This document shows positions 1-64,000 of a stretch of DNA of 64,000 nucleotides, in pieces. Position 1 is the first letter of the stretch. Every line of letters starts with the position of its first letter. Made by a program: the position numbers and the translations under genes. The DNA comes from Photobacterium sp. CCB-ST2H9. GTDB lineage: Bacteria > Pseudomonadota > Gammaproteobacteria > Enterobacterales > Vibrionaceae. Location: positions 2,790,001 to 2,854,000 of the forward strand of contig NZ_CP100425.1 in the NCBI RefSeq assembly GCF_023151555.2. Reading direction: 5' to 3'. The notes beneath the pieces are model-generated. The model saw only the letters and a program-made list of their open reading frames with translations, ran no database searches and was not told where the DNA came from.

Positions 1-1588
1 CCGTAGACACATTACGTAAATCGGTACGGAAGCCCGCCCAAACTGGCGAACCATCTTCGTTTAACTCAAGAGGGCCTGTGTCTTGCCACTTCATCTTGGT
101 GTAGTCGTAGTAGGCGTTGTATGAATCTACAACCTCTTCAGCTGGGCGGAACCCACCCAGCACTTGCTCCATATCCGCTTCGTACGCTTTTTTCGACTCT
201 TTACCACGTTTATCAGATTTAAACTTAGGGGTACCAAATGGTGGGTTGGTACAGATCAAATCAAAGCTGTTTGGCTTTAGCGACGGCGTGGTTAATGAGT
301 TACCGGTGTAGAAGATTTTTGCTTTCGGTGCACCTTGCAGTGCCATATTGACACGTGCAAGCATCACCATACGCGGCGCAGCATCGGCACCCACAAAGCC
401 ATTTTCGAGCAAGTGGTTAAATTGCTGTTCGCGCTCTTGGTCTGATAGACCCGCTACTGTGTGGAGGAAGTTTTTTACGCGGCTTAACGCCACAGAACCA
501 AAGCCGTATGAACCACAGGTAGGATCACAGAAGCGGAACTGACCAGAGGTGATTTGCGCGACGGCATTAGTATCGTTTTCGATGTCATGGAACACCATAT
601 CCAGCATCGCGTCTTTTACTGGCTTTGGTGTTAGGTAAATGCCCAAACCACCTTTAGATTCAAAGTTCGCACGCAGGAAAACATCGAATACACGGCCCAG
701 GAAGTCAGCCGATACATCAGCCAGTGTACCTTGGCGGGTTTCACCGGTTTTCTCATCCGTGAACGGGCCTAAGTCTTGAATCGCTTTTAACAGGGTTTCG
801 TAGTTACGCGGCTTTTCTAAACGTAGGTGAGTTTTCGCATCAAAAATTGGATTCGCTTCACCTGCATCGTTGACGACAACATAGTCTGGGTGCAGTTTGA
901 AATGGTCAAATGCCGCCTGAATAAGCTCAACCGCCGCATCGCCATGTTCTTTTACGTATTGATAGGTGAAGATTTCAGGCAGCTGATAAACTTGACCATT
1001 ATGCTCAAAGCCAAGGTCGCTATCTTTTTTGTGATGAACGCGGAATGACTCTAGGAAAAGAATCTTCGCCACTTCTTCGATAATGTCGTTTTTGTCAGAC
1101 ACCTTATCTTTTACGGTTTGATAAACCTGCTCATGAAAGGCATCAAGATCGTGCATTAGGTTACGGTACACCATTGCAGACCATGCCAAGTTCTGCTCTC
1201 CACTTAAGCGTTCGTAATCACGAATAAGCTCAATACTTGGAATTTCAGGTACCGCTTGGCTAAAGCCTTTAAATTCATAGCTACGCTGGTTGTTCGCATC
1301 GGCCAAACAGATAAACGCTGGCCACTGGCTCTCGTCACCCAGCATGTCGTTTTCACCCAACAGCTCAAATACCAACGCATCTAGTGTTTCTGGCTCTGAG
1401 TAATGCCAGTTGCCCTCTGCAAGGATCAGCAACAATATTTTCGGCGTTTGGTTACCTTCAACAACACCCCATACAAGCTCTGCTTGGTAAGAGTCTTGTG
1501 TTGCCTCTAAAGGTAACGATTCACTGAATTGACGAAACTGTTTGCGAACTGACGTATAAATTGGAGCGAGTTCTGTAGCATTACTCAT
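1..1588 (-). CDS. N6-adenine DNA methyltransferase (HsdM-like), 3' end beyond window
   Basis: I translated this frame by hand from the ATG at 1586-1588; it stays open to base 1, giving 529 residues without a stop. It would methylate adenine in DNA as the modification arm of a restriction-like system. A SAM-binding motif I (DPTCGS) lies near residue 350 and the catalytic motif IV NPPF (NPPFGTP) near residue 446, the order of gamma-class N6 methyltransferases such as HsdM. The N-terminal 200 residues (MSNATELAPIYTSVRK...) do not show the helical HsdM_N pattern I would expect from textbook type I enzymes, so it may be a type I variant or a BREX/DISARM-like enzyme. It lies downstream of the small protein at 1681-2094 and the HsdS-like gene at 2084-3589, all on the minus strand. 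Cut by the window edge. Confidence 0.85.
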   Translation of the reverse strand, partial: MSNATELAPIYTSVRKQFRQFSESLPLEATQDSYQAELVWGVVEGNQTPKILLLILAEGNWHYSEPETLDALVFELLGENDMLGDESQWPAFICLADANNQRSYEFKGFSQAVPEIPSIELIRDYERLSGEQNLAWSAMVYRNLMHDLDAFHEQVYQTVKDKVSDKNDIIEEVAKILFLESFRVHHKKDSDLGFEHNGQVYQLPEIFTYQYVKEHGDAAVELIQAAFDHFKLHPDYVVVNDAGEANPIFDAKTHLRLEKPRNYETLLKAIQDLGPFTDEKTGETRQGTLADVSADFLGRVFDVFLRANFESKGGLGIYLTPKPVKDAMLDMVFHDIENDTNAVAQITSGQFRFCDPTCGSYGFGSVALSRVKNFLHTVAGLSDQEREQQFNHLLENGFVGADAAPRMVMLARVNMALQGAPKAKIFYTGNSLTTPSLKPNSFDLICTNPPFGTPKFKSDKRGKESKKAYEADMEQVLGGFRPAEEVVDSYNAYYDYTKMKWQDTGPLELNEDGSPVWAGFRTDLRNVST

Positions 1589-1680
1589 AATTCTTTTCCT
1601 AGTACATGCCTCTTTTCATTGAGGCTTTTCTGTTGAGCTAAGCTCAAAGGTCAAATTGGTTTACAGCAAGATAGGGTTCA

Positions 1681-2094
1681 CTAAGCGATCTTAATAAGTG
1701 GCCCCATCATGGTTAATTTGGGATGTTCTTGCACCGCGCTTTTCAGCATGCCCTCTGTGGCGACAATGTGGCTCGGTAACTTGCTCAGGGCTAACTTGAC
1801 TGGCAGTGGGCGGTTAAACTCAATGACTAAATCCAGCAAAATATCGCCTAAATTCTGGCTGCTATTATCTGCCTTATCCTTTTCTGTGGCTTGGATAAGG
1901 AAAGCACCCGTATTGGGCTCTTTTTGTACTGTTTTTTGGCAGCTAAGCCATAATGACAACTGGCTTTTTTGCCAGCCTAGCTCTTGCCAAATATGGCTTT
2001 GTTTTGACCAGATATCGTCTAGCGGTTGTGGTTGGCCCACCAGCCCCTCAAGGGTGTGCTGAAGCGCATGACGTAATTCTGAATCAGTTAACAT
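1681..2094 (-). CDS. Small unknown protein between HsdS-like and methyltransferase genes
   Basis: A 137-residue soluble protein with no signal peptide or membrane segment. I do not recognise the family. The start ATG lies inside the 3' end of the HsdS-like gene (11-nt overlap at 2084-2094), which suggests translational coupling and co-function. The C-terminal part, from about residue 95 (LPVKLALSKLPSHIVATEGML), is amphipathic and could be a winged-helix or adaptor domain, but that is only an impression. A 92-nt gap separates its stop from the methyltransferase start. It could be an accessory subunit of the restriction-like complex. The ORF on the opposite strand at 1709-2062 is a shadow. Confidence 0.7.
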   Translation of the reverse strand: MLTDSELRHALQHTLEGLVGQPQPLDDIWSKQSHIWQELGWQKSQLSLWLSCQKTVQKEPNTGAFLIQATEKDKADNSSQNLGDILLDLVIEFNRPLPVKLALSKLPSHIVATEGMLKSAVQEHPKLTMMGPLIKIA

Positions 2095-3589
2095 GGCTCA
2101 CCTCGTCTAAAGTTGGATGAACACTGTTATATACCTGTGCCATCTGCCCTTTTATCTGTTCCATCTCTGTCAATGCTTGGTTTTGCTTTTTCAAAATAGT
2201 GTCCAACTCACTATGCCAGCGGGTCGCTAATTCATTGGTCAGTGGTGGAAATGTCACCTTGGCGAGATCAGAGAGATTGATAAATGCTTGCACGCTGCCA
2301 CTGACTAATTGAGCCAACTGCCACTTAATTAACGGCGTTTCCAACAGCAAGGCATATGCGCCTGCATGCTGCTGAAAAGACAACGTCGCCAAATGCTCAC
2401 TTGCCAATGTTTCTTTGGAAGGCTTTTCGTTTAACCACAATACCTTACTCTCGATTGCAAATGTTGAGAGCAGCACATCATTTTGTTGTACCAAGCGTTT
2501 TTTCACACGAACGAGCTTGCTCGCTTCCTCGTCATTGGCGTCGACCTGGGTGAGGTTATCAGACAAACGAAAGTTCGATTTTATGTCTTTAATTCGTAGT
2601 AATTGATACTGCTCTGGTGGCGTTTGCTCAGCCTTCGGCTCAATCATCGCGAGTTGCGAAAGATACTGACCACCATTGGCAAGCAGTTGATGGCTTACTT
2701 TACTGTGCTCTGAATAACCAAAATCTAAGCGCTCGCTAAGATCCTCAGCTTTAAACCACGCTGTTTTTATTTCACTCTCATTCCACGAGATGGACGCGTT
2801 GTCTAAGAATTCCGTTAGCCACTTAGAGACTTGCTCGCGCAAGTCTCTAAGTGACATTTGGGTAAAATAGAGCCTTTCCAAACAAGAAAAATAGTACTCT
2901 GCAAGGCTGCAAAACTCGCTAGGTGTTGGCGCAAGAGGCATGTTTTTCAACTGTGACAGCCCCACGCGAACCATTTCGTCTTTTCGAATTCTGTTCTCTA
3001 GGTAGTCAACATACAGCGGTTGTTGTAAGCAGTAAGTCAGCCAGAGCGCATCGTAACGGTTTAAGCCTCTAACAATAGCCATATTCGCATCAATCGGATG
3101 CTGTCGATCAAATTCAGAAACATAAGCCGCCGATGCACTGCCCACGCGGCGAACCACCACATCAGAGGGTTTTACACAGGACTCGAATGAAAGGAGCGGC
3201 GTGAGATATTGGCCACGTTCAGGATTCAACCTCATGTCGGCGACATGCCTCATTCTGTAGTAGCGCTCTCCAGACAAAGTGTCTTCTATGTCTTTTGCTA
3301 ACGCCTTTGTCTCTTTATCGACCACCTTTGGTAAGTAGTTGAGTGTTATTGGATCTCGTTTACTGGTATCTAACAGAGAGACATTAGCCATATACCACTC
3401 TGACTCTGGGCTTTCGCTAAAGCGCCACCCATCAACAAACTTCACTTTATAGTCCGTCAAATGTGGCCATTTCTTTTGCTTTGCAAGCACGGGAAGAATT
3501 GCCGCTGTCGACAGATGATAATCAGCCCGCCAATCCACCGCATCTACAAACTCTTCACTCGATATCTTTTTGATAGTTACAGCCTGCAT
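2084..3589 (-). CDS. HsdS-like DNA specificity subunit
   Basis: Type I-like S subunit of about 501 residues, predicted to choose the DNA target for the neighbouring methyltransferase. It has the two-half layout of S proteins: a first target-recognition region to about residue 230, a helical spacer, then a second region starting near LLRIKDIKSN and ending in the typical 'NLSDLAKVTFPPL' plus C-terminal coiled helix (LDTILKKQNQALTEMEQIKGQMAQV). The frame is open to a GTG at 3721, but the first 44 residues of that longer version look like untranslated leader. I prefer the ATG at 3587-3589 (MQAVTIKKIS), preceded by GGGGATGA. Its 3' end overlaps the 137-residue gene. No hsdR is seen. Divergent from the TIGR04141-like gene at 3808. 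Confidence 0.75.
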   Translation of the reverse strand: MQAVTIKKISSEEFVDAVDWRADYHLSTAAILPVLAKQKKWPHLTDYKVKFVDGWRFSESPESEWYMANVSLLDTSKRDPITLNYLPKVVDKETKALAKDIEDTLSGERYYRMRHVADMRLNPERGQYLTPLLSFESCVKPSDVVVRRVGSASAAYVSEFDRQHPIDANMAIVRGLNRYDALWLTYCLQQPLYVDYLENRIRKDEMVRVGLSQLKNMPLAPTPSEFCSLAEYYFSCLERLYFTQMSLRDLREQVSKWLTEFLDNASISWNESEIKTAWFKAEDLSERLDFGYSEHSKVSHQLLANGGQYLSQLAMIEPKAEQTPPEQYQLLRIKDIKSNFRLSDNLTQVDANDEEASKLVRVKKRLVQQNDVLLSTFAIESKVLWLNEKPSKETLASEHLATLSFQQHAGAYALLLETPLIKWQLAQLVSGSVQAFINLSDLAKVTFPPLTNELATRWHSELDTILKKQNQALTEMEQIKGQMAQVYNSVHPTLDEVSHVN

Positions 3590-3741
3590 TTCATCCCCGC
3601 TGCCCATTTCCATGCTTCGTAATCTAGTCCACAACACATCAGAAATCAACAATTGATTCTTGCGAGTGTAAAGCGATGAATGGAAAATAAAATAAAAACA
3701 ACGTTGACAATCCAAAGTCACCTGCTCATTATAAATACAAG

Positions 3742-3761
3742 TGACTCACTATTGCGAGTCA
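3742..3761. promoter_or_regulatory. Inverted repeat in the divergent promoter
   Basis: TGACTC (3742-3747) and GAGTCA (3756-3761) form a perfect 6-bp inverted repeat with an 8-bp spacer. A further AGTCAC at 3716-3721 mirrors GTGACT at 3741-3746. It sits between the divergent HsdS-like and TIGR04141-like genes, about 50 bp upstream of the latter's ATG and next to TTGACA (3704-3709) and TATAAA (3730-3735). The 20-bp spacing of those two boxes is longer than ideal. Candidate operator coordinating both arms of the locus; inference only. Confidence 0.35.
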
Positions 3762-3807
3762 AAAGCGAAAGTTTGAAATTGGAATATTAACTTAAGGAGT
3801 GACATCT

Positions 3808-5463
3808 ATGCCGACAACACCGCTATCGATTTATCTACTGAAAAAAGGAATCAATGCCGACACTTCAGTCCTCAAACTCAACAATGCGAACAGCCATAAG
3901 GTTGAGCTCGAGGGCACAACAAGTGTTATGCACGTTCAAACACCGACCTCCAACCCACCCGCTTTTGCAAAATTGTTCACTGAAAGTAATCAATTAACTG
4001 ACGTTGACTTCGGAACAAACCAATCGACTGGCGCTGTGTTGGAGTTACAGCATGCTGGGCAGACCTTTTTTGTCGCCTTCGGTAAAGGCCACACTATGCT
4101 TGAAAAGGACTATATGGTTCATGACTTTGGATTGAGAACAGCCTTAAACCTGGTGGACACCAAAGACATCCGCGGTGTTGATACCGCTTCAAACAAAACC
4201 AAGCCTCTTAACGCTCGCGTTCAGAGTGGGTTAAGTGCGGAAGTCTCTGATTTTCCAATCGACATCGATGAAGACCTATTGTCTGCCATTGAGGGACTGA
4301 GCAACGATGCTGGCTTCGGCTCAAGAGTAAGTGGGCGTCGCAGAGCCTTAAAAGTGAACTTCAAGGGTAAGCTTGTTGAACTCCCGAAACTGCTAAATAA
4401 AGCCTACAAGAAGTACACCACAGCTCTGCCTAACGAGTTCAAGTGGGTGGAAAACATTCGAGAAGTCACTGACTCGACAATTATCTCAAGTTTGAACTGT
4501 GAGCTTGTGACGCTCCTCCAGAACTACAAGATGAATGGACCATCGCAAAACGATAACGTCTATATGATCGCGCCAGATGTGTATGACTCTGACACCGTAG
4601 TTGGCTTTAGCTATGGCGCCAATAGCAAGCAACGCTCAGATATTTTGAGCCTCCAGCGGTACCTGGACAAAGTCGTGGGTGAAAAGGGGACGCTGGAACT
4701 AGACCACCTTGTGACTGGTTACAAGGTGTTTGCCAAAGATGAAGATCATATTACGCGACATACTTGGACTGGTTACGAATGCTTGTACTGTGAACTTGAG
4801 AAAGACGGTAAACACTATGAGTTACGCGCTGGGTTTTGGTACGAAATAAATGTGGATTTCGTTAAAGAAATCAATGCAGTAATGGAAAACATTGCCACTT
4901 ACGATGTTCCACTTCCAGATTACGACCATGACTCTGAAGGTGCTTATAATAAGTATGTTGCGGCTAACGACGCTAACATTGAGTGCTTGGATACCAAGAA
5001 TATCTATCTTGGTGGCGGACAAAGCCGATTCGAGTTCTGTGACTTGGTCAATAAAAACAACGGCTTTGATAACAAGACTGACCTAATCCATGTGAAACAC
5101 TACACTTCTTCCGCCACTTTGAGCCACCTTTTTAGCCAAGGTGTAGTGTCAGCTGAAATTTTTCGCAGAAGTGAAGAAGCCCGTCAAAAGCTATATTCAG
5201 ACCACCCTGGTGTCATGCCTTTGACAGATCCAGCTGTCGCACCAAACGCTGGTGATTATCGAATCGTATATGCCATCTACGACATTGACGCCTTACCGAC
5301 TAAGCTTCCTTTCTTTTCGAAGGTCAACTTGAAGAATGCTTATTACAGGCTGGATCTGCTGGGCTATAAAGTTGCACTTGCACACATTGATGTGCATCCA
5401 AACAAGAGAGCTCAAACCAAAGCGAAGCAAGCGAAAAATGCCAAATTACCAACAGCGGCTTAA
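3808..5463 (+). CDS. TIGR04141/DUF6119-like protein (sporadic family, probable defence partner)
   Basis: About 551 residues. The opening 'PLSIYLLKKGI', the total length near 550, and the C-terminal half with conserved blocks (KDIYLGGGQSRFEFCDL near residue 400; HVKHYTSSATLSHLFSQG near 425) match what I know of the sporadically distributed TIGR04141 (DUF6119) family. Its function is not established; members tend to occur beside restriction-modification genes in mobile DNA. The late block (C-D-L ... H-V-K-H-Y ... A-T-L-S-H-L-F) resembles a nuclease or phospholipase-like active site but I cannot assign one. Start chosen at ATG 3808 because AAGGAG lies at 3794-3799; the GTG at 3799 would overlap that site. 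Soluble, no signal peptide. Divergent from the HsdS/HsdM-like genes. Confidence 0.7.
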   Translation: MPTTPLSIYLLKKGINADTSVLKLNNANSHKVELEGTTSVMHVQTPTSNPPAFAKLFTESNQLTDVDFGTNQSTGAVLELQHAGQTFFVAFGKGHTMLEKDYMVHDFGLRTALNLVDTKDIRGVDTASNKTKPLNARVQSGLSAEVSDFPIDIDEDLLSAIEGLSNDAGFGSRVSGRRRALKVNFKGKLVELPKLLNKAYKKYTTALPNEFKWVENIREVTDSTIISSLNCELVTLLQNYKMNGPSQNDNVYMIAPDVYDSDTVVGFSYGANSKQRSDILSLQRYLDKVVGEKGTLELDHLVTGYKVFAKDEDHITRHTWTGYECLYCELEKDGKHYELRAGFWYEINVDFVKEINAVMENIATYDVPLPDYDHDSEGAYNKYVAANDANIECLDTKNIYLGGGQSRFEFCDLVNKNNGFDNKTDLIHVKHYTSSATLSHLFSQGVVSAEIFRRSEEARQKLYSDHPGVMPLTDPAVAPNAGDYRIVYAIYDIDALPTKLPFFSKVNLKNAYYRLDLLGYKVALAHIDVHPNKRAQTKAKQAKNAKLPTAA

Positions 5464-5624
5464 ACGAGAGAAACAGCGGCTATGCTGATTAAATGCGAAC
5501 TGGCTTTAGCTGCTCGTTCAATGAAGGATCTATTCGACAAACGAAGAGCCAGTTATTCACACGGTCATCTGCAACTTACAGACAAGTCAGATGACCGTTG
5601 CTAGGGCACCGATAGCGCCGTTAT

Positions 5625-7883
5625 TTACCCGTTTTCAGTTAGAACCGTATTCACTTTGTACGAGCCCCAATTGAGAATCAACTGTCTGATATTTATACGT
5701 TGCCCCCTTTGAGTATCAACACAGGTATCACTTAAATTAGGCTTGTGATGCTGGGATTTCAGCATTGCACCTACCAAATCAGCTTCATCAAGCTCGACGG
5801 CGAGCATAAACGGTGTATATCCAAGCAAGGCTGTATCATGCTTGGCGTTCATATCTGCACCATGCTCTATCAACAACTTGGCTATTGCCCTGAAGCTGTC
5901 AGCTGTCGAATGCCGGACAATGTTTTCTCTTACATAGTCTTTCGTAGCATTCAAACCCAATCGGAAAACAGGGTCATTCTGTTGTTCCATCATTACCTTT
6001 TTGAGTTGCTCTAGTTCGAAAGGCATTAAACCCGCAGAATGTGCACGCACAGATTGCAGATTCATATCGGAGAATTTCAAACTGTCCCAATGCATCTCGT
6101 GAAGTTTTGGCCGTGTGTGATGAGCAATCATTCCAATAGCCGTGAAAAGAGGCGTCTCACCGATTGTGTCATGCTTTCTATCGACCGTTGCCCCCATTTC
6201 TAACACCTTTTTCACGATATCTAATCGCCCAGTCTGAACCGCGCAGCCCAATGGTGATAGCTTTCGCTTACTGGAGAGCGAATCCAGTATGCTTTTTCTG
6301 TGTGTCTTTTCACTTATCAGTTTAAACAATCCATCATCCATCGAATTGAGCGGTGCCAAGTTAATTTGTATCGCTTGAACTGCCATCAATATTGCAGATT
6401 CATTGCTGCTAGAAAGTTTGTTGACGTCCGCACCAGCCTCTAACAAACGTGCTACCGCGTCTAAATCATCCAGCATTGAGAAGTAAATCAACTGCGGCAT
6501 TTTTTTGACCAAGCCGCCTTGTATACCAACTGAAAAGGATTTGTTTGGCTTTGTGAGATCAAGCACATGAGCAGTTTCATCCACCATCCAAATTCCGTTG
6601 TTTTCATGAGGTTCGGCTGGATATACCGAATTGGGGAAGAAAGACTCTCTAGGAAACATAGCATTGAAAAATTGGCTAAAAGCGGCGATTTCCCACGACT
6701 CGATCTCTTGTACTTTCGCTTTAAACGCATCATTGCTGTGTTCGGGAGGTAAGAGATCCAACTTGAACAGGACGGCCATTCGTCTGAGTCTATTGATGAA
6801 CTTTTTGTCTGGTTTAGCACTACGACATGAAGCGGTTATCGCTTCAGTAATGATCTTTCCCGCATTCTCCCCTTGCCGGTATAAAACAAGTTCAAAGGCT
6901 AACTTGTAACACGATATCGCCAATGGCAACTCTCCCGCGTGCAGGTGGTACCGGGCTTTCATCCAGTGATAGTAATACGTTGTCTCATTATCTTTATCGA
7001 GTCGTTGTTGTTCTGCTTCCAACTGCGTAAGTAGCTCTAGGCAATGCTCTTTGTCATCTGCTTGCTTTGGTTTCCTGAGCCTTAGCAAATCAAAAAGCCC
7101 CAAAGCGAAATTCGTAGTAGAACAATAACGCTCCGTTCCTTCAGTGAGCAGTGCGCCAAGGCTTCTAACCATTTCATTCCAGCAGCCTTCAGCAGAGAGC
7201 TTCGACAATAAGTTCAGACAAGCACCGTCATTTTGAGAGAAGTAATAATCCCAAATCCTTGCGGTTATTAGCCTTGCCTTATATGTCCCCCAGCTATTAC
7301 CGTCTCTCCATTGCTCTCCTATCGACGCAATGCTATCGAGTTCCGGTATATCTCGACCCGATGACCATACTCTTAATCTCTCTTTCTGAACTGGCGTCGC
7401 GTCCTGATAAAATTTCCGCCACTCTACGCCATCACATATCGATGCTATAGCTAAGTCCATCAAAGGTTGTCGCTTTTCAGCAACACAATTCGGCGTTAAC
7501 TTCATTCCATCCAGCATGTCTCGACACAGCTCAGCAATCGCGAATGTCATGAAGTACTTACCTATTACTTCTCTCGCCTTCGATGCCTGAACGCCATCAA
7601 GGGGCATCCCATTAATTAGATCTATATACATGGACTCAACTCTTTCATACTCGCTCAGCATGTGGTCAGCAAAATAGACATTCACGTACTTACTGAGAGG
7701 AACATGGATAAGCTCTTGTTTGAGTGAGGAGAGCTGGTACGGGTTGATTTCCACTTGCTTACAAGCGTCATCTATCTTTTTCCCAGCTAACTTCTTAGTC
7801 CCCAAGCACTTTGCAATCTCTCTCAACAAATGTTGAAGCGTGAAATAAGGTGTAGTATTTGTATCGTTTGTATCGTTGCTCAT
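5625..7883 (-). CDS. Ankyrin-repeat protein with long helical N-terminus
   Basis: 752 residues, soluble. The N-terminal 450 residues are alpha-helical with no family I recognise; an HTH-like opening (LLREIAKCLGTKKLAGKKI, residues 15-35) is possible. The C-terminal part carries ankyrin units: one near 463-500 (DDLDAVARLLEAGADVNKL), one near 545-590 (SPLGCAVQTGRLDIVKKVL, then GETPLFTAI), one near 670-715 (AKLLIEHGADMNAKHD, then GYTPFMLAVELDEADLVGAML). Ankyrin arrays bind proteins, so a scaffold, inhibitor or effector role is likely. It overlaps the HicA-like gene by 4 nt (ATGA at 7880-7883), so the two are translationally coupled. Function unknown; the pairing with a solo HicA is discussed in the findings. 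Confidence 0.8.
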   Translation of the reverse strand: MSNDTNDTNTTPYFTLQHLLREIAKCLGTKKLAGKKIDDACKQVEINPYQLSSLKQELIHVPLSKYVNVYFADHMLSEYERVESMYIDLINGMPLDGVQASKAREVIGKYFMTFAIAELCRDMLDGMKLTPNCVAEKRQPLMDLAIASICDGVEWRKFYQDATPVQKERLRVWSSGRDIPELDSIASIGEQWRDGNSWGTYKARLITARIWDYYFSQNDGACLNLLSKLSAEGCWNEMVRSLGALLTEGTERYCSTTNFALGLFDLLRLRKPKQADDKEHCLELLTQLEAEQQRLDKDNETTYYYHWMKARYHLHAGELPLAISCYKLAFELVLYRQGENAGKIITEAITASCRSAKPDKKFINRLRRMAVLFKLDLLPPEHSNDAFKAKVQEIESWEIAAFSQFFNAMFPRESFFPNSVYPAEPHENNGIWMVDETAHVLDLTKPNKSFSVGIQGGLVKKMPQLIYFSMLDDLDAVARLLEAGADVNKLSSSNESAILMAVQAIQINLAPLNSMDDGLFKLISEKTHRKSILDSLSSKRKLSPLGCAVQTGRLDIVKKVLEMGATVDRKHDTIGETPLFTAIGMIAHHTRPKLHEMHWDSLKFSDMNLQSVRAHSAGLMPFELEQLKKVMMEQQNDPVFRLGLNATKDYVRENIVRHSTADSFRAIAKLLIEHGADMNAKHDTALLGYTPFMLAVELDEADLVGAMLKSQHHKPNLSDTCVDTQRGQRINIRQLILNWGSYKVNTVLTENG

Positions 7884-8074
7884 AGAACTCTTTGAATTTC
7901 CTTTTTAAAATTTATAAAGGCGCGTTTGTCGCTTGGTGAGCCTGGCACAGTGAACCTTTTCCCTCCTGGGGAATAGAGAGATCCATGCTTCTTGCGACGC
8001 TGATATCGCCAATCCGCTTTCACCAATTTAGCGATTAGCTTTTGAATGTCCTTATTGCTACTGTATTTAGGCAT
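7880..8074 (-). CDS. HicA-like mRNA interferase toxin without HicB
   Basis: 64 residues with the HicA double-stranded-RNA-binding-like pattern: a lysine-rich strand pair ending in KKHGSLYSPGG (the family's catalytic His is in this position), then FTVPGSPSDKRAFINFKKEI, the conserved 'P-S-D-x-R-A-x-x-N-F' signature near residues 43-56. HicA toxins cleave mRNA and tmRNA and are normally paired with a HicB antitoxin encoded next door. No HicB-like ORF is visible; the gene overlaps the ankyrin protein by 4 nt, which takes HicB's usual downstream position. It could be an active solo toxin, an inactivated relative, or neutralised by the ankyrin protein. Confidence 0.8.
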   Translation of the reverse strand: MPKYSSNKDIQKLIAKLVKADWRYQRRKKHGSLYSPGGKRFTVPGSPSDKRAFINFKKEIQRVL

Positions 8075-8112
8075 AAAAATGAGGTGAGATATGCTCTCCC
8101 ACCTCTCCCTTT

Positions 8113-8256
8113 TTACTTGCCGTTCTTTGCTGCAGCAGCTTGAGCTCGGGCTGCAAAGCTGCCTTTAGCTACTTGCCCGCCATTTGCCTTTGCGGCAGCT
8201 GATTGAATTCGTGCTGCTGCACTTGGCGTCATAGAGGTTGATTTAGTGTTCGACAT
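8113..8256 (-). CDS. Ala-rich SMP-like short repeat protein
   Basis: 47 residues starting at the ATG 8254-8256 behind a strong AAGGAG; the frame is open further upstream to 8343 but that part looks like leader. The sequence is an internal duplication: AAARIQSAAAKANGG followed by FAARAQAAAAKNGK, the pattern annotated as seed-maturation-protein (SMP, PF04927) repeats in bacteria and often seen as tiny orphan genes on Vibrio islands and conjugative elements. Function unknown. It is the promoter-proximal gene of a probable operon with the HicA-like and ankyrin genes (38-nt gap). An inverted repeat at 8268-8288 overlaps the edge of its ribosome site. Confidence 0.65.
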   Translation of the reverse strand: MSNTKSTSMTPSAAARIQSAAAKANGGQVAKGSFAARAQAAAAKNGK

Positions 8257-8267
8257 GTTTTGACTCC

Positions 8268-8288
8268 TTCTGTTAAGTAACAACAGAA
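8268..8288 (-). promoter_or_regulatory. Stem-loop abutting the SMP-like gene's ribosome site
   Basis: TTCTGTT (8268-8274) and AACAGAA (8282-8288) form a perfect 7-bp stem with a 7-nt loop. On the minus strand the stem ends inside the AAGGAG of the SMP-like gene. It could modulate initiation. The two plus-strand leaders at 8373 and 9668 share the idea of a hairpin just 5' of a strong ribosome site. Confidence 0.4.
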
Positions 8289-8372
8289 AAGCTACCAAAG
8301 CACGCAAAGAACCGCTCCCTCGCAAGTGGAGAGTTTTTTTCATGATTGAAAATGCCTGAATAAAACCAACTT

Positions 8373-8420
8373 CAGATATATGTCATGGCAGTGAACACAT
8401 CTGTTTCACTGCTTAAGGAG
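8373..8420 (+). promoter_or_regulatory. Conserved leader, copy 1: 14-bp motif + hairpin + strong ribosome site
   Basis: CAGATATATGTCAT at 8373-8386, then an 8-bp perfect stem (GCAGTGAA 8388-8395 with TTCACTGC 8405-8412, 9-nt loop), then TTAAGGAG at 8413-8420, then the DUF2787 start at 8427. The same 14-bp motif and TTAAGGAG recur upstream of radC at 9668-9712. No clear sigma70 -35 box lies at the right distance, so an activator-dependent promoter or a leader-RNA element are both possible. Confidence 0.55.
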
Positions 8421-8426
8421 TTGTTT

Positions 8427-8855
8427 ATGTTGGCTTCTGATTATGACGGTCTTGAGCTACCTCAATCACTGTGTGCTTTGCTTGAGGAGACCCTCTCTCG
8501 GTACGAGATCCCAGACGATACCCGCCAGGCTGCACTGAATTGCCGCGATACCAAGTTCTACAAAACAAGGAAGGGATTGCACCCGGTCGAATTCAAGTTC
8601 AAGCGGGAAGAAGCAAAGGCGCCCTGGGTGCTGGCCTTTGTTGCGAGTTTCTCCTATCGTGACGAAAGCGATGAGTCGCTCGATGTAGAGCTTTACTTTC
8701 ATCTTGCCAATCGTTGGTGCTTTCAACCTGACGCTGGCGTCGCCGACCTCAATCACCCCACGGTTTTAGATTTGTTTTACACCTGGTGCGCTGCATTTGA
8801 ACGGCACGTCCACCAGCAAGCGTTTGACGATATTCAACTGACGCTGTTGCGTTAA
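8427..8855 (+). CDS. DUF2787 family protein (first paralogue)
   Basis: 142 residues from the ATG at 8427, chosen because AAGGAG sits 7 bases upstream; the frame is open from 8385 but that would place the start inside the conserved 14-bp leader motif. The pattern 'LHPVEFKFKRE...WVLAFVASFSYRD...LDVELYF' matches, more loosely, the 'FHPVEI...ITDFAYVG...LDFDF' core of its neighbour, so it is a diverged DUF2787. The family is common on Vibrionaceae islands next to AlpA and RadC genes; its function is unknown. Soluble, acidic. Followed after 46 nt by the second paralogue, probably one transcript. Confidence 0.65.
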   Translation: MLASDYDGLELPQSLCALLEETLSRYEIPDDTRQAALNCRDTKFYKTRKGLHPVEFKFKREEAKAPWVLAFVASFSYRDESDESLDVELYFHLANRWCFQPDAGVADLNHPTVLDLFYTWCAAFERHVHQQAFDDIQLTLLR

Positions 8856-8901
8856 CCCCTTCTTAAATCCAATCACATCTTACTCTGTAGGAGGCATCAC
8901 C

Positions 8902-9345
8902 ATGTCTGACGTTACCTTTGAACCGTCGAGCTTACCGGTATCCAACAAGCTTCACGCACTGCTGGCGTTGACGCTGCTGGAGAAGCAAAAGCAAGACGCT
9001 GGCCTTTGCAATGGCCGGTACTTGGTCTTCAACTTTCGTGAAAGCAGTTATAGCGCTGAAACTGGTGGCTTTCATCCCGTTGAAATCGGCATTTGCAAAG
9101 CTGATAGCGGGACCTGGAATATCGAATACATCACCGACTTTGCTTACGTGGGAAACTATTACCCGGAGCTTGAACGGTGCATCGATTTCGACTTTCGCGT
9201 GCAGTCGTTCTTTGCTCAGTACTGTGGCTGGCAATCCATCAAAGGCAATGCTTCTGCTGTTGAGCTCTATCAGCTTTGGGAGGGGAATTTCCTGAGCTAT
9301 GCGGAGATGGAGGTATATGACGAGATGAGCATTGCTGTTCAATAG
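8902..9345 (+). CDS. DUF2787 family protein (second paralogue)
   Basis: 147 residues. It has the core I associate with DUF2787 (PF10980): FNFRESSYSAETGGFHPVEI near residues 42-61 and YITDFAYVGNYYPELERCIDFDF near 75-97. A strong TAGGAGG precedes the ATG at 8902. Role unknown; genes of this family travel in integrative elements with RadC-like and AlpA-like genes. The minus-strand ORF at 8932-9405 is its shadow. Likely co-transcribed with the first paralogue. Confidence 0.8.
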   Translation: MSDVTFEPSSLPVSNKLHALLALTLLEKQKQDAGLCNGRYLVFNFRESSYSAETGGFHPVEIGICKADSGTWNIEYITDFAYVGNYYPELERCIDFDFRVQSFFAQYCGWQSIKGNASAVELYQLWEGNFLSYAEMEVYDEMSIAVQ

Positions 9346-9367
9346 CTGGTGTATCAACGAAAAAAAC

Positions 9368-9568
9368 CTAAGAGGATTGCGGAGTTTGGCTGTCACGCTC
9401 CGCAATTTTCTTCAAAATCCATTCTGTTACCTCACTTTCTACCCAGGCGACAGCCCTACCGCCTAGGGACACGCTTTGAGGGAACTTCCCTTCCTTCATA
9501 AAGTTGTAAATGGTTGAACGTCCCAGCCCTGTTACGTGTTTCACTTCGCTCAATTTAATCAGTCTCAT
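9368..9568 (-). CDS. AlpA family DNA-binding regulator
   Basis: 66 residues from the ATG at 9566-9568, MRLIKLSEVKHVTGLGRS. The MerR-type winged-helix pattern of AlpA proteins is clear: 'L-x-x-V-x-x-x-T-G-L-x-R-S-T-I-Y-N-F-M' then 'F-P-x-S-V-x-L-G-G-R-A-V-A-W-V-E-S-E-V-x-E-W'. AlpA proteins control excision and integrase expression in P4-like and CP4-57-like elements. It is divergent from radC and lies between the DUF2787 and radC units, both of which carry the same leader motif, so it is a candidate regulator of them. An 8-codon upstream extension to 9592 is possible but less likely. Paired with AGGAAAACACC upstream. Confidence 0.88.
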   Translation of the reverse strand: MRLIKLSEVKHVTGLGRSTIYNFMKEGKFPQSVSLGGRAVAWVESEVTEWILKKIAERDSQTPQSS

Positions 9569-9626
9569 GGTGTTTTCCTTGTATTGGTTCATGAGATTGA
9601 TTCGCGTGTAATTATTTACTTGTTTT

Positions 9627-9642
9627 GCGCCCTTTCTGGCGC
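9627..9642. promoter_or_regulatory. Small hairpin in alpA-radC intergenic region
   Basis: GCGCC (9627-9631) and GGCGC (9638-9642) with a 6-nt loop, halfway between the divergent alpA-like and radC-like starts. Could be an operator or a weak terminator; nothing in the sequence decides. Confidence 0.25.
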
Positions 9643-9667
9643 CTGTTTACCGCATTCAAAGCCTCCA

Positions 9668-9712
9668 CAGATATATGTCATCTCCCGGATAGACCGGTTT
9701 ATTGTTAAGGAG
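9668..9712 (+). promoter_or_regulatory. Conserved leader, copy 2: 14-bp motif + TTAAGGAG
   Basis: CAGATATATGTCAT at 9668-9681 is identical to 8373-8386; TTAAGGAG at 9705-9712 repeats the downstream element. The middle differs and holds only a 4-bp CCGG/CCGG stem (9685-9688 with 9694-9697). Motif-to-ribosome-site distance is 23 nt here and 26 nt in copy 1. Confidence 0.55.
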
Positions 9713-9719
9713 GTGTTCT

Positions 9720-10184
9720 GTGTCTATTCGTTATCCTAAGCGCTGCTTTACGTCTGAAGACCAAGTGTTGGAGGCGGCAGCCGACATCATCGCGACACGG
9801 TTTGTTCGTGGTGATGCGTTTTGTAACCCGGACCACACCATGCAGTTTCTCAGTTGCAAGTTAGGTGGCTTTGATCGGGAAGTTTTCGCCGTGATGCTGC
9901 TCGATAGCCAGCACCGTTTGATTAAGTTCGACAGTCTGTTCTTCGGCACCATCGACAGTGCGACTGTCAATGCACGCGAAGTGGTGAAGTCCGCATTAAC
10001 CAGCAATGCAGCAGCGGTCATCTTGGCCCACAATCATCCTTCTGGTGATGCTGAACCGTCGAACGCAGACATCAGGCTAACCAGGACCATTTGTGATGCG
10101 CTTGCTTTGATTGAAGTAAGGGTTTTGGATCATATCGTGGTGGGTAAGTCCTGCGTGTCATTTGCACAACGCGGGCTGATTTAG
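9720..10184 (+). CDS. RadC-like JAB domain protein
   Basis: 154 residues starting at GTG 9720, 7 bases after AAGGAGG. It is the C-terminal JAB/MPN part of RadC, with the metal-site motif 'AHNHPSGDAEPSNADIRLT' near residues 100-118 and the upstream 'E' loop (FDREVFAVMLLDSQHRLI). Full-length chromosomal RadC is about 220 residues with an HhH domain, missing here; short forms like this are typical mobile-element genes next to DUF2787 and AlpA. The role is not settled: a zinc-dependent hydrolase fold with proposed DNA roles. Its stop codon is embedded in the ribosome site of the next gene. Confidence 0.85.
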   Translation: MSIRYPKRCFTSEDQVLEAAADIIATRFVRGDAFCNPDHTMQFLSCKLGGFDREVFAVMLLDSQHRLIKFDSLFFGTIDSATVNAREVVKSALTSNAAAVILAHNHPSGDAEPSNADIRLTRTICDALALIEVRVLDHIVVGKSCVSFAQRGLI

Positions 10185-10194
10185 GAGGTGGGCT

Positions 10195-10686
10195 ATGGCA
10201 TGGCATATTTTGGTTAAATTATTGCTGGCAAAGCCAGTCTTCAACCTTGCGGAAAGCCTCGTGGATAATGTCTTTATGGACAAGACAGCACCAAAGCGAG
10301 GTTCAGTCGTTTACTGTGACCTCGCGTTTGGCTACGCCGATCACTCTGGTATCTACATTGGCAACGGTCAGATTGTTCAGCTTAATGGCAGAGGAATGAT
10401 TGAAGTTGTCTCAGCGTCTCAGTTCATCCGCGATACCACGGCCATCAGTATCTATATCTCGTGTGACGAATACGGCGATGCTATTAGTGATGAAGTAGCA
10501 GCAAAAAATGCGGAGGCTTACCTCGGAATGGAAACCGATTACCACCCAGTTTGGCGGAACTGTCATCAGTTTGCTGCGTATTGTGTATCCGGTGATGAAG
10601 AAAACAACACCATATTACTCACTCAACTTAAATCCGAGTCCAAGTTCTATCAATGCACGCGAAAATGGCGAGTGTGGGATAGATAA
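10195..10686 (+). CDS. LRAT/NlpC-P60-like cysteine-hydrolase fold protein
   Basis: 163 residues. It has a permuted papain-like (LRAT, H-NCEHF-type) pattern: 'RGSVVYCDLAFGYADHSGIYIG' near residues 36-57, whose His is the candidate base, and 'PVWRNCHQFAAYCV' near 115-128, whose Cys is the candidate nucleophile. Such proteins act as acyltransferases, thiol hydrolases or peptidases. Start ATG 10195 follows TAGGAGG directly after radC, so the two are co-transcribed. An N-terminal hydrophobic stretch (WHILVKLLLAKPVF) is short and probably not a full signal peptide. Substrate unknown. A terminator follows at 10706-10726. Confidence 0.6.
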   Translation: MAWHILVKLLLAKPVFNLAESLVDNVFMDKTAPKRGSVVYCDLAFGYADHSGIYIGNGQIVQLNGRGMIEVVSASQFIRDTTAISIYISCDEYGDAISDEVAAKNAEAYLGMETDYHPVWRNCHQFAAYCVSGDEENNTILLTQLKSESKFYQCTRKWRVWDR

Positions 10687-10705
10687 TCACTAAGGCAAAT
10701 AATAA

Positions 10706-10726
10706 AGGGCTGGCGGACCCAGCCCT
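10706..10726. terminator. Bidirectional terminator after LRAT-like and YfjJ-like genes
   Basis: AGGGCTGG (10706-10713) pairs with CCAGCCCT (10719-10726) over a 5-nt loop, followed on the plus strand by TTATTTTTA. It sits between convergent genes. Confidence 0.75.
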
Positions 10727-10733
10727 CTTATTT

Positions 10734-11390
10734 TTATCGAATATGACTTGTACCAAAGCGTCTGTTACCACGACCTTTTGCCTTTGTATCTATCTTGGCT
10801 AAATAGCTTAGTCGATAGAACAAATCATTTTTCACTCTAAAGAAATCATTCGACCTTACATTGAGGCGATACACAGGGTTTAATGGAAAATGAACCAAAT
10901 TCCTAGCCATGTAAAAATCAACATTTAATGCACTTTGCCAAGCTTCCATAATCATGGTCGCCAAACAGTGGCGTTCACCATTATAGTCACCAGGCAGGTA
11001 GTATGTATCGGAACTCAAAAATATGGCAACATGATAGTGCTCTTTTCCATCCTCCCCATACTCCTTAGCCCAAACATAACCCAGCTCTGTTTCATGAGTT
11101 CTACCTCCTCTCTTGTTCTTCTTCTTCCTTTTTAAATCAGCAATGATTTTCTCATCCAACGACCGTATAAATCGACTAATAAATGCCCCATTAGAGGTGA
11201 CAGGGTAATCGTCCGCATAAATACAATCTGGCGTATGAAGATCAAAACGCAAAGCTAGTGCTCTTGGGTGTTTAACAAGATGCCCCTCTATTACCTTCTC
11301 GATCCTATCCAAGCATCGAATGATTAATGGCGACTTAGGATATACATCATAACCTTTGTAAGTATTGTCGTAAGTTGGTTTTTCTTTCAT
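10734..11390 (-). CDS. YagK/YfjJ (inovirus Gp2) family protein
   Basis: 218 residues from the ATG at 11388-11390, preceded by AAGAAGGA. The layout fits the YagK_YfjJ_C / inovirus Gp2 family (PF11726): 'ALALRFDLHTPD' near residue 45, a basic helix (FIRSLDEKI), then 'ELGYVWAKEYGEDGKEHYHVAIFLSSD' with the 'H-Y-H' pair near residue 125, recalling a Rep-like HUH layout. Family members are found on P4-like satellites, inovirus-like elements and Vibrio islands; Gp2 is thought to be replication related. The frame is open upstream to GTG 11429 but that start lacks a ribosome site. Convergent with the LRAT-like gene. Confidence 0.75.
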   Translation of the reverse strand: MKEKPTYDNTYKGYDVYPKSPLIIRCLDRIEKVIEGHLVKHPRALALRFDLHTPDCIYADDYPVTSNGAFISRFIRSLDEKIIADLKRKKKNKRGGRTHETELGYVWAKEYGEDGKEHYHVAIFLSSDTYYLPGDYNGERHCLATMIMEAWQSALNVDFYMARNLVHFPLNPVYRLNVRSNDFFRVKNDLFYRLSYLAKIDTKAKGRGNRRFGTSHIR

Positions 11391-11796
11391 GTGGTATTCC
11401 TTCTTGTGTTTGTTCAAAGGAATAGTCACTTGAGTTATTTTTTACTGATTACATTATCTTCTTTCCAAATCCTTCACTTCATTGAATGAATGTTACTTGT
11501 CTTATCGATATTTAGTAATGAGTAGTGCTTTTATACCTTCCATATAAACAAGCCGACATCACTCCCACACCACGAGCCAAGACTACGCGCCAAACAGGTC
11601 GGACTCAGACAATAGAAGTCACTCTAGAGTTATTAACTACGACTTATCACTCCAAGCCTCTAATGACATAGGTCCATCATTTTGAATCACATCTAAAAAA
11701 TCATCATAAAAATCACTTTAATCCCACTTCAAAGTTATCATTAAATCACTTAAATATTACTATGTAATAGATATCTAATGGAGGCAATACATCGAC
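11391..11796. other. AT-rich intergenic region with repeated AATCACTT motif
   Basis: No gene seen in about 400 bases. Two near-identical 12-mers, AATCACTTTAAT (11711-11722) and AATCACTTAAAT (11744-11755), lie 33 bp apart, about three helical turns, upstream of the ORF at 11797. The rest is AT-rich and probably holds the promoters of the two divergent genes. Confidence 0.3.
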
Positions 11797-12690
11797 ATGG
11801 ATCACATTATCAATGAGTTGAATTTTGAGGCAGAATCAGAAGTAGATCTCTTCCTATCAGAGATGAAACACAAGCTTTTTAGTGGCAGGGGATTTAGACA
11901 AACTAGGAGAATGGATAGAAAAAGAAAAGTTGAATTCATTAAGGATAAGTTAAAATCAAAAAAACTAAGTGAATTTGAGTTGCGTAGATTTATAAAAGAA
12001 ACAAAAAAGATCATAGAGAAGAGCAAACTAGACAAAGATCAACTTGAGTTCTTTAATGATGCAGATAGTAGATTTATAAATTGGGCATGGTCGACGTTAA
12101 AGCTCGAAATTGAAAATAGCGATGACGATATAATCGATTATGATGATGAAGTATACTCTCTAGTAAATAAAAAACATTTAAATAGGAATTGCATTTCAGT
12201 TAATGAGAGAAAAAGATCACTCATAGACTCAATTCAAGATAGCAATACCGAATTAGAAGACAAGCTTGAGACAGTTGAGAAATTAAAAGACGAATGGATT
12301 GAAATTAAAAAAGAAAAATTAAATCTAAAATGGCTTAGCATTAAAAACCAAGAACAGTGCGAATGGGCATGGGAATACCTGATTGAGTATAAATATGAAA
12401 CACCACACCTATACATTGAGCCAACTGGCTCAGTAGAAATGTACTGGGCAATTATTGCCAGCATTGATACCTGGGATAGTTTTGAAGGAGCCAAACTATT
12501 CTGCAAGAGCATTTCGGGAGCGTGGGCACAGAAAAAATATAGAGACAATCAATCAGACAGGAAGCAGTGTAACTATTACTTATCTGAAACAACCATATCT
12601 CAGCTAAGGGAAATATCGAAAAACAACAAGATTAGCATTACAAATGTACTGGAAAAGATTATCGCGAAAGCATACAAAGAAGGTTTCTGA
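11797..12690 (+). CDS. Orphan AT-rich protein with ribbon-helix-helix-like C-terminus
   Basis: 297 residues, highly charged and Lys/Glu rich, strongly AT-rich codons unlike the flanking chromosome. I do not recognise the family. Residues 20-110 and 150-200 look like long helices or coiled coil. The last 45 residues (YYLSETTISQLREISKNNKISITNVLEKIIAKAY) match a CopG/ribbon-helix-helix pattern, a beta strand followed by two helices, so DNA binding is possible. GGAGG lies 12 bases before the ATG, rather distant. No partner in operon: the next gene begins 126 bases later on the same strand. Island cargo, probably recently acquired. Confidence 0.6.
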   Translation: MDHIINELNFEAESEVDLFLSEMKHKLFSGRGFRQTRRMDRKRKVEFIKDKLKSKKLSEFELRRFIKETKKIIEKSKLDKDQLEFFNDADSRFINWAWSTLKLEIENSDDDIIDYDDEVYSLVNKKHLNRNCISVNERKRSLIDSIQDSNTELEDKLETVEKLKDEWIEIKKEKLNLKWLSIKNQEQCEWAWEYLIEYKYETPHLYIEPTGSVEMYWAIIASIDTWDSFEGAKLFCKSISGAWAQKKYRDNQSDRKQCNYYLSETTISQLREISKNNKISITNVLEKIIAKAYKEGF

Positions 12691-12816
12691 CACCGTATAC
12701 TTAGAGAACTTCAGAGCGGTTATAACCTTTGTTTCTTGATTTTGATGCATCCAAATAACTTTTAAATATCTATGTTTTTAGCTGTTACTTTTTCGAGCAA
12801 GAAGTGGACTATAAAT

Positions 12817-13287
12817 ATGGCTAGTTATTATTTCTGCAATGGCACAACATCAAAGAACAAGCCATGCCAGAATCACGTCAGCAAAGAGGGAGAGAAATGC
12901 AGGTTTCATAATGGTGGAGGTGGTGGCGGTGATGCACTGAAAGCTACTTATAGAGCAGGTAAAGCTGCGCTAGACGCGATATGTTACCTCCATTCATGTA
13001 GCGATGCATTCTCGTTTATCATCGATTTAGCAAGCAAGTCACTTGAGTTGATGGGATATTCACTGAAATTCACATCAAACCACTCTTCACCAAGTTATCG
13101 TACAAACCGCCAGAGTTTTGCTGAAGATTTCAAGTATTGGTACAACGAAAATGAAGACCATGTAACTTCTGTACTTGAGTCTCTTGATGTTGAAGACTTC
13201 CAACAGTTTTCAGCACTATGCAACCTACTAGTTGCCCTCAAGCAGGAGGAGCAGCAAGACGAATATCCACCTTACACTCGAGGATGA
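12817..13287 (+). CDS. Small protein with N-terminal Cys/His zinc-finger-like motif
   Basis: 156 residues from the ATG at 12817; the frame is open from 12772. The N-terminus reads C-x-G-T-T-x-K-x-K-P-C-x-N-x-V-x-x-x-G-x-x-C-x-x-H (residues 6-29), the DUF5763-type C-C-C-H knuckle found at the start of many otherwise unrelated bacterial proteins. A Gly6 run follows, then a helical body with no family I know. Function unknown. Low GC like its left neighbour. It is the last gene of the island before the ssrA-like junction. Confidence 0.6.
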   Translation: MASYYFCNGTTSKNKPCQNHVSKEGEKCRFHNGGGGGGDALKATYRAGKAALDAICYLHSCSDAFSFIIDLASKSLELMGYSLKFTSNHSSPSYRTNRQSFAEDFKYWYNENEDHVTSVLESLDVEDFQQFSALCNLLVALKQEEQQDEYPPYTRG

Positions 13288-13639
13288 GTTAGATGTTGAA
13301 GTTGAATTGAAAGCAAAGAGAGGTCTTCGGGGGAGATTGCCAAAAAGTCTTTGTATATGAATGCTCTCTTCAGGCCTCCTCCGAGCACGTCAATGGTCCC
13401 AAGCAATAAAGTTCCTACTGGCATTTGATGAATGTGACCTAGCTCATTTACTTGTAGTGCTCTCGAAGGTCAGGCATTGGTAGTTATGGTGTTTGGCAAT
13501 GATTTCTCGTGGACTATGGAGCACACAGCTTCAATATGTTAGCTTGTCTAGCGATTCTGGACCTCTGTGGACAGCGCTAAACCGGACTGAACAAAAATCA
13601 GAAAGAAACGGTAACGCACTGTTGCAGCGACGATTTTTA
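13288..13639. other. Non-coding right end of the island
   Basis: About 350 bases without a credible gene on either strand; only short shadows. GC is intermediate. It may be decayed element DNA between the last cargo gene and the attachment region. Confidence 0.35.
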
Positions 13640-13660
13640 GGTACACCATAAGGTACACCA
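13640..13660. repeat. Two GGTACACCA direct repeats near the island end
   Basis: GGTACACCA at 13640-13648 and again at 13652-13660, 12-bp period. Short direct repeats like this flank tRNA and tmRNA attachment cores and are candidate arm-type sites for a tyrosine integrase or its excision factor. The role is inference. Confidence 0.45.
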
Positions 13661-13706
13661 AGGGTGTTGATTTAGGATAAGGTCTTTTCTAAACAGTTGG
13701 TTATCT

Positions 13707-13734
13707 GTCGGGTTCAACTTACGCCAGCCCACCA
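13707..13734 (+). other. ssrA (tmRNA) 3'-end-like sequence: island attachment site
   Basis: The stretch has GGGTTCAACT (13710-13719), CGCCAGC (13722-13728) and CCACCA (13729-13734). That is the T-loop, 3' acceptor strand and CCA of tmRNA as I know it from E. coli, with a few mismatches that break the T-stem and one missing base before CCACCA. No tmRNA body or tag ORF precedes it, so it is a duplicated 3' end, as left by integrases that use ssrA. It marks the right junction; the intact ssrA should lie left of the window. Confidence 0.6.
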
Positions 13735-13749
13735 AATCGTATATACGAC

Positions 13750-13765
13750 GACATCTTCGGATGTC
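13750..13765. other. GACATC-TTCG-GATGTC hairpin
   Basis: Perfect 6-bp stem with a UUCG tetraloop, 16 bases past the ssrA-like end and directly before a terminator. Probably part of the native ssrA 3' flank. Confidence 0.4.
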
Positions 13766-13804
13766 AAAAGCCCGCCGAGGTCCTGACCTGGCGGGCTTTT
13801 TGTT
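13766..13804 (+). terminator. Strong rho-independent terminator after the ssrA-like site
   Basis: AAAAGCCCGCC (13766-13776) pairs with GGCGGGCTTTT (13790-13800), then TGTTTT. The loop holds AGGT/ACCT pairs. It points rightward, as expected of the original ssrA terminator left on the far side of the island; it also serves as a barrier for the mscS-like gene ending at 13837. Confidence 0.8.
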
Positions 13805-13836
13805 TTCAGTACGGGATTTAATCCTCCTGCAATCCC

Positions 13837-16341
13837 TTATCCCTCGACGCCCCTTTCTCCCCCCCACGCTTTGACCATCGCTTCCAGTCCTTTAATACTC
13901 ACATCCCGTTGCGGGAATGGGATGCTGACGCCTTGGTCAGTGAGGGTTTGGTAGATGTCGAACAGGAGGTCGGACTTAATGACTTTGAATTCTTTGATGT
14001 CGCGGACGAAGCAGCGCAGTTCGAACAGCAGGGCGCTGTCGGCCATGTCGGTGAAGACGACGCTGGGTGCGGGGTAACTGAGGATCATGGTGTGCTTTGT
14101 CGCGGCGTCCATCAATACTTGTTTGACAATGCTGAGATCGCTGCCGTAGGCGACACCGATAGAGACAACCAAGCGGCCGTGGTTCGAACGCAGAGTCATG
14201 TTCTTAACGATGCCGGCGATGAGATCAGAGTTGGGCACCACAACATCCTGCAAATCGAAGGTTTCAATTCGGGTGGAGCGTACAGCAATTTTACGCACGA
14301 ACCCGGAATGGCCGGAGACTTCAATCCAGTCCCCTTCTTTGATGGGCCGTTCGATCAGCAGAATGATCCCAGAGACAAAATTCGAAACAATGGTCTGTAA
14401 GCCAAAACCAATCCCGACTGACAGTGCCCCGGCCACCACGGCAAGGTTGGACAGATTCAGTCCAGCCGCAGAGACCGCAATGATGATTGCCAGCGTATAA
14501 CCGACATAACCCAACCCGGTGACAATCGCAGTGCGGGCGCCGGGGTCGGTTTTGGTTTTCGGGAGTACGGAATTGCGCAGGACGTACTGAATCCAGCGGG
14601 TCAGCAGTACCCCGGCGAGCAGGACCAGGACAAAGGTAATGATGACATCCAGCGACAGACGCACATCACCCAGTTCAATGCCGTCAGACAGTAAACGCCA
14701 GACTTCAGCGATATCGGTCAGGCGAGCGCCCCAGATCAGCGCCAGTCCCGGCGCAAATAACAAACAGATGATCACGATCAGCACAATGGGCAACAGGCTC
14801 TCACTGACCCCGGCATCCGGTGCGTCTGCCGGGCTGTCTGAGTTGCCGAAAATCCGGAAGATAAAATTCAGCAGACCGTAGTAAATCACCATGGCAAACG
14901 CGAGCAAGGCAATCGACATTACCATAGGGATGATGGCCTGACGTGCCAGGCTGTCATACCCCAGACAAACAAACACCACACTGAGCACACTGGAAGCTTT
15001 CATCAGCCAGACCAGCGCATTGAGTACCCCGCGGCTGACGTGGCTGGTCTGCTCGCTGTCCGCTTCCGTTTCATCGGCCCGGTTCGCAGCTTTTCGCAGC
15101 AACTGCGCCAATCGCCACATTAACCAGCTGCCGAACAGGATCACCGGTAAGGTAAAAAAAGCCGAGCTGGCAGCCGAAAAAGAATAATCCCCTTTCCAGG
15201 CGGTCAGCAGAATAATCAGCCCGATAAACACCCCAAGCCACTGACAGATATGAATGCCCTCCGTGGCAGACGCATCGTCCAGATGAATGATCCGCTGCTC
15301 CGGCGTCTGAGGACGGAAGATCAGAAAGCCCAGCCAGTGGCTGATCACGATATAAAGCGCCGCCCCCGCCAGCGACTGAATCGTCAGTTGTGCTGAGGGC
15401 AACGGCAGCTTTAGCTGCCCAATCGCAGTCAGCAACAACAAGGCCGAAAGCAACGGAAAGACGAGTCTCAGTAAGGTTGAGAACAGGTTACAAATCAGAA
15501 TATGGCTCTTCCGGCGCAGCGTACGGCTGTACAGGTCCAGCTGGTTAATCCCCCAGGGCTGAGCCAGAATCATGGTGAGCACCGCCACAGCGGTCAGACC
15601 GACAAATGGCAGGATTGATCCTGTCATTGCCCTGGCTTTGTCTGCATCTTGCCGGGCGGCCTGAAACTCAGCTTTGACCTGACGCGCATACTGGACCAGT
15701 TCACTCAGCGCATCGCCCCAGTGTCCGGGCCACAATGGCGTCGGACTTTTATCCAGCAGTTTGTCGGTCAGCTGCCTGCGGATCACTTTATCCACTTCGC
15801 CCACCATCAGGTTGGCCCGTTCGTAGGCAGCAACCGCCAGAAAAAGGGGAGCGCTGGCGGTGGCCAGTTCATTTTCAAGCTCACTCCGGCGACTGGCGAT
15901 CACCTCCGGCTCACTCTCACCTTCTTTGGGCGCCGGGCCGAGCGATTTAATCTGTGCCTCCAGCCAACGTACATCCACAGATTTGTCCTGCGAGATCTGG
16001 TATGCCTCGGCCCGCTGCTCAGCCAGCGTCGCCCGAATTTGCTCCAGTTTGGCGGTATCCGCTGACGGGGTTTTGAGCATATCCCGGGCCTGAGAGGCCG
16101 TCTGATCCCAGCTGACATAAGGCTCTTTCTGATGCAGAGCTTTCAGCTCCGTTTCTCCGGCACCAGCCAGTCCGGCATCCAGCAGCACTGGCACAAGACA
16201 AAGTAAAAACCACACTCGCCAGGCTTTCTGCCCCAATTTTCGACCAGCCTTTCGCCAAATTTTTCGCCAAAAATGTTGCCCGGCGTTTCGAGATTCCATC
16301 ACCGCTTGCATGCACGACATCCAGCCACAGGAACACATCAT
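13837..16341 (-). CDS. DUF3772 domain mechanosensitive channel (MscS superfamily)
   Basis: 834 residues, inner membrane; opens on membrane tension to release solutes in osmotic downshock. After a signal-like segment (residues 40-62) comes a periplasmic DUF3772 domain ('SLGPAPKEGESEPEVIASRRSEL' near 133-155, the family's hallmark), then about ten membrane segments, then the MscS core: 'GIGFGLQTIVSNFVSGIILL' near 645, the beta-domain 'RPIKEGDWIEV', and a C-terminal alpha/beta domain. The length fits large MscK/YbdG-like channels. The exact start is uncertain: MMCSCGW... is Cys-rich and a later Met (MESRNAGQHF) is possible. First chromosomal gene right of the island; separate transcription unit, with amtB upstream on the same strand. 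Confidence 0.85.
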   Translation of the reverse strand: MMCSCGWMSCMQAVMESRNAGQHFWRKIWRKAGRKLGQKAWRVWFLLCLVPVLLDAGLAGAGETELKALHQKEPYVSWDQTASQARDMLKTPSADTAKLEQIRATLAEQRAEAYQISQDKSVDVRWLEAQIKSLGPAPKEGESEPEVIASRRSELENELATASAPLFLAVAAYERANLMVGEVDKVIRRQLTDKLLDKSPTPLWPGHWGDALSELVQYARQVKAEFQAARQDADKARAMTGSILPFVGLTAVAVLTMILAQPWGINQLDLYSRTLRRKSHILICNLFSTLLRLVFPLLSALLLLTAIGQLKLPLPSAQLTIQSLAGAALYIVISHWLGFLIFRPQTPEQRIIHLDDASATEGIHICQWLGVFIGLIILLTAWKGDYSFSAASSAFFTLPVILFGSWLMWRLAQLLRKAANRADETEADSEQTSHVSRGVLNALVWLMKASSVLSVVFVCLGYDSLARQAIIPMVMSIALLAFAMVIYYGLLNFIFRIFGNSDSPADAPDAGVSESLLPIVLIVIICLLFAPGLALIWGARLTDIAEVWRLLSDGIELGDVRLSLDVIITFVLVLLAGVLLTRWIQYVLRNSVLPKTKTDPGARTAIVTGLGYVGYTLAIIIAVSAAGLNLSNLAVVAGALSVGIGFGLQTIVSNFVSGIILLIERPIKEGDWIEVSGHSGFVRKIAVRSTRIETFDLQDVVVPNSDLIAGIVKNMTLRSNHGRLVVSIGVAYGSDLSIVKQVLMDAATKHTMILSYPAPSVVFTDMADSALLFELRCFVRDIKEFKVIKSDLLFDIYQTLTDQGVSIPFPQRDVSIKGLEAMVKAWGGERGVEG

Positions 16342-16441
16342 GAGCTTAAGCGATAGCTGTTGCTCCGGTCGTCATAAGGCTAAGAAATCAGACAGAAATG
16401 AGCCGTTTGGATAACAACTCACTCGATAACAGTACAAACGA

Positions 16442-16466
16442 AAAATGCCGCACAAGGCGGCATTTT
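16442..16466. terminator. Terminator downstream of amtB
   Basis: AAAATGCCGC (16442-16451) and GCGGCATTTT (16457-16466), 5-nt loop. A-run and T-run on both sides make it bidirectional. Confidence 0.75.
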
Positions 16467-16488
16467 CAATGGCTGAAGTTCAATCAAC

Positions 16489-17709
16489 TTATTCCATGTT
16501 GATCGCACTGATCTTATGGATGGCCAGATCGGCGCCATTAAATTCGTCTTCTTCGCTCAGGCGCAAGCCGGACAGTTTATCGACCAGACCGTAAACAATG
16601 AAAGCCCCGGCAAGTGCGATGACAATGCCGATTCCGGTACCCATCAGCTGAACCACCAGACTGACACCGCCGATGCCGCCCAGCGATTGCAGACCAAAGA
16701 TCCCTGCGGCAATACCGCCCCAGGCACCACACACGCCGTGCAGGGGCCAGACGCCCAGTACGTCATCAATTTTGGTGTGATTCTGCATATAGGTAAACAG
16801 CCAGACAAAAACCGCTGCGGCTACAATCCCGGTCACGAAAGCACCCAGCGGGTGCATCAGATCGGAACCGGCACACACGGCAACCAGTCCGGCCAGCGGG
16901 CCGTTGTGAATAAAGCCGGGGTCGTTTTTCCCCAGAATAACCGCAGTAAGAATACCGCCAACCATTGCCATCAGTGAGTTCACCGCAACCAGCCCGCTGA
17001 CGCCATTGATCGACTGTGCCGACATCACATTAAAACCGAACCAGCCGACACATAAGATCCAGGCGCCCAGCGCCAGAAACGGAATATTCGACGGGGCGAA
17101 GTTGGTGTGTTTTCCGGCCCGGATCCGGCCTTTTCGCATGCCCAGGAGCATCACAGCGACCAGTGCAATCCAGCCGCCGACCGCATGCACCACCACAGAA
17201 CCGGCAAAATCGTGGAACACAGCACCGAATTGATTTTCAAACCAGGCTTGCAGGCCAAAATTGCCGTTCCAGATCATGCCTTCAAACAGCGGGTAGACAA
17301 AGCCGACAACAAAAAAGGTGGACACCAGCACCGGATTAAACCGGGCGCGTTCCGCAATCCCGCCCGAGACAATCGCCGGTATGGCGGCAGCAAAAGTCAG
17401 TAAAAAGAAAAACTTCACTAAGGCAAACCCGTTCCCCTCAGACAGGGTCTGCGCATCTTCAAAAAAGTGCGCGCCATAAGCCAGCCAGTACCCCACGAAG
17501 AAATAAGCCACCGTTGAGACCCCAAAGTCAGCCAGAATTTTCACCAGCGCATTGACCTGATTTTTCTGCCGGACGGTCCCGACTTCCAGAAACGCAAACC
17601 CGGCGTGCATCAGAAACACCATGATCGCGCCGAGCAGTAAAAATAGTGTATCCGCGCTTTGTGTCAGGGCCTGCACGGCCCCGGAAACCTGCGACATCGA
17701 TTCAGTCAT
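16489..17709 (-). CDS. amtB: Ammonium transporter
   Basis: 406 residues from ATG 17707-17709, preceded by GGAAGAG; the longer frame to 17820 would add 37 non-homologous residues. Ammonium channel of the Amt/Mep/Rh family, a trimer in the inner membrane. Eleven hydrophobic segments; signature 'DFAGSVVVHAVGGWIAL' near residue 155 (the first conserved pore His) and 'HGVCGAWGGIAAG' near 315 (second pore His side). No glnK lies next to it, unlike the usual glnK-amtB pair, so PII control would come from a distant gene. No sigma54 promoter found by eye. The C-terminal tail is short. Confidence 0.93.
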   Translation of the reverse strand: MTESMSQVSGAVQALTQSADTLFLLLGAIMVFLMHAGFAFLEVGTVRQKNQVNALVKILADFGVSTVAYFFVGYWLAYGAHFFEDAQTLSEGNGFALVKFFFLLTFAAAIPAIVSGGIAERARFNPVLVSTFFVVGFVYPLFEGMIWNGNFGLQAWFENQFGAVFHDFAGSVVVHAVGGWIALVAVMLLGMRKGRIRAGKHTNFAPSNIPFLALGAWILCVGWFGFNVMSAQSINGVSGLVAVNSLMAMVGGILTAVILGKNDPGFIHNGPLAGLVAVCAGSDLMHPLGAFVTGIVAAAVFVWLFTYMQNHTKIDDVLGVWPLHGVCGAWGGIAAGIFGLQSLGGIGGVSLVVQLMGTGIGIVIALAGAFIVYGLVDKLSGLRLSEEDEFNGADLAIHKISAINME

Positions 17710-17995
17710 TGAACTCTTCCCTAAGTTCGCACAAGAACTGTGCAAAAAACAACCAACAGCCCCAAAAGAGGGCGAAACTTTACAAGACTCAGGGTTAAGC
17801 AATAAGTGTTCCAAAAACACCAGACATGGACACGACTGAACAGCAATAAATCAAGCTATTGATATTTCATCAAATAAAAAACAAATCTCGTATTATCAAC
17901 ATCGGGCAAAGGCTTTACGCCTGCACCACGAGCGTGCTGGATGACCTAAAGTTGTGCAAAGAAGTTTTTGGGAATCGAAAAAATGCCATTCCACA

Positions 17996-18025
17996 TTCAG
18001 CCATCTTCAGCCATCTTCAGCCATC
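17996..18025. repeat. Tandem repeat, 3 x TTCAGCCATC
   Basis: Three perfect copies of a 10-bp unit (17996-18005, 18006-18015, 18016-18025). One repeat per helical turn, so the copies lie on the same DNA face. Confidence 0.85.
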
Positions 18026-18186
18026 ATTATTCGCACTTTTCGCATTGCCTGTATGCATGACCTGCTGGCAAACGCCCAATTGAGTCAAAGCACACCCAGA
18101 AACATACCCGAAGGGAATAATATCAGCATTCGCTATAGATAAACTTCACATCGCAAGCCGGGATATGAAATCGTTTACAAAAAGAA

Positions 18187-18202
18187 AAGCGTTTAAACGC
18201 TT
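18187..18202. promoter_or_regulatory. 16-bp perfect palindrome
   Basis: AAGCGTTTAAACGCTT, perfectly self-complementary, about 350 bp upstream of the XRE regulator start. Candidate operator for a dimeric repressor; no run of T follows, so a terminator is unlikely. Confidence 0.45.
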
Positions 18203-18249
18203 GGAATCAAGTTCACATCTTTTGGCACAAATATCAGAAAACCTTGGGT

Positions 18250-18269
18250 TGCATATCATAAAATATGCA
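18250..18269. promoter_or_regulatory. Spaced palindrome TGCATAT-N6-ATATGCA
   Basis: Perfect 7-bp arms at 18250-18256 and 18263-18269 with a 6-bp spacer, AT-rich, 280 bp upstream of the XRE regulator. This geometry suits lambda-repressor-like dimers; autoregulation is inferred. Confidence 0.4.
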
Positions 18270-18549
18270 CAAAACCTCACTTTTCATGCAATAAGCTTAT
18301 TTCTTGAGGGAAATTGATATGATATTTTTATGCGCAGCTGGCAGGTCAATTTTCCTTACTGGCTTATTTTACTGAGAAAATATTGTACCATTTTTTACCC
18401 AACCAAGTGCAAAAGCATATTCCTTTAACGAAATCCATCGCACTTTTCAGCTTGAGTAAAGCCTTTAGACAAGGATATCAGTAAAATAATTTATGACTTT
18501 TGCGAATGCCTTTCGCATTCATTCTCACTGCGAGCGGGAAGCCATTCAT

Positions 18550-19191
18550 ATGGAATATTTAGAGCGAATTAAGCGCCTGGCAAAGATCCAAGGGATCAGC
18601 CAAAAACAACTCGGTGAAACACTGAGTCTTCAACAAGGGACGATGAGCCGGAAACTGTCCGGAAAGTACGGCATTGAAGTACGCGAGCTGGAAAAAATTG
18701 CAGAAACACTCAATACTTCAATCAGTTATCTGCTGACGGGTCAAATCGACTCCGGGACGCAGGCAACAACCGCCATCAGCCACGAAACGGGACATCATTC
18801 GACGTCAACCTACATTCCGATCATTCACCGCAAAGACTATCTGTCTTATCGTGAAGGCGGGAATGTCGAGGTACTGAGCAAACGTGCGATCCCGCAACAC
18901 CTGGATCGCGAAGACTGCCTGGGCCTGCTGGTTGATAACGAAAACATTGCACAGTGCGCACCACTGGGCAGCTATGCGCTGGCCACGCGTAAGGCACCCT
19001 ACCGTCCGAAGCAACCAGTGTTTGCCTCGGTCCGCGGCAGCGAGCCCGATTTTTATCATATGACGCAGCTGGCTGACGGTGTCGTCTTCTCCACCTCACA
19101 ACCGGACTTTCCAAACCTGTTCGTCAACCACGACGAATTCAAAATTCACGGTTATATCATTCAGTCCGACTGGTCATTCGACCGCCTCTGA
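18550..19191 (+). CDS. XRE-family regulator with S24/LexA-like C-terminal domain
   Basis: About 213 residues from ATG 18550. Residues 1-65 form a helix-turn-helix (RIKRLAKIQGISQKQLGETL, then LQQGTMSRKLSGKYGIEVREL) of XRE type. The C-terminal half (YIPIIHRKDYLSY ... LGLLVDNENIAQCAPLGSYALA ... HDEFKIHGYIIQSDW) resembles the peptidase S24 fold of phage repressors, but I see no confident Ser-Lys dyad, so autoproteolysis is doubtful. A longer form from ATG 18493 adds 19 residues with AAGGA at a poor distance. Monocistronic; its upstream region is rich in palindromes. Targets unknown. Confidence 0.75.
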   Translation: MEYLERIKRLAKIQGISQKQLGETLSLQQGTMSRKLSGKYGIEVRELEKIAETLNTSISYLLTGQIDSGTQATTAISHETGHHSTSTYIPIIHRKDYLSYREGGNVEVLSKRAIPQHLDREDCLGLLVDNENIAQCAPLGSYALATRKAPYRPKQPVFASVRGSEPDFYHMTQLADGVVFSTSQPDFPNLFVNHDEFKIHGYIIQSDWSFDRL

Positions 19192-19312
19192 TCGCAGATT
19201 TAGTGCTCCTGTCGCTCCCCCCTGACTCACAAATTCATCCGGTTTCGTCAGTCAGGGGTGACAGCGCCCCTTCAAATCGTACAATAGCGGCATGAAACTG
19301 AAGGAGCATGCC

Positions 19313-19867
19313 ATGTCTATTGCTACACCATCCCCCGCCACAGACATCCACGTCATCGTTGCATCCACCAATCCGGCCAAAATCCGGGCCGTTGAGGCAG
19401 CCTTTTGCGACGTCTTTCCCGGGCAGACGCTGAGCATCCGGGGACTGGCGGTTGACAGCGGTGTCCGCGCCCAGCCGATGTGCGCCGATGAAACCCTCAC
19501 GGGTGCACGCAACCGGGTCGAACATGCCAAATCACAGCAACCGGATGCTCACTTCTATGTCAGTCTGGAAGCCGGCCTTGATGAAGGCGCCACCTTTGCA
19601 TGGATGGTCATCGACAATGGACAGGTGCGGGGTGAATCACGTTCAGCGTCCCTGCCGCTGCCGCCTCAGGCACTGGCTCGTTTACATGACGGTGAAGAAC
19701 TGGGCGACGTGATGGATGACATGTTCCAGCAGCAGAACGTCAAACAGCAGGGCGGTGCGATTGCCATGCTGACCGGCCACAAGCTCAGCCGCAGCAGCGT
19801 TTATCAGCAGGCACTGATTCTGGCGCTGATTCCGTTCATGAACCCGGCCCTTTACCCCGCAGAATAA
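19313..19867 (+). CDS. yjjX: Inosine/xanthosine triphosphatase (non-canonical purine NTPase)
   Basis: 184 residues; removes ITP and XTP from the nucleotide pool. The N-terminus 'VIVASTNPAKIRAVEAAF' (residues 11-28) is the NTP-binding start of the YjjX family, and 'MCADETLTGARNRVEHA' near 58-74 and 'YVSLEAGLDEG' near 84 complete the conserved core. Start ATG 19313 follows AAGGAG at 19301-19306. As in E. coli it lies beside trpR and slt, convergent with trpR. Length close to E. coli YjjX (about 170). Confidence 0.9.
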   Translation: MSIATPSPATDIHVIVASTNPAKIRAVEAAFCDVFPGQTLSIRGLAVDSGVRAQPMCADETLTGARNRVEHAKSQQPDAHFYVSLEAGLDEGATFAWMVIDNGQVRGESRSASLPLPPQALARLHDGEELGDVMDDMFQQQNVKQQGGAIAMLTGHKLSRSSVYQQALILALIPFMNPALYPAE

Positions 19868-19876
19868 GCAAAAAAA

Positions 19877-19901
19877 GCACCGGCCCTGTCGGAGCCGGTG
19901 C
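19877..19901 (-). terminator. Terminator shared by yjjX and trpR
   Basis: GCACCGGC (19877-19884) pairs with GCCGGTGC (19894-19901); the run of A before it (19871-19876) is a T-run for minus-strand transcripts, so it mainly ends trpR. Confidence 0.75.
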
Positions 19902-19935
19902 ATGTTCTCGAGTGCTGTCAGTCAGACACGAATAC

Positions 19936-20253
19936 TTACAGAGCGTCCTGCTGTTTTTTCAGGATATCCGACAACCACTGACGGATGTCTGCATCATGGT
20001 GCTTCAGCTCATTGGACCCCCGGGTGATGGTCGCCACGCCGACGCCCAGCAGTTCGCTGATCTTCCGCTGACTGCGGTCGCCGTTCAGCAGCTCATGAAA
20101 AATATTCACCCGGGCAATCAGCGATTCCCGCTCATCCGGGGTCAGTAACAGGCGCAGCAGCAGTTCATCTTTGCCCTCGGCTGATGCCTGACGGAACAGG
20201 GAGACAATTTGCTGCCAGTCAGTAAATTCCGGCGTATCGGCTTGAGATGACAT
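19936..20253 (-). CDS. trpR: Trp operon repressor
   Basis: 105 residues from ATG 20251-20253 (TGAGGA upstream). Dimeric repressor that binds tryptophan and silences trp biosynthesis genes. The helix-turn-helix 'QRKISELLGVGVATITRGSNEL' near residues 66-87 is close to E. coli TrpR, as is 'LLLTPDERESLIARVNIFHELLNG'. Lies 103 bp downstream of slt on the same strand, the E. coli arrangement. I did not find an obvious trp operator just upstream, so autoregulation is not shown. Confidence 0.93.
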   Translation of the reverse strand: MSSQADTPEFTDWQQIVSLFRQASAEGKDELLLRLLLTPDERESLIARVNIFHELLNGDRSQRKISELLGVGVATITRGSNELKHHDADIRQWLSDILKKQQDAL

Positions 20254-20356
20254 GGTTTTCCTCAGTCTTCGCCTGTGCAAAACAAGTTCCTCTGCACAGG
20301 CTGGTTAACGCTGACCGGATTCTACCCTGAACCGGAGCCGATATCGACTCTCGGCC

Positions 20357-22294
20357 TCAATACTGCGTGTTCAGTTCCTTGCTCGTCAGCAACTCCGTCG
20401 GATTCCCGGTCAGTTTGTCGTAATACACCTCAAACATCAGCACATTCTGAACATAGCCACGCGTTTCACCAAAAGGAATAGTTTCCATAAAAGTAAAAGC
20501 GTCCAGCTGACCATCGCTGAGCTCACGCCAGCGTGTCACCCGCCCGGGCCCGGCGTTATAGGCCGCAAAGGCAAAAATACGGTTATTGTCGTAACGTGCC
20601 AGCATCATCTTGAGATAACCACTGCCCAGACGGATGTTGACCTCGGGATCTAACAAACTGTTGCTGCCTTTGTATCTGTAACCCAGCTTCCGGGCCGTAT
20701 GCTTGGCGGTCGCCGGCATCAGCTGCATCAGTCCCCGCGCCCCCACCGGAGACATCGCCTGCGGGTTGAGGGCACTTTCCTGCCGGGCCAGCGCCATCAT
20801 AGTAGTCATCGACAGTTCACGTTTTTTCCCGAAAGACTGGAACTGATCTTTGAATGCCAGCGGAAAACGCAGTGACAGATGCTCCCACATCTGACCGTAA
20901 ATCGTGGCCTGTACCGTCAGATGATGCCATTGATTTTGATCGGCATACCCTGCTAGCGGCCAGATGGCTTTCGGATCGAGATCTTTCAGCAGATACCACC
21001 ATTCCAGATTGGCATCATAGACCTTATCCTGCGCCAGCATTTCCTCAATCCGTTTCAGGGCCGGCAAATAAGGCGTCACATCCCGCTCCGCTTCGGTCAG
21101 CGTATCGACGGGAAAATCAATTTTCTCGCCCAGCACCGTCGCGGCAGCCGCGCTGTAGAAATTCCGCTCTCCGAGCAGTGCCTGATACTTCGGCTTTGCG
21201 GCAGCCGGATCGCTTTTCGCCAGCAGATGCGCCTGCCAGAACTGCCAGCGCAGCGTGCGCTGTTCTTCATCAGACAGCTCCGAAATCCAGTCCTGCGCTT
21301 CATTCCAGTGCGCTTGCCGGAGGGCAACACGGATCCGGCGTTCGATCAGGCCGTCATCGCTGCTGTCCCGCAGCACCTGATCCCGCCAGCGGATTTGCTC
21401 CTGATTCTCGCTATCCATCAGCCGGGATGCGGTGAAATCTGCCAGGGCCTGTTTCTGCTCAGCACTGAGCTTTTGCCCCTCAGCCACCTGTCCGAACTGT
21501 TTCAGTGCAGCCCCGACGTCCGAAAACACCAAGCGCTGATACGCCAGCGTACTGAGCTGACGGTTAAAATCATTCACCTTGCTGCGCTTGGCAAAATCTG
21601 CCACCCCTTCCGGATTTTTGTACAGCGACAGCATGGTCTTGCCTTTTTTATCTGCTTTACCAGTCAGTTGCTTATCCAGAAACTTCAGCAGGCCATAGTT
21701 CCCGGCATCAAACACCAGCAGCATCCGGTCCAGAATCAGCTGACTGGTCCGTTTTCCCGCTTTCTGCCAGGCTGCCAGCAGCGGGTCGCAATCATCATCC
21801 AGCGACTGCCCGGTCAGCCATAACGACTTGGCACCAGCCCAGGCATCTTCTGTATGGCCGGTTTTGCTGAGTGCGTAGTAATACTTGCACTGATAACTCT
21901 CCCGGTATGGCGGTTCTTTCTGAAAATCGACCATGTCCTGCCAGCGCTTGGCATCGACCAGTTCATCCAGATAGGCATAGCCCAGCTTGATCGTGAAGGG
22001 AAAATCCTGATATTTATCGATAAAAGCCCGGACTTCCGCAGGTTTCCGGCGGGCCAGCCCGTCCTGAAACTGGCGGTAATCCAGATAAGGTGTCAGTGGG
22101 TAATCATTGAGTTTCGATCGGTACGACTTGTAAGTAGCCTGATCATCACTTTCCAGTGCCGCTTTGGCAGCCTCGTACCACGTTCTTTGCTGCTCCAGCG
22201 AAGCGGCCTGCGCGACGCCTCCACCCAGCAGCACCCATAGTCCAAGACCCAGAATCCAGCGACCCCGACGGTGCACAACTGCTTCAGACTGCAT
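20357..22294 (-). CDS. slt: Soluble lytic murein transglycosylase
   Basis: 645 residues, same size class as E. coli Slt70. Periplasmic enzyme that cleaves the MurNAc-GlcNAc bond of peptidoglycan to give 1,6-anhydro ends. A signal peptide (GRWILGLGLWVLLGGGVAQA) ends near residue 30. A long alpha-superhelical U/L-domain (30-470) is followed by the catalytic domain: 'MALARQESALNPQAMSPVGARGLMQLMP' near 490-517 holds the catalytic Glu and the GLMQ motif; 'AAYNAGPGR' near 573 is the substrate-binding block. ATG 22294 follows AAGGAG. trpR follows. Confidence 0.94.
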   Translation of the reverse strand: MQSEAVVHRRGRWILGLGLWVLLGGGVAQAASLEQQRTWYEAAKAALESDDQATYKSYRSKLNDYPLTPYLDYRQFQDGLARRKPAEVRAFIDKYQDFPFTIKLGYAYLDELVDAKRWQDMVDFQKEPPYRESYQCKYYYALSKTGHTEDAWAGAKSLWLTGQSLDDDCDPLLAAWQKAGKRTSQLILDRMLLVFDAGNYGLLKFLDKQLTGKADKKGKTMLSLYKNPEGVADFAKRSKVNDFNRQLSTLAYQRLVFSDVGAALKQFGQVAEGQKLSAEQKQALADFTASRLMDSENQEQIRWRDQVLRDSSDDGLIERRIRVALRQAHWNEAQDWISELSDEEQRTLRWQFWQAHLLAKSDPAAAKPKYQALLGERNFYSAAAATVLGEKIDFPVDTLTEAERDVTPYLPALKRIEEMLAQDKVYDANLEWWYLLKDLDPKAIWPLAGYADQNQWHHLTVQATIYGQMWEHLSLRFPLAFKDQFQSFGKKRELSMTTMMALARQESALNPQAMSPVGARGLMQLMPATAKHTARKLGYRYKGSNSLLDPEVNIRLGSGYLKMMLARYDNNRIFAFAAYNAGPGRVTRWRELSDGQLDAFTFMETIPFGETRGYVQNVLMFEVYYDKLTGNPTELLTSKELNTQY

Positions 22295-22578
22295 ACGTCT
22301 CCTTTCCAGCTAATTTATTGTCTGCGCTCAATATGTTAGCTTTCCCTGCCACACCCAACGTCAGCCCGGCGTCAGGCTCAGGTCAGAAAGCCAGAGAAGC
22401 CTTCAATTTTCTGATCTGCGCTCCAATTTGTATGCGTTCAATCTGCCCCGGAAGGCGTTCACCTGATAGAACGGTCATCTATTCATCTTAATCATCATTG
22501 TGAGACATTGCTGTTAAACTTAGGCCCAGAATGGTTAAAATACCCCTTTCTCCTTAGATCTAGAGATGACTTACGGAA

Positions 22579-24246
22579 ATGGCTGAATACGTCTATACCA
22601 TGTCGCGCGTGAGCAAAGTTGTGCCACCTAAACGACAGATCCTGAAAGATATTTCACTGAGCTTCTTCCCGGGCGCGAAAATCGGCGTACTGGGCCTGAA
22701 CGGTTCTGGTAAATCCACCCTGCTGCGGATCATGGCTGGCATCGATACCGATATCGAAGGTGAAGCCCGTCCGCAACCCGGCCTGAATGTCGGTTACCTG
22801 CCACAGGAACCCGTCCTGGATGAAGAGAAAACGGTTCGTGAAGTGGTCGAAGAGGCCGTCTCTGACGTCGCAAATGCATTGGCACGTCTGGATGCTGTTT
22901 ACGCGGCATACGCGGATGCCGATGCCGATTTCGATGCCCTGGCGAAAGAACAAGGCGAACTGGAAGCACTGATCCAGGCGAAAGACGGCCATAATCTGGA
23001 CAACACCCTGGAGCGTGCTGCTGATGCCCTGCGTCTGCCGGAGTGGGATGCCCAGATCAAGCACCTGTCCGGTGGTGAGCGCCGCCGTGTCGCGATCTGC
23101 CGCCTGTTGCTGGAAAAACCAGACATGCTGCTGCTCGACGAACCGACCAACCACCTGGATGCAGAATCTGTGGGCTGGCTGGAGCGCTTCCTGGTCGATT
23201 ACACCGGTACAGTGGTAGCCATCACGCACGACCGTTACTTCCTGGACAATGCTGCAGGCTGGATTCTGGAACTCGACCGGGGTGAAGGTATTCCATGGCA
23301 GGGCAACTATACGTCCTGGCTGGAGCAGAAAGATGCCCGTCTGAAGCAGGAAGCCTCTCAGGAGAAAGCGCGTCAGAAAACCATCGAGAAAGAGCTGGAG
23401 TGGGTTCGTCAGAATCCAAAAGGCCGTCAGGCGAAATCCAAAGCCCGTATGGCCCGCTTTGAAGAGCTGAACACCACAGATCACCAGAAGCGGAACGAAA
23501 CCAACGAGCTGTTTATCCCGCCGGGTGAGCGTCTGGGTGACAAAGTCATTGAAGTCAGCAACCTGACCAAATCGTTCGGTGATCGCGTCCTGATCGATGA
23601 TCTGTCCTTCAGCATGCCGAAAGGTGCAATCGTGGGCATCATCGGTGCCAACGGTGCGGGTAAATCAACCCTGTTCAAAATGCTGAGCGGCACCGAGCAG
23701 CCGGATTCAGGCAGCATCGAACTGGGCGACACCGTGACCCTGGCATCTGTTGAACAGTTCCGTGACAGCATGAACGATACCAACACCGTGTATCAGGAAA
23801 TCTCTGAAGGCAACGATGTCATTCGCATCAACAACTTCGAGATCCAGTCCCGCGCTTACGTGTCCCGTTTCAACTTCAAAGGCAGCGACCAGCAAAAACG
23901 CATCGGCGAGCTGTCCGGTGGTGAGCGGAACCGTGTCCACCTGGCAAAACTGCTGAAAGCCGGCGGCAACGTGCTGCTGCTCGACGAACCAACCAACGAC
24001 CTGGACGTTGAAACCCTGCGAGCACTGGAAGAAGCCCTGCTGGAATTTCCGGGCTGTGCCATGGTGATCTCGCACGACCGTTGGTTCCTGGACCGGATTG
24101 CGACCCATATTCTGGATTACCGTGATGAAGGTCAGGTGAACTTCTTCGAAGGCAACTACACCGAATACACCGACTGGCTGAAAAAGACCCTGGGTGCGCA
24201 GGCTGCAGAGCCACACCGCATCAAGTACAAGCGCATTGCGAAGTAA
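22579..24246 (+). CDS. ettA: Energy-dependent translational throttle ABC-F ATPase
   Basis: 555 residues, equal to E. coli EttA. Cytosolic ABC-F protein that binds the ribosomal E site and gates entry into the elongation cycle according to ATP/ADP. Two ABC cassettes: Walker A 'GLNGSGKST' near 39 and 'GANGAGKST' near 357; signatures 'LSGGERRRVAICRLLL' and 'LSGGERNRVHLAKLL'; Walker B 'LLLDEPTNHLD' and 'LLLDEPTNDLD'. A highly charged linker (residues 240-320) is the P-site tRNA interaction motif. No membrane segment. Monocistronic with a strong terminator. Confidence 0.95.
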   Translation: MAEYVYTMSRVSKVVPPKRQILKDISLSFFPGAKIGVLGLNGSGKSTLLRIMAGIDTDIEGEARPQPGLNVGYLPQEPVLDEEKTVREVVEEAVSDVANALARLDAVYAAYADADADFDALAKEQGELEALIQAKDGHNLDNTLERAADALRLPEWDAQIKHLSGGERRRVAICRLLLEKPDMLLLDEPTNHLDAESVGWLERFLVDYTGTVVAITHDRYFLDNAAGWILELDRGEGIPWQGNYTSWLEQKDARLKQEASQEKARQKTIEKELEWVRQNPKGRQAKSKARMARFEELNTTDHQKRNETNELFIPPGERLGDKVIEVSNLTKSFGDRVLIDDLSFSMPKGAIVGIIGANGAGKSTLFKMLSGTEQPDSGSIELGDTVTLASVEQFRDSMNDTNTVYQEISEGNDVIRINNFEIQSRAYVSRFNFKGSDQQKRIGELSGGERNRVHLAKLLKAGGNVLLLDEPTNDLDVETLRALEEALLEFPGCAMVISHDRWFLDRIATHILDYRDEGQVNFFEGNYTEYTDWLKKTLGAQAAEPHRIKYKRIAK

Positions 24247-24261
24247 TCACTTCCCTGCAAA

Positions 24262-24293
24262 AAATAAAGGCTGCCTCCGGGCAGCCTTTATTT
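24262..24293 (+). terminator. Terminator after ettA
   Basis: 14-bp stem (24262-24275 with 24280-24293), 4-nt loop, followed by TTTTGGGG after the T-run. Strong, intrinsic. Confidence 0.85.
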
Positions 24294-24415
24294 TTTTGGG
24301 GCGGTATATCCAGCAGTGATGATTGAAGGTTCTCTCAACAAACCGTTGTGTCAATTGGGCAAGCCGGAAAGATGGCCCTACACTCGAAGATATCAATCCC
24401 TGAAGGTGTACACAG

Positions 24416-24790
24416 ATGATGAAAGAAAGACGCCAGTTTATCCGCATTGTGTATCAGGCTCCGGCGACGCTGCGGCAGGGGGACTTCCAATGGAATACCA
24501 CCCTGAAAGATATCTCGCTGCATGGCATCCTGCTTTCCCGTCCCGACGGTTGGCAACCCGGGGGCGATCCGGCCTTTCAGGTTGATGTCGTCCTGCCGCA
24601 GACCGATGTCCACCTCACGATGCTCGCAGAGCTGGTCGATCAGAACAACCACAGTCTGCGGATGAAAATCGTCAATATCGATATCGACAGCATTTCCCAT
24701 CTGCGTCGCCTGATCGAGCTCAATCTCGGCGATGATGCACTGCTCCACCGCGAGCTGGAGCATCTCGCTGATCTGGCTGAAGATGAGTAG
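24416..24790 (+). CDS. Short PilZ domain c-di-GMP binding protein (PlzA-like)
   Basis: 124 residues, a single PilZ domain. The c-di-GMP contact motifs are both present: RxxxR as RQFIR (residues 6-10) and DxSxxG as DISLHG (residues 32-37). By position, after slt-ettA, it corresponds to V. cholerae PlzA (VC0697). Such proteins act as effectors of the second messenger on motility or surface behaviour. Convergent with radA, whose stop lies 3 bases after its own. Confidence 0.85.
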   Translation: MMKERRQFIRIVYQAPATLRQGDFQWNTTLKDISLHGILLSRPDGWQPGGDPAFQVDVVLPQTDVHLTMLAELVDQNNHSLRMKIVNIDIDSISHLRRLIELNLGDDALLHRELEHLADLAEDE

Positions 24791-24793
24791 CCG

Positions 24794-26182
24794 CTAACCG
24801 GCGACCCGTTCAAAAGCCCCAAGGGCTTCCTGCAAATCTTCAACCGGGATAATTTCAATCCCCGGTAAAGATCGGCTTGCATTGGCTTTGGGGATAATCG
24901 CCCGGGTAAAACCCTGCTTCGCCGCTTCCCGGATCCGCTCAACGCCATTGGCAGAAGGACGGATATCCCCGTTCAGGCCAATTTCACCGAACACCAGAAC
25001 ATCCTGCGGAATCGGTGCATTCTTGAAGCTGGAAAAAATCGCCAGCAGCACCGAGAGATCTGCAGACGTTTCTTCAATCCGGATCCCGCCGACACAGTTC
25101 ACGAAGATATCCATATCCGACAGCATCACCCCGCCGTGACGGGCCAGCACCGCAATCGACATCGCCAGCCGGTTGGAATCGTAGCCCACGCTCAGGCGTC
25201 GCGGTACTTCGGTCAGTGACTGGTTACACAGCGCCTGAATTTCCACCAGCAACGGCCGGGTACCTTCCCACAGCGTGGTACAGACTGAACCAGCGTGGTT
25301 TTTGTTGGAGCGGCTGAGGAAGATGGCCGACGGGTTCTTCACCTGCTTCATGCCGGTTTCCGTCATGGCGAAGAAACAGGACTCTGAGTCTGCTCCGAAT
25401 CGGTTTTTCGACGTTCGCAGCACCCGGAATTTTTCATCAGAGGTCGACGACAGGGCGAACAGGCCGTCCACAATATGGATCAGCTGCATCGGACCGGCGA
25501 CATTCGAATCTTTGTTGATATGGCCGACAATCATGAAGGTCACGCCTTCCGTCTTGGCAAACCGGGTCAGTGCCGCTGCCGACTCTTTGACCTGACTCGG
25601 ACTGCCCGCAGCCGAATCATTGTGTGCCACAGTCATGGTCTGAATCGAGTCGATAATGACAAACTCGGCTTTCTGCTCCTGGATATGGTGCAGGATCTGT
25701 TCAACCGAGGTTTCAGCAACCACCTGAATCTTATCGATATTGGGCGTCCCCAGGCGCTTGGCCCGCTGGGAGATCTGATGAATAGACTCTTCACCGGAGA
25801 CATACAGCGCCTCACGCGAGCCCGCCACAGACCCGATACTTTGCAGCAGCAAAGTGGACTTACCCGCGCCCGGATCACCACACAACAGCAGGACTGAGCC
25901 AGGCACAATACCGCCGCCCAGTACCCGGTCCAGTTCAGAGATCCCGGAACTGAAACGCGGCAGATCTTTGCTCTCAACCTCAGACAGTTTCTGGACCTTG
26001 GTCGTAGCTCCGGCATAACTGCTGGCGGTACCGCCACCGACGCTGCCCAGCGCAGACTTGGTCTTGGGGATCGTAAATTCTGTAATGGTGTTCCAGGCCG
26101 CACAGGCATTGCACTGCCCCTGCCAGCGAGGAAAATCAGCGCCGCATTCACTGCAGACGTATGCTCTTTTGGTTTTCGCCAT
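24794..26182 (-). CDS. radA: DNA repair protein RadA (Sms)
   Basis: 462 residues. RecA-like helicase that promotes branch migration in recombinational repair. N-terminal C4 zinc finger (C-S-E-C-G ... C-N-A-C, residues 10-27), Walker A 'GDPGAGKST' near 102, the RadA-specific 'KNRFG' near 260, and a C-terminal LonP-like domain ('LAMSIAVLARHGGVML' and 'VFGEIGLNGDIRPS'). Divergent from the large PilZ gene, with start codons 185 bp apart if that gene begins at 26367. Confidence 0.95.
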   Translation of the reverse strand: MAKTKRAYVCSECGADFPRWQGQCNACAAWNTITEFTIPKTKSALGSVGGGTASSYAGATTKVQKLSEVESKDLPRFSSGISELDRVLGGGIVPGSVLLLCGDPGAGKSTLLLQSIGSVAGSREALYVSGEESIHQISQRAKRLGTPNIDKIQVVAETSVEQILHHIQEQKAEFVIIDSIQTMTVAHNDSAAGSPSQVKESAAALTRFAKTEGVTFMIVGHINKDSNVAGPMQLIHIVDGLFALSSTSDEKFRVLRTSKNRFGADSESCFFAMTETGMKQVKNPSAIFLSRSNKNHAGSVCTTLWEGTRPLLVEIQALCNQSLTEVPRRLSVGYDSNRLAMSIAVLARHGGVMLSDMDIFVNCVGGIRIEETSADLSVLLAIFSSFKNAPIPQDVLVFGEIGLNGDIRPSANGVERIREAAKQGFTRAIIPKANASRSLPGIEIIPVEDLQEALGAFERVAG

Positions 26183-26366
26183 TGTAACCCTTCAGTGACC
26201 CAAGCCTGTGGCCTGCCAAACCGTGCGGCAGCAGGTGAATAAAATGACGAATAAACAGCCAGGATATGCGCCAGGCCAGACTTTCCGTCCACAAGCTTAT
26301 GACAATTTTCATTTTTACTGCACAATTGGAAATCATACCCGATTGAGACCAAATGCTAAAACCACT

Positions 26367-28751
26367 ATGTTGCTGGACGAATACAAAGGACTGATTGAAC
26401 AATTGCTGCCTGCTTATGACAGCGAGGATTTCAACGACTTATTTCTGCACCTGACCGCAGACTTAAGTGGCCCGGCCCGCCTGCAGGTCAAAATGGAGCT
26501 GAACCGAGTGATGGCCCCCTGCCGTCAGGCGATTGATCTGCGTGGCAAAGTCAACGGCGAATGCCGTCCGTACGAGCTGCATGGCATGACCCACTGGCTG
26601 GATGATGTGGCGATGAACGTGTACCGCCGACGCATCAAAGCTTATGGCGATCAGTACCGGGTCGGCCTGTATGAGTCGCTGATGAACACCCGCAATAACT
26701 TCCGGGTCATGCAGCAACAGCAGCAACAAAAGCCACAGGAGCCGCAACCCGCGGAGAAAGAAGCGCCGGTTGCAGAAGAAGTCTCGCCATTTTCGGCAGA
26801 GCTGCTGCGTTTTGGCTACCATCTCAGCCGCAGTGAGCAACGGGTCCAGCTCACCACCCCGGTCGTATTGATGCTGCCCTATTCGCAGGAGGTCAACGGG
26901 ACCACGGCCGATATCTCGCCATCGGGTGCACGTTTTCGGGTATCGTCTGCTTTCCGTTACTTTGAAGGGCAAATGATCACGGCTTATTTCCCCGAACTGG
27001 CCAAACAGTTAAAGGACGAACGCCTGATTCAGGGGATCACATACCGGGTACTGGGCGTCACACCGCATGCAGACAATGACAGTTTCACCTGGCTGCGTCT
27101 GGTGCTGGTCGAACCGAGTGAAGCCATCAAGGCTGCCATCGAAGCCCGCCTGCAGATGGCCTCGAACCGCTCACGCCGCAATTATGAAGATAAAATCATT
27201 CAGACCCGGACCCGGGGCTACGAGCACTGTTTTCTGAAACATACCAGCAGCATCCCGATGTTTTTTGCCGGCAGTGAACTGAAATACTGCCTGCTGACCG
27301 AACATAACCGCCATGTCTGGGAACACTGGCATGACGAACGCAATCAGTCGGTGATCAACCATCTGTTGTCTGAAGAGCGGATCAGCACGCTGGGCAGAGA
27401 AGGACTCAGCCAGTGCAGCACCCTGATCTACAGCTTTACCCATCAGCATGAAGAGAAAACTTATTTTTATTCGGCTGCACTGCCGGAGATGGGCGTCGAG
27501 GAACGGCAACTGTTCTGGCATATCGGTGCGGCCCGGGAAAGCTGGCGTGTGGTCCGCCTGACGCTGTATCCGATCAGCCAGGAAGACCGGAATCAGTTAC
27601 AGGAAATTGCCCCGGAACTGCTGGAAACCCTGTCGACTCTGACCCATATCGGTGTCTTGCAGGATCTGACGAATCTGGCCGGACGGCATGATTACCGCCT
27701 GACCGAAAAACCGGCTTTGCCGAGCAAACACCTGCAGACATTTCGCCACCCGCGCAATCCGGTGTCCGGGACCCGGGCAATCTACTTCGACCCGAAACCA
27801 CAGCGCAGCGAATCCCGCTTCCTGTTCAAAACGCCGGTTACGCTTCAGCTACCGGCTGAATCGGGTCAGGAAAATGTTGTCGTTAATGGCCATACCGTCG
27901 ATATTTCCACGCGGGGACTGAATCTGCGTCTTGCAGAGCCCCTGGAAGCCAAACGCGGCGATCAGGTCAAAGTGACTTTTGATGAGCTGCTGCAAATGGC
28001 CAAAGAGGCACCGCTGCGGCGTATCCCTTATCAGGTGGTTCGCCTCAGCCCGGATCGGCGCAATGTTCAGTTCGAGTCCGGTAACGGTGAAGATGTCACC
28101 CGCAGTGAACACTTCCTGCGCCGCCTGATCAAACACAATGAAGCGCGTCTGCCGGTCAGCGAGGAAATCATGCCGGCCGGTCCACTGTTGCTGGCAATGC
28201 ACCAGATGCTGCTGACCCGCCTGAACTGCCTGCCATTTTTCTGCGAGAAAATCGACAATCAGGTCAAGGTAAGGGCAATGGGCTCCAACAAACCGCTGCC
28301 AACACTGGGTAAACTGTTACTCCAGCATGGTGAAGGAAAACGGGTCTCGCTGGCCCCTATCTTTCAGAACCGGGTCAAGCAACTGCTGAGCGAACCGATG
28401 CGTCCTGTGGCCGTCAGCCAGCCTTATGTCCGTGAACTGTATCTGGCGATTTTGCCCCAGTCGGGTGCCCAGCCCAAAATGATCAGCAAACTCTTCGATG
28501 ATTTCCCGACCGGTGAAAGTCGCCGCCGATTTGCACAACAGGCCCGCGAACAGGGACATTTCCTTGCCATCCGGATCGCTGCCGTGCCGGTGATGGACCC
28601 GACCACGGCGCTGATCAGCCGGGAGCTGGCCGAACTGTCCCGGGTCGCGATGCACCGGGCCCGCTCACTGGAGATAGAGTTTACGTCACTGACAGGATTC
28701 GGCGAATTTTACGACATTACCGATGAGGTCTTACTGCGGCTGGGACTGTAA
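26367..28751 (+). CDS. Large double-PilZ protein (PlzC-like)
   Basis: About 794 residues from ATG 26367 (MLLDEYKGLIEQLLPAYDSEDF); the frame opens at 26208 but those 53 residues look like leader. Two PilZ domains, each with RxxxR and DxSxxG: RSEQR with DISPSG near residues 155-190, and RSESR with DISTRG near 475-520, so it may bind two c-di-GMP. A Gln-rich stretch (MQQQQQQQKPQEPQP) near 115 is a linker. Soluble. Its place between radA and serB matches V. cholerae VC2344 (PlzC). Role: c-di-GMP effector, downstream target unknown. Confidence 0.8.
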   Translation: MLLDEYKGLIEQLLPAYDSEDFNDLFLHLTADLSGPARLQVKMELNRVMAPCRQAIDLRGKVNGECRPYELHGMTHWLDDVAMNVYRRRIKAYGDQYRVGLYESLMNTRNNFRVMQQQQQQKPQEPQPAEKEAPVAEEVSPFSAELLRFGYHLSRSEQRVQLTTPVVLMLPYSQEVNGTTADISPSGARFRVSSAFRYFEGQMITAYFPELAKQLKDERLIQGITYRVLGVTPHADNDSFTWLRLVLVEPSEAIKAAIEARLQMASNRSRRNYEDKIIQTRTRGYEHCFLKHTSSIPMFFAGSELKYCLLTEHNRHVWEHWHDERNQSVINHLLSEERISTLGREGLSQCSTLIYSFTHQHEEKTYFYSAALPEMGVEERQLFWHIGAARESWRVVRLTLYPISQEDRNQLQEIAPELLETLSTLTHIGVLQDLTNLAGRHDYRLTEKPALPSKHLQTFRHPRNPVSGTRAIYFDPKPQRSESRFLFKTPVTLQLPAESGQENVVVNGHTVDISTRGLNLRLAEPLEAKRGDQVKVTFDELLQMAKEAPLRRIPYQVVRLSPDRRNVQFESGNGEDVTRSEHFLRRLIKHNEARLPVSEEIMPAGPLLLAMHQMLLTRLNCLPFFCEKIDNQVKVRAMGSNKPLPTLGKLLLQHGEGKRVSLAPIFQNRVKQLLSEPMRPVAVSQPYVRELYLAILPQSGAQPKMISKLFDDFPTGESRRRFAQQAREQGHFLAIRIAAVPVMDPTTALISRELAELSRVAMHRARSLEIEFTSLTGFGEFYDITDEVLLRLGL

Positions 28752-28811
28752 CGATTTCCTTTCAGGGATTCGTTCGATGATCCCCTGAGAGCAACGTGTA
28801 GCATGACAATT

Positions 28812-28837
28812 GTCATTCCCGCACAAGCGGGAATGAC
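28812..28837. repeat. REP-like palindrome between convergent genes
   Basis: GTCATTCCCGC (28812-28822) and GCGGGAATGAC (28827-28837), 11-bp perfect stem, ACAA loop. The ATTCCCGC/GCGGGAAT core is a very widespread interspersed palindrome in proteobacteria. No T-run on either side, so it is not a normal terminator, though it lies between convergent plzC-like and serB. Confidence 0.6.
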
Positions 28838-28880
28838 GGGGTGATTGAGATGGCAACCTCAGCGACTGATTCCGGTTGAC

Positions 28881-29834
28881 TTACCAGCCAATCTTCTGAG
28901 GCCACAGCGAAGCAGACAGCAGACAAAGCACGCCGCCTAAATCGGCATAACGGACCGCAGCCGGTGCCGTGGCCTGAACTTTCGGCTTGGCATGATAGGC
29001 AATGCCCAATCCGGCCGCAGCCATCATCTTCAGATCGTTGGCACCATCACCGACAGCGACAGTATTGTGTGCTGCAATGCCGTATTCTTCGGCCAGCTCA
29101 CGCAAAATATCAGCTTTTGTCTGTGCATCCACCACTTTCCCCAGCACCTTACCGGTCAGCTGACCGTCGATAATTTCCAGCTGATTGGACTGGGTATAAC
29201 TCAGGGCCAGCGTTTCTTGCAGATAGCCCGAGAAATAAGTAAAACCGCCTGAGGCAATGGCCGTCTTCCAGCCATAGTGATGCAGCGCATCCACCAGTTC
29301 CCGCATTTCCGGCATCAGCGGGAGTTTCTGGCGGACCTGCTCCAGAATCTCCGCACTGGCGCCTTCCAGCGTCGCAACCCGCTGGCGCAGGCTCTGTTCA
29401 AAATCAAGCTCTCCCTGCATGGCTCGTTCGGTCACTTCAGCAACCTGCTCACCAACCCCGGCCAGTTTGGCAATCTCATCGATACACTCAATCTCAATCG
29501 CCGTTGAGTCCATATCAAACACCGCCAGCCCCGGCTGAGACAAATCCGGCAGGGACTGGTACGGAGCATAATCGATTTCATGCGCTTCCAGAGACTCGGT
29601 CAGGCGCTCAGTCAGCGGGTTTGCCAGCAAAAGTACCTCGTAGGGGCCGACTTTCCAGGCCGCAATCACCGACAACGGTTCACCGCTCTGGGAAGCAATG
29701 CGATCGAGACGTTCCGGGGTCAGGGGCTGGCGACTGTAGATCACAGCCGAGACGTTTTTCACATCCAGGTTGCTGCTGGCAACACTCTCAGGAAAGCGGG
29801 TATGCAGCGAAGTATGTTTCTTAATGGTCAGCAC
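28881..29834 (-). CDS. serB: Phosphoserine phosphatase
   Basis: 317 residues, HAD superfamily; last step of serine biosynthesis (phosphoserine to serine). The DxDST motif (FDMDSTAIEIECIDEIA) is near 106-122, 'ASGGFTYF' near 196 and 'AVGDGANDLKMM' near 262, with an ACT-like N-terminal domain as in E. coli SerB. The frame starts at a GTG (29832-29834) without a clear ribosome site, so the start is uncertain. Divergent from ytjB, as in E. coli. Confidence 0.94.
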   Translation of the reverse strand: MLTIKKHTSLHTRFPESVASSNLDVKNVSAVIYSRQPLTPERLDRIASQSGEPLSVIAAWKVGPYEVLLLANPLTERLTESLEAHEIDYAPYQSLPDLSQPGLAVFDMDSTAIEIECIDEIAKLAGVGEQVAEVTERAMQGELDFEQSLRQRVATLEGASAEILEQVRQKLPLMPEMRELVDALHHYGWKTAIASGGFTYFSGYLQETLALSYTQSNQLEIIDGQLTGKVLGKVVDAQTKADILRELAEEYGIAAHNTVAVGDGANDLKMMAAAGLGIAYHAKPKVQATAPAAVRYADLGGVLCLLSASLWPQKIGW

Positions 29835-29947
29835 GGTATATCACATCCATGTAAAAGCGTTTTCATCTCCCTTCAAAGTACCCTATTGCAATTTGTCAGG
29901 GCAAGTCCCAATATTGTTCAGTTAGTTTCATGAAAGAAGTCCCCACT

Positions 29948-30565
29948 ATGTTTAAGTTCAAAACTGTACGCATGCAACGTATCTGGCAGTTTCTGGTATT
30001 GGCCCTCAGTTTCGTCGGCCTGATCACCATGCTGGAGTATGGTGCCCGGCTGAATCAGAACAACTTCGACATGCTGAGTGAACAAACCCAGTCTCTGTCC
30101 CGCATTATTGCCCGACAGGCGGCCAGCACGGCTTCCGATGATATTCTCGACAAAGATCAGGACCGGCTGCAGGCGCTGGTGAACCGAATTTCCGATGAAC
30201 CTCTGATTCTGGATGCCAGTGTTTACGATCTGGAAGGCTCGCCGCTGGCACAGACTGAAGACGCGATGCCACTGGAACAAATCTCCGGTCTGACAACCCC
30301 TCTCTCAACTGCAAGCATTGGCCGCCAGCAAATTGTCCAGCCGGTACTGACAGATGATGGTCAGATTGTCGGCTATCTGCGTCTGACGCTGGAGCACGGC
30401 AAGCTGGTTCAGCATGCGGCGGATCAGATCGAAAGCATGACCAATACCGTCCGCGGACTGGTGATTGCCGCGCTCTTCATCGGCTTTGTACTGGCCTATA
30501 CCTTCGGCCGCCGCAAAGACGTCTGGCACTTCCCGTTCCTGCTGACCGCCAATGCGAAGGACTGA
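29948..30565 (+). CDS. ytjB: YtjB (Smp) family membrane protein
   Basis: 205 residues. A membrane segment (residues 8-28), a periplasmic sensor-like domain of about 130 residues ('LILDASVYDLEGSPLAQT', 'QIVQPVLTDDGQIVGYLRLTLE'), a second segment (165-185), and a C-terminal 'FPFLLTAN' tail as in E. coli YtjB (SPFLLTAS). Neighbour of serB in both. Function not established. ATG 29948 chosen over 29930 because the second Met (MFKFKTVRMQRI) matches the family start. Confidence 0.8.
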   Translation: MFKFKTVRMQRIWQFLVLALSFVGLITMLEYGARLNQNNFDMLSEQTQSLSRIIARQAASTASDDILDKDQDRLQALVNRISDEPLILDASVYDLEGSPLAQTEDAMPLEQISGLTTPLSTASIGRQQIVQPVLTDDGQIVGYLRLTLEHGKLVQHAADQIESMTNTVRGLVIAALFIGFVLAYTFGRRKDVWHFPFLLTANAKD

Positions 30566-30637
30566 AGGGCCGATCTCCGGCTGCGATAGCAATCGGCTTC
30601 CTGCACCGTCAGGCACTCAAAGAATCAAGCCATAAAA

Positions 30638-30661
30638 AAAGACGACCGGTGGGTCGTCTTT
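30638..30661 (-). terminator. Terminator of the deo operon
   Basis: AAAGACGACC (30638-30647) pairs with GGTCGTCTTT (30652-30661), GGTG loop. The A-run at 30634-30640 is a T-run for minus-strand transcripts from deoD; ytjB arrives from the other side. Confidence 0.75.
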
Positions 30662-30716
30662 GACTTGGTTGGGGCCAAAGCCCCGTGCGCGTCCGCCCTG
30701 ACCGGGCAGAAATCGT

Positions 30717-30780
30717 TTATGCGTCCTTGATTTAAGCGTCCTTGCCTTAAACGTCTTTGGCTTAAGCCTCTTTGTCACCC
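30717..30780 (-). repeat. 15-bp tandem repeat placing four in-frame stops at the deoD 3' end
   Basis: On the plus strand the units are 30721-30735, 30736-30750, 30751-30765 and a diverged 30766-30780 (consensus GCGTCCTTGNCTTAA). In the deoD frame each unit ends in TAA: 30762-30764 (the deoD stop), then 30747-30749, 30732-30734 and 30717-30719. The encoded ends read DKEA-stop, AKDV-stop, GKDA-stop, IKDA-stop. Confidence 0.8.
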
Positions 30781-31484
30781 AGCAGCACAGATTCCAGGGC
30801 AATTTCCATCATTTCGAGGAAAGTGGTCTGGCGCTCTTCTGAAGTCGTCGCCTCACCCCGCAGGATATGGTCAGACACAGTACAGATGGTCAGGGCTTTG
30901 GCACCGAACTCAGCAGCGACACCGTAAATCCCGGCCGCTTCCATTTCCACACCCAAGATGCCGTACTTATCCATGGTCTTGAAGAAGTCAAAATCCGGGT
31001 TATAGAAAAGATCTGCAGAGAACAGGTTACCGACTTTCACTTCGATACCCTTGGCTTTCGCGGCTTCCACCGCATTCTGAACCATGCCGTAATCTGCAAT
31101 CGCCGCAAAATCATGGCCGCCGAAACGAATCCGGTTGACTTTTGAGTCGGTCGAAGCACCCATGCCGATCACTACATCACGCAGATGTACGTCATCACGC
31201 ACGGCACCACAGCTGCCAACACGGATGATTTTCTTGACGCCATAGTCTTTAACCAGCTCCGTGGCGTAAATAGAACAGGACGGAATGCCCATACCATGGC
31301 CCATTACGGAGATTCTGCGGCCTTTGTAAGTCCCGGTGAAACCGTACATGTTGCGGACATTACAGACTTCTTTGACATCTTCCAGGAAAGTTTCGGCAAT
31401 GAACTTGGCACGCAGCGGGTCACCCGGCATCAGGACGACATCTGCAAAATCACCCATTTCGGCATTAATATGTGGAGTAGCCAT
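30762..31484 (-). CDS. deoD: Purine-nucleoside phosphorylase
   Basis: 240 residues. Phosphorolysis of purine (deoxy)nucleosides to base and (deoxy)ribose-1-phosphate; hexamer. '[13 protein letters not shown]' near 21, '[16 protein letters not shown]' near 63 (phosphate and ribose binding), '[17 protein letters not shown]' near 178 (the active-site MEAAG), and '[10 protein letters not shown]' near 202 (base-binding Asp). Last gene of deoCABD; ATG behind AAGGAGC. Its stop is followed by a repeat of its last five codons (see 30717-30780). Confidence 0.96.
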
Positions 31485-31578
31485 CTGTTCGCTCCTTCTT
31501 CTATTTGGATTGCCTCACCCCATCCGGGGCGAGGCCAGTTGCGCATTCAGCGTCAAACATTACCGCGCTATCATACGG

Positions 31579-32799
31579 TTACAGGAAAGACTGACCGAAA
31601 TCCATGGCCGAGATACCGAAGTAGCTCGCCAGACTCTGACCGATATCGGCAAACGTCTCGCGACGCCCCAGAGAACCGGCCGGGATTTTCGGACCACTCA
31701 CCAGCACAGGAATGTGCTCACGGGTATGATCAGTGCCCGGCCAGGTTGGATCGCAGCCGTGGTCAGCGGTAATTACCAGTACATCATCTTCTTTAAGCTG
31801 GGACAGCAGCTCAGGCAGACGACGGTCGAAGTATTCCAGCGCGGCAGCATAACCGGCGACATCGCGACGGTGGCCGTAGGCCGAATCGAAATCAACGAAG
31901 TTGGTAAATACAATGGTGTTATCACCGGCTTTCTCCACTTGTGCCAGCGTAGCATCAAACAGCGCTTCCAGGCCGGTCGCTTTGACTTTCTGGGTGATCC
32001 CGCAGTGCGCATAGATATCAGCAATCTTACCGACAGACACCACCTCACCCTGCTTCTCTTCCACCAGCTTCTGCAACACGGTTGCTGAAGGCGGTTCAAC
32101 CGACAGGTCACGGCGGTTTCCGGTCCGCTCAAACTGACCTTTCTCCGGACCGATGAACGGACGGGCGATCACGCGGCCGATGTTGTAATCTTCCAGCTCT
32201 TCACGCACGATTTCGCAAAGTTTCAGCAGATTATCCAGGCCATACGTCTCTTCATGACAGGCAATCTGGAACACGGAATCCGCAGAGGTATAGAAAATCG
32301 GCTTGCCGGTTTTCATATGCTCTTCACCCAGATCATCCAGCACTTGTGTACCGGATGCATGGCAATTACCCAGGTAGCCCGGCAGCTGAGCGCGCTCAAC
32401 GATGCGGTCCAGCAGTTCCTGCGGGAAACTGTTGCTGGTGTCGCGGAAGTAGCCCCACTCAAACAGTACAGGAACACCGGCGATTTCCCAGTGGCCGGAC
32501 GGTGTATCTTTACCGGACGAGATCTCGGCCGCATGGCCGTAAGCGCCCGTGATTTCTGCCAGCGGATCCAGACCCGCCGGGAACTCACCGCACGACTCTT
32601 CCGCCGCCTTACCCAGACCCAGGCGGGTCAGGTTTGGCAGATTCAGCGGACCGCTGCGGTCGGCGTTATCTGCACGGCCTTCCGCACAGGCTTTCGCGAT
32701 ATGGCCCATGGTGTTTGAGCCTACATCGCCGAACTTGACCGCATCTTCCGTTGCGCCCAGGCCAAAGGAATCGAGTACCAGGATAATTGCTCTTTTCAT
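31579..32799 (-). CDS. deoB: Phosphopentomutase
   Basis: 406 residues; converts (deoxy)ribose-1-phosphate to the 5-phosphate, linking DeoA/DeoD to DeoC. Alkaline-phosphatase superfamily with Mn-binding '[13 protein letters not shown]' at the N-terminus, '[13 protein letters not shown]' near 95 (phosphoacceptor Thr), and '[23 protein letters not shown]' near 335 for the second metal site. Two ATGs in a row; the second (32797-32799) is better spaced from GGAG and matches E. coli MKRA. Stop-to-start gap of 12 nt to deoA. Confidence 0.96.
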
Positions 32800-32811
32800 C
32801 ATTGCTCCAAT

Positions 32812-34143
32812 TTAGACATCTTCAGCACGAATACGACGGTAAACGTCAGGTGTCGCAGCTGGTGCCTGCTCAGTGATTGTAATTGCCTGACGCACGGCAT
32901 GGGCAGCTTCCTGCCATTGTGCTTCATTACGGGCATGAATGACGGCAAGTGGTGTCTGGCTGTCCACTGTCTGACCCAGGCGGATCATGTCAGTCAGACC
33001 CACAGCATAATCAATGCTGTCTGTCGCCACTTTACGGCCACCGCCCATGCTGACGACCGCCATGCCCAGAGCACGGGTGTCCATCGCACCGGCAAAGCCG
33101 CTGTTTTGCGCAAACACAGGTTTGATGATCTCTGCGTTTGCCAGGTAATTGTTATAGTTTTCAACAAAATCGGCCGGGCCACCCAGGCCGTGAACCATCT
33201 TGCCGAAGCGCTCTGCTGCCGCACCGTTATCCAGTACCGCCTGCAGTTTAGTGCGGGCTTCACGGTCATCTTTGGCCAGCCCTGCATTCAGCAACATGTC
33301 GGCACACAACGCCATGGTGACTTCGAACAGACGCGGGTTGCGGTATTCACCGGTCAGGAACTGAACGGCCTCACGCACTTCCACTGCGTTCCCGGCACTG
33401 GACGCCAGCACCTGGTTCATGTCCGTCAGCAGCGCTGTGGTCTTGGTACCTGCACCGTTTGCCACGGCAACGATTGATTTCGCCAGTTCTTCTGAAGCTT
33501 CGTAGGTCGGCATAAAGGCACCGGAACCCACTTTCACGTCCATCACCAGAGATTCCAGGCCAGCGGCCAGTTTCTTGGACAGAATGGATGCCGTGATCAG
33601 CGAAATATTATCAACAGTCGCCGTGATATCCCGGGTCGCATACACGCGTTTGTCGGCCGGTGCCAGATCGCCGGTCTGACCGATAATCGCCACACCGGCA
33701 TCTTTGGTCACCTGACCGAAAACGTCGTTCGACGGCATGATGTTATAGCCCGGAATAGACTCCAGTTTATCCAGCGTGCCGCCGGTATGACCCAGACCGC
33801 GGCCGGAGATCATTGGTACGAAGCCGCCGCATGCAGCAACCATCGGACCAAGCATCAGAGAAGTCACGTCACCCACACCACCGGTGGAGTGTTTGTCGAC
33901 AATCGGGCCACCGAAATTCATGTGGTCCCAGTTCAGCACCATGCCGGAATCTCGCATCGCACAGGTCAGTGCAACACGCTCGTCCATGGTCATATCGTTG
34001 AAGTACACCGCCATTGCAAAAGCTGCAATCTGTCCTTCAGACACTGTGTCTTTGGCGATGCCCTGAATAAAAAAGTTGATTTCGTCTCGGGTCAACGCAA
34101 TATTATCGCGTTTTTTGCGGATGATTTCCTGAGGTAAGTACAT
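32812..34143 (-). CDS. deoA: Thymidine phosphorylase
   Basis: 443 residues (E. coli 440). Phosphorolysis of thymidine to thymine and deoxyribose-1-phosphate. '[12 protein letters not shown]' start, pyrimidine-phosphorylase signature '[20 protein letters not shown]' near 113, '[15 protein letters not shown]' near 82 for phosphate binding, '[12 protein letters not shown]' near 200. ATG 34143 behind GAGG. Second gene of the operon, 175 nt after deoC. Confidence 0.96.
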
Positions 34144-34318
34144 AAGATGCCTCGACGTGGCTGAGGAAAGGCAGAAAGTACTGCGAAAGGAAATAGGATT
34201 CCGTCAGCAGTCCAGCCGTCACGGCTCTGCCTGTCCTTATATTTGGCTGTTCCTGTGGCAGCCGGTGCTCAGACCCGCCGCCACAGACCAGTATTCCGTA
34301 TGGATGAAGTCGTCAGAC

Positions 34319-35092
34319 TCAGTAACCGCCTTCCGCGGCTTTTTCACCTTCACCCAATGTGTGCAGCAGATTTGCCAGCAAGCTGGACGCACCAAAACGG
34401 TAGTGCGCGCTGTCGGCCCAGTCTGCACCCAGAATACGATCGGCCATGGCCAGGAACTGCGCTGCATCTTCAGCAGTTCTTACGCCACCCGCAGGCTTAA
34501 AGCCTACTTTGTCCTGCACGCCCATGTCTTTGATCACGGTCAGCATAATCTCAGCGGCTTCCGGAGTTGCATTCACAGGCACCTTACCGGTAGAAGTCTT
34601 GATGAAGTCAGCACCCGCCTTGATAGAAATTTCTGAAGCCAGACGGATCAGCGCCGGATCTTTGAGTTCACCGGTTTCAATGATCACTTTCAGCAGGATG
34701 TCGCCACACGCCGCTTTACACTGTTTCACCAGCTCAAAGCCGACTTCTTCGTTCCCTGCAATCAGAGCACGGTACGGGAAAACCACGTCCACTTCATCAG
34801 CGCCGTAAGCCACTGCAGCCTTGGTTTCTGCTACCGCAATCTCAATGTCATCGTTGCCGTGCGGGAAGTTGGTCACTGTGGCAATGCGGACTTCCGGCGT
34901 GCCCTGCTCGCGCAGTTGCTTTTTGGCAACCGGGATAAAACGAGGATAGATACAAATTGCCGCAGTATTGCCTACCGGGGTTTTTGCGTTCTTACACAGC
35001 TCGATCACTTTGGCATCCGTATCGTCATCGTTCAGTGTGGTCAGATCCATCAGTTTTAACGCACGCAGTGCCGCTGTTTTTAAATCGCTCAT
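34319..35092 (-). CDS. deoC: Deoxyribose-phosphate aldolase
   Basis: 257 residues from ATG 35090-35092 (CTGGAG upstream). Class I aldolase that splits deoxyribose-5-phosphate into acetaldehyde and glyceraldehyde-3-phosphate. '[10 protein letters not shown]' hydrophobic strand near 145 and the Schiff-base Lys in '[11 protein letters not shown]' near 168, with the second active-site Lys in '[12 protein letters not shown]' near 200. First gene of deoCABD, the deoC-deoA-deoB-deoD order of E. coli. Confidence 0.96.
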
Positions 35093-35494
35093 GACTTTCT
35101 CCAGTCGAAATTGCTCTACCAAGTGTTCTGCTCCGCTGTCCCAGACCCGGCTCCTTTGCCAGCCATTGTAGCCACAGAGAAACAGAAGCGGACTTGATTC
35201 CGTGAAGACTCAGGCTAACCTGATTGACATCCTTTTCACCGCGTAAGTGGGTTTCCGAACGCTTTCCGAACGGGTAATCCCCTTACCAGCCATTCAGTTC
35301 ACAGCCTGATTCACAAAAAAAACATCAGACTGCTTTCATGCAGAATCCATCATTCTGCAACCTTTCGCTGTCATATTACCAAGCCATATTCAGGCGAACC
35401 ATCATTCAGACGTTTCCCTGCGTGGATAATGTGTTGACCAATTCACCCGGTGGCTGACGGCTTTTCCGCAGGCTGAAATCCTGCGTCTTCACAC
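35093..35494. promoter_or_regulatory. deo operon upstream region
   Basis: About 400 bases between deoC and the XapX gene with no ORF. It contains the inverted repeat at 35339-35359. No perfect CRP site seen here. Confidence 0.45.
35339..35359. promoter_or_regulatory. Candidate deo operator: TGCAGAAT-N5-ATTCTGCA
   Basis: Perfect 8-bp arms (35339-35346 and 35352-35359), 5-bp spacer. The inner AGAAT/ATTCT recalls the E. coli DeoR operator half-site (TTAGAA/TTCTAA) but the outer bases differ. It lies 247 bp upstream of the deoC start. DeoR or CytR control is established for E. coli deo, not for this organism. Confidence 0.4.
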
Positions 35495-35665
35495 TCAGGA
35501 AAAGAACCGTTCGATGATCCACTGATACAGCTGACCGCCCACATAGACGCCAACAATGCCCATGACGCCTGATAATACTGGCGGTGCCGGAATCGGCAGT
35601 TTCAGTGCTGAAAATAACAAACCAACGATGACACCAGCGAGTAAAGCGAATACAACTTCATTCAT
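35495..35665 (-). CDS. XapX domain membrane protein
   Basis: 56 residues from ATG 35663-35665 (GGAGCAGG upstream). A XapX family protein: two hydrophobic helices around a conserved proline-rich turn, 'VIVGLLFSALKLPIPAPPVLSGVMGIVGVYVGGQLY'. Inner membrane, function unknown; the family takes its name from its association with xapAB (xanthosine) genes, and here it lies between deoC and nupC, again with nucleoside genes. An 11-residue extension (MSAAATGLEQA) is less likely. Confidence 0.75.
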   Translation of the reverse strand: MNEVVFALLAGVIVGLLFSALKLPIPAPPVLSGVMGIVGVYVGGQLYQWIIERFFS

Positions 35666-35982
35666 GGCCTGCTCCAGTCCGGTGGCAGCCGCTGACACCG
35701 CGACAGCCGGAAAACACTCACAGAGTGTAGACCGCAGGCAACGAAGTGTCCTTTTTCCCGGTTGACCTCAGGAGACATGCTTCGCAAGGGTATAGCATGC
35801 GCGTCAGGGCAAGAGGAAAAAAGGCCGCAGAACCGCTTTTTGCTATTTTTTACCAGAAAAGATTCAGATAGTTACTGAATTTGTTGGAAAGGCGAAAAAC
35901 TGTCCATCTGTCTGACAGACAAATAAAAACGCCACAGCAAACATACTGTGGCGTTTTTGTGCCTAATTAGATTCTGTTCGTC
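35666..35982. other. Intergenic, nupC terminator inside
   Basis: About 320 bases. The nupC terminator at 35925-35958 and a 5-bp inverted repeat ACACT-CACAG-AGTGT (35714-35728) upstream of XapX are the only structures I see. Confidence 0.35.
35925..35958 (-). terminator. Terminator of nupC
   Basis: AAAAACGCCACAG (35925-35937) pairs with CTGTGGCGTTTTT (35946-35958), 8-nt loop. Bidirectional T-runs. Confidence 0.85.
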
Positions 35983-37266
35983 TTACAGTGACAGGAACAG
36001 ACCTGCAATCGTTGCAGACATCAGGTTAGACAGGGTACCCGCGGCAACGGCTTTCATACCGAAGCGAGCGATGTCGTGACGACGGCTTGGAGCCAGACCG
36101 CCCAGACCACCCAGCAGGATTGCAATTGAGGACAGGTTTGCGAAACCACACAGTGCGAAGGAGATGATTGCACGTGTCTTCTCAGACATTGCAGCACCTG
36201 TTTCAGCAATCACCATGCCGCCATCAGCTACATCTTTCAGGTAAGGTGTGAAGTTCAGGTAAGCAACAAACTCGTTCACAACCAGTTTCTGACCGATGAA
36301 AGAACCGGCAACTTCAGCTTCGTTCCATGGCACACCAATCAGGAAGGCCAGTGGCTTGAAGACATAACCCAGGATCAGTTCCAGAGTCAGCTCAGGCATA
36401 CCGAACCAGCCACCGATACCACCCAGCATACCGTTGATCAGCGCGATCAGACCGATGAAGGCCAGCAGCATCGCACCTACGTTCAGTGCCAGTTGCATAC
36501 CGGAAGACGCACCCGCTGCAGCCGCATCAATTACGTTTGCAGGTTTGTCATCGTGGCTGTCATCGTCGCCGCCCATTTGCTCAACAGGCTTCTCAGTTTC
36601 AGGCTTGATGATTTTCGCAAACAGCAGACCACCAGGAGCCGCCATGAAGGATGCCGCGATCAGATATTCCAGAGGAACACCCATCGATGCGTAACCTGCC
36701 AGTACACCACCCGCAACAGATGCCAGACCACCACACATGACCGCAAACAGCTCAGACTGAGTCATTTTAGGTACAAACGGACGCACAACCAGTGGTGCTT
36801 CAGTCTGACCTACGAAAATGTTTGCTGTTGCAGACATAGATTCGGCACGAGAGGTACCCAGAGCTTTTTGCAGTGCGCCACCCAGAATGTTGATGACAAA
36901 CTGCATCACACCCAGATAGTACAGCACGCTGATCAGCGCAGAGAAGAAAACGATAACAGGCAGTACTTTCAGTGCGAAGACGAAACCGCCGCCACCGAAG
37001 ACTTCAAACATCTTGCCTGATACCAGGCCGCCGAACAGGAAAGAAATACCCTGATCACCGTAACCAATCACATTGGCAACAGCTTGCGATACACCATACA
37101 GCGCATCACGGCCTACCGGTACATACAGAACGAATGCACCAAAGAAAAATTGGATGGCAAACGCGCCCCCAACAGTACGTACGTTAATAGCTTTGCGGTT
37201 ATCAGACAGCAGCACGGCTACCAGCAGCAGCACAACCATCCCAACCAGGCTCATAAACAGGCTCAT
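35983..37266 (-). CDS. nupC: NupC family nucleoside:H+ (or Na+) symporter
   Basis: 427 residues, concentrative nucleoside transporter (CNT family), inner membrane. Three N-terminal helices, the CNT core motif '[13 protein letters not shown]' near 152-164 (first nucleoside-binding repeat), and '[23 protein letters not shown]' near 371-393 (second). Feeds the adjacent deo enzymes. Ends in a strong terminator. Promoter region 37267-37477 has a perfect CRP site at 37412-37427, so catabolite activation is likely. Confidence 0.92.
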
Positions 37267-37411
37267 GGTTTATGGCATCCCTATAGTTAAAATTTGGCGT
37301 CTCGACAATTCGGCTCACAAGGAGTCGGGCGCATTATACGCATGGCAACTATCAGCATGTAATGCACACGTCACACTTTGGTTGGCAACCGAGTGAAAGT
37401 TGAACATCAAG

Positions 37412-37427
37412 TGTGATAGCAGTCACA
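37412..37427. promoter_or_regulatory. Perfect CRP binding site upstream of nupC
   Basis: TGTGA (37412-37416), 6-bp spacer, TCACA (37423-37427): the consensus half-sites with no mismatch, flanked by A/T. It lies 146 bp upstream of the nupC start. A weaker partner (CACGTCACACT near 37370) is nearby, so a CRP/CytR pair as in E. coli nupC is plausible. Confidence 0.75.
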
Positions 37428-37477
37428 CTCAAGTTCCACTTGATGCACAATAAAAAGCCAAATAAACGTCAGAATCT

Positions 37478-38287
37478 TCAAATTTGAGAAGGCAATGCAA
37501 ACAAGACTTCTGCATTTTTGTTAGTGGCCTGTGTTAACTGGGCTACTGACTCTGATCTCAGTTCCGTCAGAGCGTTCAAAACCTGCACGACTCTGTCCGG
37601 ACGGTTCGGCTCTCCCTGGAAACCAGCCGGTGGCATATCCGGCGCGTCAGTTTCCAGCAACAATGCATCAAGAGGCAACTGAGCTATTGTAGTGCGAGTT
37701 TTGTTTGCTCTGCGATAGGTGATCGTACCACCGACACCAATTTTGATACCTAGATCAAGAAGTTGAGTCGCTTGCTGCAAACTGCCACTGAAAGCGTGAT
37801 AAACCCCTCCCCGAACCGGCGGACAGGATTTCAGACACTTCAGCAATTCAGGGAAAGCCTTCCGGCAATGAAGAATCACGGGCAGGTTAAACTGATTGGA
37901 CAGGGAAAGCTGTGCTGAAAGCCAGTCGGTTTGCTGGCGACGGTCCGCATCCGGAATGGCGAAATCGAGCCCGCATTCGCCCACCGCAACACAACACGGG
38001 TCATTCCGGGCCTGTTCAAGCGCCTGTTCCAGCCGTGCCAGCGTCTGTGGTCCGTGCTCCTCTGCAAAGAACGGATGCATCCCCAGGGCATAGGACAGCG
38101 CCGGTGCCGTCGGCCCGCCGGTATGACACAGATTTCTGACCTGCTGCCAGTTCCGCTCCCCGACCGACGGAATCACGATATGGCTGACACCGGCCTGCCG
38201 GGCCAAATCGAGATAGTAGTCGGAATTGTCCGCAAAGGGCGGGAAATCAAAATGGCAGTGGCTGTCAATCAGTTGCACGCGGCTCAC
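37478..38287 (-). CDS. yjjV: TatD family metal-dependent hydrolase YjjV
   Basis: 269 residues. TIM-barrel metal hydrolase; TatD relatives have DNase activity. HxH motif 'DSHCHFD' at 8-14, 'ALGMHPFF' near 67, 'AVGECGLDF' near 101 (metal Glu), 'LPVILHCRKA' near 134, 'YHAFSGSL' near 160, 'LLETDAPDMPP' near 210 (metal Asp). Starts with GTG (38285-38287), inside the 3' end of the 66-residue gene. Closest to the YjjV branch, which also sits beside deo genes in E. coli. Confidence 0.88.
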   Translation of the reverse strand: MSRVQLIDSHCHFDFPPFADNSDYYLDLARQAGVSHIVIPSVGERNWQQVRNLCHTGGPTAPALSYALGMHPFFAEEHGPQTLARLEQALEQARNDPCCVAVGECGLDFAIPDADRRQQTDWLSAQLSLSNQFNLPVILHCRKAFPELLKCLKSCPPVRGGVYHAFSGSLQQATQLLDLGIKIGVGGTITYRRANKTRTTIAQLPLDALLLETDAPDMPPAGFQGEPNRPDRVVQVLNALTELRSESVAQLTQATNKNAEVLFALPSQI

Positions 38288-38465
38288 CGTTGTCTCGGGC
38301 CTGGCTCTGGCAGGTTTTCAACCGGGCTGCCCGCTGCGCAGGATGACGGGCATCATCTTCATCATAGCGGACCGGCGCACAACAGCGACGGTTTTCCGGA
38401 ATCAATCCCATGCGCTCACACCAGGCGTCGTACCGTGCAAGCCAGCTTCGAATGACGTTCAGCAT
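38265..38465 (-). CDS. Small conserved protein upstream of yjjV (DUF5363-like)
   Basis: 66 residues. 'SWLARYDAWCERMGLIPENRRCCAPVRYDEDD' looks like the short gammaproteobacterial family I know as DUF5363. Function unknown; no signal peptide. Overlaps yjjV by 23 nt on the same strand, so translation of the two is probably coupled. The downstream part (AQRAARLKTCQSQARDNGE) is less conserved. Confidence 0.55.
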   Translation of the reverse strand: MLNVIRSWLARYDAWCERMGLIPENRRCCAPVRYDEDDARHPAQRAARLKTCQSQARDNGEPRATD

Positions 38466-38693
38466 TTGTATGGACTCAAAAAAGAAGAGAGCCTGATTAT
38501 TTCAGGCTTGCCGAATGAAAGAAACGGCTCCCGCATATTTTCGGGACTCAAAGCACCGGCGCGGAAACACAGTATTACATCCATCACAGTGCGATAAATT
38601 TTTCGCGATTCACCCCAAGTTTTCTGGCATTTCACATATAAAACTGCCGTTTATGATACTAAGCATCATAAAACTCATAAAAACGACTTCAGA

Positions 38694-41372
38694 ATGAAAA
38701 AGCTCAGTTCCATACTTTTATGTCTTTCGCTGGCAGCATGCGGCGGTGGCGGAGATACAAAAAATGACGGCCAGAATGCAAGCGGGGCAAACTTGCCCCT
38801 GGATCCGATCAATGCCGCGGTGAAACTGGGCGATCCCAGACTCCTGCCCAGCGACAGTGCTGCACTGGAACAACGCATCGCAACCATCATCAGTAAGGAA
38901 CATTCCAGTCTGGCTTCGCTACAGAGCCAGATTTTTGGCCAGAATACGATCCAGTACGATCCCGGCAGAAACTCCCGCTATTTCAGCCTGAAGCATCTGA
39001 CCAGTGCGAAAGAACTGATCACGGGAAATCAGGGCTATCCCCTGGTTACCCTGAGAGATGCCAAAGAGCGACGCAGCGTGGCCTTTGGCACCAATATCCT
39101 GCGTGAGCTGGATGCCGGTTCCCACGGCGATTTTGCATCGAACATGCAAAAAATCATCGACTGGCTGCTGGTCCCCGCACTGAGCACGGGCCGCTCCGAC
39201 CTCAAAGTGTCGTTTACGCTGCTCAGCAGCAGTCACTTTAATCAGTCCAAAAACTGGCTGCAAAGCCGCTACCCAAACCTGACGTTTACCCTGTGTGAAG
39301 ATGAAGCTCAGCTGTCTGACTGCCTGTCACAAGCCGATCTGATCATCACCGGGACCAGCGGTTCGTTCAGCGAGCACAGTGTAACCACTGCACTGGATGC
39401 AGCAGCAGCCCGCAAGCGCGCCATGCTCTATGTGCACACCAACAGCTGGAACTCAACGCCACTGACCAATCCGGTTCTGAGCTACTTTGGCGTACAGACG
39501 CAAGCCGTCGGCGGTGCCGGCAATTATTTTATCCAGGATAAAGCCAGCTGGTCGTCAGCCGCAGAGATGCGGGACCAGACCGGCTCTCTATCCGGCATTG
39601 AAACACTGATTACCCGTCTCCGGGACAACAGCTTCAGCTTCCATATTGCAGATTGCGAAGATGACAATAACAGCTGCGACAATCTTCCGGCCTTCGGTAC
39701 CGAGTTTCTGACACCGGCAGAATCACTGCGTGCCATTGTTCGCAATGTTGATGAATCCGCGACCGACATCTTCACATTGCCGGATGATTACACGCTGGAA
39801 AAACACCTGATCCTGCTTGCAGATCAATACCGGAAAAACGTCCGTTTCCCGATGTCAAAAAACAGCACCCCGACACTGACGTTTTTGAGAAGCTACTTTG
39901 CCGACCATCTGGTGTATAACACGCGTCAGATCAATCCGGTCCAGCCGGATCTGGGGAATTTCAGCCGCACCGATTTCAGCCATGTCTCCCCGGCAGAGCA
40001 AACCGTCACGCTGACCAGCCGGACTCCGTGGCGTGCCGCCGGGGTTTATGCCCTGCCGGGCCAGACCCTGACCGTCACCCGGACCGACCCTCACAGCGAC
40101 GTGGCCGCCCGGATTTTTATCAATACCCAGCGTGCGACCGCCACCAAGCCGATGGCACCGAATGACGGCTACAACCGGCCGAAATTCCTGCAGTCACATC
40201 CGGTCACCATCCAGGCCGGCGAGACCATCCACCTGACATCACCTTATGGCGGTCCGGTTCAGGTTGGTTTTACAGACAAAGGGACCGAGATGACCTTTGC
40301 ATTTCGTCAGATTGGCCAGCATCCGTACTGGAAACCGGGTGAGAATGATGCTGCCTTCATCACGGCGGTGAACAACAACGCCTACGACTGGGCCGAAGTC
40401 GCGACCGAGCATTTTGAGATCCACTCACGAAACAGCCGGATGCAAACCACGCTGTCTGAAAACAGCCGCTGGGATACACCGGGAGAAATGGCCACATTCA
40501 TCCAGACTTATCACCACAGCGCTCTCCGGGCACTCGCGGGCTATCATGGCGAGAACATTACGCCGATCAGTGAAGTGGATTCTTTTGCTGCTGCCCATAC
40601 CCTGAATATTCCTGAATGGGATCAGGTTCAGCATATGAATGCCGACCAGCCCACCTGCGGCTACGGCTGCTCGGGTAACCCCTATGATGCCGGCTGGGCA
40701 TTCAGCGTGCTGGGCCATGGTGACCTGCATGAGGTCGGACACAACGTTGAAAGCGGACGCTTCAAATTCAACGGCTTTGAAGGCCATGCCACCACCAACT
40801 TCTATTCCTATTATGCGAAATCTCTGGCAACCGTTAATGAGCCGGGCTATGAGCACCAGTGCCAGTCTCTGCCTTTCGACACCATTCTGGCCGATATCCA
40901 GCAAAGTCAGCTGGAAGCCGATCCGGCTGCCTATATGGCGGGACGGGGATACAGCAGCTGGAGTCAGGGCGCGGCACTGGTGGTCGAAATGATGATGCAT
41001 GCACAGGACAAAGGCGCCCTGAGCAATGGCTGGCACCTGATCCCTCGCCTGCACCTGCTGGACAAAGCGTTTTCGGATGCCGACAACGATGATGCCAGCT
41101 GGGATGCAGCAAAAGCATCACTGGGGTTCTCAACGTACAGCCGTGCTGAAGCGGGGACGCTGAGCAATAACGACTGGCTGCTGATTGCTGCCAGTTATGC
41201 GACGGGTCTCGACTACCGGCCGTATCTGGATTTGCTGGGCCTGAGCTACAGCAGCAAAGCCGGCAGTCAGGTGGCCGCATTTGGCAATACGGCCGTCGAC
41301 AAGGCGTTCTTCAAGCCAGCTTCGAACAGCGCCTATTGTGACAGTCTGAACCAGCCCAAGACCTTCTTCTGA
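38694..41372 (+). CDS. ImpA-like lipoprotein zinc metalloprotease (M60 group)
   Basis: 892 residues. Lipoprotein signal: LCLSLAAC with the lipobox Cys at residue 17, followed by GGGG, so an outer-membrane or surface lipoprotein. The C-terminal catalytic domain has HEVGHN (the HExxH zinc motif) near residue 680, within 'GDLHEVGHNVESGRF', with a downstream Glu candidate in 'FNGFEGHATTNFYS'. The N-terminal half resembles the ImpA/IMPa N-domain family. Pseudomonas IMPa and the M60 'enhancin-like' peptidases cut O-glycosylated proteins such as mucins, so a host- or mucus-directed role is likely. ATG 38694 follows weak AACGAC; monocistronic with a strong terminator. Confidence 0.8.
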   Translation: MKKLSSILLCLSLAACGGGGDTKNDGQNASGANLPLDPINAAVKLGDPRLLPSDSAALEQRIATIISKEHSSLASLQSQIFGQNTIQYDPGRNSRYFSLKHLTSAKELITGNQGYPLVTLRDAKERRSVAFGTNILRELDAGSHGDFASNMQKIIDWLLVPALSTGRSDLKVSFTLLSSSHFNQSKNWLQSRYPNLTFTLCEDEAQLSDCLSQADLIITGTSGSFSEHSVTTALDAAAARKRAMLYVHTNSWNSTPLTNPVLSYFGVQTQAVGGAGNYFIQDKASWSSAAEMRDQTGSLSGIETLITRLRDNSFSFHIADCEDDNNSCDNLPAFGTEFLTPAESLRAIVRNVDESATDIFTLPDDYTLEKHLILLADQYRKNVRFPMSKNSTPTLTFLRSYFADHLVYNTRQINPVQPDLGNFSRTDFSHVSPAEQTVTLTSRTPWRAAGVYALPGQTLTVTRTDPHSDVAARIFINTQRATATKPMAPNDGYNRPKFLQSHPVTIQAGETIHLTSPYGGPVQVGFTDKGTEMTFAFRQIGQHPYWKPGENDAAFITAVNNNAYDWAEVATEHFEIHSRNSRMQTTLSENSRWDTPGEMATFIQTYHHSALRALAGYHGENITPISEVDSFAAAHTLNIPEWDQVQHMNADQPTCGYGCSGNPYDAGWAFSVLGHGDLHEVGHNVESGRFKFNGFEGHATTNFYSYYAKSLATVNEPGYEHQCQSLPFDTILADIQQSQLEADPAAYMAGRGYSSWSQGAALVVEMMMHAQDKGALSNGWHLIPRLHLLDKAFSDADNDDASWDAAKASLGFSTYSRAEAGTLSNNDWLLIAASYATGLDYRPYLDLLGLSYSSKAGSQVAAFGNTAVDKAFFKPASNSAYCDSLNQPKTFF

Positions 41373-41388
41373 GGCCGGATTCACCCAT

Positions 41389-41420
41389 AAAAAAAGCCCC
41401 TGAGATCAGGGGCTTTTTTT
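41389..41420. terminator. Bidirectional terminator between impA-like gene and prfC
   Basis: A-rich arm with GCCCCTGA (41389-41403) pairs with TCAGGGGC and a T-run (41406-41420). Serves both convergent genes. Confidence 0.85.
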
Positions 41421-41470
41421 GTTTCAGTGCAGCGTGCTGTTTCACGACTGTACTTTATCTGTTCTGCGAA

Positions 41471-43051
41471 TCAGTGCTCACGGGTCGCACGGAAGTCAAC
41501 TTCCGGGAAGCGCTCTTTCGCCAGGTTGAGGTTCACCATGGTTGGGGCGATGTAAGTGAGATTGTCTCCACCGTCCAGTGCCAGGTTCACTTCATTCTTG
41601 CGACGGAATTCATCGAATTTCTTCGCATCATCGCATTCCACCCAGCGGGCCGTCGCAACGTTCACACCTTCGTAAATCGCTTCGACGTTGTACTCAGATT
41701 TCAGACGGGCCACAACCACGTCGAACTGCAGCACACCGACTGCACCCACAATCAGATCATTGTTCTGCAGCGGACGGAACACCTGGACGGCGCCTTCTTC
41801 CGACAACTGAACCAGGCCTTTCAGCAGTTGCTTCTGCTTCAGCGGATCTTTCAGGCGGATACGACGGAACAATTCCGGCGCAAAGTTCGGGATCCCGGAG
41901 AACTTCAGGCTTTCACCCTGCGTAAAGGTATCACCAATCTGGATCGTCCCGTGGTTGTGCAGACCGATGATGTCACCGGCATAGGCATTTTCCGCGCGGG
42001 CACGGTCACCGGCCATAAAGGTCACAGCATCCGAAATGCTGACATTTTTGCCGGTCCGGACATGGTTCATCTTCATGCCCTGCGTGTAAGTTCCCGAAAC
42101 GACACGCATGAAGGCAATCCGGTCACGGTGTTTCGGATCCATGTTCGCCTGAATCTTAAACACGAAACCAGAGAATTTCTCTTCTTCCGCTTCGACCTGA
42201 CGCTCATTCGCCTGACGCGGCAGCGGCGCAGGCGCCCATTCGGTCAGGCCGTCCAGCATGTGGTCGACCCCGAAGTTACCCAACGCGGTCCCGAAGAAGA
42301 CCGGTGTCAGTTCACCTTTCAGGAACAGTTCACGATCAAACTCGTGTGATGCGCCCAGCACCAGTTCCAGTTCATCACGCAGCTGCCCGGCCAGATCTTC
42401 ACCCACAGCCGCATCCAGCTCCGGGTTATCCAGACCTTTGACAATCCGTACTTCCTGAATGGTGTGACCCTGACCGGTTGCGTACAGAATCGTTTCGTCA
42501 CGGTGGATGTGGTAAACACCCTTGAACTCTTTACCACAGCCAATCGGCCAGCTCACCGGCGCACAGGCAATGTTCAGCTCACTTTCCACTTCATCCATCA
42601 GTTCCATCGGATCACGGATGTCGCGGTCAAGTTTGTTCATGAAAGTAACAATCGGTGTATCACGCAGACGGGTCACTTCCATCAGCTTACGGGTCCGGTC
42701 CTCAACACCTTTCGCCGCATCGATGACCATCAGACAGGAGTCCACCGCCGTCAGCGTACGATAGGTATCTTCCGAGAAATCTTCGTGTCCCGGGGTATCG
42801 AGCAGGTTTACCAGACAGTCATTGTACGGGAACTGCATCACGGAGGTCGTTACCGAGATACCACGCTCTTTTTCCATCTCCATCCAGTCGGACTTGGCAT
42901 GCTGATTTGAGCCGCGGCCTTTGACCGTACCGGCACGCTGCAAAGCGTTTCCGAACAGCAGAACTTTTTCTGTAATCGTGGTTTTACCCGCATCCGGGTG
43001 AGAAATGATGGCAAACGTGCGGCGTTTACCCACTTCAGTTAAAAAAGACAT
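41471..43051 (-). CDS. prfC: Peptide chain release factor 3
   Basis: 526 residues (E. coli 529). Translational GTPase that recycles RF1/RF2 after peptide release. G1 '[15 protein letters not shown]' near 18, G3 '[17 protein letters not shown]' near 86, G4 'FMNKLDRD' near 138, and RF3-specific '[16 protein letters not shown]' near 255. ATG 43051 has only a weak ribosome site. Separate transcription unit; a 400-base intergenic region precedes it. Confidence 0.96.
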
Positions 43052-43450
43052 ATTCAGTGCAGATCCAGTTATCGAATAAAGTCAGCCCAGGCAGGCCAGC
43101 ATTCTGGCCCAGGCGCCCGGTATTCCAGTTGAGTTTGACCCGGTTCAGTCCGGGTGTTGGCTGATTAACCTGTGGTTACATCCTGGCCTCTGTTCGCTCT
43201 TCTGTGCCGTTTCGGCGATGGGAATGACTCTGTACCAGGCCATCACAAGATGCCCGGGGGATTAAGATGGCGGAATTATACGCAAAGTCAGCGCAAAGAA
43301 ACAGTCACTCGCAGCCAAAGCTGCGAGCATTCTTTTGAACTGCCGCGGTGGGTACGCTCTGCGGCAGTTCACAACCGGCAGCCAGACCCGGTTCAGACAA
43401 TCGGCAGGACCTGTATGCCGCGATTCAGAGCAGCAGAAACCTGAACGGTT
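43052..43450. other. Intergenic upstream of prfC
   Basis: About 400 bases between prfC and ubiT without a credible gene. One strong inverted repeat at 43337-43370; otherwise nothing I can name. Confidence 0.4.
43337..43370. terminator. 10-bp inverted repeat downstream of ubiT
   Basis: GAACTGCCGC (43337-43346) and GCGGCAGTTC (43361-43370), perfect arms, 14-nt loop, about 80 bp past the ubiT stop. On the minus strand the arm is followed by AAAAGAATGC, so the T-run is missing; a terminator or mRNA 3' stabiliser are both possible. Confidence 0.45.
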
Positions 43451-43966
43451 TCACTCAGCAGCAAATACTGCAGCGGCCTTGTTCAGTACCTTCACCAGAG
43501 GCTGAGGCAGACTGTCCATATCCAGACTGTCGAGCAGATTTTTCACCGCCAGTCCCAGTTCGGTATCCCCTTCCATCTTCAGCCGGCGCTGAAAGAACAG
43601 GGTATCCGGATCCACCTTGCGGGCCGCGATACGCAACAGATCCCGGCTGGCTGCCCGCATCACCGCGTCGGGTTCCATCACGGCGGGCTGCACAGCCAAA
43701 CGTTGATTGACCAGAGACACAGTAAATTGCCAGTCGATATCGGCCACAACGATGGTCACCGTTCGTCCGACCAGAAAGTCCAGCTCGCCTTCTTCAATTG
43801 CCTCGTGGAACACTTTGGCGAGCCCCAGCTCAATCACCGTCTGATGCACAAAAAAAGGCGTCAGCCGGCAATGCAGACGAAGCAGTCTCGGGGCCATCTC
43901 TTGAAGCCGTGAAAATTTTGGGGAATACACCGTGCTGTCCTCTTCTTTTGGTTGTATTGCCGTCAT
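43451..43966 (-). CDS. ubiT: UbiT, SCP2-like factor for O2-independent ubiquinone synthesis
   Basis: 171 residues. SCP2 sterol-carrier-like lipid-binding domain ('ELDFLVGRTVTIVVADIDWQFTVSLVNQRLAV' near 59-91; 'DAVMRAASRDLLRIAARKVDPDTLFFQRRLKMEGDTELGL' near 100-139). With UbiU and UbiV it supports ubiquinone synthesis without oxygen. Divergent from ubiUV; the intergenic region (43967-44144) holds an FNR-like box. ATG 43966 follows a CTAGG element. Confidence 0.88.
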   Translation of the reverse strand: MTAIQPKEEDSTVYSPKFSRLQEMAPRLLRLHCRLTPFFVHQTVIELGLAKVFHEAIEEGELDFLVGRTVTIVVADIDWQFTVSLVNQRLAVQPAVMEPDAVMRAASRDLLRIAARKVDPDTLFFQRRLKMEGDTELGLAVKNLLDSLDMDSLPQPLVKVLNKAAAVFAAE

Positions 43967-44066
43967 CCTAGGCCAACAGCAGTCACCGCTTCCTGCGATA
44001 AATCAATATTTTCACCCGCCCCGCCCGTCCTCGATCAAAAGCCAGTTCTGAAAAACACCGCAAAAC

Positions 44067-44080
44067 CTGAGTCATATCAA
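44067..44080. promoter_or_regulatory. FNR-like box upstream of ubiU
   Basis: CTGAG-TCAT-ATCAA against the consensus TTGAT-N4-ATCAA: 8 of 10 conserved bases match, the right half perfectly. It lies 64 bp upstream of ubiU. FNR control of ubiUVT is established in E. coli; here it is inferred. Confidence 0.5.
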
Positions 44081-44144
44081 CACGGCCGTCCGTCAGCTCA
44101 ATAAGATGTCGGACAGCATTTTATGAACCATCAGGAGCATTCAC

Positions 44145-45152
44145 ATGGAGCTGCTCTGCCCGGCAGGAAATCTGCCCGCACTCAAAACCGCCATCGACAA
44201 TGGTGCCGATGCTGTCTACATCGGTTTTAAAGACGACACCAATGCCCGGCATTTTGCCGGTCTGAACTTTGAGGGTAAGCGTCTGGAACAAGCGGCAGAC
44301 TACGTCCGCAAACACGGGCGAAAGCTGCACATTGCCCTCAACACCTTCGCTCACCCGGACGGTTTTGGCCGCTGGCAGCAGGCGGTCGACAAAGCCGCCG
44401 CCCTGGGCGTTGATGCTCTGATCGTCGCCGACATTGCCGTACTCGATTACGCGGCTCGTCGCTACCCGGATCTCGAACTGCACTTATCGGTTCAGGGATC
44501 GGCCACCAACACGGAAGCCATTCGCTTTTACCGCGATAATTTCAACGTGAAGCGGGTCGTTCTGCCCCGGGTTCTGTCAATTCATCAGGTCAGGCAACTG
44601 GCGCGCAATACCGATGCCGAACTGGAAGTCTTCGCTTTCGGCAGTCTCTGCATCATGGCGGAGGGGCGCTGCTATCTATCGTCCTATCTTACGGGCGAAT
44701 CGCCCAATACCGTCGGTGCCTGCTCGCCAGCCAAGTTTGTCCGCTGGCAGGAAACGCCGCAGGGGCTGGAGTCACGGCTCAACGGCATATTGATCGACCG
44801 CTATCAGGACCACGAAAAAGCCGGTTATCCCACCTTGTGTAAGGGACGATTTGAAACCTGCGTCGATGGGCAGTCTCAGCGTTCCCATGTGTTGGAGTCC
44901 CCCACCAGCCTCAATACTCTGAGCCTGTTGCCGGAGCTGTTTGCCGCCGGGATTGCTTCGGTCAAAATTGAAGGCCGTCAGCGCAGTCAGGCCTATGTCG
45001 CTGAAGTCACCCGCACCTGGCGTCAGGCCATCGACAGTTACCGGGCCAGCCCGGAAGCCTATCAGGTCCGGCCTGCATGGGAAAAGGCCCTGAGCGACCT
45101 GTCCGAAGGGTCACAAACCACACTGGGCGCGTATCAGCGACAGTGGCAATAA
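44145..45152 (+). CDS. ubiU: UbiU, O2-independent ubiquinone hydroxylation factor
   Basis: 335 residues, peptidase U32 superfamily with a 4Fe-4S cluster. N-terminus '[27 protein letters not shown]' is the U32 start; cysteines in '[16 protein letters not shown]' (near 169, 176), 'GACSPAKF' (near 193) and '[11 protein letters not shown]' are the cluster ligand candidates, as in E. coli UbiU. With UbiV it forms the heterodimer that hydroxylates the ubiquinone ring using prephenate as oxygen donor under anaerobiosis. CAGGAG ribosome site; 13-nt gap to ubiV. Confidence 0.95.
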
Positions 45153-45165
45153 CAGGAGAACTGCA

Positions 45166-46047
45166 ATGAAATATTCACTGGGGCCACTGTTATATTTCTG
45201 GCCGAAAACCGATGTTGCACAGTTCTATGAAGCCGCCTGTACCAGCGCGGCTGACATTGTCTATCTGGGCGAAACCGTCTGTGCCAAACGGCGGGAAATG
45301 AAAGTCCGGGACTGGCTGGAATTGGCCAGAATGCTGGCGGCTGCGGGCAAGGAAGTCGTCCTGTCCACCCAGGCACTGCTTGAAGCGCCAAGTGAAGTCA
45401 GTGTGCTGAAAAAATACATCGATAATGGTGAATTCAGCATTGAAGCCAACGATGTCTCGGCCATTCATCTTGCCCGGCAACACAAAGTGCCTTTTGTCGT
45501 CGGACCGGCGGTCAATTGCTACAACGCGCAGACGATTGCGCTGTTTCTGAAGCAGGGCATGTTCCGATGGTGTATGCCTGTGGAATTGTCACGGGAATGG
45601 CTGACCCATGTGCAGCAAGACTGCGACGCACAAGGCATCTGGGGACAGTTTGAGACCGAAGTCTTCAGCTATGGCTACCTGCCGCTCGCCTACTCTGCCC
45701 GTTGCTTTACGGCCCGGGCCGAAGGCCGGGGTAAAGATGAATGCGAAACCTGCTGTATTCATTATCCGGAGGGACTGGCCGCGAACAGTCAGGAAGGACA
45801 GCGTCTGTTTACCCTCAACGGCATTCAGACCCAGTCCGGTTACTGCTACAACCTGATCAATGATTTGCCCGGGATGCAGGGCCTGGTTGATGTGGTCCGG
45901 ATCAGTCCGCTCGCCACCGACACCCTGGATACACTGGCTGAATTCAAAGCGTCTGAGCTGACCTCAGGGCGACACCCGATGGCAGACCGGATTCAGTGTA
46001 ACGGTTACTGGCACCGGCTGTCCGGGCTGGATACCCGGACGGTCTGA
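45166..46047 (+). CDS. ubiV: UbiV, O2-independent ubiquinone hydroxylation factor
   Basis: 293 residues, U32 family partner of UbiU. Ligand cysteine candidates in '[24 protein letters not shown]' near 180-203 and a single Cys near residue 40 ([10 protein letters not shown]) match the UbiV pattern (Cys39, 180, 193, 197 in E. coli). AGGAGAACTGC precedes the ATG. Second gene of the ubiUV operon; convergent with metE. Confidence 0.95.
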
Positions 46048-46136
46048 AACCGGATTACTCAGCTCTGCTTCGCACAATACCCTATGTTGGCAGCAGGGGA
46101 TTGTGCAGCAGAAGCATCCGGGATCGCCCATAAAAA

Positions 46137-46162
46137 AAGCTGCCCCGGTTCAGGGGCAGCTT
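46137..46162 (-). terminator. Terminator of metE
   Basis: AAGCTGCCCC (46137-46146) pairs with GGGGCAGCTT (46153-46162), 6-nt loop; the A-run at 46132-46138 is a T-run on the minus strand. Confidence 0.8.
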
Positions 46163-46193
46163 CAATCAGGATGGAATCGATCTTTGGCAGAAC

Positions 46194-48470
46194 TTACGCG
46201 TTCGCACGCAGGGTTTTCGCCGCGGCAACCATGTTCTTCAGGGCCGGTAGTACTTCAGCCCACTGGCGGGTTTTCAGACCACAGTCCGGGTTCACCCACA
46301 AACGCTCGGCCGGAATACGCTCTGCAGCCAGCTGCATCAGTTTCACCATCTGCGCTTCCGTCGGAATGTTCGGCGAGTGAATATCATACACACCCGGACC
46401 GATTTCGTTCGGATACTTGAAGTTATCGAACGCATCCAGCAGTTCCATATCAGAACGCGAAGTCTCAATGGTGATCACATCTGCATCCATATCTGCAATG
46501 GAGGCAATGATGTCATTGAACTCGGAGTAACACATATGGGTATGGATCTGAGTTTCATCCGCCACACCGTTGGCCGTGATCCGGAAGGACTCAACCGCCC
46601 AATTCAGGTACTCCTGCCACTCGGACTGACGCAGCGGCAGACCTTCACGCAGTGCTGCTTCATCGATCTGAATGACTTTCACGCCCGCTTTTTCCAGATC
46701 CAAGACTTCTTCACGGATCGCCAGTGCCAGCTGGTAACAGGATACAGCGCGAGGCTGATCGTCGCGGACAAACGACCAGTTCAGAATCGTCACAGGGCCG
46801 GTCAGCATGCCTTTCATTGGTTTGTCGGTCAGTGACTGCGCATATTGGGTCCAGGCCACAGTCATTGCGTTCGGACGGCTGATGTCACCGAACAGGATTG
46901 GCGGCTTAACGCAACGGGAACCGTAAGACTGCACCCAGCCGAACTGGCTGAAGGCATAACCGTCCAGTTGTTCACCGAAGTATTCCACCATGTCGTTTCG
47001 CTCGGCTTCACCGTGCACCAGGACATCAAGTTCCAGCGCTTCCTGCTCACGTACCGCGTGGGTAATTTCTGCCTGCATCTGGCTGATGTAAGTGTCCTGA
47101 TCCAGCTCGCCCTTCTTGAACTTCAGACGCGCCTGGCGAATTTCCGCAGTTTGCGGGAATGAACCAATGGTCGTGGTCGGGAACGCAGGCAGATTCAGGT
47201 GTGCAGTCTGCTTGGCAATCCGTTCAGCATACGGATGCTGACGCTCACCCAGCGCCGGAGTAATGGCGGCCACAGCTGCCTGAACGTCCGGATTGTTGAC
47301 ACGTGTTGACTGACGACGGCTGTCAATCGCCGCCTGATTGTCTGCCAGAGCCTGCGCCACTGAATCACGGCCTTCATTCAGTGCACGGGACAGCACAGAA
47401 AGCTCGTCCAGTTTCTGCAGGGCAAACGCCAGCCAGGATTTGATTTCCGCATCCAGCTTCTGCTCGCTGTTCAGATCCACCGGCACGTGCAGCAGTGAAC
47501 ACGAAGGGGCTACCCACAGGCGCTCACCCAGATCACGGGCAATCGGCTCCAGCCAGTTCAGCACGGTATTCAGGTCCGTTTTCCAGATATTCCGGCCGTT
47601 GATCACCCCAAGCGACAAGGCTTTGTCCGCAGGCAGCGCCGCAATCACCGCATCGACTTCATTGCGGCCACGCACGGCATCTACATGAAGACCCTGGACC
47701 TGCAGATTCACTGCCAGCGACAGGTTTTCTTTCAGTTCGCCGAAGTAAGTTGCCAGCAGCAGCTTCACCTGGCCCTGATTCAGGGTCTGATAAGCTTTAT
47801 TCAGCGCCTGTTGCCATTCAGCAGACAGTTCGGTGACCAGAATCGGCTCATCGATTTGTACCCACTCGACACCTTTCTCAGCCAGCAGCGTCAGCAGTTG
47901 CGCATAAACCGGCAGCAGTTGATCCAACAGATCCAGCTTATTCGAGGCGTCTTTTTCCTTGCCCAGCCACAGGTAGGTCACCGGACCAACCAGGACAGGT
48001 TTGACTGCAACGCCCTGCGCTTGTGCTTCTTCCAGTTGTGCCAGCAGACGCTGAGGGTTGAGTTCAAAACGGGTGTCTGCGGTAAATTCAGGCACAATGT
48101 AGTGATAGTTGGTATCGAACCACTTGGTCATCTCACCGGCATGCACACAGCTGCAGCCACTGTCATTCGCGGAACGCCCACGGGCAACCCGGAAGTAATT
48201 GTCCAGCTCATCGCCCGCCAGACCTTCAACACGGGCCGGAATGTTCCCCAGTGTGAAGCTGGTATCCAGCACCTGATCATAAAAAGAGAAATCGCCAACC
48301 GGTGTCAGGTCCAGTGCCGACTGGTGCTGCCAGTGCTTCTGACGCAGTCCCGCCGCCAGTTCTGTCAGCTCACCTTGTGTGCTTTCGCCTTTCCAGTACT
48401 TTTCCAGTGCAAATTTCAGTTCACGGTTTGCGCCGATACGTGGGAAACCCAGGTTATGAATTTTAGCCAT
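46194..48470 (-). CDS. metE: Cobalamin-independent methionine synthase
   Basis: 758 residues (E. coli 753). Transfers a methyl group from methyl-tetrahydrofolate-polyglutamate to homocysteine; zinc enzyme. Ligands visible: '[10 protein letters not shown]' (His and Cys, near 645) and '[11 protein letters not shown]' (Cys near 730). N-terminal '[25 protein letters not shown]' binds folate as in E. coli. ATG 48470 follows GGAGG. Divergent from metR, the usual activator arrangement. Confidence 0.96.
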
Positions 48471-48494
48471 CTATACGTCCTCCAAAGTTGTTGA

Positions 48495-48562
48495 AGACAT
48501 CTTATGGCTATCTAATGATGAATTAAAATGGCATTATTTCATCAACCTATGAAAGTTACTCA
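48495..48562. promoter_or_regulatory. metE-metR control region: MetR-like and MetJ-like sites
   Basis: The 109-bp intergenic region has TGAA-N5-CTCA at 48550-48562 (one mismatch from the MetR consensus TGAA-N5-TTCA), and AGACATCT at 48495-48502 (7 of 8 of the MetJ box AGACGTCT). Control of metE by MetR and MetJ is established in E. coli; the assignments here are by sequence likeness. Confidence 0.4.
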
Positions 48563-48579
48563 TGAGTTAAGGACAAATC

Positions 48580-49488
48580 ATGATTGAACGCAGCCATCTG
48601 GCAATTCTGCGGGAAGTCCGCCGACTGGGCTCACTGACCGCTGCCGCTGATGCCCTCTATCTCAGCCAGTCGGCGCTCAGCCACAGTATGAAGAAACTGG
48701 AGCAGCAGCTCGGGACTCCGGTCTGGACCAAATCGGGCCGCAACCTGCACTTTACTCAGGCCGGAAACTACCTCTTGCGGCTGGCCGAAAGAGTCTTACC
48801 GCAATTTGAACATGCCGAAGAACAGATGCAGCAGTTTTCCAGTGGCCAGCGGGGCACACTGCGGATCGGAATGGAGTGCCACCCCTGTTATCAGTGGCTG
48901 CTGAAAGTCGTCAACCCATACCTCAAAGCCTGGCCGGATGTCGATGTGGACGTGAAGCAAAAATTTCAGTTTGGCGGGCTGGGTGCTCTGTTCGGCTATG
49001 AGATTGATGTGCTGGTCACCCCGGACCCGCTGCTGCGTCCGGGCATCCGGTATATCCCGGTCTTTGATTATGAGCAGGTACTGGTCGTGAATGAGCTGAG
49101 TCCGCTGGCATCAGCTGAATACATCACACCGGAGATGTTACTGGATAAAACCCTGATCACTTATCCCGTCGAGCAAAGTCGACTGGATATCTACACCAGT
49201 TTTCTCACACCAGCCAAGTGCAGTCCGAGAAAACACAAACTGATTGAAACCACAGATATTATGTTACAGATGGTGGCTGCGGACCGGGGAGTGGCTGCAC
49301 TCCCGAAATGGCTGGCCAAGGAATATGCAGAAAAATTGCCCATCGTTGCTGTTCGACTGGGAGAAACCGGCATTCACAAAAATATTCATCTCGGTGTCAG
49401 AGAAACCGATCTGAATGTCGATTATCTCAACGCCTTTATTACGCTGGCAGACTCGTTGTCCGAACATCGTGAATCCGGCGCACAATAA
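48580..49488 (+). CDS. metR: LysR-type activator of methionine genes
   Basis: 302 residues. LysR HTH at 1-60 ('HLAILREVRRLGSLTAAADALYLSQSALSHSMKKLEQQLG'), then an effector domain matching MetR, which responds to homocysteine. Activates metE and other methionine genes. Divergent from metE across 109 bp; TAAGGA ribosome site. Convergent with rimI. Confidence 0.93.
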   Translation: MIERSHLAILREVRRLGSLTAAADALYLSQSALSHSMKKLEQQLGTPVWTKSGRNLHFTQAGNYLLRLAERVLPQFEHAEEQMQQFSSGQRGTLRIGMECHPCYQWLLKVVNPYLKAWPDVDVDVKQKFQFGGLGALFGYEIDVLVTPDPLLRPGIRYIPVFDYEQVLVVNELSPLASAEYITPEMLLDKTLITYPVEQSRLDIYTSFLTPAKCSPRKHKLIETTDIMLQMVAADRGVAALPKWLAKEYAEKLPIVAVRLGETGIHKNIHLGVRETDLNVDYLNAFITLADSLSEHRESGAQ

Positions 49489-49944
49489 TCAGAGTTCAGC
49501 CTTCATGATCAGCGCATCTTCACGACCGCTGTCACTGATAGTGCTGTCAGCCCGGTAGTAATTCTCCCGTCGGCTGATCAGTTTAAAACCGCTGGCCAGG
49601 TATAACTGGCTGGCGCGGACATTGCCGGCACGAACTTCCAGCCAGATCTCTTCGGCACAATCTGCCCGTGCAGCAGTCACAAACGCCGCCAGTAACTGGC
49701 GGCCCAGCCCCTGCCCCTGCATCCGGGGATCAACCGCAATATTGAGCAGACTCGCCTCACCGGCCACCGACTGGCCGAAACAATAACCAGCCACCTGACC
49801 GTCGCTCAGCATGGTCAGATTCAGGGCCAGCCGTCCCGGCGTTTCCCGAATTTGACTCTCCGTCCAGGGGAAGCGATGCGCACGCTGCTCAATGGCCCAC
49901 ACATCGTCCAGATGAGCTGCAGACATAGGAACGAATTCAATCAT
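49489..49944 (-). CDS. rimI: Ribosomal protein S18 N-alpha-acetyltransferase
   Basis: 151 residues from ATG 49942-49944; GNAT fold. 'SLLNIAVDPRMQGQGLGRQLL' near 65-85 is the acetyl-CoA motif (Q/R-x-x-G-x-G/A), and 'ASQLYLASGFKLISRRENYY' near 113-132 holds the RimI catalytic Tyr/His region. Starts inside the holD stop (8-nt overlap), a coupled pair. The frame is open further up to 49995 but that is holD sequence. Confidence 0.93.
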   Translation of the reverse strand: MIEFVPMSAAHLDDVWAIEQRAHRFPWTESQIRETPGRLALNLTMLSDGQVAGYCFGQSVAGEASLLNIAVDPRMQGQGLGRQLLAAFVTAARADCAEEIWLEVRAGNVRASQLYLASGFKLISRRENYYRADSTISDSGREDALIMKAEL

Positions 49945-50338
49945 TGAATGCACAAATCTGTTGCCACAGGGCTTTTTTGTCCGCCGGGTGATCATGCATC
50001 TGGCTCAAAGCTGCCGAATGCAGGATATGGCAGTCACTCGGCGCGACGCTCTCACATCCTGCAAACCAGCACCAGGTCAGGTGATGCTCACCTAAGTCCG
50101 GAAGCGCATGCGGAGGCAAGGCCAGTGCTTGATCCGGGGTCAGTTTCATACTGCGAAGAATATTACCGAACAGCCAGGCATCATGTTCATCCAGAGCCTC
50201 TGAAGTCACAAACAGCAACTGACAGCTTTCCGGTAAATCAATCACAGGCTGAGACAAATCAGGAAAACAGTCCGGTTTCCGGATCTGCCAGCTGGTCAGT
50301 CCCATTTCCTGCAGAATCTGAATATCTCTTTGCTGCAT
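49937..50338 (-). CDS. holD: DNA polymerase III psi subunit
   Basis: 133 residues (E. coli 137). Links the chi subunit and SSB to the clamp loader. The N-terminus 'RDIQILQEMGLTSWQIRKPDCF' resembles E. coli HolD (YHLRRLGITQWSLRRPGALQ). The holD-rimI order is as in E. coli. Weak ribosome site. Followed by coupled rimI. Confidence 0.9.
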   Translation of the reverse strand: MQQRDIQILQEMGLTSWQIRKPDCFPDLSQPVIDLPESCQLLFVTSEALDEHDAWLFGNILRSMKLTPDQALALPPHALPDLGEHHLTWCWFAGCESVAPSDCHILHSAALSQMHDHPADKKALWQQICAFND

Positions 50339-50348
50339 GGTACTTTTC

Positions 50349-50855
50349 TTATGAAAACGCTGAAAAAGGTTCGCTGTAAGCCACCAGTCCCTGATGCCCG
50401 CTCAGCGAATCGGACAACAGTTCACGGACCATGAAAGACTCTTCCGGCACCGGCCAGCTGCAATGCAGCCCGTGTGTTGCCGCAGTCACGAAGCCAGCCT
50501 TGCGGTAATACTGACTGTCTCCCAGCACAACCACCACCGGATAGCCCAGCTCAGCCAGGATCTCTGTTGCTTCCTGCATCAGGGTCTGACCAATCCCCTG
50601 ACCACGATACTCTTTCCTGACACACAAGGGTGCCAGTCCCTGCCAGCCATTATCCAGGCCATCGACAGTCACCGGACTGAAGAATATATGCCCGATCACT
50701 TCACCTTCGTCCGAGCTGGCCACCAGCGACAATGTTCTTTGTCCCTGTTCGCGCAACGCCATCACCAGGTCTGCTTCAGCCGGTGTTTCAAATACCTCTT
50801 TCAGTAAGGCATCAATGGTCAGAATGTCCGATGGCACTTCAGTTCGTATCAGCAT
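50349..50855 (-). CDS. GNAT acetyltransferase, YhbS-like
   Basis: 168 residues from ATG 50853-50855 (GAGGATGATT upstream). GNAT motif 'APLCVRKEYRGQGIGQTLMQEATEIL' near 80-105 and 'VVVLGDSQYYRKAGF' near 110-126 match YhbS-type acetyltransferases. In E. coli yhbS sits next to yhbT (ubiT) close to pnp-nlpI, the same neighbourhood. Substrate unknown. Ten bases before holD on the same strand, so probably in an operon with holD-rimI. Confidence 0.8.
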   Translation of the reverse strand: MLIRTEVPSDILTIDALLKEVFETPAEADLVMALREQGQRTLSLVASSDEGEVIGHIFFSPVTVDGLDNGWQGLAPLCVRKEYRGQGIGQTLMQEATEILAELGYPVVVVLGDSQYYRKAGFVTAATHGLHCSWPVPEESFMVRELLSDSLSGHQGLVAYSEPFSAFS

Positions 50856-51350
50856 AATCATCCTCAGAAAAACAGTCACCAGACTGTTTGCAGTCCATAT
50901 TGTGCGGGCTGGTCTGAACGATAACAACCCCTTTCTTTACTGCGGCCATGAATCCCTCCGCGGTTCATCACTGGCATGAATAACTTTCGGCCCAGCTCCG
51001 GAATCAGCAGGACTGATCGCTCAATATTTGAACAAGCAAAATTTTGTTTTCCCTTTCACGGTCCCCAAAATCAGGAGAATTCATATGAAAATGACAAGAA
51101 AAGTTGACTTGATATATTTCAGGCCTGAGAGGTACAGCCAGAACAGTTCAACATATTTCTTATTCAAAACACAGTGTTAGCGATGAACACCGAAAAGGGC
51201 TTTGTCATAATTTTGTAACCAATGTCAATAAATCCATATTTTTTGTCCCATAACTCAAAGTTTTCTCACGAATGCATGAAATTTTGACAATTCGCTATTT
51301 TCTGACGTTATATTACGGGTACGACTTAGCCAGATAAGGGCATCCAGGGG
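50856..51350. promoter_or_regulatory. rocS-like upstream region
   Basis: About 495 bases, AT-rich toward the right. TTGACA at 51284-51289 with TATATT 19 bp on is a candidate sigma70 promoter. I looked for a c-di-GMP (GEMM) riboswitch, which would fit, and did not find its conserved core. Confidence 0.4.
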
Positions 51351-53417
51351 ATGTCAGCCGAAACAGATCATATCGCCATGCCGACTGAATTCATCAACAA
51401 TTGGTTTTTTCAACTGACAGGCAATAGCCCGTTCCTGTTCGCCATTCTGGATAAGCAACACTGCTACACCGCCGTGAACCATCATTACAGCCAGTTAAGT
51501 GGCCTCAACCATGAAGAACTGGTGGGCTGCACCGACGCTGACATTCTGGGTCATGCTTTTTATGAAACGCTGAAACCCTATTATGAACGTGCTTTCAAAG
51601 GTGAGAGTGTCGAGGGTGATGTGATTTTGGATGAGCACCGCCACCACACCAGCCTGCACTTCAGCCTGTCGCCGCTGAGAACTGACACCGCAGAGATCAC
51701 CCATGTCGTCTTACATGCCATAGACACCTCTGAACGTCTCCAGTTAGCCAATGCCGTCGCTGAACGGGAAGAGCAGTTCAACCAACTGTGCCGGCTCATG
51801 GCCGACGGCTGCCTGCTCATTGAAAAAAATCAGATCCTGTCTGCCAATGCTATTGCGGCACAATTACTGGGTTTTTCGTCCGCAGAAGCCATGATTGGCG
51901 AAGATCTCGGACAATTGCTGATCGACAGCCGTAACAACCGTCCTTTTGGCGAACAGCTGGCTGAATTAAGTAATGGCAAAACGTACCACTGTCTGACCAG
52001 CCCGCAATGCCAGACAGAAAATGCACTGACCCTCACACTGGGTGATGTTCAGCTGGTGGGCTCCCCTGCCAGCCTGGTCGTTCTGAAGCAACCGCATAAA
52101 CAGCAGGTCCATCCGGATCAGGTCGAACAACTGATTCATACCGATCCGCTGACCGGACTCTACAACCGGCATGGATTCAGCCGGCGTCTGGAGCAGATGA
52201 TCAACCGCCAGATCCCTCTGGTGATGCTGTATCTGGATATTGATAACTTTAAGAACATCAACGATTCCCTGGGCCACCATATCGGCGATCGCGTGCTTCA
52301 GGAAATCTCTCACCGCCTGCGCCAGCTGTTGCCAGAGAACGCCGTCATCGGCCACCTGGGAGGCGATGAATTCGGCATTCTGCTTCCGGAGCCGGTTCAG
52401 GCAGATATGGGCGAACAAGTTTCGAAGAAAATTATTGCGCTGGTCAATCAGCCCTTTGACCTGATGCACTTCAGCAAACATCTGGCCTGCTCCATCGGTA
52501 TGGTGAATTATCCGGGGAATGGCAGCGATGCCCGTTTGCTGCTTCAGCATGCCGATACGGCCATGTATGAAGCCAAAAACCGCGGGCGGAATCGTCTGGT
52601 CACCTTTGATGAAACCATGAACAAAGAAGCCAGAATGCGCTTATGGCTGGAAATCGAGCTCCAGAAAGCCCTGCAGAACAAAGGGCTGGAAGTCTGGTAT
52701 CAGCCGAAGGTCAGTGCTCGGGATTTCTCCATTCATGGCGCAGAAGCACTGGTCCGCTGGAAACATCCGATCGAAGGCTATATCAGCCCGGCCCAGTTTA
52801 TTCCGGTTGCTGAACGCTCGGGGCTGATCGAGCAACTGGGCAAAGTGGTCATGCGCGAAGTCTTCACTACGGTTAAGCGATGGAAGAAACAAGGCCTGTT
52901 GCCTGGCCGGGTGGCCATCAACCTTTCACCGCAGCAGTTCGGGAATCCGAACCTGATCCAGTATGTTTCCGATTTGCAGCGCGCCACTGAAGTGAATCCG
53001 GACGATATCACCTTTGAACTGACTGAAAGTGCCATGATGGGTGAAAATGAGCACACCATCCAGATGCTGAACGCAATCAAAAAACTTGGGTTTGCATTAT
53101 CAATTGATGATTTCGGTACGGGCTATTCCTCGCTGTCTTATCTGGCCCGCTTTCCGCTGGACGAGCTGAAAATCGACCGTGCTTTTATCAAAGATCTGGA
53201 AACCGTCCCGAAACAGCTGACCCTGATCGAAAACATCATCAACCTGGGTAAGTCTCTCAACATGTGTGTTGTGGCAGAAGGCGTTGAAACACGTCAGCAG
53301 GCCGCACTGCTGTCTAACCTGAACTGCGATTACATTCAGGGCTTCCATTTTTTCCGCCCGCTGCCAAAAAATGATTTAGAAACCATTCTGGTTAAAAATT
53401 TTCGCAGCCGGTACTGA
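51351..53417 (+). CDS. PAS-GGDEF-EAL c-di-GMP regulator (RocS-like)
   Basis: 688 residues, no membrane segment. Two PAS-like domains (about 15-125 and 140-245), a GGDEF domain with an intact GGDEF near 337-341 and the 'DPLTGLYNRHGF' start near 265, then EAL with an intact EAL near 465 and 'DDFGTGYSSLSYL' near 585. Both active sites look catalytic, so it could make and break c-di-GMP. V. cholerae RocS (VC0653), about 683 residues, sits in the same neighbourhood and controls motility and biofilm. ATG 51351 overlaps a GGGG element; a later ATG (MPTEFINN) is possible. Confidence 0.85.
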   Translation: MSAETDHIAMPTEFINNWFFQLTGNSPFLFAILDKQHCYTAVNHHYSQLSGLNHEELVGCTDADILGHAFYETLKPYYERAFKGESVEGDVILDEHRHHTSLHFSLSPLRTDTAEITHVVLHAIDTSERLQLANAVAEREEQFNQLCRLMADGCLLIEKNQILSANAIAAQLLGFSSAEAMIGEDLGQLLIDSRNNRPFGEQLAELSNGKTYHCLTSPQCQTENALTLTLGDVQLVGSPASLVVLKQPHKQQVHPDQVEQLIHTDPLTGLYNRHGFSRRLEQMINRQIPLVMLYLDIDNFKNINDSLGHHIGDRVLQEISHRLRQLLPENAVIGHLGGDEFGILLPEPVQADMGEQVSKKIIALVNQPFDLMHFSKHLACSIGMVNYPGNGSDARLLLQHADTAMYEAKNRGRNRLVTFDETMNKEARMRLWLEIELQKALQNKGLEVWYQPKVSARDFSIHGAEALVRWKHPIEGYISPAQFIPVAERSGLIEQLGKVVMREVFTTVKRWKKQGLLPGRVAINLSPQQFGNPNLIQYVSDLQRATEVNPDDITFELTESAMMGENEHTIQMLNAIKKLGFALSIDDFGTGYSSLSYLARFPLDELKIDRAFIKDLETVPKQLTLIENIINLGKSLNMCVVAEGVETRQQAALLSNLNCDYIQGFHFFRPLPKNDLETILVKNFRSRY

Positions 53418-53433
53418 CAAAGCCCCGGCTCCC

Positions 53434-54396
53434 TTAACGTCCGTGATGGATTTCCTGTTGTGAGAGGATCTCCTCAGTCCGGCGCAGCATGTATTCTTTG
53501 AATGCCTGACACCGGGCAGGCATCGGATGCCGGGGCCGAAAATACAGATTGATATCAAACTGGCTGGCGACAAAATCGGTCAGCAGCACCTGCAGTTCAC
53601 CCGCATCCAGCCCCGCTTTGATCACTGAATGGGGCAGATAGGCAATTCCGGCACCGCGAATAGCCATATCACGCAATATTTCACTGTTATCGCATTCCAG
53701 CGCATCACTGATTGTCACCGCCCGGTTGATCCCATTCAGACGGAAATACCACCGGTTTCCGCCCACCAGCGAACTTGCATACAGGCACCGGTGCTCCCGC
53801 AACGCCTCGGGCTCCTCCGGCACTCCGCAGCGAGCCAGATACTGAGGGGATGCACAGGCATACAATGGCTCACTCAGCAACAACCGGCGAATGAGCAGGG
53901 AGTCTTTCTCTTCAGTTTCCCGGTTCGTTGCCTTGGCCCGGATAATAAAATCAACATGAAGCGGATCAGTCTCACCGGCTTCAATGAATAACCGGAAATT
54001 CACCTGCGGATGCATTTCCATATATTCGGCTATGATTTCACGCAGATAGTAAGCCGCATACAGCGGCGTTGATGAAATCGTGATCACCCCACGCTGCTCG
54101 TCCGCCATACTGCCCACTTCAGAGCAAATGGTATCGATTTCAGGCAAGAGCGAAGAAAAGCGCCGGTACAGCATTTCCCCGGCATCCGTGGGAACCAGTT
54201 GCCGTGTGCTCCGTTTGATCAGTTCCACAGCCATCAGGCCTTCCAGTTCTTTGATCCACCGGCTGGCAGCGGCCGCCGATATTCCCCAGGCTTCAGCAGC
54301 CTCCCGAAACGAGCCATGCTGAATCACAGAACAGAAAAACACGATCTTATCTAACTGTTGCTGGCGAGGATTGATCCCGACCAGTTGCTGAGTCAT
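53434..54396 (-). CDS. LysR-type regulator of the CoA-transferase/permease module
   Basis: 320 residues from ATG 54394-54396 (AAGGAAT). HTH at 10-60 ('FCSVIQHGSFREAAEAWGISAAAASRWIKELE') and a LysR effector domain ('RGVITISSTPLYAAYYL'). The divergent-LysR rule does not hold: it lies just downstream of the CoA-transferase on the same strand. Target inferred from position: the CoA-transferase and GntP genes. Effector unknown. Confidence 0.85.
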   Translation of the reverse strand: MTQQLVGINPRQQQLDKIVFFCSVIQHGSFREAAEAWGISAAAASRWIKELEGLMAVELIKRSTRQLVPTDAGEMLYRRFSSLLPEIDTICSEVGSMADEQRGVITISSTPLYAAYYLREIIAEYMEMHPQVNFRLFIEAGETDPLHVDFIIRAKATNRETEEKDSLLIRRLLLSEPLYACASPQYLARCGVPEEPEALREHRCLYASSLVGGNRWYFRLNGINRAVTISDALECDNSEILRDMAIRGAGIAYLPHSVIKAGLDAGELQVLLTDFVASQFDINLYFRPRHPMPARCQAFKEYMLRRTEEILSQQEIHHGR

Positions 54397-54520
54397 AGCA
54401 CATTCCTTATGGGTTGATAGATTTGTCTGGATATCCAGCTCAGACATTTAGCTATACCTAATGAAGGCTATCAATAATGCCTTTTGTCTTCTATATGCAT
54501 CAACCCGATTATTGCAACTT

Positions 54521-56128
54521 TCAGCTCGCTTCACAGTCTTGATTCACGGGACCACGATTCTGCTCCCCTGGCAGCCTGAATGTCGGTGAAAAAATATCCG
54601 CTGGCATCAGACACAAATCTGGGTCAATGATTGGCATAAACGACATCTTCGACAAAATATCCCTTTCCAAATCCATCCCGGGAGCAATTTCTTCCAGTAC
54701 CAGCCCCTGAGGTTCCAGCCGGAATACAGCACGCTCCGTAATATACCGGACCGGTTGCTGTGTCTGCACTGCCCTGCGTGCCGAGAAAGTGATCTGTTCA
54801 ACTTGCTCGACAAATTTGATCTGGCTGCCTTCCCGGATGATGTGCAACTGACCGTCACGGACTTCAACCTCCAGCCCGCCCGCCGTAAAAGTTCCGCAGA
54901 AATACACAGACTTCGCATGCTGGCTGATATTAATAAATCCACCGCAACCCGGCAGCCGGTCACCGAAACGGGACACATTAATGTCGCCCATCGCTGAACA
55001 TTGTGCCAATCCCAGAAATGCCTGATCGATACCGCCGCCATCATAAAAATCAAACATCTGGTCCTGAGTGATGATCGCCTGAGGATGAAGGCTGGCCCCG
55101 AAATCCAGACCACTGGCCGGCAGCCCCCCAATCGCGCCCGGTTCTACCGTCAGCGTCAGACGATCCAGCAATCCCTGCTCCCCGGCGACTACTGCTATAT
55201 ACTCCGGCACGCCAATCCCGAGATTCAGCACAGAGTCCGGTACCAGTAACATCGCCGCCCGACGGGCAATCAATGTTTTGGCATCCGGATCAGACGCTAC
55301 AGCCATCGGTGCTGTCTCATGCTGTTCCCGAACGGTTGCCCGCCCCACGAATGCCGGGTTAAATTGGGTGGCAAATGTCTGCATATGCTCTGATTCATCA
55401 TTGCAAAGCACCACCGCATCAACAAAGATGCCCGGAATTTTGATGGCGTGCGGATCCAGAGTCCCGGCCGACACAATGCGTTTAACCTGAACAATCACCT
55501 GTCCACCCTGATTTCTGGCCGCCTGAGCGGTCGCCAGGTTCTCCGCAATCAGACACTCGTCTTCCATGGTGATATTGCCGTCGGTATCCGCTGTCGTCCC
55601 GCGCAAAATAGCAACATCAACCGTTAAACGCTGATAGAACAGATATTCTGCCCCGCCCAGTTCTACCAGCGACACCAGATCTTCCCGGGTAATCGCATTG
55701 ATTTTTCCGCCTTCCAGACGCGGATCGATGTAGGTCCCCAGACCGGTTGTGGTCAGCGTGCCGGGTTTACCCGCAGCTGTATCCCGCAGCAAATGAGAAA
55801 TAACACCCTGAGGCAAATTATAAGCTTCAATTTCATTTTGCAGGGCCAGTCTTTGCAGACCGGGCACTAATCCCCAGTGTCCTCCGATAACCCGTTTCAC
55901 CAGTCCGGGAATCGCCAGGTGATCTGCGGCCCGGCCTGCACCATCTCCCTGACCCGCAGCAAAGAGCAGCGTCAGGTCGCTGGGTGACTGATCGCGTTCA
56001 AAACGCCGTCCTAATGCTTTGATGATAGATTCCGGCACCACAGAGCCGATGAACCCTCCCAGCATCACTGACTGCCCGTCCTTGATCCAGGCTGCTGCCT
56101 GTTCCGCCGTTAGTTGGGTGACTGCCAT
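54521..56128 (-). CDS. Acetate/3-ketoacid-type CoA-transferase (YdiF/Pct-like)
   Basis: 535 residues from ATG 56126-56128 (AGGAAG). A fused alpha-beta class I CoA-transferase: N-terminal 'SVMLGGFIGSVVPESIIKAL' near 22, 'TTGLGTYIDPRLEGGKINAIT' near 128, and the catalytic-Glu block 'TVEPGAIGGLPASGLDFG' near 330. Length and layout match E. coli YdiF and propionate CoA-transferase. It moves CoA between short-chain acids. Divergent from the GntP permease; the pair suggests uptake and activation of one organic acid. Confidence 0.88.
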   Translation of the reverse strand: MAVTQLTAEQAAAWIKDGQSVMLGGFIGSVVPESIIKALGRRFERDQSPSDLTLLFAAGQGDGAGRAADHLAIPGLVKRVIGGHWGLVPGLQRLALQNEIEAYNLPQGVISHLLRDTAAGKPGTLTTTGLGTYIDPRLEGGKINAITREDLVSLVELGGAEYLFYQRLTVDVAILRGTTADTDGNITMEDECLIAENLATAQAARNQGGQVIVQVKRIVSAGTLDPHAIKIPGIFVDAVVLCNDESEHMQTFATQFNPAFVGRATVREQHETAPMAVASDPDAKTLIARRAAMLLVPDSVLNLGIGVPEYIAVVAGEQGLLDRLTLTVEPGAIGGLPASGLDFGASLHPQAIITQDQMFDFYDGGGIDQAFLGLAQCSAMGDINVSRFGDRLPGCGGFINISQHAKSVYFCGTFTAGGLEVEVRDGQLHIIREGSQIKFVEQVEQITFSARRAVQTQQPVRYITERAVFRLEPQGLVLEEIAPGMDLERDILSKMSFMPIIDPDLCLMPADIFSPTFRLPGEQNRGPVNQDCEAS

Positions 56129-56442
56129 CTGCAACTTCCTTTCTACATGCAAGTATTAAAAAGTGTATGAATCCCGCCTCGAAGCTTGAATAGCCAGAGA
56201 TGAAATTGTGTTTTTCAAAAGTGCTCCGCACATGCAATAATAGCATGCTAACATATTGATATTATTAAAAATTAGTTTTATCAGTTAACGCTATGGGCGC
56301 TATTGTCACCCCCAATAGCATGATAGCGCTCTCACTTTCATTGAAGTCAGGCTGTCCATCCCAAAACCCGGTATTTCTTTTCATGACCGGGCCATCTAGG
56401 ATGTTAACGGTCTGTTACATATCAACAATACGGAGAGAAAAT
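56129..56442. promoter_or_regulatory. Divergent promoter with palindromes
   Basis: TAGCATGCTA (56241-56250, perfect palindrome) and GCTATTG-N7-CAATAGC (56299-56319) lie in the 314-base divergent region. They are candidate operators for the LysR protein or another regulator. Confidence 0.45.
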
Positions 56443-57798
56443 ATGGATGTTGCCGTGATATTACTCACCCTGATCGGGCTGATGTATTTTGCCTATCGAG
56501 GTGTCTCTGTCCTGGTGCTCGCCCCCGTCCTGGCGATGGCAGCCGCGCTGCTGACCAGTGACTTCCCATTTTTGTATGCCCTGTCGAATGTGTTCATGCC
56601 GGCTGCGGCAAACTACATCAAGCTCTACTTCCCGATCTTCATTGCCGGTGCCATCTTCGGTAAGCTGATGGGCGCATCGGGCGCCGCACGCACGCTGTCC
56701 CGCTCCATCATTCAGTATCTGGGCACCAGACATGCGATCCTGTCCGTTGTCCTTGCGACCGCACTGCTGACCTATGGCGGCGTGTCACTCTTTGTCGTGG
56801 TGTTTGCCATGTATCCGATTGGTGCCGCCACCTTCCGGGCAGCAGGGATTCCCAAACGTCTTCTGCCTGCCGCCATTACCTTAGGTGCCTTCACTTTTAC
56901 CATGACGGCCTTACCGGGTTCGCCCCAGTACCTCAACACCATGCCGACAATTCCTTTCGGCACGACAATTTATGCGGCACCGTTACTGGGATTACTGGCC
57001 GGTACCATGATGCTGGTTCTGGGTGTGCTCTGGATTAAATACCGGGCACAAAAAGCAATTCTTGCAGGGGAAGGTTATGGTGAACATGAAGACAACGGAA
57101 AAGATGCCGAAGACAATACCCCCACTCCCAGTTTTCTGATGGCACTGATCCCGATTTTGCTGGTGTTTGCGATCAACTTCGTGCTCACAAACATTTACTT
57201 CAAATCTCCGACGATCATTGCTGAGTATGAAGCACTGGATACCCGTGTGAACGGTACCTGGTCGGTCATTCTGGCGCTGGTGATTGCCATCGTTTTCATG
57301 CTGGTTGCTTACCGTCGCTATCTGTTCGAAGCCAATAAACATATCTTTGATGGTTCAGTCGGCTCACTGCTTCCTATCTTCAATACAGCATCCGAAGTTG
57401 GTTATGGTGCCGTGATCACCGCCCTGACGGCCTTCGTCGCCATTAAAGCGGGAATTGCCGCAATTGATATTCCGGATCTGTTCAAGGTCGCGATTACCTC
57501 TACCAGTCTGGCCGGAATCATCGGCTCATCATCTGGCGGAACCGGTATGGTTCTGGCAATGCTGGGGAACGATTTCCTGAATACCGGCATTAACCCTGAA
57601 GTGCTGCATCGGGTGGTTCTGTTAGCAGCAGGCGGTCTGGACACGCTGCCACACTGTGGCGCTGTCATCACGCTGCTGGCAGTATGCCGCCTGACACACA
57701 GACAAAGTTACGGTGATATTGCTATGGTCACCATGGCGATTCCGCTCATGGCTGCATTCACTGTCATTGTTGTACATCTCAGCACCGGTCTGGTCTGA
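56443..57798 (+). CDS. GntP family permease
   Basis: 451 residues from ATG 56443 (GGAGAG). About 12-14 hydrophobic segments of the gluconate permease (GntP/Ion transporter) superfamily: 'PMAAALLTSDF...NYIKLYFPIFIAGAIFGKLM', 'GGVSLFVVVFAMYPIGAATFR', and a C-terminal 'GGLDTLPHCGAVITLL' typical of the hydroxy-acid/organic-acid branch. Family substrates are gluconate and hydroxybutyrate-like acids; with the CoA-transferase opposite, a short-chain hydroxy- or keto-acid is the better guess. The frame opens at 56293 but that is leader. A strong terminator follows. Confidence 0.85.
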   Translation: MDVAVILLTLIGLMYFAYRGVSVLVLAPVLAMAAALLTSDFPFLYALSNVFMPAAANYIKLYFPIFIAGAIFGKLMGASGAARTLSRSIIQYLGTRHAILSVVLATALLTYGGVSLFVVVFAMYPIGAATFRAAGIPKRLLPAAITLGAFTFTMTALPGSPQYLNTMPTIPFGTTIYAAPLLGLLAGTMMLVLGVLWIKYRAQKAILAGEGYGEHEDNGKDAEDNTPTPSFLMALIPILLVFAINFVLTNIYFKSPTIIAEYEALDTRVNGTWSVILALVIAIVFMLVAYRRYLFEANKHIFDGSVGSLLPIFNTASEVGYGAVITALTAFVAIKAGIAAIDIPDLFKVAITSTSLAGIIGSSSGGTGMVLAMLGNDFLNTGINPEVLHRVVLLAAGGLDTLPHCGAVITLLAVCRLTHRQSYGDIAMVTMAIPLMAAFTVIVVHLSTGLV

Positions 57799-57835
57799 TT
57801 CCGTCGCAGCAATGGACTGAAATCAACCCGACGAA

Positions 57836-57869
57836 AAAAAACGCCCTGGGATTTCCCGGGGCGTTTTTT
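57836..57869 (+). terminator. Terminator after the GntP permease
   Basis: ACGCCCTGGG (57841-57850) pairs with CCCGGGGCGT (57855-57864) with one G-T wobble, then a T-run. The A-run before it makes it bidirectional for the small gene on the other strand. Confidence 0.8.
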
Positions 57870-57875
57870 CATTTG

Positions 57876-58238
57876 TTATTCGCTGGTACAGGGTTGGATG
57901 TAGATAGCATCCGACGGAAACCGGCCATCCTGACTGGGATGTTGCCGGTGCAGGCGGCATAAGTCCTGATAAATACTGATGGCCGTCACCGTAAATTGTT
58001 CCGACTGCCAGGTATCACCTTCTTCTTTGATTTGTATTTCCAGTTTCTGTCCCTGAGCCACATGCTCTGGCAAACGGATATCATACGTATGACTGAATGC
58101 CAGTAACCAGTAATCATCTATGGTGACCAGCCGCCCTTCACCCGGTGTCGTGACAGCACGAACATAATCCAGTTGCTGCCCGGCTACCGTTGGCCAGGCA
58201 CATAGACTGGCCAAAACTAAAACGGTCATTCTCTTCAC
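57876..58238 (-). CDS. Small secreted protein of unknown function
   Basis: 120 residues. Signal peptide 'MKRMTVLVLASLCAWPTVAGQ' with cleavage after about residue 20. The mature part is a mixed beta protein with two Cys (residues 93 and 117), possibly a disulfide. I do not recognise the family. Sits alone between the GntP module and nlpI, in the place deaD takes downstream of nlpI in related genomes. Moderately sure it is a real gene. Confidence 0.65.
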   Translation of the reverse strand: MKRMTVLVLASLCAWPTVAGQQLDYVRAVTTPGEGRLVTIDDYWLLAFSHTYDIRLPEHVAQGQKLEIQIKEEGDTWQSEQFTVTAISIYQDLCRLHRQHPSQDGRFPSDAIYIQPCTSE

Positions 58239-58312
58239 GACAGCCCCCGTATTGCACCCTGATCTTACTATAGCGGCTGCAAAGGGGATGCCATTCTTAA
58301 CTCAGCGACAGA

Positions 58313-59227
58313 TCAGAGTTCTTCTTCCTCTGAAGAAACACGCTCCGTCTGTCCCTGCAACGCTGCCAGCAAGCGGTTTAATTCCAGAGAAGAAAAACGG
58401 TGCTCAACAAACTCGTAGACATTTCCCGACAGAGCCAGTTTGTACAACTGAACGGCTTCCGCATATTGTTTATTGTGCTGATATCGCTTCGCCATATAGA
58501 AATAGCTTTCAGTTAAACGCTCAGCCATTTGCTCATTGGTTTCACTGTTTTTCACAATGTCGTCGAGTAGCTGCTGCTCTGTCTCGCCATCCATCAGTAC
58601 ACTGGCAATGTTCCAGCCCCAGTCTTCACGCTCTGCGCGATCAAACCGGCTCTTCAGGTTCTGTTTCGCTTTCTCGGGCTCAGTTTCCAGCTCAACCATA
58701 TAAAGCCAGATAGAACGATAGGGATCGTTGGGATCCTGTTGGTAGTGTGCAATCAAATCCTGCCTTGCTAACTGAAACCGGCCACCATAATACAGTGCGA
58801 TACCACGGTTTCGCTGCGCGAACGGATGACTGACGTCCAGCTCCAGCGCTGAATCAAAGGCTTCATAAGCCGCGTCAAAATGTGCACTCTGGGTAAAATA
58901 CACACCGAGAATATTAAAAATGTCTGGCTGTGCGGGATACAACGACAGAGACTGGTTGAAGTCGAGTCTGGCCAGATCGCGTAAGCCGATGCCGTCATGC
59001 AACAGGCCGCGCTCATAAAAAATCTGTGAACGGGTCTCGTCATCCAGATCACTGCGTCCCAACAGTTGATCGATTCGAGCCAGCTGAATCTGTTGCTGTA
59101 TGGTTGGCTGCAGCGGTACCGCAATCAACGGCTGCTCCCAGCTGGAGTAAGTATTCGTGGAACACCCGCCCAGCATGATAGCCATCGCGATGGCTGCGTA
59201 CTTAAACCTCTTTGCAAACAATGCCAT
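58313..59227 (-). CDS. nlpI: Lipoprotein NlpI
   Basis: 304 residues from ATG 59225-59227 (TTAGGGAG). Outer-membrane TPR lipoprotein that recruits the protease Prc to peptidoglycan hydrolases in E. coli. Lipobox 'AIMLGGCSTNT' (Cys near 22), then TPR repeats 'YERGLLHDGIGLRDLARLDFNQSLSLYP' near 74 and 'LGVYFTQSAHFDAAYEAFDSALELD' near 107. It lies directly after pnp, the conserved E. coli order. Ends in an acidic EEEEL tail. Confidence 0.93.
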   Translation of the reverse strand: MALFAKRFKYAAIAMAIMLGGCSTNTYSSWEQPLIAVPLQPTIQQQIQLARIDQLLGRSDLDDETRSQIFYERGLLHDGIGLRDLARLDFNQSLSLYPAQPDIFNILGVYFTQSAHFDAAYEAFDSALELDVSHPFAQRNRGIALYYGGRFQLARQDLIAHYQQDPNDPYRSIWLYMVELETEPEKAKQNLKSRFDRAEREDWGWNIASVLMDGETEQQLLDDIVKNSETNEQMAERLTESYFYMAKRYQHNKQYAEAVQLYKLALSGNVYEFVEHRFSSLELNRLLAALQGQTERVSSEEEEL

Positions 59228-59332
59228 TCTCCCTAACCTACCCGTGTAAACCTTGTGTCCTCTCATCGCAATCTGATGAGGCAAAGCTAACCGTTCAGGT
59301 AACTGTTCAGTGTCTGTACATTCATTGGTATA

Positions 59333-59359
59333 AAAAAGGGGCTGTCACAGCCCCTTTTT
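59333..59359 (-). terminator. Terminator between pnp and nlpI
   Basis: AAAAAGGGGCTG (59333-59344) and CAGCCCCTTTTT (59348-59359), TCA loop. Lies 35 bp past the pnp stop and 106 bp before nlpI, so nlpI may have its own promoter or partial read-through. Confidence 0.7.
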
Positions 59360-59393
59360 ACTTCTCGGTCAAGATACGTGAAAACCTGAGGGT

Positions 59394-61505
59394 TTACGCG
59401 TCTTCACCCGCGGCTGGAGCCTGCTCGGCCTGAGCTTCTTTCATGCTCAGACGGATACGGCCCTGGCGATCGATTTCCAGTACTTTCACCTGGACTTCCT
59501 GACCCATTTGCAGATAGTCAGAAACCTTCTCAACACGCTCCTGAGCGATTTGAGAAATGTGAACCAAGCCTTCTTTGCTGCCGATGACAGAAACAAATGC
59601 ACCAAAATCAACGATTCGCACTACTTTACCAGTATAGATGCGACCAACTTCAACGTCAGCGGTGATTTCTTCAATGCGGCGGATTGCTTCTTTCGCAGCA
59701 GTCCCCTCTGTTGCAGCAATCTTCACTGTACCGTCATCTTCAATCTCGATGGTTGTACCGGTTTCTTCAGTCAGCTGACGGATCACCGCACCACCTTTAC
59801 CGATAACATCTTTGATCTTCTCTGGGTTGATCTTCATCGTATGAATGCGCGGTGCAAACTGAGAAATATCATCACGTGCAGTGCTGATCGCCTGATCCAT
59901 CACGCCCAGGATGTGCATACGTGCACCTTTGGCCTGATTCAGAGCAATCTGCATGATCTCTTTGGTGATACCTTCGATTTTGATATCCATCTGCAATGCA
60001 GTAATACCATCGTTTGTACCCGCAACTTTGAAGTCCATGTCACCCAGGTGGTCTTCATCACCCAGAATGTCAGACAGAACCACGAAGTCTTCGCCTTCTT
60101 TCACCAGACCCATTGCGATACCCGCAACAGACGCCTTGATTGGTACACCGGCATCCATCAGTGCCAGAGACGTACCACAGACAGAAGCCATGGAAGAAGA
60201 ACCGTTCGATTCCGTGATTTCAGAAACCACACGAACCGTGTACGGGAACTCATCAACGGTTGGCATAACTGCCTGAATACCGCGCTTCGCCAGACGACCG
60301 TGGCCGATTTCACGACGCTTCGGCGAACCGACAAAGCCAGTTTCACCCACACAGTATGGAGGGAAGTTGTAGTGCAGCAGGAAGTGCTCTTTACGCTCAC
60401 CGGTCAGCTCATCCAGGATCTGCGCATCACGCTGAGTACCCAGCGTTGCTGTAACCAGTGCCTGAGTTTCACCACGGGTAAACAGAGATGAACCGTGAGT
60501 ACGTGGCAGCACGCCAGTACGTACGTCCAGTGCACGAACCATGTCTTTCTCACGACCGTCGATACGTGGGTTGCCCGCAATGATACGGCCACGAACCACG
60601 TTCTTCTCCAGAGAGCCCAGCATGTCGCGGATTTCACGCTCTTCCAGCGTTTCATCTTCAGCCAGCAGAGCCGCAACAACGTCAGACTTGATTGCACCGA
60701 CTTTCTCGTAACGCGCCATCTTTTCAGTGATCTGGTACGCTTCTGTCAGCAGTGCTTCAGCTTTTTCTGCAACACGAGCTTTCAGTGCTGTATTTTCTTC
60801 AGGAGCAACCCAATTCCATGCTGGCGTTGCAACTTCAGCGGCAAATTCGTTGATCGCATTGATCACCGTTTGTTGCTGGTCGTGACCGAAGACAACAGCT
60901 TGCAGCATCTGCTCTTCAGTCAGACGGTCAGCTTCAGATTCAACCATCAGAACTGCGCTTTCAGTACCGGCAACAACCAGATCCAGACGGCTTTCAGCCA
61001 GTTCTTTGTTGCTTGGGTTCAGAACCAGCTGGTCATTGATATAACCCACACGCGCTGCACCAATCGGGCCATTGAACGGAATACCAGAAATCGCCAGAGC
61101 AGCAGAAGTACCGATCATGGTCACGATGTCAGGATTCACATCCGGGTTCACAGAAACTACAGTCGCAATCACCTGAACTTCATTTTTGAATGCATCAGGG
61201 AACAGCGGGCGAATTGGACGGTCAACCAGACGGGCAGTCAGCGTTTCATTTTCAGAAGGACGGCCTTCACGCTTGAAGAAACCACCCGGAATTTTACCGG
61301 CAGCGTAGGTACGCTCCTGATAGTTTACAGTCAGAGGGAAAAAGTCCTGACCTTCGACAGCTTCTTTCTTACCAACAACTGAAACGAAGACAGAAGTATC
61401 ATCCATGCTGGCCATCACAGCAGCAGTCGCCTGACGCGCCATGACTCCGGTTTCCAGTGTGACGGTGTGGTTACCGTACTGGAAGGTTTTTACGATAGGA
61501 TTCAC
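59394..61505 (-). CDS. pnp: Polyribonucleotide nucleotidyltransferase (PNPase)
   Basis: 703 residues from GTG 61503-61505, which follows TTTAAGGA; the frame is open to 61571 but those 22 residues are leader. 3'-to-5' phosphorolytic exonuclease, degradosome component. Two RNase PH domains, '[23 protein letters not shown]' near 80 and the catalytic '[19 protein letters not shown]' near 485, KH domain '[27 protein letters not shown]' near 565, and S1 '[30 protein letters not shown]' near 625. Acidic C-terminus. Confidence 0.96.
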
Positions 61506-61649
61506 GTGAATTTCCTTAAAATATTGATCTGCTTTTTCTATTTGCGCCAGTAAGTATATCTGACACAGCAAAAAGCGTCATGTGAAGAGGGGTACTTTCA
61601 GGCCAGAATATCTTCCGGTTCTCAGAAAGATAAACTTCCTGCGCTGACC

Positions 61650-61739
61650 ATTCACGCATCGCGACTAATGACAAAAGCCGGCATCGCCAGCTTCTCTCAA
61701 TAGCCGCGACCTCTAGGTCGACGAAAACGACTCGTGAAT
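61650..61739 (-). promoter_or_regulatory. pnp leader stem-loop, candidate RNase III/PNPase autoregulation site
   Basis: ATTCACG (61650-61656) pairs with CGTGAAT (61733-61739), and CGACCT/AGGTCG (61707-61720) forms an inner hairpin. In E. coli the pnp leader is cut by RNase III and PNPase represses its own mRNA. The position upstream of pnp fits; the fold is by eye. Confidence 0.4.
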
Positions 61740-61802
61740 TACAAAAAGCACCATCAGTTTACAAAGAACACCCCGGCCAATCTGACCAGAGCATACTAAA
61801 AA

Positions 61803-61826
61803 GAAAGGAGCCAGTTGGCTCCTTTC
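61803..61826 (-). terminator. rpsO terminator
   Basis: GAAAGGAGCC (61803-61812) and GGCTCCTTTC (61817-61826), AGTT loop; on the minus strand it is followed by TTTTTAG. Partial read-through into pnp is the known situation in E. coli. Confidence 0.8.
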
Positions 61827-61838
61827 TCTCAAGCAATC

Positions 61839-62108
61839 TTAGCGACGCAGACCCAGACGCTCGATCAGGGTGTGGTAACGACCCAGATCTTTGCCTTTCA
61901 GGTAGTCCAGCAGCTTACGACGGCGAGAAACCATACGCAGCAGACCACGACGGCTGTGGTGGTCACCTTTGTGCTCACTGAAGTGGCCTTGCAGGTGGTT
62001 GATTTGTGCAGTCAGTAGTGCAACCTGAACTTCAGGAGAACCAGTGTCGTTTGCGCCTTGCGCGTATTCAGCAACGATAGCTGCTTTAGTTTCTGCATTC
62101 AGAGACAT
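61839..62108 (-). CDS. rpsO: 30S ribosomal protein S15
   Basis: 89 residues, full length. Binds 16S rRNA helix 22 junction early in 30S assembly. Family core '[48 protein letters not shown]' near 23-70. AGGAATGAGTT precedes the ATG. Upstream of pnp as in nearly all gammaproteobacteria. Confidence 0.97.
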
Positions 62109-62252
62109 AACTCATTCCTAATACAAAAAGGTTAAATTTGCGTCAGCCAATCTCTGATTCAGCCGACGCCCGAGCCGCGAATTATACGCACCCGCCAGAC
62201 AGGCCGCAAGCGGAATCTTCCCGCGGGTCTGCCTGGCCATGCTGAACGCGTA

Positions 62253-63200
62253 TCAGTCTTTCGGTTTGTTCGCCAGAACCCGCTTCGGTGCAACCATATT
62301 ATCTGCATCGATTTCACCGATACCGATAAAATCACGTTGCTCACCTGCTGTCAGCCGGACCAGCGTACCGGTTTCCGGTACACGCCCCGCCTGCACCGGC
62401 TGACCATTCAGCACATAACTGGCGACGCCCGGCAGCAAGTTTACTTCAGGCAAATCCTGAACCGCACTATCCGTCGGCAGCAACAGTGGATCCAGCAACT
62501 CTTTCGGCTGAATCTCCTGCGACTGGGCTTCATCAAGCAGCGCTTCAAGCTGCTCAAGTGTTACCATTTTATCCAGCGGATATTTAGATACCCCGATACG
62601 ACGCAGGTAAGTGACATGCGCGCCACAGCCAAGCATTTCACCCAGATCATCAACAATCGTCCGGATGTAAGTCCCTTTGGAGCAATGAACTTCCATCTCA
62701 ACTTCATTGTCACTGAAGCGCAGCAGGCTGATTTCATACACGGTAATGTCACGGGCTTCACGCGGTACTTCTTTCCCTTCACGGGCATATTCGTACAGCG
62801 GGCGTCCCTGATATTTCAGGGCTGAAAACATGGACGGGATCTGCTTGGTCGTGCCACGAAACTTCGCAATGCAACGCTCAAGCTGGCCGCGGTCCACTTT
62901 CACCTCACGGGTTTCGACAACCTCACCATCCGAATCGGAGGTGTTGGTCCGCTCACCGAGTTTGGCAATCACACGGTAACGCTTGTCAGAATCCAGCAGG
63001 AACTGGGAAAACTTGGTCGCTTCCCCCAGACAAATCGGCAACATGCCCGTCGCCAGCGGATCCAGCGCACCGGTATGGCCTGCTTTTTCCGCAAAGAAAA
63101 TGCGTTTTACTTTTTGCAGCGCGTCATTGGAAGTAATACCGCCGGGTTTATCCAGCAGCAGTACCCCATCAACCGGACGCCCTTTACGACGACGAGCCAT
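62253..63200 (-). CDS. truB: tRNA pseudouridine-55 synthase
   Basis: 315 residues (E. coli 314). Makes Psi55 in the T-loop of tRNA. '[24 protein letters not shown]' near 12, catalytic-Asp block '[25 protein letters not shown]' near 36-60 (Asp in G-A-L-D-P), and '[29 protein letters not shown]' near 172. ATG 63200 shares its A with the rbfA stop (TGATG), so translation is coupled. Confidence 0.97.
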
Positions 63201-63601
63201 CAGTTGCCCTCACCTTCGTCCTCAGGTTCATCACCACGGCGTGCTTCATCATCTCGTACAACCTGGCTGACCAGGTTAGAAATGCGCATGCCTTCCGTCA
63301 GAGACTGATCGAAAATAAAGTTCAGCTCTGGCGTAACACGCAAACGGATTTGCTTGCCCAGTAACGAACGGATGTAAGGTGCCATTTCGCGCAAGGCTTC
63401 CAGGCTACCTTCCGGAGTCTGCTCACCCACGGTCAGGAAAGTGACATAGACTTTGGCGTAACCCATATCCCGGGAAACTTCCACGCTGGAAATGGTCGCC
63501 ATGCCCAGACGCGGATCTTTAATTTCGCGTTGCAGAATCACAGCCAGCTCTTTTTGCAGCTGCTGAGCAACACGTTGTGTACGGCTGAATTCTTTCGCCA
63601 T
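63200..63601 (-). CDS. rbfA: Ribosome-binding factor A
   Basis: 133 residues. KH-type 30S maturation factor needed in the cold. '[49 protein letters not shown]' near 7-55 and '[22 protein letters not shown]' near 92 are family hallmarks. In the conserved infB-rbfA-truB order. Confidence 0.97.
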
Positions 63602-63642
63602 TTGATTCTCTCTCTAAACGTCGGCTGCTATCTCGACACAAA

Positions 63643-63660
63643 GGGGAGCCGAAGCTCCCC
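63643..63660 (-). promoter_or_regulatory. Hairpin between infB and rbfA
   Basis: GGGGAGC (63643-63649) and GCTCCCC (63654-63660), CGAA loop; a UUCG tetraloop on the minus-strand RNA. Followed by TTTG only, so perhaps an attenuating terminator or an mRNA processing/stability element. Confidence 0.5.
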
Positions 63661-63691
63661 TGTATTCGTGTCAGGTTCACGAGCAACCTGA

Positions 63692-64000
63692 TTAATCCAG
63701 TGTACGCTGGATTTCGATGATTTCGTAAACTTCGATCTGGTCACCAACGCGAACATCATTATAGTTCTTCACGCCGATACCACATTCGTAGCCATTCTTC
63801 ACTTCTTGTACGTCATCTTTAAAGCGACGCAGCGATTCCAGTTCACCTTCGTAGATAACCACGTTGTCACGCAGGACGCGGATTGGGTTGCTACGCTTTA
63901 TCACACCTTCTGTGACCATACAGCCGGCAATCGCACCCAGCTTCGGTGACTTGAACACGTCACGTACTTCAGCCAGACCAATGATTTCCTGCTTGAACTC
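63692..64000 (-). CDS. infB: Translation initiation factor IF-2, C-terminal end (cut by window)
   Basis: Last 102 codons plus stop; the frame is open to the window edge with no start needed at the internal Met 63958. Sequence '[27 protein letters not shown] ... [66 protein letters not shown]' is the IF-2 C-terminal domain that binds fMet-tRNA. Only a fragment of a roughly 890-residue protein. First gene of the infB-rbfA-truB-rpsO-pnp run seen here. Confidence 0.96.

Follow-up and report, generated by a model that had tools for sequence, protein, structure and literature searches.

The first 5,463 positions of the DNA analysed here (a stretch of 64,000 nucleotides from Photobacterium sp. CCB-ST2H9, referred to below as the window) carry modification genes of a restriction-like kind and a divergent gene of the TIGR04141/DUF6119 family, and the question is which protein would act on unmodified DNA. 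The original prediction listed an N6-adenine methyltransferase, a 137-residue protein, an HsdS-like protein, a divergent TIGR04141/DUF6119-like protein and an operator-like repeat. All of these are present according to the open reading frames and the Pfam, PADLOC and TIGR04141 scores:

2..1588, minus strand: N6-adenine DNA methyltransferase gene, 5′ part only (N6_Mtase 54.3 bits, cut-off 20.4; PADLOC MTase_I 728 bits)
1681..2094, minus strand: U137, a 137-aa conserved core protein with a match in 38 of 69 loci
2084..3721, minus strand: S545, the first HsdS-like gene (PADLOC Specificity_I 5.8e-11)
3661..3676, plus strand: operator-like element copy 1, TGCGAGTGTAAAGCGA (pair also in L008 and L009)
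3742..3761, no strand: imperfect palindrome TGACTC-N8-GAGTCA, overlapping element copy 2
3753..3768, plus strand: operator-like element copy 2, TGCGAGTCAAAAGCGA
3808..5463, plus strand (ORF from GTG 3799): TIGR04141/DUF6119 gene, 551 aa from the ATG (TIGR04141 420.3 bits, cut-off 35, model positions 1–516 of 516; DUF6119 403.5 bits, cut-off 27, model positions 1–523 of 524)
4915..5391 (codons), plus strand: C-terminal domain of the same protein, residues 370–528; PD-(D/E)XK-like in the model, E377, D412, H428-x-K430 and Q444 being invariant

The whole methyltransferase has 707 residues and contains the DPTCG and NPPF motifs; its gene crosses the left window edge and extends to L001:17465. The U137 and S545 ORFs overlap by 11 bp. 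U137 is possibly a winged-helix protein; its sole hint in Pfam is DUF7343 (E 0.21, under the cut-off), and its distant versions (c2) align by hhalign with 99.8% probability. S545 had zero matches in Pfam and is related to the family of the second HsdS, described below, by hhalign (99.2%). Its true start is probably 3613, 3607 or 3589 rather than the GTG at 3721, because close homologs have 509–518 residues and in-frame ATGs occur at these downstream positions.

The original prediction saw no HsdR or helicase and regarded the TIGR04141 protein as the only candidate effector. The former statement is correct for the stretch it covered and incorrect for the locus as a whole. The left edge of the window interrupts a conserved operon of ten to eleven genes; therefore, the lack of a helicase or nuclease is only apparent. 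The order of the operon is S545, U137, the N6-methyltransferase, a second HsdS, a 445-aa protein, a 1469-aa ATPase-like protein, a 275-aa protein, a NurA-fold protein (377 aa), a HerA translocase, a 204-aa protein and a Ser/Thr kinase. In the left flank, the second HsdS, the ATPase-like, NurA-fold, HerA, 204-aa and kinase genes and an adjacent McrBC are again encoded on the minus strand, and beyond McrBC lies an integrase adjoining ssrA. The TIGR04141 protein is thus not the only candidate, as HerA, the NurA-fold protein, the putative 204-aa nuclease, the large ATPase-like protein, the kinase and the neighbouring McrBC must also be considered. The 18 kb to the left of base 1 yielded no hsdR gene, the finding that had been named as speaking against the original prediction, and 10 L001 proteins had no HSDR_N, ResIII or SWI2_SNF2 match. 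The genome has only two HSDR_N matches (C1:95429 and C1:1402086), both more than 1.3 Mb from the locus.

The motifs of the kinase, the P-loop, HerA and the methyltransferase are intact, and the DUF87 domain of HerA scores 156.8 bits (cut-off 23.2). The 377-aa protein next to HerA has a NurA fold in a good model. PF09376 (NurA) gave no Pfam match in our own 377-aa protein at E up to 0.01; among 12 operon-bearing genomes it was over the cut-off in three, all cyanobacteria, and below it in one. The full-length matches in cyanobacteria sit in frames of 400–461 aa, and four of the 120 listed homologs of the 377-aa protein carry the UniRef label "NurA domain-containing". At position 59, placed by eye as the NurA motif-I Asp, none of 63 sequences has Asp, and S, A, T, V or G is found instead; for this count and for that of the 204-aa family, proteins below 0.75 or above 1.35 times our own size were left out. 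NurA sequences did not align with the 377-aa family by hhalign; the comparison is weak, since for two of the four the longest frame had been taken, which was the wrong ORF. The 204-aa protein is a putative nuclease, its D-ExE-K pattern of D86, E102, E104 and K119 being invariant. The ATPase-like family was aligned from 24 of 120 listed homologs (464 found). Its only hits in a PDB profile search, among the best 60 rows, were to influenza haemagglutinin HA2 (E 0.0009 or worse), which we regard as a coiled-coil chance match, and its sole Pfam match, Occludin_ELL, was under the cut-off; both were rejected. PDB profile searches with the 377-aa, 204-aa and TIGR04141 families gave nothing usable.

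The operon genes lie on one strand in 69 loci from other genomes and in a single order in 66 of them. All ten core genes tested are present in 37 of the 69 loci, as counted by blastp at E 1e-4; the diverged versions c2, c3, c4 and c5 were therefore scored absent, and genes cut at contig ends were scored missing (seven of the loci have at most four core genes). Among 5426 complete E. coli genomes, searched with the Ewingella operon as the query, 287 have a match and 207 nearly the whole operon, which also occurs in several other phyla. Six of the ten operon genes are annotated as hypothetical in the E. coli record inspected. An intact E. coli copy, from the soil isolate VCSW8, lies at L118:9001-24573 and has McrBC upstream. 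No match was obtained in plasmids with the large ATPase protein, with 12.5 kb of our own genome or with the Ewingella ATPase gene, nor in E. coli with 8.5 kb of DNA of our own genome. The second HsdS alone was swapped in 15 of 16 hand-picked close pairs and therefore fits a specificity subunit, while S545 is unchanged between close relatives.

Since HerA-NurA complexes act in end resection according to the available parts of PMC12977600 and PMC9960219, the operon could be a DNA repair or chromosome-maintenance module tied to the methylation state rather than a defence system, and the NurA fold does adjoin HerA here. We consider this quite unlikely. Its presence is sporadic, as the E. coli count indicates. 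Both E. coli copies inspected lie in an integrase/tRNA-Leu island, and other copies adjoin ssrA and an integrase. At the right end of our own island no second attachment site was recognized, because the genome has a single copy of the 20-base ssrA end and the window lacks the shorter end pattern. Companion genes in the loci encode McrBC, a PT-dependent restriction enzyme, YhcG, Fic and patatin; the Pfam scan of the 69 loci covered 20 chosen proteins plus one c8 member. The swapping of HsdS between close relatives also argues against this reading, and the apparent loss of the presumed catalytic Asp from the NurA-fold protein argues against resection.

The TIGR04141 protein was proposed as a candidate effector of unknown type. 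This description has to be narrowed in that its C-terminal domain resembles PD-(D/E)XK nucleases in a model, and it retains some validity in that the score is only borderline. All 58 sequences compared share E377, D412, H428, K430 and Q444 (the alignment drew on 45 of 120 listed relatives; at least 1307 family members were found). The strict D...(D/E)-x-K motif is replaced by D412...H428-x-K430, and Foldseek gave no coherent top match. By hhalign, the TIGR04141 protein and c8 are unrelated. Of the best 21 VIA rows on residues 279–543, 19 are what we take to be PD-(D/E)XK-type folds. These rows and the invariant residues make it doubtful that the protein is instead a DNA-binding or ring-forming regulator with an RdgC-like N-terminal domain, or another abortive toxin, and we predict a DNA-cutting helper that is optional to the operon. 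The open literature searched, with most subscription journals and bioRxiv outside its scope, has no mention of "TIGR04141". The term "DUF6119" appears there once, in the available part of a paper on wheat MADS-box genes.

In the 53 loci with a visible upstream slot, TIGR04141 occurs as three full copies and one fragment. This rarity, together with its position beside unrelated genes elsewhere (L097, L101 and L102), would suit a defence-island passenger with no functional tie to the adjacent operon. That reading is unlikely in view of several observations. Across four genomes the identity of the TIGR04141 protein (87/79/48) tracks that of S545 (83/71/41) and U137 (80/72/43), and seven of its contigs are equal in size to contigs of operon proteins. 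Other nucleases occupy the slot in some relatives: Legionella, Marinobacter and Motilimonas carry a different PD-(D/E)XK-type protein there. Furthermore, a paired element is kept in the shared intergenic region of three genomes. The direct pair TGCGAGTNNAAAGCGA (3661–3676 and 3753–3768, spacing 92 bp), the better element of the region, recurs in the Shewanella (92 bp) and Vibrio rotiferianus (91 bp) copies. Five of 117 loci searched match it, three of them from our own genome, and it is absent from the other Photobacterium copy. A sigma-70-like site at 3704–3732 is at chance level (one found, 0.9 expected). A likeness to RptR repressor sites was rejected, as the TAGCTA repeats given in the accessible portion of PMC12255303 do not resemble the element.

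The survey proposed for linkage of TIGR04141 with M and S genes did find it again: hsdR, M and S genes stand beside or around TIGR04141 in three of 12 other neighbourhoods and are missing from the other nine. These were taken from 10 of 11 matching genomes (our own left out) and two further relatives, with the partial match in G049 dropped; M and S genes were found with our own profiles (M scores of 19–27 bits) and hsdR by Pfam. Such linkage, the divergent layout and the shared operator region agree with the model of a methyltransferase-HsdS pair served by TIGR04141 as sole effector. That model is nevertheless highly improbable: it is already contradicted by the left flank, where the pair belongs to an operon with HerA, the large ATPase, the NurA-fold protein and the kinase, and most operon copies lack TIGR04141 and work, if at all, in its absence.

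The composition, gene order and distribution of the operon are established, as are the exchange of its second HsdS, the intact motifs and, in a good model, the fold that makes the 377-aa protein NurA-like. We infer an anti-phage function, and the operon is likely to be a methylation-guided, HerA-driven restriction machine with TIGR04141 as a predicted optional plug-in nuclease. A modification-guided defence system, as originally proposed, is still the best reading of the locus, with a different effector set. The methyltransferase would mark host DNA together with the swapped HsdS, which would set the target. The large ATPase, S545 and the 137-, 445- and 275-aa proteins may sense unmarked incoming DNA or load onto it. 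HerA and its NurA-fold partner would then thread this DNA, which could be cut by the 204-aa protein or by the NurA-fold partner, and the Ser/Thr kinase may gate the response. The TIGR04141 protein, divergently transcribed from the shared operator region, would serve as a reserve effector that cuts DNA; in some relatives other nucleases take its slot.

Among known systems, the methylation-associated defense system (MADS), reportedly described by Maestri et al. in 2024 with the genes mad1–8, resembles the operon in its N6-methyltransferase (mad2-like), HsdS (mad5-like), Ser/Thr kinase (mad6-like) and HerA-type ATPase (C-terminus of mad8). However, the proteins score far under the NCBIfam cut-offs: 122.5 of 720 bits for MAD2 (whole methyltransferase), 75.6 of 400 for MAD5 (second HsdS) and 111.8 of 460 for MAD6 (kinase). 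None of mad1, mad3, mad4 and mad7 is among the PADLOC matches listed for 11 operon proteins and six neighbours (at most the best 25 families for methyltransferase, kinase and HsdS, the methyltransferase being scanned without its last 178 residues). The mad7 of L109 had no hhalign match in the operon, and the 1469-, 445-, 377-, 275-, 204- and 137-aa families gave nothing above 50% probability against six MADS-locus proteins (L109/L110, single sequences). Membership in MADS was rejected on the low scores and the missing genes. Type I restriction-modification is similar in its hsdM- and hsdS-like genes (N6_Mtase and Methylase_S in Pfam, and the PADLOC MTase_I score) and in HsdS swapping among close relatives. 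It differs in that the operon has two HsdS-like genes and HerA in place of an SF2 motor, and assignment to this type was rejected because hsdR was not found.

BREX and BREX-related systems share a large ATPase, an N6-methyltransferase and a modification-based principle, and BRC, in the accessible text of PMC12839542, has HerA as well, with PglZ, DUF6079 and DUF4007. No Pfam match to PglZ, BrxC/DUF6079, DUF499, DUF4007 or an SF2 helicase was found in any of 16 proteins of the locus, including 11 of the operon (E up to 1 or up to 0.01). BREX and BRC were therefore rejected despite the HerA. The HerA/FtsK capture systems in the available part of PMC10853773 carry Orc/Cdc6 bearing an inserted inactive REase, a D5 helicase or DndH; they are alike in having a HerA-type translocase, a large ATPase and candidate nucleases, and none in that part of the description combines an N6-methyltransferase, HsdS, a NurA-fold protein and a kinase. 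Compared with HerA-NurA and TdpAB, the operon has N6-methylation genes in place of visible phosphorothioation genes, a NurA-fold protein apparently without the motif-I Asp, and at least eight additional genes. PADLOC 2023, NCBIfam and the open literature searched, within the scope given above, hold no name for it.

We tentatively propose that it represents a class of immunity that is guided by DNA modification and has had no name so far, with a distribution of about eight phyla that takes in 5% of the complete E. coli genomes. Its ten to eleven genes would make up a machine of methyltransferase, large ATPase, HerA, NurA-fold protein and kinase with a swappable HsdS and interchangeable plug-in effectors, among them TIGR04141, which would found a new PD-HxK nuclease family and also ride on type I restriction-modification systems. 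If so, TIGR04141/DUF6119, a family with no function in that literature, would gain a first testable activity. A large defence machine would have been overlooked in E. coli, where most of its genes are called hypothetical and its methyltransferase and HsdS resemble those of type I systems. It would unite methylation-based self-marking, DNA threading of the HerA-NurA type and a kinase in one operon.

The four genes of the original prediction, encoding a methyltransferase (MTase), a 137-aa protein, an HsdS-like protein, and a TIGR04141/DUF6119-like protein (TIGR04141), are all present in the window, where the MTase gene is truncated at the left edge. The genome (5.17 Mb) comprises three contigs, and the window occupies bases 2790001-2854000 of contig 1. 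The apparent lack of a nuclease at the locus was an artefact of the window edge, as the operon continues to the left. In this flank (18 kb), the genes from the second HsdS to McrC lie on the same strand as the MTase gene.

Genes to the left of the MTase gene, in order
same strand, second HsdS, 496 aa (Methylase_S, 73.4 bits; PADLOC Specificity_I, 418 bits)
same strand, 445-aa protein
same strand, 1469-aa protein, the large ATPase (GEWGRGKS, later LDE)
same strand, 377-aa NurA-like protein, preceded on its right by a 275-aa protein on the same strand
same strand, HerA, 561 aa (DUF87, 156.8 bits)
same strand, 204-aa protein
same strand, Ser/Thr kinase, 515 aa (115.6 bits)
same strand, McrB, 898 aa
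same strand, McrC, 432 aa (315.1 bits)
domain at 2771329-2771823 of contig 1, tyrosine integrase, beyond McrC and next to the tmRNA gene ssrA

The 1469-aa protein matched no Pfam family above its cut-off and no PADLOC family. Because the integrase and ssrA stand beyond McrC, the locus lies at one end of an island. No hsdR was found in the 18 kb left of the window. The genome has two HSDR_N matches, both on contig 1, at positions 95429 and 1402086; the former (95429-96082, 150 bits, within a 1100-aa frame) probably belongs to a separate type I restriction-modification system, 2.7 Mb off. Judged from sequence, the locus is a large, unnamed operon that likely provides modification-guided defence, and TIGR04141 is predicted to be its accessory nuclease.

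Several genes were observed on the other side of TIGR04141.

Genes to the right of TIGR04141
5625-7883, minus strand, 752-aa ankyrin-repeat protein, convergent with TIGR04141
8385-8855, plus strand, small ORF (156 aa)
8902-9345, plus strand, adjacent small ORF (147 aa)
9702-10184, plus strand, RadC-like JAB-domain protein (144 bits)

The ankyrin-repeat protein has a weak PADLOC match (PDC-M72A, 1.9e-9), with the best stretch within the repeats. Neither small ORF has a convincing PADLOC match (HEC-01B at E 0.044 for the second). RadC-like JAB-domain proteins often mark mobile islands.

Among the candidates scored, 464 are homologs of the 1469-aa protein; none of the 120 listed has a Pfam domain, and the named ones are hypothetical or uncharacterized. 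A profile of 25 members of this family, run on genome contigs, recovered 69 loci. The hosts, several of which are MAGs, represent about eight phyla according to record titles and our own grouping: Gamma-, Beta-, and Alphaproteobacteria, Desulfobacteraceae, other Deltaproteobacteria, Planctomycetes, Acidobacteria, Verrucomicrobia, Cyanobacteria, a Fibrobacter MAG, and Clostridia. At a blastp E of 1e-4, the 1469-aa protein was found in 69 loci, NurA-like in 64, HerA in 63, the 204-aa protein in 62, the kinase and the second HsdS in 61 each, MTase in 60, the 445-aa and 275-aa proteins in 54 each, the 137-aa protein in 38, the first HsdS in 25, McrB in 6, McrC in 4, and TIGR04141 in 4 (one a 65-aa fragment); several shortfalls reflect contig ends or diverged versions below this threshold. 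The core genes present lie on a single strand in all 69 loci, and 66 loci keep an identical order. If only the 62 loci with six or more core genes are counted, 59 keep it; over-long ORF starts account for two of the remaining three. The complete set of ten core genes is found in 37 loci. In Clostridia, hhalign matched protein clusters c4, c5, and c2 to the 445-aa (98.0% probability), 275-aa (96.9%), and 137-aa (99.8%) families, and c3 is HsdS-like.

In 16 loci, among them loci of Clostridia and Alphaproteobacteria, a gene for a protein of ~350 aa (c1) separates the 445-aa gene from the large ATPase (e.g., L066:8925-9980). The one member scanned had no Pfam or PADLOC match, and c1 is perhaps a core gene that Gammaproteobacteria have lost. 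Immediately after the kinase, a 1371-1390-aa protein is found in Vibrio (L009:20221-24335, with a NO VEIN C-terminal domain) and Motilimonas (L012:20075-24245), and a Sacsin/HATPase protein in V. hannami.

We compared 16 pairs of close relatives of our own choosing. The second HsdS shows 30-41% identity in 15 pairs and 71% in the remaining one; MTase and HerA show 81-99% and 91-100% in the same pairs. Between our genome and Vibrio rotiferianus, the identities are 97% (MTase), 98% (HerA), 91% (ATPase), and 36% (second HsdS). This pattern equals the target-recognition exchange of type I systems and supports the prediction that MTase and the second HsdS would mark host DNA as self. The first HsdS-like protein shows no such swapping: its identities are 83, 71, 72, 95, and 65% in five pairs, and 41 and 43% with Photobacterium, which is more distant.

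TIGR04141 is rare: of 397 genomes from the phylum, 11 carry it, as do 5 of 60 relatives, with one of these five matches being partial. Both counts include our genome. Its proposed linkage with M and S genes elsewhere holds in part: both lie close to it, with hsdR, in three of the 12 neighbourhoods examined (L099, L100, and L103), and this set is absent from the other nine. Over the 53 operon loci with a visible upstream slot, full copies are present in the close relatives Shewanella, V. rotiferianus, and Photobacterium, and a fragment in V. hannami. Seven TIGR04141 homologs and operon proteins are on contigs of identical size (56694, 20678, 18967, 28130, 15894, 21971, and 28436), from which we infer shared contigs; the locus tags of one pair (ACJAS1_002902 and 002908) are six apart, the expected spacing. 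The divergence of TIGR04141 between genomes tracks that of its neighbours. In relatives, the divergent slot is filled by c8 proteins of up to about 900 aa, encoded 201-209 bp from the first HsdS (L011, L012, L022, and L023; PDDEXK_1, 50.6 bits, in that of L022, the sole one scanned). In single loci, it is filled by a DUF2130, patatin, or metallo-beta-lactamase-fold gene. Where the first HsdS is lacking, McrBC was seen just upstream in four loci and a YhcG nuclease in L020. Conversely, slot genes without a nuclease domain encode WYL (L014), HTH (L015), DUF3631 (L027), and DNA polymerase Y (L057) proteins, and those of L034, L035, and L040 were assigned to no family. Therefore, TIGR04141 occupies a site of gene exchange, and several of the occupants are nucleases.

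The intergenic region between TIGR04141 and the first HsdS contains two copies of TGCGAGTNNAAAGCGA at a distance of 92 bp. The same pair is present in the Shewanella and V. rotiferianus loci (92 and 91 bp apart), which match by construction because the pattern was derived from these sequences, and in no other fetched locus outside our genome. With one mismatch allowed, TGCGAGTNNAAAGCGA occurs in our whole genome only at the two intergenic sites, versus four matches for the reversed control; therefore, the evidence lies in pairing and position rather than in count.

With the Ewingella copy (15.6 kb) as the query, matches were found in 287 of 5426 complete E. coli genomes, 207 of which have at least 80% of it covered. 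The copy in E. coli VCSW8, which has neither the first HsdS nor TIGR04141, has nanS on one side and, on the other, a tRNA-Leu accompanied by a frameshifted integrase, and McrBC and a phosphorothioate-dependent restriction gene precede the operon. Six of its ten genes are annotated as hypothetical protein. E. coli N96 has a decayed copy, with a split second HsdS and a frameshifted 445-aa gene.

No description of the operon was met in the open literature searched. Membership in the methylation-associated defense system (MADS), BREX, BREX-related capture (BRC), and type I restriction-modification was tested, and each of these tests failed at defining components. On contig 2, another kinase-like frame of 675 aa (84379-85071) also weakly matches the MADS kinase model (53.1 and 48.1 bits). 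The MADS locus used for comparison (L109/L110) encodes a tandem of two mad2-like methyltransferases, and a TIR/short-pAgo-type pair comes after the locus. In profile alignment, with single sequences on the MADS side, the overlap between this locus and the operon is limited to the MTase, HsdS, kinase, and HerA-class domains. The whole MTase partially matches the MADS methyltransferase model (122.5 of 720 bits); therefore, common descent of this subunit is plausible.
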